A DNA stretch of 64,000 nt from the NCBI RefSeq assembly GCF_036373705.1, contig NC_089858.1:16985749-17049748 (forward strand), written 5' to 3'. The notes under the pieces are model-generated. The model ran no database searches, was not told the DNA's origin, and saw nothing but the letters and a program-made list of their open reading frames with translations. The stretch is from Amia ocellicauda (Eukaryota; Chordata; Actinopteri; Amiiformes; Amiidae). The position numbers were made by a program, and so were the translations under genes. This document shows, piece by piece, positions 1-64,000 of this stretch (within the stretch, counting starts at the first letter, position 1; the number at the start of each line of letters is the position of its first letter).

Positions 1-468
1 ATGTTCATATTTCAAACAGAAATTTAGTTTATTGGAAGCAACTAGTAACACTAAACTTATTTAAACTTTGATCAAAAAGCAACAGCAATTTGAGACAGAA
101 AAATGTGTCGCTAAGCCAAAAGTGCACAAGTAAGCACATTTTCTCTCAGCACAATTTTCCACATGATCTGTAGGAATAGTGAGAATAATTTATTTGAAAG
201 CCCAGCTAACCTCTAAGGTCAAAACTTTTTTTCCCACCCCCAACAAAAGGACGGCAAAGACTTTTGTTTCTGAAAACCTTTGTGCTGGTGTTGGCAGTAA
301 CTGCATTATTTTTTTTATGCTAATTTGTCCCTTACGAATTACTGCTCAAGGCCACTTCTATTAGAAATGTCATAGTTTACACTTTGACTCCTTTCCACAT
401 GCTCCTCCAGCCATTTAGATTAATGGCCACAGCCCAAGCCAGGAGGGAACACCAGGAAACACACTCAC

Positions 469-1263
469 CGCTTCCTGTCCCTGCATCCTGACACGGAAGA
501 GTTTGACGGGCCGCGACCCCAGGTAGCGAGTCCGCGTGTCAGACAGGTCTCCGGTCACCGGGTCCAGCACGGTCCGCAGCAACACACCGTTCTGCGGAGA
601 GAGGGTGAGTCAAGTTTGGATTTCTCAATGGAGATCTTGGCTCATTTTGCTGGTGGCATTCTCAATGAGATTTTAGATTTATGTCTTTCCTTCTTAATTT
701 AATGGAAAAAAAAAAAAAAAAAGCAAAACACTGGTTGAATCACTGTATTGAACCTCTTCTGTTTCTGTAGATTTCTATACCCTCCAGGGAAACCATGACA
801 AAGAGTTTACAAACGGTCCTTTATGCTGACCAAGTGCAGCATGGAGGGGAAACGGGGAGACAGAAAGACAGGCACACAGAGCTCTCTGTCAGACAAGGCT
901 GCCGGGCTGAAGAAACTCTCACACCAGAACCTGTGGAATGCATGTGAGCTTCTTCCCAGGACCCGCTGTGGCTCCCTGCACCCATGACTCTCCATGAACA
1001 ATCAAGGCCTTCTGAGGGCAAGAGGCTGCTGCAGACATGCACACGGCCTCACACACACTGACCTGCAGGCCGATGTTGAGATAGAGGAAGCCGATGGAGC
1101 CCTTCTCCCCCAGCTCGTCCTGCTTCTCCACGCCGCCCATCTCCACGATGCACAGAGACTCGGGTTGGGCCGGCAGCGCCTGCATGCTGAGGGGCTGCAG
1201 ACAATCCTGTACATGGAGAGGGAGAGAAAGGGGGGTTACCACCAACGGCCTGGGCCCTATTGT

Positions 1264-1307
<44 letters not shown>

Positions 1308-4300
1308 GCAGTTTCAGAGGAGAGATAGAGAGGGAGGGAGAGTATCCGAGTCTAACCGAGGGGTCGAGGGAGATGATCCTGACTGTGTTGTCCACCAACC
1401 CCACGGCCAGGAAGCGAGAGCGCTGCTCCCCGGGCGGCACGTTGGCCAGGCTCATGCACACCACGTCCGCCGACATCTCCTTCCGCTCAGTGTACTCGTT
1501 TAGCTGGCCCGACTGCGGGGAGGGGAGGGAGAGGAGATGCGTTAAACCTCCTATTTCTGCCACACAAAACAATTAGATCTTGTTTTCATTCCCGCCCGAC
1601 GGTCAGTGCAGGGGCGCCTCAGTCTGTGAAGGCAGAGAGACGGGCTGTCTTACCGGGTCCATCTCGAAATAGACCAGCTCTCCGCCCGTCAGCGCGATGA
1701 CCACCTGCCTCTGGTTGACGGCACAGCGCACGATTGTCTTCTTGCCCGGGGTCTTCCACTCGTTCACACGCTTGTCTGCACGGATGTGCCGGATACCGTC
1801 AGGATAAACCTGGGGGAGGGGGGGTGGATAAAGAAAGAGACCGGTCAGAATCCCCTTTGGGATAGTGGAGTCTAAAGCACAAGACATCCGTGTCACAAAC
1901 CATGTCCATGGCTTATACGGTCTACTGCTAATGAGTAATCTCACTGGGCAGGAGGAGATTACTAAGGTCGGGGGAATGTATACAATCCAGCAGCCTCCAG
2001 AGTTAGAGCGTGTGTCCTGCTGTGGAAGTTTCCCATCTGTTTGTGTACAATTCATAAACACTGTAAATATGTACATGTATCCATGGAACAGCAGCGTGAA
2101 CAGTGCTAGCACGGGGGAGGGCAGGACTGGCAGGCCGCCAGCAGATGGAGGGACAGAATGACATTCCTGCAACAGACACAGGCGGGAGGAGTGGACGGAC
2201 CTGCACCAGCGCGTCCTCGCCCAGCAGGGAGCAGGACAGGGTGGGCGTGGTGCCCAGGAAGCCGGAGTCTGTCACTTCCTCCACAGTCTCCCCGATGGAC
2301 AGGACCAGGGTGGCGTTCACGAAGGACACGATGATGTACGCATCATACTCGTCTGCAGAGAGAGAGGGGGAGAGATCAGATCAGATCAGAGGCCAAGGCA
2401 CGTCTTGAACTCTAGGAAAGTTTTATCCAATACAAAATACTCAGAATGCTGGGGTGTTTTTCGGTTTGTTTGTTTAAACAGAGGAAGAGGGGGATGGTGG
2501 CAGAGGTACTTCAGAGGTTTCAGATACTGTTCTTTCTACAGGGGGCGGGGGGGATAAATTCCACCTTGAAGGAAACACCTTAGAATTCCATCACCAGTGA
2601 GGAAACGCATTGTATAGTGTGCCTCTCGCTTTTGGACAGTCTGGCCTTGGCAGGTTCATACAGTGATGGGAGATTTCCAATCCAGCCACACACACAGCTT
2701 ATCAACAGATCATCACTACACTCTGAGCTACCCAGCCTGGTCAGAGATTGAGTGTCTTCAGAGCAGCACTCAGAGAAGAGACATGAAATCCTCATCACAC
2801 CAGCGGGACTCTTCTCTGGCCATGGGACACGGCACTGTGGTGAAAAGCATAGTCTGTGCTGCCGACCCCCCTCTATGGAGATATACACCTAGAGGTCTAC
2901 TGTGCTGATATGTTACACACAGAGGGCCGTACAGAACTTGACTGTTTTGCGTGACAGAGTTGGGTTTAATTTCAGCCACTGTCACCACTATGCCAAGGCC
3001 GGAGACACACTTACCTTCGATGTGCCGCCGCACAGTCCACACAGCGTTGGGGTTACCGGGCAGCTCAGACACAGCCATCTCTGACACCTGCAGGTGGAGT
3101 GGGGGAGGGGGAGAGAGAGCTCAGACAGACAGCCATGGTCTAATCAGCCACTGCGGCTACAGTGCAGGGCTAGAGAGAGGAGCCGGGGTATACATAGTAT
3201 TTACACACTCTTGAACAGTTTAAAAAATGTAATTTCATGTCTCTCTCCACAGGTAGGTCCAACAGCTGCATAGATACTGGTAAGACTATATGCAAACACC
3301 AAGTGCTTTATTTATACACTATCACAGAGAAAGTATTGTACCCTCCTTTACACTAAAGCTAAAACATCACATTGCCCAGACTTTGAGGAGGGGAAATAAA
3401 ATACAGTTAAACCAGCTGACTAGGCTACAGCAGAATCCGGGTCCTATGTTGGAATCCCACCCCCCAAGGACAGCAGCAGCAGGACCCCATTCCACGTACC
3501 TCCAACCCATGTCTCAGCACCCTGAGAGTAGACTTGGGTCCCCGGCCACAGGCCACATACAGCTGGGGCGTGTCCTCATTAGCCAGGTCAGCAATCTGCA
3601 GGGGAGACGGCAGTCAGCAAGTGGGGCAGGGCCAGAACACAATACTACACACCGCAACACACAGACCACACAGCCCCGACACTCACTGCTGGGTCTGAAG
3701 AACCACAGCGCCGCAGGATTAATATGTAACCCCCATTACAGTAGGTTCAATATTTTCAATGAACATTAGGATTCAATTAAGAGAGTCCTGGAGATAAACA
3801 CATACACACCCTCTCAAGCCCCCACTCGAGACCCACACAGTCTCAACCCACAGACCCACCTGGCAGGACATGATGGGCGACAGGCTCTCCTGCTCGTCCA
3901 CCAGAACCAGGTTCTTCAGCGGCCGCGGCTGGAAGAAGAAGGTGTCGCCTTCCTCCAGGGGCATCGCGGACGAGAACTCGGGCTCCTCGTCATCGTCGCC
4001 CAGGTGAGCGATCTGGTACAGGTAGCTGAGAGGGGGAGGGACAAGCACAACATGAGCGAGGGAGAGGCTGAGAGTGACGGACAGAGACGGGGACGGGTTG
4101 AGAGGGAGGGAGACCGCAGCGAAGGCGGCGCACTATGGACTCACTGGTTGCCGAATTCCGAGGCGACGAACAGGAAGCCGGTCTTCAGAACGCACATGGC
4201 TGTCGCCACAGGGATGGTATCAAAATACTTCAACCGGATCTCTGTCACCTAGGAGGGGTGGGCGGGGAGAGAGTGCGAGACAAAAGGTGTGAGGCAGGAG

Positions 4301-7300
4301 GGACACGCGTACATGAGAAGGACAAGCTCTTAAATTAATTGCAGGGAGAACACCACTACCACCAGAGAGACTTGGGTCAAGAGTCAGCAGCCATCTTCAC
4401 TGCTTGAGTGGCACGGAGGCAAAGGCCACTTGAAGTGTTACACGTTTCTCCCACTTGTCAATGTGACAGCACAGCTGGGATGGGATTGTATGCACTGTAG
4501 CGCACTACTGAAAGGAAGCCAGTAGACATGTTTAGTCTGCGGAGGACATCTGCACTACCAGAAGAGTGTGTGTCCATTTATGGGGCTGAGATCAGAGAGT
4601 TAAACATATCTCCAGTGCTATGTCAGAGAAGAGACATGAGAAAATTCATCACTTCCACAGCCACCCAGGAACTACCACTGCAGGGGTCAATACATGGCTC
4701 CTTACCATCTCCTCGTCCGTCTCCAGCGTGACCTTGAAGATGTCGCCCTGCTCTGTCTGCGCTAAGAAGAAGAACATGGACTTGGTCTTGTGCGTGGCTG
4801 AGCAGACGAAGATCATCCCTCGCTCTGGGTCATCCAGGTCATTCTGCATGGACGGACAGAAAGAATCAATTCAGATGTGGCCAATTCCCAATTTCCAACC
4901 AACTTACAACTCCTTTCACAGCACAAGCAACACCAGCCACCCCCTTCCTCACTCACCCTCCTGCGTGGGATGGGGCACCGAATGTCAGGCTGGTCTCCAA
5001 AATTCTTGTAGGTGATGTAATTCTCCGAGCAGATGAGGACTCCGCTGGGCCCATCAGAGCCCCCAGGCACTGAGAGGAGACGGAGAGAGAGGAGGGGAGT
5101 GAGTACATCTGCACGTACAGAGACACACTCCATGGACTGATTGCATAAATGTAACTGATGGACTAAAGTCCTGTATCCCCTGGGTCCTGACCTAGCGCCG
5201 ACACCGCCCGTGACATAGTCTGAATTTATTCATTCATCCCCACTTGGCACTCTGCAGCACAGGGAGCAGATCCAGAGCGTGAGAGGCCCAAGTATCCCAA
5301 AATAACCCTCAATGCACAAGGCTTTCACACAGAGAACAAAGGGCTGTGGGGGAAGAACTCCCACGGGTTCAGGAGTGCTCTGTGGATGAGCTGGGCTGAA
5401 AGACGCCACAGAGCTGGAATGCAGCACAAAACTAAGACCACCAGTAAAAGGTCTGCCAGGGCACTGGTCTTTGCACAGTAACAGACACACTGTATGACTC
5501 ACCAGTGATGAGGAAGTTGCCGTGCTCCTCTAGGGCCTCGCTGTATTTGCGCACCACGTGGTTCAGACCCAGGTCCAGCTCATAGAACGTCAGAGTCTGT
5601 TGGGTGTTAGCTGCAGCCTCCCCCGTCGGGTCGTTGTCCGCCTCCTGCACACACGTGGGGATAGAGGCACAGTGTTAGAGGCAGATAGAGGGGAAGGAAC
5701 ATCAGAAGGTGGCGGGTGGGTTCTCAATTACTGGAGTTTGAATAATACTTGTGTATTTGAGAACATGCTTATTTATATAAATGTTCCCCAATTCAGTTCA
5801 TACAAGAGATTGCAATGCATGAAAACACAATCAAATCAGGCCGCTATGGCAAAGGTAGTCTAACACACAGCACTGAAAGAACGGTGTAGGACAGACAGAG
5901 CAGAGATGCACACACGGGCCAGGTTACTGACGGGAGCCCGTGTGGCTGCAGTGCCTGGTCAGAGAGTGAGAGTGTCTTCAGAGCTGCGCTCAGAGAAGAG
6001 ACATGTCATCATCATCATCATCATCAGGCCTCCGTGGTCTGATTTACAACACTGAAATACCCCCGGAAGGCAACATCAGTCAGTGTGTCCACTCTGCTGT
6101 ATTAAAGTGGCTTACTCAGCTGTACCCAGCGCTACCCTCCTGCCTCCTCCCCCAACGCACCTCGTAGTCCATCTCCAGGCAGGCGAACATGGGGTTCTCA
6201 AAGCCCACGTCCACGCCCACCACGTGGTACACCAGCGTGTTGGCCTTGTGTGCCTCCAGGGGAGAGGAGATGGTCAGACGTGCCGCCGCATCTCTGTTCA
6301 GGATGTACACCAGCTTCTGCTTCTCAATCGCACCTGTGGCGAGGGGGAGGGAGAGCAGTTAAAAGAAAGAACCTAGGACTTGAGTGTCTATTAACACAGT
6401 GACCCTCTGCGGCCGGGCTGTGGTCAGTTTTTCAAAACCCTCTTCATGGTGAATAGATCAGAGAAGAGACATGTGAAACTCATCATATCCACAGCTCTGG
6501 CTCGGATGTGCCCTCAGCACATTCATTTACAGGACCCCCGCCCACTGTCAGTGATCCCTGGAGCCACAATACACCCCAAATCCACCGCCCTGACTGCACA
6601 AACACACACAAATGCACGCCAACACATCGACGTAAACAATTCTACGGTTCTCACCAATATTGGGAAATAGAAAAACATGCTATTAAAAACACTGCAAGGT
6701 CGACACTACAGGCACCGAGGTACAACTTTTCATTCAGTTACACCCCAAATCCACCGCCCTGCCAGCGTTTCTCACCAATCATGACAGCACGGCCCTTGGG
6801 GTCGACGGCAAGGAACTGCCCAGGGACGATGCGTCGGCATCCACTCTTGCCGAACGTCTCCTGGTGCACCTTCTCAAACTGGTTCTTGGAGGGCTGGTAC
6901 TCCAGGATCACGATGCGGCCCGAGTCGCTGCCCACCACAATGTAATCTGCAAATACACCACAGCGTCACCCACCACTGAACCCCCCAAAATCACATTTCC
7001 TTTAATATCCCCTTGTTTATTTTATTTATTCTAGCTTAGCTCCTTCCCAAAATATTTGATGTCATAAATCACATACAGACATAGACTACAGTCACCCCTA
7101 CTTACACCCCCCACCGCAAACACAAAACATTGCTCTGAACTATGACCTTTGGTGCCCCCTGTGAGCCGGAAGGCCATGAGCGAGCGCACGATGCCGAACA
7201 CCTCCATCGTCAGCAACGTGTGCACCTTCCCCGTGTTGGCATCGGGGCGCAGCAGCTCCAGGATCTTCCCCCGGGATACAACGATCTCCTGCTGCTTGGT

Positions 7301-7511
7301 TCCTATTCACAACAGGAGGGAGAGAGAGAAAGAGGTTCAGGAAATCCAAAACATCAACCCGGAAAACCACTGAGTAACAGAACAGGGAGAGGGAATCATG
7401 TGCCTTTTCCAAGCCGGAAGCCCCAGAGCGCAGGGACGTACCAGAGAAATTCCCATGGATGGCGTGCGAGATGCCAGTGGCACGCTGTAACGTCAGGTTG
7501 TACAGGAACAT
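469..7511 (-). CDS. sf3b3: Splicing factor 3b subunit 3 (SF3b130), 5' two thirds, C-terminus beyond left edge
   Basis: Core subunit of the SF3b complex of the U2 snRNP, acting in branch-point recognition in the nucleus; a relative of DDB1 and CPSF160 built of WD40-like beta-propellers. Coding exons, in transcription order: 7511-7442, 7302-7147, 6946-6776, 6333-6161, 5644-5503, 5069-4957, 4843-4706, 4248-4145, 4025-3860, 3595-3500, 3087-3015, 2352-2201, 1809-1654, 1512-1357, 1206-1063, 591-469. They total 2133 nt (711 codons) with every junction in frame; the human protein has about 1217 residues, so the last ~500 lie off the window. The start [15 protein letters not shown] and blocks such as [20 protein letters not shown] and [20 protein letters not shown] are almost identical to human SF3B3. 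All donors are GT; the one at 1356 is GTTAGA. Five introns carry SNORD111-type snoRNAs. COG4 starts divergently upstream. Confidence 0.97.
1265..1302. repeat. (CA)n microsatellite, SF3B3 intron
   Basis: About 19 CA units on the plus strand, i.e. GU repeats in the SF3B3 transcript, in the intron 1207-1356. Confidence 0.95.
2735..2805 (-). ncRNA. snord111: Box C/D snoRNA, SNORD111-type, copy 1 (SF3B3 intron)
   Basis: Lies in the intron 2353-3014. On the minus strand: C box GTGATGA at 2798-2792, guide UUCAUGUCUCUUC at about 2786-2774, D' box CTGA at 2773-2770, D box CTGA at 2744-2741. A closing stem pairs CTGG (2803-2800) with CCAG (2740-2737). The guide is complementary to the 28S rRNA segment GAAGAGACAUGA; the D'+5 rule puts 2'-O-methylation on the fourth base, a G. 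Human SF3B3 introns host SNORD111 and SNORD111B, so host and guide agree. Confidence 0.85.
4582..4664 (-). ncRNA. snord111: Box C/D snoRNA, SNORD111-type, copy 2 (SF3B3 intron)
   Basis: Lies in the intron 4249-4705. C box GTGATGA at 4652-4646, the same CAUGUCUCUUC guide at about 4639-4627, D' CTGA at 4626-4623, D box CTGA at 4595-4592. Its sequence outside guide and boxes differs from the other copies. The closing stem is weaker: GGCTG near 4664 with CAGCC near 4584, separated from the boxes by several bases. Expression is therefore less certain than for copies 1, 4 and 5. Confidence 0.65.
5952..6030 (-). ncRNA. snord111: Box C/D snoRNA, SNORD111-type, copy 3, with expanded C-box repeat (SF3B3 intron)
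   Basis: Lies in the intron 5645-6160. The C box sits in a (TGA)n run on the minus strand (6026-6006), followed by the guide CAUGUCUCUUC (about 6005-5994), D' CTGA (5993-5990) and D CTGA (5962-5959). Ends can pair through GGCCT near 6030 and CCAGGC near 5953. The D'-D interval closely resembles copies 1 and 5. The TGATGA repeats make the true C box ambiguous and change its spacing to the guide. Confidence 0.7.
6415..6496 (-). ncRNA. snord111: Box C/D snoRNA, SNORD111-type, copy 4 (SF3B3 intron)
   Basis: Lies in the intron 6334-6775. C box ATGATGA at 6486-6480, guide CAUGUCUCUUC at about 6474-6462, D' CTGA at 6461-6458, D box CTGA at 6427-6424. A seven-pair closing stem joins GCTGTGG (6495-6489) to CCACAGC (6423-6417), the best stem of the set. 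The D'-D interval differs completely from copies 1, 3 and 5, while the guide is conserved. Confidence 0.82.
6571..6761. repeat. 147-bp copied segment bracketed by 22-bp direct repeats
   Basis: Identical 22-base direct repeats at 6571-6592 and 6740-6761 (starting ACACCCCAAATCC) flank a 147-base segment, 6593-6739. That segment is nearly identical to 8252-8400 near the SF3B3 promoter. The arrangement looks like an insertion with a target-site duplication, but a local duplication could also produce it. Confidence 0.7.
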
Positions 7512-7531
7512 GACAGCAGCCTCTCAGCCTC
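7512..7531 (-). other. sf3b3: SF3B3 5' UTR in the ATG exon
   Basis: On the minus strand a TGTCCAG acceptor precedes GAGGCTGAGAGGC and then the ATG at 7511-7509, so the start exon begins near 7531 and at least one noncoding exon lies upstream. A candidate donor for that exon (ATATCG followed by GTGAGAAC) is at about 8315/8313. The noncoding exon itself is not proven. A short ACAGGG tandem repeat at 7534-7558 abuts the acceptor. Confidence 0.55.
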
Positions 7532-7747
7532 CTGGACAGGGACAGGGACAGGGACAGAAACCAGCAACTGCAGAGAAACGGAGGGCGAAGAAGAGAGATC
7601 AGTCACTGTACTGGGGCTATTCCATATACTCGAGGAGTGAGTGAGACTGTTCTATAGGTGATCACTGTGTGTAGCAGTGCAAAAAACATACCCCCCGCCA
7701 GCCCAAATACACACAGCAAATCAACAGATTACTACAATGAGCTCCCC

Positions 7748-7821
7748 AGCCTGGTCAGAGACTGAGTGTGTCTTCAGAGCAGCGCTCAGAGAAGAGACAT
7801 GAAATCCTCATCACACCAGCG
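7748..7821 (-). ncRNA. snord111: Box C/D snoRNA, SNORD111-type, copy 5 (SF3B3 first intron)
   Basis: Lies upstream of the ATG exon, in what should be the first intron. C box GTGATGA at 7814-7808, guide UUCAUGUCUCUUC at about 7802-7790, D' CTGA at 7789-7786, D box CTGA at 7758-7755, closing stem CTGG (7819-7816) with CCAG (7754-7751). Nearly identical to copy 1, and the similarity continues into flanking intron sequence, so the two arose by duplication of a larger piece. Confidence 0.83.
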
Positions 7822-8251
7822 GGACTCTTCTCTGGCCATGGGACACGCACTGTGGCGAAAAGCATATTCAGTACCGCCCCCTTCTACGGAGATACAAACC
7901 TAGATGCCTACTGTGCCGATGATACACTGTGCAGAGGCCCGTACAGGACTTGATTTTTGTTTTGCAAACACGAACAAACCACCGCGACATAAGAGCTTTT
8001 ACACACTTGTCTGAAAACGTGTGCGGAGATCATATCCGCCATCTATATTCCCACACAACTGTGCACAGCTTTTACTGCACTTCTCTAAGTGTGTTTAGTC
8101 TGCACAGATCGGGCCCATGCTCCAACAGTGTGATTGTAAGGGATGAATCAACTTAATTTCCTCTGAAGAAGAGACTCATTTCAACTCCACCAGTGCAGAC
8201 AGACGGAAGTAGGTCCTGAATTTAATAAAAGCTTAAAATCGTCTTGAATTG

Positions 8252-8400
8252 ACTGCACAAACACACAAAAATGCACGCCAACACATCGACGTAAACAATT
8301 CTACGGTTCTCACCGATATTGGGAAATAGAAAAACATGCTATTAAAAACACTGCAAGGTCGACACTACAGGCACTGAGGTACAACTTTTCATTCAGTTAC
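8252..8400. repeat. Second copy of the 147-bp segment, next to the SF3B3 5' end
   Basis: Differs from 6593-6739 by only a few bases. It has no matching flanking repeats, so it is more likely the source or an independent copy. On the minus strand it contains a donor-like ATATCG/GTGAGAAC, so part of it may be SF3B3 noncoding exon 1. Confidence 0.65.
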
Positions 8401-9054
8401 CGACCCCGGGTCCCCACTAAATACCGCCATCGCCACTCTTACTCGGTCGATATTGTATATACCGTGCCGGGTGCGACGCACAGTCGGGCGGTAAGTATGT
8501 ATTACCGGTACAGCAGGACGGATGGTGTTGATATTTACAAGATTTCGTTCTATAACAATGCCATTTCCCCCTCTTTCGGTTGCAGCCAGATCGTAGCGCC
8601 GCCGCTTTCGGGTCCTTTCTCTGGATACACGCACGCTGCCGCTTGAGGTGACCTACAAAGTGCCTGATCACAGACAAAAACAAGTTGATTAAATGAATCG
8701 CTAGTATAAAACTATTACCATATCTTATTCATACAAACTCACATATATATATCGATATATACGTGTATATATAGTTTACTTACCTTAGGTAATCGCGTTT
8801 ATATTTATAAATATGTTTAAGCTTCCTTTTCTAGATCCTCATCATTTATTAACTGTTCTTCTATGCAGCCTCTACTGAAGATATGTTTGATTTCTCTTGT
8901 ATTTTCATATCTCAAAATGTCAAAATTAAATAAACGGCGGCAATCGAGAGAGCAAGGGTCCTTGAAGGTCCTGCGTCGGGTTTCAATTACGACTCTCTGA
9001 CGAATGAGAAATAATGGCGGAAGTGACGACGTTTGTGTTTGTGTGGTGCGGAAG
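8401..9054. promoter_or_regulatory. Shared head-to-head promoter region of SF3B3 and COG4
   Basis: Separates the divergent genes SF3B3 and COG4, as in mammals. It holds a GC-rich part (8401-8660), an AT-rich part (8690-8830) and the COG4 leader. Plus-strand splice-like signals frame 8491-8585 (GTAAGT donor; pyrimidine-rich TTGCAG acceptor). Transcription start sites were not located. Confidence 0.55.
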
Positions 9055-16424
<7,370 letters not shown>

Positions 16425-16962
16425 TCCGGCAGTGACCCCTGACTGACCCTTGACCCTTACACTGGACACTGGGGACCCCTCCAACCCCTTCCACCTTAAA
16501 CCCGAAGAGAGCCGCCCCCAGACCCCACTCCCCATGCCCCTGTGTCCTCCCTGCCCTGCTCCACCACCAGGAGGGAGGTGCGGTGGCTGCAGTTACAGCT
16601 GAGCCCAGTGGTGACTTGGTTCTGCCTGGGAGAATGGGGAAAACGGGAAAAGGGGGTTTTGATTGGGACACGAAAGAGGCGTCCGCACAGGGCTGCTTCT
16701 TGAAGGGAGGAGGGTGTGGGGAAGGGCAGGGGCAGTGTTCGACCGGGGACGAGCAGCAGCAGTGAGAGCCTGAGAGGAGACCACACACTGGCTGTGCAGA
16801 GAATACCAGAGTATACCACCACCCCCGCAGCTGGCAACACTACAGGGTCTCCACAGGAATCAGGCTCTGTTATGGAGTGCTGTTACTGTGTGTGAGTTAT
16901 GGGAAACTGTAAATATGGGTTAACAAGATTGTAAAAAAGTTTTGGTTTTGTTTTCTTCCTTT

Positions 16963-16968
16963 TTTATT
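16963..16968 (-). terminator. fcsk: Candidate poly(A) signal of FCSK
   Basis: AATAAA on the minus strand, 541 bases past the FCSK stop codon and the first such hexamer met in that direction. If used, the FCSK 3' UTR reaches into COG4's. Confidence 0.45.
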
Positions 16969-16982
16969 AATTATTTGAAGCA

Positions 16983-16988
16983 ATTAAA
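16983..16988 (+). terminator. cog4: Candidate poly(A) signal of COG4
   Basis: ATTAAA about 560 bases after the COG4 stop. A canonical AATAAA also occurs at 17236-17241 and could serve a longer form. Confidence 0.5.
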
Positions 16989-17508
16989 TTTATCTTTCTA
17001 CATGGACTGGAGGTGCAAACTTTCTGTTCCCAGCTGGGCAGCATAGGCCCTCTAGTGGTGAGGAAAGTGAAGTACATGATCCTCTCTATCCACTGAGTAG
17101 CCAGAACTGGGACTGAGAGAAACTGAACTGATATTTATAAAAACATTCTTTAAGTTCCACTTACTATTATTATTATTATTATTGTAATATTTTGTTTTGC
17201 ATATTCAAATCTATCTATATAGCCAGGCAGAGGTCAAATAAAAGTCAGATTCAAATGGATTAATATGGTCCAAGGTGTAAAGGCAAAACAACTGAAGAAA
17301 TGCAGTCTTGTTTATGAATGGAGTGCAGGGGCCAGGCTGTAGGGGAGCAGTCCTTATCCCGAAGGACGAGAGTCTCTCCGTCACTCTGACCTCTGCTTCT
17401 CAACCTGCTTCTCATTCATCTGTCCATCCGTCCAGCTCAAACTAGCTGCTGTTCACTGTGACGTCTCTCCAGCATGCCTCTCTGGTCACTGCCCATCAAG
17501 TTAGTCTT

Positions 17509-20500
17509 TCAGTCTGAGCTGCTGCTAGAGTGTCGGACTGAGATCCCCTGTGTGTCCACTTCCACAGTGTGGACGGAGAAGTCCCCCAGCCCCTGAGAGA
17601 GACAGACAGAGAGAGAGACAGACTGTAAGGCCCTGCATCGCCAGGGCTCCCAGAGCAATGCAGCTCCCAGGGCCAGTCCAGACACAAAAACATCTACCTA
17701 CCCTACCTCTCTAACTACTCTACTTCTCCATCTATCTAGTCTATCTCTCTGTCTCAGCAGTGACTGGGGACAGTTCACCTTCACGTGGCAAAAACACACA
17801 AAACCACACTGAAATGGCCCGACGGTGGCGCACCTGTGTGGCGGAGAGCACGGCCTGCACCCTGTCCTGCTGCCGTGGCTCCCGGGTGAGGAGGCACAGG
17901 AATCCACCGCCCCCCGCCCCCGCCAGGGTCTGCCCCAGCGTCAGAGGTCGCAGAGCTGCCATCATGGCGCGCACGGCCGCCGGCTCACACCCCCGCGCCA
18001 TCGCCCGCTTCTGCTGCCAGTACCGGTCCAGACAGGCACCCAGCCGCTCCAGAGAGCCTGGGGGGGGTAACACAGTCAGGTACAGTAGTGTATAGTGTGT
18101 GTATAGGCAGCTTGAGAAGGGCCCGAATTCTCTCTCTTACTCCTTCCCTTCCTCTCCATCCTTCTTCCTTCTCACTCTTCCTCCCTCTATCCTCACTCAT
18201 CCCCATCCCTCATCCCCCCTCACCCTCTCTGCAGGCCTGGGCACAGTCCTGTGCATTGCTCACCAGCCCCTCAGTGTTCTCCACCATGGAGGGCAGCCTG
18301 GAGTACCAGCTACGCACCACGTCCTGCAGAGATAGACAGGCATAGACACAGAGACAGGCAGACCTTGTGACATAAACACAGACTAAGTCACACCAGCAGT
18401 CGCAGTCCCAGTGCCAGGCTCACCTGCAGGAGGTTGCGAGCGAGCCGAGTCTTGCCCGTGTAGAGTAGCAGCAGGTGCTGGTTCAGGGTGTGAATGAAGC
18501 CGTCGGGCAGGGCCAGGGGCTCCACCTCCACTCTGAGGGGCAGGGCTGCTGCCGACCGGCCCAGCTTCACCCCCCCCACCAGCCCCCCCACCTGGTCCTG
18601 CCAGCCCCCCCCTGGGGTGACAGATATGGACACAGGATAAGAATGGGAAGAAGGAGAAGGCAGACAGAGAGAGAGAGATGCTTGTTCTCGCCATGTGTCA
18701 CTTGCCAGTGGTCAGCAGCTGCTCCAGATACAGAACTGCATGGATCAGGGAGCTGGGGTCAAAGGTCAGACCAGCACAGCTGTACAGAGCAGCCAGCACC
18801 GCCCCTGCCAGAATACTGCTGGTGCCTGAGAGAGAGGTTATTCATTATTTAAATTAATATCAAGCTGTACAAGAACACCCCCCCAGCCCTCTTCCCCATC
18901 CCCATCCTGTACCCAATCCTGAGCCGTGTGGCAGGTCAGACCAGCTGTGGACCTCCAGCCCCCCGCCACAGCGCTCCATCAGCTGCTGCCCCAGGGGCTG
19001 CTGGGAAGGGCAGATCACCAGGCCACTGCAGATACAGGCCGCTTTCAGCAGGGCACCTGGGAACAGACAGGCTGGTGTGAACACAGACAGACTGTAGGCT
19101 GTGTGTGTGCATTACCTGGCCCACGTGCATGTGCGTGTCAGTGTGTGCAGGGCACCTGGAGCGTGTGGCTGGTAGTAGTCCTGCAGGTCCTCCAGCGTCT
19201 CGCACACCGTCTCTGTGGTGAACTGGCAGTCCCGCCCCCCGCTAGAGCTGACCAATAGCAGGCGAGGCTCCCTGATACGGCGGGCGCGGGCTCCAATGGG
19301 CCGCCGGCCGTCCACTCGCACTGCCACATTCACCACTGCACCCCCCCGCTCGAAAGTGATGGGCGGGGTGTCACTCCAGCCACCTGGAAGGGGGAGGGAG
19401 GCCAGTAAGAGGGGCACGATTGACAGGACAGACAGTAACACAGACAGCAAGGGACATAGGGACATGTGGATGGGGACAAGCAACAGAGGGTAACAGGTAG
19501 GCAAGGAGACAGGAGTGGACAGGAGAAACAGAGGATAACAGAGGGACAGCTGTGATTATCGGAAACACATGAGAGGGTGACAGCGTTGGAGACAGGGTGG
19601 ACAGACTGCTCCTACCTGACAGGTCCATCCTGGCTGGACAGTCCACCTCCACCCATGCGCCAACAGGCGGGGCCTCCCCTCGACCAGGGGTGATGAAGCG
19701 TTGAGCTGACATCACAGCCTGACGGATGAGGATCTGCCCCGCCCCCTCGTAGTGACGGGCGGCCCGGACCAGCAGGTGTGGCCTGCACACAGGCAGCAGG
19801 GGGCAACAGTGAGCTACACTCCTCTTACACACACACTCACACAGGAGATTGAGTGCTCTGTGGCCACTCCACATCCCAACCCTGAGTCTCCTCTTCCCTC
19901 ACCGTCTCACCTGCTGAGCCAGTTCTTTCTCTGCAGTGCGAGTTCCCGGACCCCCCCTGGGAGATCCTTCTTCTCCAGCAGGGCGAAGGCGGGGCTCCAG
20001 GCAGGGTTGGCAGCTGGCCCCCCGCGCAGCCCACCCTCCCCCCCAGCCATGCAGCCCAACACGTCGGCTACACAGGCAAGAGTGCGGGCAGCTACACCGG
20101 GGTCCTCACAGTCAGCTGCCACTGTGAGGGAAACAGAAGTGGAGAGGCAGTGGTAAGAGAGAGAAAGAGACAGGAGGTGGAAAAAGATGGACAGAAAGAG
20201 GAGAGAGAAAGAGAGAGAAAAGGAAAGAACAAAAAAAGAGATTAGAAGCTCAGTGTTTAAGGAATACAAAAGCAAAAGATTATATGCGTTATAGAAATAA
20301 AAAACATGTAAAATCGTTAAACTACACCCCAGCTGACAGCAGAGGGGGCACAGGCCTGCCCACACTCACCGCTATCCAGCGTGCTCAGCAGCACCCCCTG
20401 CTGGCCGCCCTGTACCGCAGCCCTGACAAGCGGCAAGAGGCTCTGGTCCCGCCGGCCCAGCAGTGTGTCCTTCGCCCTCCTCCTCGCCCCGCCAAAGAAC

Positions 20501-23500
20501 AGCTCCCTGCGCCAGCCCAGCTCCCCCTGCTGGTCAGTATAGCACAGGATATCCCGCAGAGAGAGGCGCCAGGCAGCCCTCCACTGCTCCACACCCCCCC
20601 AGGTACCCCCAGCCGCCCCCAGCAGCCACAGCACCCCGCCCAGCCCCACTGCCCCCCCGGGCTCGAAGACTGGGAACAACCGGGCATCCAGGAGAGAGCG
20701 GGGAGCACTGCCACCCTCCTCACCCCACAGCTCTCCAGCCCTGGTACAGAGGGAGAGGTAGATAGAGAGAGAGAGGATGTTAGAGAATTTTGAGCATATA
20801 CACTCTCTAGCTATCAGGTCAGAATTACGTTTTTTTCTTTCATGTTTCAAACAGAGAGCAGAGCTGATTCCAGAGACAGAGACAGGGAGCAGATGGCGAG
20901 GAGCCCTACTGTATCCCGGTCCTCCTGGAGAACTCCGCCCAGCCGTGGTTCAGGAATGTGGCGTTCCGGTCGGCAGGAGAAGCCTGGGGGGGGTGAGAAA
21001 CGCGTGGTCTTTGAAGGCAAAGAGAGTGACTCTCTAATTAGCGCGTGCACATTCTGAAATCCGTCCAACACAACACACTCATCTACAGTGCTCTTTAACA
21101 AGCAATATTACTACAGTGACTCTCGTCATGCAGAGGATGGGGGGGGGGGGGGGACAGCACAGTGGGTACCAGTCACCTCCAGGTTGTCATGGCGTCCCAG
21201 GACGGTGAACACCCTGAGCCGCATGTCCCCTAGCTGGACGTGGTGTCCCTGGATGATGATGTCAGAGAGGGGGGCGTGCTGCAGCGAGGGGGCTGATGAG
21301 GTCAGGTCAATCCCAGATAGGAGGCATCCTGATTGGATCACCAGAGGGCCCTGGAGGTCAGAGGTGAAGGCAGGATCTCGTTAAGGTCAAAATGAGAATG
21401 ATTGGTCCCTTGGCTAAAGTACGGAAGCTTATTGCTGCCACACGAAAAAAAAAATATATATCACGTAATTACGTGATACTGAATTAGCACGTTTTTACGT
21501 CTTAGGGAATTATTACGTTATTACGTGATAGGGAATTGTCACATAATAACAGACTGAACTAGAATACCGGAGACAAAGCAATGATGTCAGACGTTAGAGA
21601 TTGTGTACGAAATTACTTTAGGTTGGGATTTAGCCCCAGGGAAATGTTACAGTATTTGTCTCATGTATACCATGTCATAATAAACATTAGGACACTCAGG
21701 TGTATCCGAAACAACGATTTTTTTGCAAAATGTTTATCTTAAATTAAGCAAGACGTACATTTATTGTGCAAGGTTGACATTTTAATTTAAGTTTTTCAAC
21801 AAAGCTGTTTTATAAACGAAATCCCATAATACTGCAATTTCACTGTGGTAAAATACTGATTATACTAGACATTTCAAGGAATGGAGGTCATATATTCAGA
21901 AAATACACATATTAAGTCCAGCATGTGCATAGGCATGTTTTGTGCGTGTGCCTATGTATGTTTGTTTTACTCAAGATAATAATAATGTGTGAATGTTACA
22001 AATAAGCTTGGGGAGTCATATATACTGCGTGTATGTATGTTTCCACCCAGGCTAAAACGATAGTCTGACGATATAAATACTGTGCATTTGTTCAGGATAA
22101 TTCATATTGAGCAGTTTCTATTTTTAAGTTATTAGATTATTACTGAGATGTCCCAGATTCAGTTTGATCGACATGCTCTGTTTGTCCATGATCACTTACA
22201 TATTCCTGATCTTCAAATAGTAATGTTTGTAGGAGCCAATTTATGTATTAATAAACATTTATAATAATATGTTTTATTTAACTTGTATTTCTGTATGTTG
22301 CATTGAGTATACATAATTCAATTATTTTTCATTTGATAACTTGATCATTAATGTAATTGATAATTGGGTGAGAAAGGGGAAGGAGTGAAATAGTTCAGGA
22401 AATTGGATGGGGCGGGGCATAGATGGTGTATTGTTGGGTCACAGACCGGTTGTAAGTACCTGTACCTTGTTTTGAAGAAAATGTGTAAATAAAGATGATG
22501 TAAATAATATCTGGACGCATGGACTTTGATTAAAGCGAAACGGTGCGTTGCTATTTTCACAGATATTGTTAAGATTGATTGTGTTTGATTTAAAATGTCA
22601 TTGGATAAGTATTGAGTTAGCAGCAACCTAAAGTAAGTTCATACAAAATCCTCAACATCTGACATCATTGCTTTGTCTCCGGTATTCTAGTTCAGTCTGT
22701 TATTATGTGGCAATTCCCTATCACATAATAACGTAATAATTCCCTTTAAGGAAAAAACATGACAATTCCCTAACACGTAAAAACGTGATAATTCCCTATC
22801 ACATAATTACGTGATATATATATATTTTTTCGTGTGGCAGCATTACGCTTCCGTACTAAAGATAATCAACTGTGATACTGAGAAAAAAATCACATTTAGG
22901 CAATTGGGATGTATTATACAGACTGGTAAACTTGTAATAAATAAGCAAATATCCCAAATCATTTTCCCTGAATATCTCATCCAGAAAGTGTCTCTGCCAC
23001 GCACCCCCTCCACTACCTCTCCGTACCTGTAGGTGGCAGTGCTGCACTACAGCCTGTGACCCCACGCTGACCTTTCCTTCTAGAATGCTGTTGATCACAC
23101 AGCAGCCATCGCTTAGCAACTGGGGGTTCTGAAGAGAGGAGGACAGGAGAGAGAGAAAGAGAGGGAGAGAGGGAGGGAGGAATTTGCTGTTTTTGCTGAG
23201 AGAAGGTGCAGAAAAAACATCTGTACACAATGACAGAAGCGCTTTTACACATTCAAATGGGCAGAACGTCTCCCCAAGAGTACTCCTGTAGCAAGTGTGG
23301 GGAGACAACACCCATTGCCACCTCCTCCCCGCTCTGACCTCAGTGTGTGACAGCGTCTCTCTGCCCCCCAGCGCTCTCTCCGTCAAACGGCCGATGTGCT
23401 CGTCCCCAGACAGGGTCATGTAGTCATAGCAACCGTCTGGAACATACGCTGCAGAGAGACCGAGAGGAGAGCACACGTGACACGCACAGGCGGAGGGGCA

Positions 23501-26432
23501 CACAGACGCACACAGGCACAGATACGGGCAGAGAGCACACCGTCCAGCCCTTACCCAGGGTCAGCTCCATCCCCCTCAGCTCCCTCCACAGCACGGTGCG
23601 GGCGTTCCTCAGCGCTGCCCCTTGCTGCCCCTGGCTGCAGCTGCTGCCCTGCCTGTTGCCACTCACAAAGTCCTCCTCACACACATCTCCTGCCAGGCAC
23701 AGCAATATGTCCAGGAACAGAGACAGCTGGTGGGGGGGGGAAGAGATGGGAGATGAGAGAGAGACATATCATAGTCAAATACAAATCCAGAAATCAGACA
23801 AACAATGAGAAATGGATACAACTAACAAACACACAGATAGAGGGGGGTGGGGAGTCATAAGGAGTGGTCACTTACAGGCGGAAAGATGGACAGACACATG
23901 GCAGGACGGAGGGGCAGTTACCTGTACTGCGGGCGTCCCAGAGTCCAGGCCCAGGTACGTGCAGGCGTCCAGGGGTGGGGTGACGTGGGTGTGCAAGAGA
24001 CGCTCTGCCACTTCCCTTGAGAAAAACACCGGCCCTGACACCTGAGAGAGAGAGAAAAAGTGAAGGATAGGGAAGGGAGGTGAGAGAAGAGAGAAGGACA
24101 GGGTGAAGGAGGGAGAGACGGAAAGGTTAATCCAGACAGTGAAAATGCAAGAGCAAGGAGCTAGTGAGGCGTGTAAACTAGTTCAGAGCTTCCAGCTGCG
24201 TGTGTATGCAGCTGTGTGTGTGTGTGTGTGTGTGTGCCCCCCACAGCACTACCTCAGGAAACATCCCACCCCCGTCCTCCAGCATCCCAAAACACACTGC
24301 ATGCAGGGCTGCCCCAGGGGTTCATACCAGAGGGACTCTCCCATCAGGCCAAGCACAGGCCTGGATCTTGTCGGCAGGGCCCTTGTAGATGATGTCACGC
24401 ACTGTGCCCTACAGAAAGAGGCAGTGTCACCAGGGCAGCAGCGCAAGCCAGGGAATTACACAGAGGATTGTGCCCAGAGTTTAAACATGATGGTCTGTTT
24501 TATTATTAATACAGAGGAAAAAATGAAAAACCATATGCGAGCTCAATGTACTGCAACAAAAGGTGCCCCAGGATGGCAAAACACAAGACCTTTTTTCTAG
24601 GCCATTTCCCATCTGCCCCATCCCTGCTTCCCTTAAAACTACAATTCCCAGAAAGACGTGTACCTGCTTGTCAGTGAGGTAGACCCCATGGTTCCTGGCA
24701 TAACTGACGTCACCAGGCAGGGAGAAAACTCTCACCCCAGAGAAGCCATCCCAGGAAATGTCTGCAGGACACAGAGAGAGAGAAACTCAATTTAAAATTA
24801 ACAGAATTGGCAGATGTATAGATTGGAAGCAGCCCGAGTTCAGATATGTTGAAAGGGTGTTATAATAAGAATGGCAACCGTAATAATAATAATTAATTTG
24901 AAGACTCTGTGTGGCAGGGTGCTCACCGGGGGATGTACGGATGTGCAGGAGCATGTCTGTACCGCTCACCCACACGCCAGGGGGGGAGCCAGGGGCAATC
25001 TGCACACAAAGAGAGGGAGAGTGAGGGAGAGGTGGTGAGAGAGGGAAAGGGAGAGAAGAAGAGGGTGTCAGGGAGAGACAAGGAGGGGGGGGCAGGGGGA
25101 GAGTGAGACAGGGGGAGGTAGATGTAGAGAGAGGCACAGAAAGAGTTGGGTTGGAAGAGAGAAATGAGATAAAGAGAGTGTCCTGGCAATAGGTGAAGAG
25201 TGTGTCGGTGTGAGAGGGAATGTCGGGGGCGTGAGGTGTGGGGGGTGGCTGGGTGATGGGTGGGGCTGTCCTCTGACCTGGTGTGTGAGGCAGGACAGCA
25301 GCAGGTCCAGGCTGCACAGGGGCCCCTCCACCTCCCCCAGGTCCGCCGTCCCCGCCGGCAGCCAGCAGAACCCTCGGCCGCAGCCATCGAAGGGGAAGTC
25401 CCGCCCCTGAGGAGAGACAGGAGAGGCACAGCTGTCTGTCAGTCAGTCATTCAGTTAGTCCACCAAGGACAACCCGAGCCAGTCCATGCCTCTATTCCAT
25501 CTCCATCACCATGTTTTGCTCCCATTGCTACTCCCTCACTCCCTTCCTCCTCCTCTGTCCCTCAGATATCTAGATCTCCCACCAGGAGAGGCCCCAGTGT
25601 CTCACCATGTGCAGGATGAGGACGTGTGCGTTCTCCAGCACGTCAGCCGTCACCACCTGTAAGAACCACAGAGAGGCACCAGCACGTTACTGAGGACACG
25701 GGCTGCAGAGTGACTGAGTGACAGGGGACAGACTGCAGCCCCCAGCTCAGGCCAGACAGCGGCTTTCAACTCACCGTGTGCCCGGCCTGGGCGCTGAGGT
25801 GCTCTGCCGCCACCAGGAGGGCGTTGAGAGTGGCCCCCCCGCTGCCCAGCCGGTCCTGCGGGTCTGACACAGTGAGCAGCAGAGCCCCTTGGGGGATCAG
25901 GCCCCGCCGCTGACGGCACTCCAGCTCTGCACGACAACCGGAGGGGACAGATTAGAGATCGACTTCAAAACATCTGAGCCTCCGTGTGAGACCCCCGCCT
26001 CTACTGCTCAGTGTCCCAGAGCACCTTTTTATTTATTGTTCTCTCCCACACCCTGTGGTCTGAGATCAGACAGAGAGGGACCCTGCAGCAGCACTGGGCT
26101 TTGCAGGTACATATTTTGCAAATGACACAGCAGGATGTGTTGGTATGAAGTACGTATTTGTGTGTGAGTGTGTGTGTGTGTGTGTGTGTGAAGTATGCTT
26201 GTGTTTGAGTGTGAATGTAGTGTTGGCAGTAAGCTTATGTGTGTGTGTGTGTGTATGTAGTATGGTTTGTGTATGTATGCAGTTTTGGCCGTTTGCAGCA
26301 TGTGTGTGTTGGCCGTGCATGTGCAATCCCCCCCCCCCCCGAGTACTAACCGCGCTGGAAGGCATACTCGCTGTCCCGGTGCTGGCAGGTCAGGGCCACC
26401 ACTGTCCACTGCACCCCGGCTGGCCGCTGCAT
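17509..26432 (-). CDS. fcsk: L-fucose kinase (fucokinase)
   Basis: Phosphorylates L-fucose to fucose-1-phosphate in the cytosolic GDP-fucose salvage pathway. Coding exons: 26432-26351, 25926-25775, 25656-25606, 25406-25278, 24999-24927, 24761-24664, 24408-24328, 24041-23922, 23726-23555, 23448-23339, 23128-23027, 21350-21177, 20983-20910, 20740-20370, 20121-19911, 19782-19616, 19383-19156, 19056-18913, 18825-18706, 18611-18424, 18323-18224, 18057-17834, 17592-17509. Sum 3255 nt = 1084 codons plus TGA, the human length. The N-terminal half is the fucokinase/pyrophosphorylase-like domain ([20 protein letters not shown]). The C-terminal GHMP kinase domain has the ATP loop [14 protein letters not shown] (~835-850), [10 protein letters not shown] and [10 protein letters not shown] (~1027-1036). 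The intron after 18706 starts with GC, not GT. The ATG directly follows a CCAG acceptor, so a noncoding exon lies upstream. Confidence 0.97.
21415..22860. mobile_element. Non-autonomous DNA transposon with long terminal inverted repeats (FCSK intron)
   Basis: The element 21419-22856 (1438 bp, strongly AT-rich) has symmetric ends GTACGGAAGC...GCTTCCGTAC and is flanked by TAAA at 21415-21418 and 22857-22860, a likely 4-bp target duplication. The inverted repeats run about 190 bp on the left and 210 bp on the right. They contain tandem ~26-bp units beginning GGGAATT with paired ACGT cores and the perfect palindrome TCACGTAATTACGTGA (left end). The interior has no convincing transposase; the longest frame, 22348-22626 on the minus strand, is unrecognised. 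The superfamily is undetermined. It lies wholly in the intron 21351-23026, so it should be spliced out. Confidence 0.85.
26158..26190. repeat. (GT)n microsatellite, FCSK first coding intron
   Basis: GT dinucleotide tract; imperfect continuations with GTAT lie at 26236-26275, and a run of 13 C at 26328-26340 abuts the donor of the first coding exon. Confidence 0.9.
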
Positions 26433-27253
26433 CCTGGACTCACACACACACACAGCGATACGTACTCTCTCTCACACACATTCGTACTCTAACACACTCA
26501 GGGTAGCAGTAAACCCATGCACGCCGAGCCCTCCTGTCCTCAGGGCAAGTCACTCTGACAGCCTGCCAAAACAGAGAGAACCAGGAAGCGACTGGATCAG
26601 AACGCCTCCGAATGGACCTGACTGGAGTAGGTCAGAATCAGCCCCACCTCCCATTGTGTACAATGTGAGTCATTTTCACACCTGCTCAGTCTGTCTGATC
26701 AGTCCAATATTCACCTGTTCTTGTTTGTCTGTGTTGTTTTATGTGAGGAGTGAGTGCCAGGGTATCATTAGGAGCCAAGAGAAACAGGGAACACTGCTGT
26801 GATTGGCATTCAAAACATCACGTGTGTGTACACCACCAAAATTAGGCCACAGAGTATAGCCGATTTAATTGAAAATGTATTAATGATCACTGCACAAGTA
26901 CACTGATTACTGTAGCCACTAAACCAAAACAGCGCACAATCCAAAGCAGTATTGTATACATACGGACATACATGCATACGTGCAAGTATTTAATGCACAG
27001 ACCGGGCTGTGCCACAAACGTGAGATTTGAAGGGTATATTATATATTTTTATAAAAACAATTAGATACTGATTTATGTTTAACTGCGATCTGATTTCAAG
27101 GGACTATACATATATGGACCATAACAAATATGCTACGTATCCCGAGCTTGTTCTTGTAATACATTATACAAGTTTAAATATTGAATTTTCTACTTTATTC
27201 TGGTCTTGATCATTTATTTTTCAGATGCATCTTACAAACAGACACTGACTTAC

Positions 27254-27346
27254 CTGAGAAGCAGCAATACGCACTTCTACCACTTTCCCGTGCAAACTTT
27301 GACCTCTGACCTATGACCGGAAACGCTGCGTGCTGGTATTTGTAGT
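27254..27346 (-). promoter_or_regulatory. fcsk: FCSK promoter and noncoding exon 1
   Basis: On the minus strand, CTTCTCAG/GTAAGTCAG gives a strong donor with the exon edge at 27254. Just upstream, at 27346-27325, ACTACAAATACCAGCACGC matches the ZNF143/THAP11-type promoter motif (consensus near ACTACAATTCCCAGCATGC), flanked by two ETS-like CCGGAA/TTCCGG elements. The start site is probably within or just downstream of this block. Confidence 0.6.
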
Positions 27347-27349
27347 CCG

Positions 27350-28295
27350 GAAGGAGAAGTCTCTCGTTGTAAAATACACGCCCACGTACTGACATACACA
27401 GACAAATATATTTTATGCAAAGACGATATATGACGCAATATGATCTAAATTAATACTTCTGTGTCTTGATTCACGAACAGTGAATTGTGAATCTTGAACA
27501 TAATAACCTTGAGTTTATACAGATATGGCAATTACTGACCCTAACAGCTAAATCATATTCAGACTGGGCTGGGTTGCTGAACAGGATGGGCTTGTTAGCC
27601 GCACAAAATGTAAATATTAAGGTGAGGTTTATGTGTGAAAGTCTTGGGAAATGAAGAATGCAATATTGATTTTTGGTAATTATTTGAAATACAATTATTG
27701 TTCAGTATTTTTAAGACACACAGACATGGAACAAACTGCTGAAAAACACAGATCCAACAAAACAGAAGTTTGTTTAGAACATGATTTATAAAAGTATGGT
27801 ACGTAATGGCAACAATACATTCAGTTTCTGTGCACAGACTGGGCTGTGGTTTTGTGTAACTACCATCAGCAACCTGCCAGCACAGGGCATGGAAAGATAA
27901 GTGCAGGGAAAGGACACGTTCAGAGACTGACCATTGTCAACAACGCAAACAGCACCGTCACCCCACAGGCTTTCATTGCTGGAATAGACCTTCACCATGC
28001 ATGGCAACTGGGGCCATGGCAAGTCTATATTTGCTTGGTGTCCCGATCAGCTGAATGCTAAGTGCATTATAGAATTGTTGTGTAAAACATGCCTGCATGT
28101 GCTTTTTGTCCAAAGGAAAGGGAGCTTGCATAAGATGAACTTCGACACAGGATCGATTTCTCCACTTATGACGATTCACAGGCATCTCTCCTGGACACTG
28201 GGGGAGCTGGGCCTTTGGGATGAGGTATCAGTGCCACAGTGCTGAGGGATGGTTCTGAGCTGCTGGCCGACAGTGCCACAGAGCAGACAGGCTGC
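27350..28295. other. Intergenic FCSK / STRA6-family gene
   Basis: Same-strand gap between the FCSK promoter and the STRA6-family stop codon. It should contain the latter's 3' UTR. No AATAAA is seen on the minus strand; TATAAA at 27790-27785 is a weak candidate. Nothing else recognised. Confidence 0.5.
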
Positions 28296-31200
28296 TCAGC
28301 GCTGGCTGGCAGCACAGCCGGGTGCGGGGCCACGTCTCCGCAGCAGCACCAGGCTAGGGTTCCGCAGCAGGGTGTAAGAGAGCCACCAGCGCAGACGGCC
28401 CCGGCGGCCCCTCCGCCTTTGCCTGGCCACTGTGAGACAGGGAGGCAACAGCACACCGTCACCATCCATCAAGAAACAGAGATCGGTGCCTGTGGCGCTA
28501 CGCTCACTAACCGCTGAGTGGCTGAGAGACAACTGGCTAAACAGACAAGCGTAGATACTGCATAAGTGGGGGATAGAGAGAGAGAAAGAGAGAGAGACGG
28601 AGGGAGAGAGAGAGAGGGAGGGAGAGAGGGAGGGAGAGAGGGAGGGAGAGAGGGAGGGAGAGACAGAAAGAGAAACAGGTGGGGGATACCGATGAGCAGA
28701 GAGTCAGTTACAGTATTGTGAGACAACAAGAAAGTAAGGAACAAGGAATGGAAGTGAGCAAGAGAGGGAGAGGGAGAAGGGGAGGAGGTGGGTACCTGTG
28801 GCGGTATGCAGGGCCAGTGTGGAGAAGTGGCCCAGTTGGTTGTATGAGAAGAGGGAGCAGGTGAGCCGGCGCTTAAGCAGCAGGTGACAGAAGACGAGGG
28901 CCGTGGGGTTGGTGTGATTGGCGTCCACCAGCAGGACAGACACCCAGGAGCAGTAGCCTGCCAACACAGGGCCAACATGGAGACATCACAGCCAGCTCAC
29001 AATGCCCGGCTCACAGGGATCCTAACCCAGAATCCCTCAAACACTGTCTCTCACTGCCTCTCTCACACAGCTGCCCAGCCTCACACTTACTGTTTAACAC
29101 ACCAATGACCCGAAGGGCTGGTGATGAGCAGCCCTGAGTTACAGTAAGCTTACTTGGGGTGAATATTAACACTGCTGTACATCTGAAAACACTGAGACTG
29201 GGCTGGGCCAGAGACATGAGAGGGGAGGGGGGCAGTACAGAGATCAGAGCCTGGCGCTCACCGGTGTCCCGGGTGCCCTGAAATCCCGAGGGCATCAGGG
29301 TCTGGTCGATGCGGCTGATGGTCAGGCAGCCCCACACCATGCTGCGCAGCAGGCGGGACAACGCGGCCGCCATGCCCACCACCACGTTGTAGAACACGCC
29401 GAAGTAGCTGGCATTCTGGAATGCTCGTCTGGGGGGGGGCAGGAGGAGATAGAAAGAGACACTTGTTTAAGGGTGACAAGTGGGGGACCAACCAACAGCA
29501 GAACATATAGCAGGCTTGGAGCTGCAGGTCAGAGGTCAGAGCAGTGGTTTTGGGCGGCAGAGCCCAAGTGATGACACCACTCACATGTTGTTTAAAGCCA
29601 GTGGCTTGTCCTTGTCAGTGGGGGACAGTTTATCTTGCAGGAAGAAGCACCGCGCTATCGTTTTCTGAAGGTAAAAGACTGCAATGAAGGGACAGCTGTT
29701 AGCCCTGGAAAAAGAAACACAAATCTTAACAAAAGCAAATTATATCAGTGAGGAGGAGCTGCCTCTATGAACTGATTAAACTGTTTTAACATCAAATAAA
29801 ATAAGAAAATAAGCTGAAAGTACTAAAATCTTGTAAAGGGGTGAAGGTGAGCGTGTACCAGAGCTCTGTCACCAGTAATCAGCTACCATACTTAAAGTAA
29901 TGGAGAAATAGCGAACTGGGATTGAACAAAAACACAGCAGCTGTTCAGCAACTGAAGTAGAGCATCAATAAACACCACTGCACCCCCCCACCACCACAGA
30001 AACACACAACCGAGAGACAAGACAGGGAGCGTGTCGCACTTACAGAATGTTTCCCCAAAACTCAAAAAACTCTGTTACTCTCCCTTCCTGTAATGGAGAC
30101 ACGATCTTGAGGTGGAAAGCAAACGCTGCCACGGTGAACAGCACGGACAGGACGGACTGACCTGCAGACAGAGAGAGGGGGGCGGGGGAAGCGGAGGTGG
30201 AGGAGGGATCAGAGCCACACTCTCCCAAGCTGTACATTGTCCAGGCTGACACTATGGGATCTGGACTTCACAGCAGACAATCTCTCAGTTGCTTGAGAGA
30301 ACCAATAATTGAGTTAATTAGACTATTAATTAGTTATTTCGATTTCAAATATCCAGCCCCTGATCTGTGACAACTTTTAAGCCAGAGGGACACTGTCTCC
30401 GGGACCAGGGCTGGACCACACACCTGTCAAACTGATGTCAAATGGATCAGATCCAGCTGTTAGCCAAAGTAATAAAGTTTCAGCCCACATCTGACAAAAC
30501 ACTGCGGCAAAGGAAAAAAACAAGTAGAAGCTGCTGTCTGACATACCGGAGAACAGGAAAGCAATCTGAAGCCCCATGTAGGAGATGCTTCTGGCCTGCA
30601 AAACAAACAGACCTGTCCTTCAGAAAGCAGATCTGCTGCCCCTCACAGAGTTCACAAACACTCCCAGTGGGTAAATAGAAGCAGCACCAGCAGCCAAAGC
30701 AGCGACTCTGGGATCCAGCAGGTGGGATTTCCGCAGCTCTGGAGGAACTGCTGGGACGACAGCGCAAACCCCTCCACTCTCGATGGAAGGCAAGAGCCAT
30801 TAGCAAGCGGGGGGGGGGTAACATGCTTATTATAATAGGGACATATCTACAGACTGATTGATATGGTCTAAAGGTGAGTGTTCTCAGTGGATTCTATCAG
30901 ACCGGCCTCACACCAGCAGCCTGGCGCCACCGTGGCTCCCACACTCTGCAGAGCTCTCACCATCGCCACGTGGGCATGGGGGATCCTGGGAGGCAGGCCT
31001 GTCCGATCCCCTTTGTACAGCTTCTTCATCTGAGTCCTGGGAGAGACAGGAGAGGCCAGGGTTAGGGTGGGAGCCTTTTGATGGCTCCATTGCAAATTAC
31101 TTTACCAGCTGCCACAGGCAAGTCATGTTTCACAAAAGCGTCATTCAGTAAGTGCAAAAGCAAATAAATACACCACTAAAAATACAATGTTCAGTATGAG

Positions 31201-32716
31201 TCTCAATTAAAGTGAATGAAACTTGCCTGTAGTGCAGCAGGATGTGGAAGACGTACCCAGTGGAGACCAGGCCGGATGTTATCGTTCCAAACACAAAATA
31301 TCCTTTTCCGTAACCTGCGATTGAACTTGCCACTGAAGTTAAACAACATCTGTAACCACACCTAACCTGCAATGTGTAACAGGCGCTTGTAACGCATCTG
31401 GGGTCATAACCTTGAAGTCCTGAATTTCCTGTAGTAAAATAAAGCTATCCTTTTACCTCATACAAATATCCACATGCAAGTATGTGTGTGTATATATACA
31501 CTCACCTAAAGGATTATTAGGAACACCATACTAATACTGTGTTTGACCCCCTTTCGCCTTCAGAACTGCCTTAATTCTACGTGGCATTGATTCAACAAGG
31601 TGCTGAAAGCATTCTTTAGAAATGTTGGCCCATATTGATAGGATAGCATCTTGCAGTTGATGGAGATTTGTGGGATGCACATCCAGGGCACGAAGCTCCC
31701 GTTCCACCACATCCCAAAGATGCTCTATTGGGTTGAGATCTGGTGACTGTGGGGGCCAGTTTAGTACAGTGAACTCATTGTCATGTTCAAGAAACCAATT
31801 TGAAATGATTCGACCTTTGTGACATGGTGCATTATCCTGCCGGAAGTAGCCATCAGAGGATGGGTACATGGTGGTCATAAAGGGATGGACATGGTCAGAA
31901 ACAATGCTCAGGTAGGCCGTGGCATTTAAACGATGCCCAATTGGCACTAAGGGGCCTAAAGTGTGCCAAGAAAACATCCCCCACACCATTACACCACCAC
32001 CACCAGCCTGCACAGTGGTAACAAGGCACGATGGATCCATGTTCTCATTCTGTTTACGCCAAATTCTGACTCTACCATCTGAATGTCTCAACAGAAATCG
32101 AGACTCATCAGACCAGGCAACATTTTTCCAGTCTTCAACTGTCCAATTTTGGTGAGCTTGTGCAAATTGTAGCCTCTTTTTCCTATTTGTAGTGGAGATG
32201 AGTGGTACCCGGTGGGGTCTTCTGCTGTTGTAGCCCATCCGCCTCAAAGTTGTACGTGTTGTGGCTTCACAAATGCTTTGCTGCATACCTCGGTTGTAAC
32301 GAGTGGTTATTTCAGTCAAAGTTGCTCTTCTATCAGCTTGAATCAGTCGGCCCATTCTCCTCTGACCTCTAGCATCAACAAGGCATTTTCGCCCACAGGA
32401 CTGCCGCATACTGGATGTTTTTCCCTTTTCACACCATTCTTTGTAAACCCTAGAAATGGTTGTGCGTGAAAATCCCAGTAACTGAGCAGATTGTGAAATA
32501 CTCAGACCGGCCCGTCTGGCACCAACAACCATGCCACGCTCAAAATTGCTTAAATCACCTTTCTTTCCCATTCAGACATTCAGTTTGGAGTTCAGGAGAT
32601 TGTCTTGACCAGGACCACACCCCTAAATGCATTGAAGCAACTGCCATGTGATTAGTTGGTTAGATAATTGCATTAATGAGAAATTGAACAGGTGTTCCTA
32701 ATAATCCTTTAGGTGA

Positions 32717-32760
<44 letters not shown>

Positions 32761-35700
32761 TTATTTTAATTATTATTAATTTTTTTTTTCTCTGGGGAAA
32801 TATAACAAGGCCACTGGTTTCCAGCAAAGGATACTGTTAGTTATAGATGTAACAGTCTGATAGATACGGTTCATAACAGCATAATGAAAGTATGCCACGA
32901 AACCTCATTCCTGTTCACGTATTATTCATGACATCTTAATTAGCACCCATCTCACACGCAGACAAGCAGAACCAATAACAAACACTCACTCACACTCACA
33001 CACACATACACACCCACAAACACACACATATACACTCTCACACACACTTACACTGTCACTCACACACACTCTCACGCACATGCTGACATGAAGACGCAGT
33101 CTCGTGCAAAATGAAACACACATGTAGCTGTACCCATATAGTACACAGACAGAGCAGAAACAGAGACTGCCCTACATACCTGCAAAGGCAGGAATCAATT
33201 CATAGATACAGGAGAGTATCCGCAGGATGAAATTGACTTCTATGAACACATACTGTGAACACAAACAATACATAAACAAACACATACATGAATCAACACG
33301 CTCCATGTTGACTTCTGTGCTGCTCCGATCTGAAACATGTTCAGTACCAAATGGTTGTATCAGACCCATTCTTCTTTCCCATTGTTATACTGATATACAC
33401 CGATCAGCCATAACATTATGGCCACTGACAGGTGAAGTGAATAACACTGATAATCTTGTTATCATGGCACCTGTCAGTGGGTGGGATATATTAGGCAGCA
33501 AGTGAACATTTTGTCCTCAAAGTTGATGTGTTAGAAGCAGGAAAAATGGGCAGCGTAAGGATCTGAGCGACTCTGACAAGGGCCAAATTGTGATGGCTAG
33601 ACGACTGGGTCAGAGCATCTCCAAAACTGCAGCTCTTGTGGGGTGTTCCTGGTCTGCAGTGGTCAGTACCTATCAAAAGTGGTCCAAGGAAGGAAAAGCG
33701 CTGAACCGGTGACAGGGTCATGGGCGGCCAAGGCTCATTGATGCACGTGGGGAGCGAAGGCTGGCCTGTGTGGTCCGATCCAACAGACGAACTACTGTAG
33801 CTCAAATTGCTGAAAAAGTTAATGCTGGTTCTGATAGAAAGGTGTCAGAACACACAGTGCATCGCAGTTTGTTGCGTATGGGGCTGCGTAGCCGCAGACC
33901 AGTCAGGGTGCGCATGCTGACCCCTGTCCACTGCCGAAAGCGCCTACAATGAGCACATGAGCATCAGAACTGGACCACAGAGCAACAGATGAAGGTGGCC
34001 TGGTCTGATGAATCACAAGTTCAAGGTGTTGACTTGGACTCCATATTCCCCAGATCTCAATCCAATCAAGCATCTGTGGGATGTGCTGGACAAACAAGTC
34101 CGATCCATGGAGGCCCCACCTCGCAATTTACAGGACTTAAAGGATCTGCTGCTAGCGTCTTGGTGCCAGATAGCACACCACACCTTCAGAGGTCTAGTGG
34201 AGTCCATGTCTCGACGGGTCAGGGCTGTTTTGGGACCTACACAATATTAGGCAGGTGGTCATAATGTTATGGCTGATCGGTGTACAGTATCACAATAGAC
34301 AAAACAGCAACAACGTGACCAAGGTGCATATTAATAAGATTAAAATACTTAAAAGCATTCACAATGTCCAAGCCACAGATCAAATACTCAGCACAGGGTG
34401 TATAATGTGTATCCCAGTGTGGCAACAGTGCAGACAGCTGTGCTTACTGTGTAGATTGCATTGAAAGCTACCACTGCTGTGATTATCATACGGGCCGGGA
34501 ATCTGAAGTGGGGGTCCCAGTCGTACACCTTCCGCCGAAACCACGACTTCTTCTCCCTGAGGCTCACAGATGGGGGAGGGGAAAAGGGGGGTTAGGGGTT
34601 AGTGCCAACTCGTTTCTGTAGCATGACAGATACGTTAAGCCATCATCTGTGCCTGTCAGGAAGACAAATCAACCCCCTTACTGGCTGGCTGGCTGCATGA
34701 CTGACTACCAGCAAATTGAGGAGAGCAAACACTGGGTGGTGGTTTCATGGGTGACATTTTGTGTGTGTGTAGAGTAGAGGGTACCCCAAAAATGCCTAGT
34801 TTACCCCTTCCAGGAGCATTCCCTGAAATTACTGAATAGTGTTACCGCATCTGGGGTGAAGGGGAGACTAGAGAGTGAAGGGCAGTATGATTCAGCACAA
34901 TGCAAATAGTAGGAACAACATAAATGAAAATGTGCCATCTAACTGCTGGTTAAAAGCTCCTGAGATGAGCGATGGGCAGGGCACTCACGGTGGGCTGCTG
35001 GGCTGGAAGAGACGCCGGACATAGTTAAGGTGATGGACAGCGACCACCAGCTCCGGACCCTGCGACACCAGGGGGACATGGGTCAGGCCAGAACCCTCAC
35101 ACACACAAACACATATGCAGACACACACATACGGTACACTGTCTTTGATGCATGAATCAGGTTCACATAAAGAGAGACAGAGTTGCAGCTGGGTATGTAT
35201 GGGGAGCACAGTATGTACCTCGTGGAGTGGCCAGCCCCCGCAGTAGCCCCGCAGCTGCTTCAGGAACATCAACAGGAAGCAGAGGATGAGAAACGCAGTG
35301 CACAGCAGGGCAGGAACAGGCAATGCACGGGGAGACACGTACCAGGGGACCTGAGGGAGAGACCAAGATGGAGGGAGAGGGAGAGAGAGAGGCTGTACTC
35401 GCTGCACCAGGTAATCTTAAATCCCTAAAGACACATCTATCACAGTTTCATAACAGTTTTTTTTCTTCCCAGTCCTCATGTGTATTTGTTACTGCCTCTG
35501 GAGGGGGGGAAGTTTAAAAAATACAGCTTTTCCACCCTGCACTGAGAGACGGGAGGCCCCTGCTCACAGACACAATCCCAGAGAAGCCCAGGTAAGTCTG
35601 AGCTCCCTGGCTTACTGCGGCCACACCTGTTGCTGTCAGCCCTTACAGAATCAACAATCCAGGATCGCGCAATGGACTGCCAACCCGGGGGGGCAACCAG

Positions 35701-38691
35701 GACTGACTCACAGAGCATCCCTGACATTGCAAAATTAGGTAAAGACGACCCACACCTTCATCAGCTTTAAGCTACTTGAATCTGATCCACAGGGAGGAGA
35801 CACGCTGCCCTTCTTTGAGCTGGCCTCACTGAGGGAGATGTTCATCACTCTCAGTGCATTCAAACTCCCACACAGTTGCTGTATTCACGGATTACTTACA
35901 GTCTCTTCTTGGCGCTCCACGGTGCTCTTGACTTGATAGACGAACCTGCAAACGAAGAAACAGCTCATGGTGCATCAGTACCCACGGAACCGGCCAAGCT
36001 GGGGAGCAGCGTGTGGTCTCCAAGCAAACTGGCTTCTTGACAGAGGTGGACAGAGGTGCTTCCACAGCTCCTGGGGGTCACTGTGCAGAACATCTAAAAA
36101 GTGCTAATCTAAACATAGGTTTGCATATTTTATTTTATACATGCGTGTAACCATGAATTTATATACCTCCATTCACTTATATTTAAATGTGAGGGTGCAG
36201 TGTGAGTGTACGAGGTCAGATTTGAACCACACTCTCAACCACACCTCCCAGTGCTCGTCTGACCCCATACATCCTCATCAACTGGCCAGTGCCCTGATGC
36301 GGCAGATTTGGTTGACATGACGTTACAAGCTCATTCACTGTGACCCCTGGGACACATAGGATAAACACAGGATATACATAGGAACCATATAGGCCCAACA
36401 CAATGGGACACATGTGTGCGGAAGCAGAGCGCCTCAAAAGGTGTCCGCGAGGCTGCCGTGAGAGAGGCAGCGCTGGGAGAGCGGGCCCTTACCAGCTCAG
36501 GGTGTAGCTGAAGCCCAGCAGGGAGCCGGCGAGCTTGTGTTCGGTGGTGAGGCAGATGAAGATGGGATAGTGGACCAGGGCCACCTCCAGCGCCAGCAGG
36601 AACTTGAAAAACACTGAGGGGGGGCAATACAATTAAAAAATCAGACACTGCAACCTCCACAGTCCAGCACGACCAACACCCACCCACACACACACACCTC
36701 TCCTCCCAGAGTGTAGGAGCTGTGTGGTGATCTCCTATTTCCCTTGTTGAGATTCAAGTAAATGCAGTTCTATTCCCATCTTACCTCTCCCTGATTTAAA
36801 TGGAGAGAAAAAGGTGTGGTTGGGGGGCGGTAGCCTAACTAACACCAGACACAGACCTGCAGTCCTCAGTGCGGGAAGATGTGCAACAATAATGTATGGA
36901 AACACACAAAGGAGGAGGGTGGGTTGGGGTGTGAGCTGGACTGCCCAAGAACAACATTGCAGAGGAAGCAAAAGAAAGACTCTTGTGGCGCACAGTTAGG
37001 AAGCTACAATTAACTAGACTTATGACCAGCCTCAAAAACAACACATCCTGCCACGGCTGACACGAGAGAGAGAGAGAGAGAGAGAGAAATGGGTAGAGGG
37101 AGTGAGGGAGATGGGGAGAGAGACAGAGGAAGTGGGTAGGGGGGAGGGAAGGGTGAGGGAGAAGCGAGAGAGACAGAAAGAGACAGAAAGAGGAATTGAG
37201 CCAATGCAACTGTGTTGTGTTTACGTCACCTGTGGCCCAGACAGGCACCTCAAAGTGCAGACAGGAGAACTGCTTGACCCTCACCATCCTCTCCAGCACC
37301 ACGTTGGCGATGGCCCCGAAAGCCACTGCAAACGCCCAGCGGTTACTGTGGGTGCTGAGCAGCTGGATGGGCCTGCAAAACCGAGGCTCTCATTCAGGTG
37401 TTTGCACAAGTACAGAAAAAAAGAAAATTGACGAGTAATTGACAACTAGTGTCAGTTAGCGTATTTCTGACACAAGACAGAATAACACACACACACACTT
37501 ATTTCATCTGAGAATAAATAAACACGTAAATACATAAATAAATGAAACTGTAAAAGCAGAGAATCTGACTTACACCAGCAGACCGAACCTGCCCTCCAGG
37601 GGGAACCTGCCTTCAAAGGTATAGTACCTCACGCGTCTCCTGAAGGAGGACAGAATCAAAGCGATGGCAACCTAGGGCAAGGATATATTTATATATACAT
37701 TTTAATGCCTTCATTCATCCATTCAGAACTGAGTAACGTATATATTTTATTGCAGTTTTAAATAACCTTACAGGACAAGAATAAGTGTCAATATAGACAT
37801 TACCCTGCTCTGCTACCCCACCCCATTATTTTCTTTAAATGAAAATAATAAAATGATGAAGGAAGATTTTTAAGGAGTTTTTTAAGGAGGTATTAAGTGA
37901 ATTAGCCTGATGTGTTGAAGGTTAAATCAAGTGCACATACAGGCACACCTTAGCGGGGGACCTACCGCGGGGATCATCCAGTAATGCAGGGCCCTGAAGT
38001 CGGCGCACTCGTCCTGTGTGGCCGACCTGCACAACAACAGGAAGGAGAAACGGTATGTGATGTGTGTATTCACAGACTAAACCATGCGGAGCATCCTCGT
38101 ATTCTACTGCCACACCTGACCTGCGTGAGCACGGCCCCAATCGCCCATTTTGGGTGAGCTCATCTGTGCCAAACACGGATATGATTATGATTCTGCCTCG
38201 TTCCTCCCATAACTATTTTGTTTCTGGTCCCAGAAGGGCTGAGCGCATCGCAAAATTGATCAATCAATCAATCAGTCGATACAATCATGAACTCCTACAG
38301 CACGGGGGCCGCAAGGATCCTCCAGGAGCCCCAGAGTCCAGAGAAGCTCCTGATACCATTGCCTCCTTCAAAACACTCCAGTACTTGAATGTATTAAGAG
38401 CCAAGGCTTCCTGGAATAAATCAATAAATATAACAGTAACGTTTCCTGTTTCAATTCTACAAAAGCCATTCACTTTCATCCAGGGAGTCCAGAGACACAG
38501 TCAAGACTTATTAGCAGAGATATCACAGAGCATGAATTGCCCTGGGTATCGTTTTCCCCACATATATTTGCAAGTATATAGCAGATGCCCTCGGCCAGAG
38601 CAGAGTCAGAATGAGAGTCAGAGCAAGAGTGGAGTCAGACGGGTTGCCCTGCAGTCCCGACTTACGTGTTCTTGGTGCTCCAGCAGGCCAT
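28296..38691 (-). CDS. stra6-like: STRA6-family vitamin A (retinol) transporter
   Basis: Multi-pass membrane receptor family that takes retinol from retinol-binding protein into cells. Coding exons: 38691-38666, 38026-37966, 37671-37574, 37372-37230, 36613-36493, 35945-35900, 35350-35219, 35059-34989, 34556-34448, 33252-33180, 31314-31227, 31036-30961, 30595-30547, 30161-30044, 29704-29585, 29428-29262, 28957-28796, 28489-28296. Sum 1854 nt = 617 codons plus TGA, all junctions in frame (human STRA6 has 667). The N-terminus [16 protein letters not shown] has an N-glycosylation sequon (NTS, residues 8-10), as expected for the outer end. Family blocks include [34 protein letters not shown] and the tail [18 protein letters not shown] (human STRA6: AYTLLHNPTL). 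The intron after 31227 begins with GC. Two Tc1 elements sit in introns. Whether this is stra6, stra6l/rbpr2 or another paralogue is unresolved. Confidence 0.88.
28568..28674. repeat. Purine-rich (GAGG/GGGA)n tract, STRA6-family last intron
   Basis: Almost pure AG sequence made of GAGAGGGAGG units, lying between the last two coding exons. Confidence 0.9.
31499..32719 (-). mobile_element. Intact Tc1/mariner element, DD36E type
   Basis: A 1221-bp element with identical 29-bp inverted repeats (31499-31527 and 32691-32719, outer end CACTCACCTAAAGG). A TA dinucleotide precedes the left end (31497-31498); on the right TG separates the end from a (TA)n run. It lies in the STRA6-family intron 31315-33179, in the same orientation as the gene. 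Perfect repeats and an open transposase point to recent insertion. Confidence 0.93.
31531..32571 (-). CDS. Tc1/mariner transposase (DD36E)
   Basis: 346-residue transposase for cut-and-paste movement into TA sites. Residues 1-120 form the paired helix-turn-helix DNA-binding region ([23 protein letters not shown] linker at 60-62). The catalytic triad is D155 (WSDES), D246 (RQDNAPCH) and E283 (NPIEHLWD). D246 and E283 are separated by 36 residues, where Tc1 and Sleeping Beauty have 34; this spacing matches the DD36E Incomer lineage. The frame is uninterrupted and the length is normal. It fills almost all of the element; its stop lies just inside the left inverted repeat. Confidence 0.95.
   Translation of the reverse strand: MGKKGDLSNFERGMVVGARRAGLSISQSAQLLGFSRTTISRVYKEWCEKGKTSSMRQSCGRKCLVDARGQRRMGRLIQADRRATLTEITTRYNRGMQQSICEATTRTTLRRMGYNSRRPHRVPLISTTNRKKRLQFAQAHQNWTVEDWKNVAWSDESRFLLRHSDGRVRIWRKQNENMDPSCLVTTVQAGGGGVMVWGMFSWHTLGPLVPIGHRLNATAYLSIVSDHVHPFMTTMYPSSDGYFRQDNAPCHKGRIISNWFLEHDNEFTVLNWPPQSPDLNPIEHLWDVVERELRALDVHPTNLHQLQDAILSIWANISKECFQHLVESMPRRIKAVLKAKGGQTQY
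32722..32756. repeat. (TA)n microsatellite at the transposon edge
   Basis: TA repeats directly after the right end of the Tc1 element; shorter TA runs also precede its left end, so it inserted into a TA-rich stretch. Confidence 0.9.
33398..34282 (+). mobile_element. Internally deleted Tc1-like element
   Basis: Ends CACCGATCAGCCATAAC at 33398 and its inverted copy ending at 34282, flanked by TA on both sides (33396-33397, 34283-34284). The inverted repeats are about 28 bp with one mismatch. At 885 bp it is shorter than a full Tc1 element. Located in the STRA6-family intron 33253-34447, antisense to the gene. Confidence 0.9.
33546..34250 (+). pseudogene. Tc1-like transposase remnant, catalytic core deleted
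   Basis: Starts MGSVRI then meets a stop; several frames are needed. A helix-turn-helix part reads at 33770-33952 ([20 protein letters not shown]) and the C-terminal part at 34008-34250 ([15 protein letters not shown], ending GPTQY). Sequence jumps from the first catalytic motif (AWSDES, near 34000) to the third near 34030, so the second aspartate region is missing. The catalytic glutamate position reads K (NPIKHLW). Clearly inactive and of a different family from the intact element. Confidence 0.88.
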
Positions 38692-39788
38692 GCCTTGTGC
38701 AGTGTGGTGCTCAGCCCTGCTGTAGCTGGGTGCCTCTCTCTCTATGAGGCGGACGGGTGCTCTGGGCTGCAGGAAGCGACTGACAGAGGCAGCCTTTACC
38801 CGCTGTTGTGCACACCAGCCCTGCCACACCTTTCCGCTGTGACGCTGTCTGAAGTCTGAAGAGGGAAAAACCATAACCACAGTCACAACCACACCTGCCC
38901 CCCCACACACACCGATTTGTGTTTTAAGGGGATTAAGGCAAGTGTTTAAAGAACAGTCCGCTCACATTTCAGGGGTCAGTTACGAAACTTTAAACTAATG
39001 TGTGTTGTAAGGTGCTAAGCAGCCCCCTTACAACACACAGCAGAGCTATACACAGAGACATTATGAGCTTGAGTGTATCCCTGAAATGCAATGTATGTCA
39101 GGCATAAAAATCCCATAATACATGCAATTACAGGGGATTAAAGGAAGCCTGTTATTCAGTCCTGTTGTTATGGGTCATCACATGCCATCCCTGATGACTT
39201 ACAACAAAACTACACCTAGATAAATGACCTGTCCCCCAGCTCTTAATGCAAATTCTAAAAACAACAACAATGAAAAAGTGCAGGCATTTCTTTTTATATT
39301 AGGCACTGCATCAAAAGGAGATAAAGACACATACGCAGCAGTTCTAGTCAAAGCAAAGACGCTAAATGTAAAACTTCAGACATGACAAACAACACAAAAA
39401 TGAGTCGGTAATAAACAAAAACACTTCAGGTTATTTTTATTGGGCTGATTCTGCAACAGGAAGTGCCAGAGCGCCTCACTGTTTCATGCTCTCCTTTGTC
39501 ATCCCTTCTTTTCATCAGAACTCTCAGGCCCTCCGTCCCTCACTCCATCCATCACCTTTTCACTACCCATCCCTCCATTGCTGCCTACATCTCAACCCCT
39601 CCCTATATATCAGACAGAACCCCCCCTTTTCCCTCCCTCAATCTCTTCCTCTTATCCCTCTACTTTCAGGTATTCCTCTTCTCACACCTCTTCACCTGCC
39701 TCCATTCCGGCACTGCGAACACGGTGGACTTGCCCCGACCTCCGGATTGAGAGCCTCCCGACCCTTCTCCCAGGTAGGAAAGCGCAGC

Positions 39789-41426
39789 ATGGCCCAGCGA
39801 ACCGCCGGTGTGAGGCGCCATAATGCGGTGCGCTTCAGCCGTGAGGCTGGAGCCGAGACCGCGGCCCTCACCCGGCTGGAGTTCAGCAGGTCCGTGCTGC
39901 AGAGGGGCCTGGGCTTTGCCCCTTCTGAGCTGAACTGCGTGGTTAAACTGCCTGGACCTAGGGACGTGTTTGAGGTGAGCTTTAAGAACCCTCAAGTGCT
40001 GGAGAGTTTTTGGAATTTGTATAGGGAAAAAAAAGACAGTATGCCCCTGAGTGACTTTGTGGTCGACGCCCTGACAGATAGAGAGATCAAAATAGTAACT
40101 ATTCAGTTCTATAATGAAGCAGTGGCAGAGTACGACGTAGAAGTATGGCTGAGGAGACACTGCGAGATCCTGTCTGAAAGCAGGAGAGTTAATGATGAGG
40201 ATGGGGTCTGGACAGGTGCTCGGCGGTGGCAGGTGCGCCTGCAGGTGGAAGTGGCCGCCATCGGCGGAGTACGCCATCTGCCAAGCACCGTGGTATTAGG
40301 AGCAAATAGGGGGCTTGTCTTCTACCATGGCATGCCCAAATTATGCAGGAACTGCGGGGCCCTGGGTCATTTAGCCGCAGCCTGCACTGTTGTCAAGTGC
40401 AAGGTCTGCGGCGGAGAACATCTGACCAGGGCCTGCAAGCAGGAGAGGGCCTGCAACCTGTGCGGTGGGGGAGGGCATCTCTTCAGGAATTGCCCCTCCT
40501 CTTATGCAAATAGGGCGCGGGCCCTCGGGGGTGGTGGAGAGAGAGAAAATCAAGTGGAGGCTCCTCCAAAGGTGATACCCCAAGATGGGGGTAGAGAGGA
40601 AACAATCCTCAGGAGCCTCATAGGCTCCCTCTCTGACTCTGGGTCAGAAGTGGAGGCAGAGGGGGAGTGGACAGTGGTAGCGGGGAAGAGGAGGAGGGCA
40701 GAGAAGAGGAGCATGGGTAGGGGGGGTATGATGAATAAAAGGATCCACTCTGCAGATTCTCCCCCCCCTGCCGGCTCCTCCCCCGCTGCAGAGACCTCTC
40801 CCTCTAATTTCTACACGCCCCACTCTGACTCCGGAGAGGAGAGCAGTGGGCCTTCTCCACTGCCCCGAGTGGGCAGCCTGGTGGATGAGAGGCCCCCTAG
40901 AAATAACATTCCTCCTGCCCCACAACTGAGACTCTCCCAGGGGAGGGGTCAGGTATGCCCTCCCGGCAGTAGTGGGAGAGCCGCAGGTCCTCAAGAGACG
41001 GGAGTCGGCGCCAGTGCCCTTTCCCATAAAGACATCAGGGACGTGATGGCAAGGTCACTGGCGCTGGGGGAGGAGGCCTGCGGCGGCAGACAGCCGGGAA
41101 GAGAGAGACCACCCCCTCCCCCACCATTAGTCAAAAGAACAACTAGCGGGGTCTACACAGTTTTCTCCCCAGTTGTACATAAAGCCTCTGCCCTGCCATC
41201 TGTTCGTCGGGCCTCGGCCACAAAGGAACCAGGGAGAACCTCCAGCACCACAAGCCCTGAGCCCAGTGGAGTTTCGCCAGCCTTACCGGGTGGCGGGAGC
41301 CGAGCCCCCCCCATAGTCTTCCTAGAGGATCAAGCGGTGAGGCAAATGATTGAAATGATGGGTGCTAGCGCTAAGCTAGGTGAGGGAGAAGAGAGGAGTG
41401 GGGAAGAGAAAGGTTTCTTTACATGA
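39789..41426 (+). CDS. LINE ORF1, Gag-like CCHC nucleic-acid-binding protein
   Basis: Intact 545-codon frame from the ATG at 39789 (MAQRTAGVRRHN). The frame stays open upstream to 39486, but this start matches where protein-like sequence begins. ORF1 proteins bind element RNA and form the retrotransposition particle. Three zinc knuckles are visible: CRNCGALGHLAAAC (186-199), CKVCGGEHLTRAC (204-216, one residue short in spacing) and CNLCGGGGHLFRNC (222-235). The C-terminal half is low-complexity, rich in G, S, P, E and R. The stop TGA (41424-41426) overlaps the ORF2 ATG in the tetranucleotide ATGA. Confidence 0.88.
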   Translation: MAQRTAGVRRHNAVRFSREAGAETAALTRLEFSRSVLQRGLGFAPSELNCVVKLPGPRDVFEVSFKNPQVLESFWNLYREKKDSMPLSDFVVDALTDREIKIVTIQFYNEAVAEYDVEVWLRRHCEILSESRRVNDEDGVWTGARRWQVRLQVEVAAIGGVRHLPSTVVLGANRGLVFYHGMPKLCRNCGALGHLAAACTVVKCKVCGGEHLTRACKQERACNLCGGGGHLFRNCPSSYANRARALGGGGERENQVEAPPKVIPQDGGREETILRSLIGSLSDSGSEVEAEGEWTVVAGKRRRAEKRSMGRGGMMNKRIHSADSPPPAGSSPAAETSPSNFYTPHSDSGEESSGPSPLPRVGSLVDERPPRNNIPPAPQLRLSQGRGQVCPPGSSGRAAGPQETGVGASALSHKDIRDVMARSLALGEEACGGRQPGRERPPPPPPLVKRTTSGVYTVFSPVVHKASALPSVRRASATKEPGRTSSTTSPEPSGVSPALPGGGSRAPPIVFLEDQAVRQMIEMMGASAKLGEGEERSGEEKGFFT

Positions 41427-54272: not shown

Positions 54273-56017
54273 CAGTCTCGTCTCAAGGGGGTGAGAATCC
54301 ACACGGCAGTGGGGATCAGTGATGTTGTGTTTCCAGGGGAACAGACTCCTACCCCCCTCTTCCCTGCCCTAGCAGCAGCCGTCTCCCAGCGGACTCTCAA
54401 CAGCCATGTGCAGCCAGCGGGGTAAATTACACAGCTGCTCCAGCACAGGGGGGGGTAAGAGGGTAGGAGAGTAGGAAACAGGGGATCCTCAATTGCAGCT
54501 ACAAGCAAGGGGTGTGGCAGAGGACAATGGAATGTTTATTCATTCAAAAGCCCTGCCGGAATGCGATTCTTAGTTCCGGTTCTAGATCGACAGCCCTTTT
54601 GATCTATGGCAGTTCTGAATTCGAGGAAAGCCTGCATTGTTAGCAGTGTCCAGCCCTCACCCTCCCTCTCTCTGAGACAGCTGCCCCCCCCCCATCCCCT
54701 TCCTGGCCAGCAGCTCTGTCTCCTCTAGTTGCTGTGTCAGGAGCATATGCTGCTTGAAAGGTAGAACACCTCTCACCAGGAATCACAGAGTACACATCAA
54801 TCTCAGCTGTCGCTGTGGAGACGGTGGCTGAGTGAGCCTTTGTCTGGACGTGTCTGTATCAGTGTCAGTATCGGTCTGTGTGCGTGTGTGCGTGTGTCTC
54901 GAGGTGTGTATCTGTGTGTGTGTGTGTCTCAGGTGTGTATCGTTCTGTGTGTGTTTAACTGTCAGTGTCACTGGAATGTTTGGTGTCTCAGGGGGAAGTG
55001 TGTCAGTGTGTGGCTTTCCATGACTCTGCGTGCTCTGCTCTCATTCTCTGCCTCTGGTATACACATGCCTTGGTAGTTGAAAAACACAAACATGTTGGCT
55101 GTAAATAAAAATAAAAATCTAATTTAAAATTAATTTTGTCTAACTGCACACACGCACATTAGGTGTGCACACCCAAGCCTGTAATCACTGCCTGGCTCCT
55201 GTCAGCTGTGCTGCAGCCGTTCGGCGACCATCCGCATCAGGACAGCTGTACTGCAATGCTGCCTGGTACACACAGAACAGTGCAGTATAGAGCTGTACAG
55301 TACAGTACACTCCAGTATAGCACTGTATAACAGTATAGTATTTACTGTTCAAAGAAAGTGAGTGAGTGTGAGTGTTGGAGTGAGGGTTCCAGGGTTGAGG
55401 GGTGATGTGTGCAGCCAGTGCAGTTGTCTCAGCTCTGGTGTAATCGCAGGAGTGAGCGCAAGTGTGCACTGCAGTTACTGTTTCGCTATGAGCAGTGAGC
55501 AGCACAGACCCAACTCAAACAGAAGAAACCCTGCTGCCCCCCAGACTGCACAGGGCCTTGGAGCAGCAGGAGGGAGGCGGGGGTTGGGGGGTGGGGGGCA
55601 GCAGTAAAGACGCCCCCCTAGCACTTAGCAAGCTGCTAGTGTCAAAAAAACATCTCCACTGGTCTCTTTGCTGCGCACACCAAACAGTAGGTCTCAGCAG
55701 AGAGGGGCAGTTCAGTGCAGATCAGCCCAGCCATTCAGATGGTTTAAAATATTGAGTATATGTCTGTGTCACTAATCAAAATTTTAACCAACAAATCAGC
55801 TTCCATTTAAAATGTGAGATACTCGCCATGTGTAAAGTGCTTGGCCACAGTCATTACTGTGAGTGCGAGGGCCCATGCTTGGCGGTTGGCACCAAAACAT
55901 TTGGTTGCAAGAGGCACTGTGGTGCTCTGAGCAGGGTCTGGTCAGGAGCCACGTGTTCCCCTCAGTGCAGGAGCTCAGGAATGTTCTAGAAAGAGTGAGG
56001 TGGTGGATTGTGAGACA

Positions 56018-56020
<3 letters not shown>

Positions 56021-56054
<34 letters not shown>
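56021..56054. repeat. (GA)n microsatellite
   Basis: About 17 GA units in the ST3GAL2 5' intron. Confidence 0.95.
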
Positions 56055-56057
<3 letters not shown>

Positions 56058-57556
56058 ACAGGCCTGAACACTTCTTGCAGTGCTGTGTGCGGATGGCAGG
56101 CTGCCAGGCTGGGCTGTGTGAAGCACTGGTGCCTTGTCCAGGCTGAGCACTGCGCCCCCGCACTGAGACAGCACAACTCACACAGTCATCGCCAGCCTGC
56201 CACACTCACACACACACACACAGCAAACACCAGCCTGCCAACCTCACTCACACAATCATGCATGCACTCACATACTCACCCACTCACGGTGTGTCCATGT
56301 GTGTGGTGTGGGCTCTCTGTGCTGCTCTGCAGTACGTCGAGGGCTAACCTTATTATTAGTGCAAGGAGAGTGGGAGTGGAGGCCTGCTGGCTAATCACCG
56401 CTATTTCCCCACCCCTTCACCCTGGGGGTCAGAGTCTCCAGGGCTGGGGAGAGGACAGAGAGGAGCATAGTGCAGTTAACAGTGCAGTTACACTATGCAC
56501 GTCTTCGTCCTGTGACACTTCATCATCAACATCAGAGCTCTGAAGCACCTGCCCCCAAGCACACTCCTGCCCCACACACCTACCCCTGAGTACACACAAG
56601 CCCCCACTCCAGAACCTGCCCTCGAGTACACACCAGCCCCTCCACTCAAACCAGCCCCACACACCAGATCCTGCTCTTGCAGCTGTGGCTCAGAGGAGCA
56701 CACCCGGGACGTTCTACGTTTCTTCCATTCCCTCTGTCTCCCCAACAGGAAACCGGGGAGTGACTGTGTGGATGTTTCTCGCGGGGATGAATTACTGTAC
56801 TCACAAGTGGGGGGATAAAATAAAAAGCTAGATTTTTAAAGAACAAAGCAAAGACAGAGGGCACAATGGGGGGCACAGAGGAGAGGAGATGAGGTCACTG
56901 GATTCATCCACATGTTTGCTCCAGCACTATGAGAGCCCCATCAGAGGTTTCACTGAGAGAGGCAAGACGACAACAGAAAAGCATAATACCGGCCAATACT
57001 GGCTCAAGCCTGGACTATGTCTGTGTCTCACTGCAGACATTGTAGGAGCACACTAATAATTATACTACTAATTAATACAAATAATAATAATAACTATCAT
57101 CCTGCAGACTAATAATAGTGGAATATTAATAAAATACCAACATTCAGAAACCTCTACAGTTGCTCTACAGATTCTGTCCTGCAGCTTAAGATTCCACATG
57201 TACAGAAGCAGCCCAGTTTGTACCGACATTAAACCACATCAAAAAGAAAGCAATTGATCACAAATGGCTTTATTTACAAATATATTAAAATTAAATAATC
57301 CCAAACCCATTTACCCCACGGCTGCACAAATCCCATGTGTGAACTCATTAAAGTGTACATTTTTTAAATCATGTCAACGACGCAGCAAGACAAAATGCCA
57401 GTTTGCGTGCTGCCTTTAAAACAAATAGACAAATAAGAAAATAAAATGAAAAATCAGCAAAATCCATCCTCCATAATTTGAATATCAAACAAACAGCTTG
57501 GCAACTGCAATGGGGAAATGTTTACTTGGCAATAATCATTAATCTCTGTGCTGCCC

Positions 57557-57600
57557 ACCCCTCCCCTCCCCTCCCCTCCCCTCCCATCCCCTCCCTCCAC
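57557..57600. repeat. (CCCTC)n tract, G-quadruplex-prone on the minus strand
   Basis: Consecutive CCCTC units; the complementary strand has many GGG runs at 2-base spacing. Confidence 0.85.
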
Positions 57601-59081
57601 CCCTCTCTGTTTCAGCCCAGGCAGTGAGCTAGAGTTAAGCAGAACCAGAGCTACACCGGGAACCAACAGCGTACCCAAGACAGACGGGCAGGCAGGCAGG
57701 CAGAGAGACAGAGAGGTGTGTGTGCTAGGCCTGTCAGCTGCGGAGGGCAAGGGATCCTGTGACACTCATTACTCACAACGCAGGACAGAGGAAGGAAGAG
57801 GGGGGGGGGGGGGGTGCAGCGCACACAGACAGCAGAGGAGGATCCTGTCACTTCCCCCCCAACAATCAGATTGGCAGACACTGTCCTGTGCGGTGCTGTG
57901 GAGAGAGTGGCAGCGGGGGAGCAGCCGTCTCTGTCAGGGCTCAGGGAGACGGAAGTGTGGGTGTCGCAGGGCTGGCATCAGAGCTGGGGCAGTGTGCGCC
58001 CAGGGCAGACAGCTGCGGGAGGCCAGGCGTGGGCACCGGGGCATGCAGGCACAGCCTCAGCCTCCTTGGTCCCACACTGAGTCCGTCTGGCCTGACTGCC
58101 CACCACGAGCTGCCATGACAGGGAGAGAGCACACACAGGAGTAGGATCTGAGCAAACGCACGGTCACGGACATGGAACCAGGGCATGACCAGCCTTGCAC
58201 TTCGTCTAAGGACTGCCTCCCTGGGACCGCGAGACAGCCGCCCACTCATCCTCTGCCCGGCTGCACTGTGCTGTAGCTGCGACCGTTTGCCTTTTTTATT
58301 TCATTATTATTAATTCATTTATTTATTTCTTACTGATTTTTTTTTTCTGGAAGAAAGATGACGACTGAAAAATAATCTCAACAGTTGTCAGACTTAGTGG
58401 TTCGGAAGGGAGGGAGGAGGAGGAGCAGGAGGAGGAGGGAGGAAGAAAGGGGCGGTGAGATGGAACCAGTAACTTTTGCACTCGAGCCCCTGAGCGGCAG
58501 AACTGTTTCCCACTTGTAGGTGGAGCGCTCTCCTGTTTGCTTGGGACTCGACCAAACAGGTTAGGCTGCATCAGTATGTGGAATACAGTGTTCAGACACC
58601 CTGTGTGAGAGTACAGAGGCCTGCAGCACACAGGAAGTTACTGTGCAGTTCAACAGACTCTCCACACTACAGGACTGGGACGCAACTGTGTCTGTTCGTG
58701 TTTTTGTTTGTCACAGGGAGAGAGAACTCTGATCACAGGGTGAAGAGCCAATAGGAGGGCTGCATGATTACAGTGCGATTGTAAGCAGCCAATCAGTGTG
58801 CAGTGTGCGCTGCAGAACTGTGTCATAGCCGTTTGGCTACAGTCTCCACGTTGTGGACAGAGGCTGTTGTGGCCGGGGGGCTGGCAGGAGCCGGCGAATG
58901 GGACTGTGGCGGCCACGGCCAGTCACTGAAGCAGCAACGTGAGAGGGGAGGGTGGTGGTGGTGGTGGTGGTGGGGTGCGGGCGGGGTCAGAAGTCAGACA
59001 GTGGGTGGGGTCAGGAGATCATTGGAGCTGAGGCCTGCTTGGGGTGGAGGGGTGGAGCGGGCCAGCCGGGGGGGGGCAGGT

Positions 59082-62071
59082 ATGCGGTGCTCGCTGCGCA
59101 TCTGGGTGCTGCTGGGGTCGCTGGCTCTGCTCTTCCTCACCTCGCTGCTCTTCTCCCTCTCGCTGCGGGGGGGCGCCGGCCTGCCCTACCTGGACCCCCC
59201 CGGCTGGGAAGACACCCACAGGGTCAAACTGGTGCCAAGTTACACTGGCATCCACCGGCTGGAGCCCCCAGGCAGCACCGTGCTGAAGACCTGCGCCTGC
59301 CGCCGCTGTGTGGGCGACCCGGGGCTGTCTAACTGGTTCGACGAGAACTACGACCCTGAAATCTCGCCTGTGTGGACCCGTGAGAACGTGCAGCTGCCGG
59401 CCGACGTCTACTACTGGTGGGTGGTAAGTGGGCCCAGCTGTTCCTACACCTCCCTACACCACCTCTCCTCTGTCCTCTGCCCTCACGTCTGTTCTCCTCT
59501 GCTCCCCTCATCTCTGTTCTCCTCTCCTCTCCTCTCCTCTGTTCTCTTTTTTTTCCAAACCTCCAGCAGTTGAAGTGCAGAGAGTTTTCCTTCCCCTCTG
59601 CACGCAGGGCTGCAGAAAGCCTGAGCGAGACTGAAGCTTCCTGGCAAAGGCATCCACGGAACATTCTGATCCCTCCTGAGGATATAACCAAATATTTTAA
59701 CAGCAATGATGCCGGTAATTGGCAGTTAATATGGATAGAGAGAGGTGTATGTATCGTTCCCTTGGATATTATCACTGGTCTGGAATGGTATCGGATACAC
59801 AGTGAGCCACTGAGGGGGGAGGCAATAAAACAGGCCAAGTGACAGCAGACAAGAGCTCCAGCACTGCAGGCAATCAGTGCGGCCTTACTGTCCTGCTCTC
59901 TTGGGCTCCGTCTGTCTCCATTCTGATCTCTCCCTCTCCCCGGCTCTCTGTACACCAGTCTATGATTGCCCCTCTCTCCCTCTCTCCCTCTCTCTCTCTC
60001 TCTCCAGATGCTGCAGCCCCAGTTCAAGCCCCACAATGTGCAGCAGGTCCTGACCCGGCTGTTCCAGGTGATCCCGGGTCAGAGCCCCTATGGCTCCTGG
60101 GACCCGTCTCGCTGCCAGCGTTGCGCCGTGGTGGGCAACTCGGGCAACCTGCGGGGCGCCAGCTACGGGCCCTTGATTGACGGGCACAATTTCATCATGA
60201 GGTGAGGTGCTGGTTCAGAGACAAGGCAGAAGGCTAGAGGAAGTGGCGCTGCACAGAGACAGTATTCATCACATAACACAGGGCACACCCGCCCAAACAG
60301 CCCACATCCCGAAAACAGGTGAATGCTGTGAGCAGGGCCTCAAGAGATCATCTGAAACGTAATTGTTTAATCAGATTGCAGAGCAGAAGTGTCAGCGCTT
60401 GATTTCCATTCTGCTGCAACACACTGCAGATATCAGGACGCCTTTTTATATTTCTTTCTGCATCAGTTACAATCGTTGAAATGGCTGATCAGACTCAGCT
60501 GATGGTTTGGAGTCAGAGCAAGAGCATTTGTTTTCTCTTTAGTATGGAAGAAATCTTTTTAAGAATTTGTAAGAAGTGCCTGTTCCCTTGTTTGTTTCTT
60601 TGTTTGTTATTTTAAATATTAGGCCCACTGCTCTTGTGGATTTTTGTTACACACAAACATGTTACATACGTGATTGAGTGTGTGTGTGTGTATGTGTGTG
60701 TGTATGAGAAAGAGAGACTCTGGGAGTGCATCTGGGAGTGTGGATCACAACTGTGTTGTTTGTGACGTATGGGGGAGCTACACACAGCACCCGCCCACAC
60801 TGCTGCTGCACAGCCACTGCATGAGCTCTGACGTCTGTGTCCCTGTCCGTCCCTGTGTGTCTCTGCCTCCCCACAGGATTAACCTGGCGCCCACGCTGGG
60901 CTACGAGGAGGACGCGGGCAGCCGCACCACGCACCACTTCATGTATCCCGAGAGCGCCAAGAACCTGCCCACCAACGTCAGCTTCGTCCTGGTGCCCTTT
61001 AAGACCCTGGACCTGCTGTGGATCACCAGTGCCCTCTCCACCGGACAGATTCGCTTGTGAGGACACACAGCTGCACACACGCACACACACTCACAAACAA
61101 ACACACATGTACACACACACACACACACACACACAATAAGATCAATACAGTACAGCACTCTACTGGCTTTGTACCAAAGGACAGTCACACAGCACAAACT
61201 GTGACCCCAGAGCATACTGACCTTGGAGCCATTGCATATACAACAGCAAACAAAACTAAATAAAACTAAGTGTTTCAGTACTAGACATAAACAACTAGTA
61301 GCTGTGCTCTCGTATTGCAATCAGTATCCAGCCAGACTGCATTTGAACTCAAAAAAGGAAATTCAACTGCCTGATGCACAGATAAAGCAAACTCAAAAAC
61401 CCATCACCAGCAGTGAGAAGCAGCAGCAGAAAGGGGAAGCTAACCTGCTCCAAGTCTCTCAGCACTAGCAACATCCACAGCGAGTCTCACAGGTCAAAAG
61501 GCACTGCTGTGTTCTTCCCTCCTGTCCCCCTCCCTGACCCCATGTTGACCTGCATTTCCCACAAGGCAGCGGATTAGCTGGAAGCCCTGTCCCTGGAAAG
61601 AAATCAGTGAAAAGAGTTGAAAATCAGGAAGTAAACGAGACCATCTGACTATAAGAAATTTGAGACTCGACAGCCACTGGGAACAGGCCTGCGTGTGAAG
61701 GGGCAGATCTGCCAGTGTGCAGCACACATGATGCTGACACATGACGCTGGTTTGTCTGCCTAGACTAACATTGTCTCCAACCTCTCTCTCTCTGCAGCAC
61801 CTACGCCCCAGTGAAGCAATTTCTTCGTGTAGACAAGGACAAGGTAACCCCAGACCCCAGTGAGTGAGTCAGTGTGTCAGTGAGTCAGTGTGTCAGTGAG
61901 TCAGTCTGTCACAGTGTGCCTCTCTGTGCTGTGCCCTGTCCAGGTGCAGATCTATAACCCTGCCTTCTTCAAGTACATCCATGACCGATGGACCCGCCAC
62001 CACGGCCGCTATCCCTCCACTGGCATGCTGGTGCTGTTCTTCGCTCTGCACGTCTGTGATGAGGTGAGCCC

Positions 62072-62130
<59 letters not shown>

Positions 62131-62347
62131 CCTCCCCCGTCTCACCATGCTCTGTGGGCCTGTGTGTCTGCAGGTGAACGTGTTTGGCTTCGGCGCTGAC
62201 AGCCGGGGAAACTGGCACCACTACTGGGAGCAGAACCGCTATGCTGGCGAGTTTCGCAAGACGGGGGTCCACGACGCCGACTACGAGGCCCAGATCATCA
62301 GCTCCCTGGCCAAGGCTGGCAAGATCACCGTGTTCCCTGGGAAGTGA
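59082..62347 (+). CDS. st3gal2: ST3 beta-galactoside alpha-2,3-sialyltransferase 2
   Basis: Golgi type II enzyme that adds alpha-2,3-sialic acid from CMP-sialic acid to Gal-beta-1,3-GalNAc on glycolipids and O-glycans. Exons: 59082-59423, 60008-60201, 60877-61056, 61798-61843, 61944-62063, 62174-62347. The total is 1056 nt: 351 codons plus TGA (human 350). Residues 7-28 are the signal-anchor ([20 protein letters not shown]). GT29 signatures: sialyl motif L from [15 protein letters not shown] (~150-195), motif [21 protein letters not shown] (~278-297), motif III HHYWEQ (309-314) and motif VS with HDADYE (327-332). Blocks such as [18 protein letters not shown] and [10 protein letters not shown] are near-identical to human. 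The start at 59082 is the only ATG giving the anchor; upstream in-frame sequence is low-complexity. Confidence 0.97.
62069..62128. repeat. C-run and (CT)n tract in the last ST3GAL2 intron
   Basis: Fourteen C followed by about 23 CT units, starting 6 bases past the donor of exon 5 and occupying about half of this 110-bp intron. Confidence 0.95.
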
Positions 62348-64000
62348 GGCTGGGGAGAGGCAGACGGGGAGTGGGAGGACAGGAGGAAGCTGTCGCCCTC
62401 CAGCCCAGATCTCAGCTCGCTCATTCCCGCACACTCTGACAGAGCCACTGCCCCACCCAGGTCCTTCCCTGTCTCTGTGGGAGGCCTGGGGAGCGGCAGG
62501 ACAGGGTCTCCCCCCTACCTCTACCGCCTGCCTCTCCTCCTCCCACTCTGGGCGTGAGGAATAATGTGCCAGCTTGACAGAGAGTGTCACGTGCGCTGGG
62601 TCACTGGTACTGGAGTCCCTGCTGCTGCTGCTGCTGCTGCTTTGCATGGCCTTCCCCCCTCATCAGAGTGAAGGCCTGCCGCGCCCCCCCTCAGAGCCTC
62701 GGCTTTCTCAACGCTGGAGCTTTGCTCACTTGCCCATGACTACTGGACTGCCTGCACCATCTGGACTGAGTGACTGGCTGGGCTCCAGCATCCCTTGGGT
62801 CCAGTCTGTACTGATAAATACTCCAAAGGAGGGGACACACACACCGATCCCTCCAATCCGGCCCAGTCTGTGCGGCCAATGAACTCTCTGAGGTTCCCCA
62901 GGGGGAGCAGCCAATAGCAACACAGTGCTCCTCCCTCTGTGGGCCGCGGTGGCTGCAGCAGCCTCTCCAGGTACGAGAACCCCCACTAGGTCCAGCGCAA
63001 AATGCCGCCACCAAGCACAGACACTAGGGGGAGCCCGACCACACTCGCTCTTTTCCAGTAGGTGTCTCTATGTGTGTGTCCGTCACGTGTCAAAGTTGGC
63101 TTTTACAGAGCTGTATTTCGTCACGGTAGTCAGGGTGCTGTTATTGCATTCTTTCTTTTATCATTTCTTACTCTTTTTTTTTTTTCACTCATCATGGGTG
63201 GCTCAATACAATGCACCACCCTCTGCCACTCTCTGACCAGTAGAGCCACACAGAGCAGTGGAGTGGGAGGGATGCCAGAGGCCACTGTAGCTCAGCAGGT
63301 TTTCCTCCCCTTACAGTGGGTACTGACCACTGCAGTGATTATGCCACAGCACGCCTGTCATGGGCCCCAAAACAAACACTGCTGCTACCAGACAGTTCGG
63401 GAATTACACGTCTGCAGGTACTGCGGCTGATCGGCTACAGTAGCTGGGCATGCCAGGGCTCACTTTTACCCTGTCTGGACTGATCATGTGCTCCCCCTAC
63501 TGGCTGTCAAGAAAGCAGCAACGGAGGGGGAAAAAGAAGGGGGATATCCTTTCCCCCACTTCTCAGTATCAGTTTGTTCAGTGTTATTATTTAAGGAGTG
63601 TTTTTAATTTCGCTTCTGATTTTGTATTTCTCCGGTATCCACGTTAGAACGTCCCTACCGGGAATCCCGACGCCCTGTCACCCATCAGGAGAATGCTAGG
63701 ATGCTCGGTACGGTTCCGTTTTCCTGAGGCAGCCGAGAGAGGTGCTGGGGTGTCACTGAACACTGCACTGCTGCTGCGAGGCTCTTGAACGCTCTGTCCA
63801 GCCCCGCGTCAGACGTACAGCCAGCACTCACAGGGCTTGTCTCATTGTACATCACTGTAGCCGGATGATGTGTTTATTGTTACCGCTGTATTTTGTATTC
63901 CTCGCTCTCTGACTCTGCATGGTTTCAGGGGAGTGTCCTGTCTTGAGCAGTGGGGATTCCTTTAGCCTATGCGTGCATATATGCGTGTGTGTGTGTTTAT
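62348..64000 (+). other. st3gal2: ST3GAL2 3' UTR, running to the window end
   Basis: No convincing coding frame and no plus-strand AATAAA or ATTAAA seen, so the 3' end probably lies beyond the window. Contains a short (GCT)n run near 62622-62640 and a T-run at 63174-63185. Confidence 0.5.

Follow-up and report, generated by a model that had tools for sequence, protein, structure and literature searches.

Five SNORD111-type box C/D snoRNA units in five introns of SF3B3 of Amia ocellicauda

The SF3B3 locus and its intronic box C/D units

The analysed stretch of DNA (the window, 64 kb) harbours twelve coding exons of SF3B3 (E2-E13; 2201..7531, minus strand), every one of which possesses an AG acceptor and a GT donor. 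Exons E2-E7 locate at 7442-7531, 7147-7302, 6776-6946, 6161-6333, 5503-5644 and 4957-5069, and exons E8-E13 at 4706-4843, 4145-4248, 3860-4025, 3500-3595, 3015-3087 and 2201-2352. SF3B3 was identified as host gene by its spliced translation of 518 amino acids, residues 1-518 of which align with residues 1-518 of SF3B3 chain 5o9z_w (1139.5 bits). The call of intron 1 rests on a 5' exon inferred from a single donor motif at 8783.

Five box C/D units were detected in sense orientation to SF3B3 (minus strand), one each in introns 1, 4, 5, 8 and 12. Copy 1 (2733..2806, minus strand) is located in intron 12, with the C box at 2798-2792, guide plus D' box at 2785-2770 and the D box ending at 2741. 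Intron 8 contains copy 2 (4582..4664, minus strand; C box 4652-4646, guide plus D' box 4638-4623, D box ending at 4592), intron 5 contains copy 3 (5951..6031, minus strand; C box within 6024-6006, guide plus D' box 6005-5990, D box ending at 5959), and intron 4 contains copy 4 (6415..6497, minus strand; C box 6486-6480, guide plus D' box 6473-6458, D box ending at 6424). Copy 5 (7747..7822, minus strand) resides in intron 1, with the start codon downstream, its C box at 7814-7808, guide plus D' box at 7801-7786 and the D box ending at 7755. Every copy has a C'-like box and, close to its two ends, exact matches to the C box (RUGAUGA) and the D box (CUGA). In copy 3, the C box belongs to an expanded run of trinucleotides in which RTGATGA matches five times in overlapping positions, with the final match adjoining the guide. 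A preliminary description of this DNA had placed minus-strand C/D units in five SF3B3 introns, and boxes, guide, splice sites and host protein alignment agree with this at all five intervals.

A terminal stem was predicted for each copy (-14.0, -14.7, -12.8, -20.5 and -14.2 kcal/mol for copies 1-5; flank duplex, without shuffle control), the strongest being that of copy 4 (-20.5 kcal/mol). Comparison of own with foreign stem arms proved non-discriminating, the 5' arm of copy 2 combined with the 3' arm of copy 4 yielding -16.3 versus -10.1 for own arms. Among whole-molecule folds compared to shuffled sequences (z of 0.22, -1.24, -0.04, -2.06 and 0.21 for copies 1-5), copy 4 alone stands out. 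Its distance to the 3' splice site is also short (81 nt), as opposed to 216-382 nt for copies 1, 2, 3 and 5, which thereby depart from the optimal C/D snoRNA position given in PMC8162545, about 50 nt ahead of the branch point. Based on its short distance to the splice site and its strongest predicted stem, copy 4 is predicted to yield its snoRNA with the highest efficiency.

Family assignment and the shared 28S guide

SNORD111 (Rfam RF00611) is the top-scoring Rfam family at all five places, and its gathering cut-off of 46 bits, a curation threshold and no biological feature, is reached by copy 2 alone (46.2 bits), with copies 4, 1, 5 and 3 scoring 36.4, 32.1, 32.1 and 29.8 bits, respectively. 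The covariance model supports the earlier assignment with respect to the best family, but passes only one of the five copies. At copy 1, SNORD110 ranks close behind SNORD111 (28.4 bits, E 0.019 vs 32.1 bits, E 0.016). The proposed SNORD111-type identity is upheld by best Rfam family, location in SF3B3 introns and pairing of the D' guide with 28S in all five copies.

The 16-nt guide plus D' box, CATGTCTCTTCTCTGA, is identical in all copies and has five exact matches in the 988-Mb genome, all of which represent the SF3B3 copies (reversed-pattern control: one match). With the 28S sequence of the same genome (an rDNA fragment and no intact rDNA unit; 773 nt of 28S scanned), the guide forms 14 bp in copy 2, 12 bp plus a G-U pair plus one further pair in copies 1 and 5, and 11 bp in copies 3 and 4; the pairing partner GAAGAGACAUGA accordingly matches copies 1, 2 and 5 over at least 12 bp and copies 3 and 4 over 11 bp. 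The previously noted complementarity between 28S and a common guide upstream of D' holds, with 11-14 Watson-Crick pairs depending on the copy. In all five copies, the 28S nucleotide facing guide position five, counted upstream from D', and hence predicted to be methylated, is a G. Judged from these pairings, the predicted methylation target of all five copies is very probably the G within TGTGAAGAGACAT, which we take to be human 28S position 3923, relying on the literature and on the human 28S sequence.

No sixth place within two substitutions of CATGTCTCTTCTCTGA was found in the 64-kb window, and a model built from the five copies detected no sixth one in the window or at loci L009 and L010, nor did Rfam at the latter two. 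The gene was also examined for a decayed copy, in particular around 8165, but an unfiltered scan of positions 1-9500 returned only the five above 5.0 bits. The whole-genome Rfam search for SNORD111, scoring 64 of 208,285 first-look candidates, listed seven places, four of which are SF3B3 copies (copy 3 was missed); at the three others (26.4-30.3 bits), the five-copy model gives no match and no guide is seen. The same genome-wide family search yielded below-cut-off matches in 9 out of 14 control genomes. Scanning of eight loci, drawn from 22 matches of a mis-spaced genome pattern, revealed a partial match (13.9 bits) to the model of the five at L002.

Constraint on guide and boxes

Across the five copies, 31 of 33 box and guide columns, picked by the analyst from known motifs, are invariant versus 4 of 24 other ungapped columns (Fisher p=1.6e-9). 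This points to constraint on each guide and bears out the earlier observation that guide and boxes were kept while the remainder diverged. Between copies 1, 3 and 5 on the one hand and copies 2 and 4 on the other, 31-33 of the 33 functional columns are identical, as compared to 26-46 % of the positions between them. A subgroup of copies 2 and 4, apparent from a local alignment (34/39), was rejected, as their spacers (11/27 identical) are no closer than those between groups.

The five units are best understood as paralogous SNORD111 box C/D genes which were copied within SF3B3 and guide one 28S 2'-O-methylation, with guide and boxes under selection (probability about 0.87). The snoRNAs would be freed from the SF3B3 introns, trimmed to ~70-80 nt and bound by the C/D proteins (SNU13/NOP58/NOP56/fibrillarin) predicted to associate with the trimmed RNAs, and all five would direct 2'-O-methylation of a single 28S guanosine (human Gm3923) via the guide upstream of D'. 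Selection would have held guide and boxes in every copy, with the remainder drifting.

An unlikely alternative, though one of some weight, is that the working snoRNAs are confined to one or two copies (e.g. 2 and 4), the rest being pseudogenes, recent or silent, that have not yet decayed. This would fit the position of copies 1 and 5 as the closest pair, the lowest Rfam scores falling on copies 1, 3 and 5, the expanded C-box repeat of copy 3 and the long distances of copies 1, 2, 3 and 5 to the 3' splice site. Copies 1 and 5, however, differ at none of the 33 functional columns and at only 2 of 71 sites in the snoRNA versus 21 of 160 aligned sites in the flanks (p=0.016), the differences in the snoRNA (two substitutions and one 2-nt indel) all locating outside boxes and guide. 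Likewise, copy 3 deviates from the other four at only 0-2 of the 33 functional columns, at two A/G-alternating positions, although its homology to the other copies is confined to the snoRNA part.

Conservation of copies 1 and 5 extends into their 5' flank, which shows no substitution in 26 aligned sites (flank conservation only p=0.049). Ten bp of this flank are perfectly complementary to the guide of the respective copy, which none of 2000 mononucleotide shuffles equalled. An anti-guide leader as functional element was rejected: among 6396 stretches of 40 nt in the window, 23 contain complements as good (some possibly these loci themselves), and folding of copies 1 and 5 together with the flank brings no improvement over shuffles (z of 0.12 and 0.33). 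A simpler explanation for the conservation is that part of the flank forms an extended terminal stem.

The preliminary description had further suggested a copy-specific second target recognized by the D-box guide. The D guides (10-13 nt) indeed vary from copy to copy, but not even the closely related copies 1 and 5 have conserved them, which leaves this suggestion unsupported. Their longest runs of Watson-Crick plus G-U pairs in the 773 nt of 28S amount to 7, 7, 9, 9 and 7 for copies 1-5 (without shuffle control), and the D-guide target search returned no match for the 28S motif and no rRNA, at Rfam thresholds, at the place of the 18S motif. According to PMC6124571, nt 2-12 of human SNORD111B are able to pair with SNORD68; this stretch is absent from the five copies, the 11-mer finding a best match of 8/11 in copies and flanks. 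It is thus improbable that the copies were kept for different second targets or for a regulatory pairing of this kind. With guide and boxes kept and the second guide free, only the D' guide is predicted to matter.

Gene conversion among copies could also account for guide identity without selection, and copies 1 and 5 do share an uninterrupted identity of up to 63 bp that extends past the snoRNA into the 5' flank. Conversion tracts would, however, bring the spacers along, so that the diverged spacers between copies 1, 3 and 5 and copies 2 and 4 speak against this process, which we consider an improbable source of the shared guide.

Copying within SF3B3 and relation to known SNORD111 genes

Copies 1 and 5 are embedded in homologous blocks (2682..2950 and 7698..7965, both minus strand; 234 identities, 23 mismatches, 23 gap columns), with homology reaching beyond the snoRNA of copy 1 by 145 bp on its 5' side and by 53 bp on its 3' side. 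A genome search with this block of ~270 bp found no third place except for the snoRNA part of copy 3. Copies 1 and 5 stem from block duplication of ~270 bp or more, and copies 2-4 presumably from older copying of intron segments, the flanks of which no longer align.

Intron 4 contains an insert of 146 bp (6593..6738, minus strand), apparently derived from intron 1 in the same orientation (donor segment 8250..8407, minus strand; 153 identities, 3 mismatches, 2 gaps) and devoid of a snoRNA. It is flanked by an exact, target-site-duplication-like direct repeat of 23 bp (6570..6592 and 6739..6761), and the intron-1/intron-4 sequence has genome matches in SF3B3 only. This recent-looking insertion is new here, hints at how copies may spread within the gene and renders intragenic snoRNA spread testable via near relatives. 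Flank-to-flank repeats of the snoRNA copies themselves are equalled by 27, 231, 8, 45 and 34 of 500 mononucleotide shuffles (copies 1-5), so that only copy 3 is a weak target-site-duplication candidate. We regard it as possible, yet doubtful, that SF3B3 in this lineage experienced recurrent intron-to-intron copy-paste of ~150-300-bp pieces in the same orientation with target-site duplications, the 146-bp insert being the freshest, the copy-1/copy-5 block older and the five SNORD111 the pieces kept by selection. If true, the long-assumed "cis-duplication" of snoRNAs would represent a concrete insertion mechanism rather than unequal crossing-over. Spread by snoRNA retroposition instead of DNA-level copying, to which the 23-bp repeat might be taken to testify, is highly improbable, given that the dispersed copies, A-tail (none behind the copies by eye) and, apart from the weak candidate at copy 3, target-site duplication of a snoRNA retroposon (snoRTE-like) were not found, that homology of copies 1 and 5 continues well beyond the snoRNA, that the 16-mer has no exact match outside SF3B3 and that the 146-bp insert lacks a snoRNA.

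The earlier statement that human SF3B3 hosts SNORD111 and SNORD111B is confirmed by PMC6124571, according to which the two occupy separate introns and lowering of SNORD111B cut methylation of 28S G3923. They resemble the five copies in host gene, location in different introns, 28S G3923 guide and box layout, but number only two. For chicken GGgCD58 (HBII-82/SNORD111B), PMC2653536 lists one isoform each in introns 3 and 6 of SF3B3; family, host, intragenic paralogs and 5' (D') guide are as in the present case, whereas two isoforms contrast with five copies and introns 3 and 6 have no obvious correspondence to the introns here. The later SnoBIRD study (PMC12309372) describes SF3B3 as C/D snoRNA host in fly, zebrafish, chicken and macaque, with numbers varying by species, the expressed vertebrate copies forming a single group; in chicken SF3B3, it adds one expressed C/D snoRNA as novel. 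The species-variable number of intronic snoRNAs is shared with the present case, section 27 of that study containing neither a zebrafish count nor a guide analysis. Among human C/D families with at least two expressed members, 59.5 % reside in one host gene, through recombination in cis and in different introns, as described in PMC8178906; the SF3B3 copies do not differ from these in kind, and add to them the trace left by an insertion from one intron into another. No account of SNORD111 copy number in fish was found in a search of literature listings.

The preliminary description had regarded this expansion as the strongest unexpected structure in the window. The five-copy expansion is real, but less unexpected than claimed in view of human SNORD111A/B, the two chicken isoforms, the species-variable number in SF3B3 and the usual occurrence of C/D families in one host. 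It is a further case of known intragenic C/D duplication in a known SNORD111 host. The effect of five copies is most likely redundancy or dosage for one site, the sequences being compatible with a dosage role. For ribosome biology, a five-copy SNORD111 is otherwise ordinary; with the same guide replicated five times by nature within a single transcript, however, the copies allow constraint to be read position by position.

SNORD111-type units in the introns of SF3B3

SF3B3 occupies the left end of the window on the minus strand, with 12 coding exons bordered by AG/GT at 2201–7531. The encoded 518-aa reading aligns over its full length to residues 1–518 of SF3B3 chain 5o9z_w, and the remaining part of the gene, up to the final ...RTRYAF, is located directly beyond the window (locus L009). 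The plus-strand neighbour COG4 (COG4 domain matches in two of three translated pieces) starts at ~9045 as taken from the reading frame. Both genes are arranged head to head with a short common upstream region (about 8783–9045), a layout also seen for human SF3B3 and COG4. Downstream of SF3B3, two UnaL2-like LINE 3' ends were observed (L010, 7523–7573 and 8082–8133; 34.9 and 40.6 bits, cut-off 55).

Five minus-strand box C/D units, all in the sense of SF3B3 and one per intron, locate to intron 12 (copy 1, 2733–2806, 382 nt to the 3' splice site), intron 8 (copy 2, 4582–4664, 333 nt), intron 5 (copy 3, 5951–6031, 307 nt), intron 4 (copy 4, 6415–6497, 81 nt) and intron 1 (copy 5, 7747–7822, 216 nt); this intron numbering takes the donor motif at 8783 as the end of the 5' exon. 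Each copy comprises a C box (RTGATGA), a 6–7-nt spacer (ambiguous in copy 3), guide and D' box (CATGTCTCTTCT-CTGA), an 8–11-nt spacer, a C' box (TGAAGA or TGGAGA), a further 10–13 nt and the D box (CTGA). The C box of copy 3 resides in an expanded trinucleotide run (6006–6024) reaching up to the guide and harbouring five overlapping RTGATGA matches, which makes both the 5' end of this copy and the choice of C box ambiguous. A terminal stem is predicted for all copies (-12.8 to -20.5 kcal/mol, strongest in copy 4), and in whole-molecule folds only copy 4 stands out (z -2.06). SNORD111 was the top-scoring Rfam family throughout, with 46.2 bits for copy 2 and 36.4, 32.1, 32.1 and 29.8 bits for copies 4, 1, 5 and 3, respectively. 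Copy 2 alone passed the curated cut-off (46 bits) and was the only one reported by a default Rfam scan of the whole window; SNORD110 came near SNORD111 at copy 1 (28.4 vs 32.1 bits). Judged from sequence, the five units very likely represent SNORD111 and function as guides.

Human SF3B3 hosts SNORD111A and B (PMC6124571), and two SNORD111-type snoRNAs are listed for the chicken gene (PMC2653536). The SnoBIRD authors name SF3B3 as a recurrent host with varying snoRNA number, including six C/D snoRNAs in fly, one novel expressed snoRNA in chicken and three predicted pseudogenes in macaque, the expressed vertebrate ones falling in one group (PMC12309372). Among human C/D families with at least two expressed members, 59.5 % reside wholly in one host gene, and such single-host families were put down to recombination in cis (PMC8178906). 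The five copies found here exceed the two named for human and the two listed for chicken in these papers; a description of five SNORD111 copies in one species was not found in the open-licence literature searched. The preliminary description of five such units in five SF3B3 introns is good and correct, with all boxes and the exact 16-mer (guide plus D' box) in 5/5 copies; snoRNA family, host and intragenic copies are already known.

Guide conservation and predicted targets

A locus elsewhere in the genome (L013) gives two adjacent matches to the LSU model of Rfam for eukaryotes (497.9 and 56.2 bits) and contains the 28S target stretch TGTGAAGAGACATGAGAGG at 2000–2018 on the minus strand. The guide of copy 2 pairs with this stretch over 14 bp, those of copies 1 and 5 over 12 bp plus a G-U plus 1, and those of copies 3 and 4 over 11 bp. 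The fifth nucleotide upstream of D' faces a G, which, from the literature and the human 28S sequence, we take to be the equivalent of human 28S G3923. Methylation of human G3923 is guided by SNORD111A/B and decreased by 71 % upon reduction of SNORD111B (PMC6124571). Partial 28S pieces were detected at L013 1536–2308 and L011 1501–1530 (the latter below the Rfam cut-off); searches of the assembly with a set of rRNA motifs revealed no intact rDNA unit, 28S or 18S.

The 64-kb window contains no further match to the 16-mer at up to 2 substitutions, and an exact search of the whole 988-Mb genome retrieved 5 matches, all of them copies 1–5 (reversed control, 1 match). When the bodies of the copies are aligned, boxes and guide span 33 columns, of which 31 are invariant and two alternate between A and G. 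Outside of these, 4 of 24 ungapped columns (31 with gapped ones included) are invariant; the Fisher p=1.6e-9 is descriptive, because the rows are relatives and the functional columns were picked from known motifs. Copies 1, 3 and 5 are clearly nearer one another in their spacers (1-3, 19/25; 1-5, 23/25; 3-5, 21/27), copies 2 and 4 show no such closeness (11/27), and between {1,3,5} and {2,4} spacer identity is 26–46 % vs 31–33 of 33 functional columns. Such divergence between intact boxes would be hard to obtain without selection on each copy.

Selection for dosage or for copy-specific second targets of the D-box guide had been suggested. The 10–13 nt upstream of the D box differ in every copy, and the closest pair (1 and 5), identical in 33/33 functional columns, differs solely outside of them. 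In an uncontrolled scan confined to 773 nt of 28S, the longest run of any D guide was at most 9 pairs including G-U, and the SNORD68-pairing stretch of human SNORD111B was matched in copies 1–5 by 8/11 at best. Within this scope, second targets are accordingly unsupported; dosage or redundancy would be a plausible role. The 5' flanks of copies 1 and 5 (2806–2831, 7823–7847) show no substitution between the two and include 10 nt complementary to the guide of the same copy. A special hairpin is not supported by the energetics, and an extended terminal stem would be a simpler reason.

Duplication and insertion within SF3B3

Homologous blocks surround copies 1 and 5 (2682–2950 vs 7698–7965; 234 identities, 23 mismatches, 23 gap columns). 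Apart from its own position, a 381-bp query around copy 1 matched just two places in the genome, the block of copy 5 and, in copy 3, the snoRNA portion; this block is a duplication within SF3B3 and no dispersed repeat. The snoRNAs differ at 2/71 aligned sites vs 21/160 in the outer flanks (p=0.016), and direct repeats were absent from the block edges. For copies 1–5, an equally good repeat between the flanks of the snoRNA arose in 27, 231, 8, 45 and 34 out of 500 shuffled sequences, respectively. The imperfect direct repeat around copy 3 (5835–5878 and 6023–6057), weakly above shuffles (8/500), is perhaps an old target duplication.

At 6593–6738, intron 4 contains 146 bp of intron-1 sequence (aligned block 8250–8407; 97 % identical, same orientation), bounded by an exact 23-bp direct repeat (6570–6592 and 6739–6761). 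This repeat is absent from intron 1, which is therefore the likely donor. The repeat pair was the sole match in 64 kb among exact repeats of at least 20 bp, 60–1000 bp apart, after simple-sequence filtering. In a genome search that leaves aside simple repeats and highly frequent words, a 186-bp query found only two places, introns 1 and 4. There is no snoRNA within the insert, and because flank repeats also arise in shuffles and are lacking at the block edges, this mechanism can only be proposed as source of the snoRNA copies. The insert itself shows copying of intron pieces between introns within SF3B3, and it is this intron-to-intron insertion that might interest the specialist.
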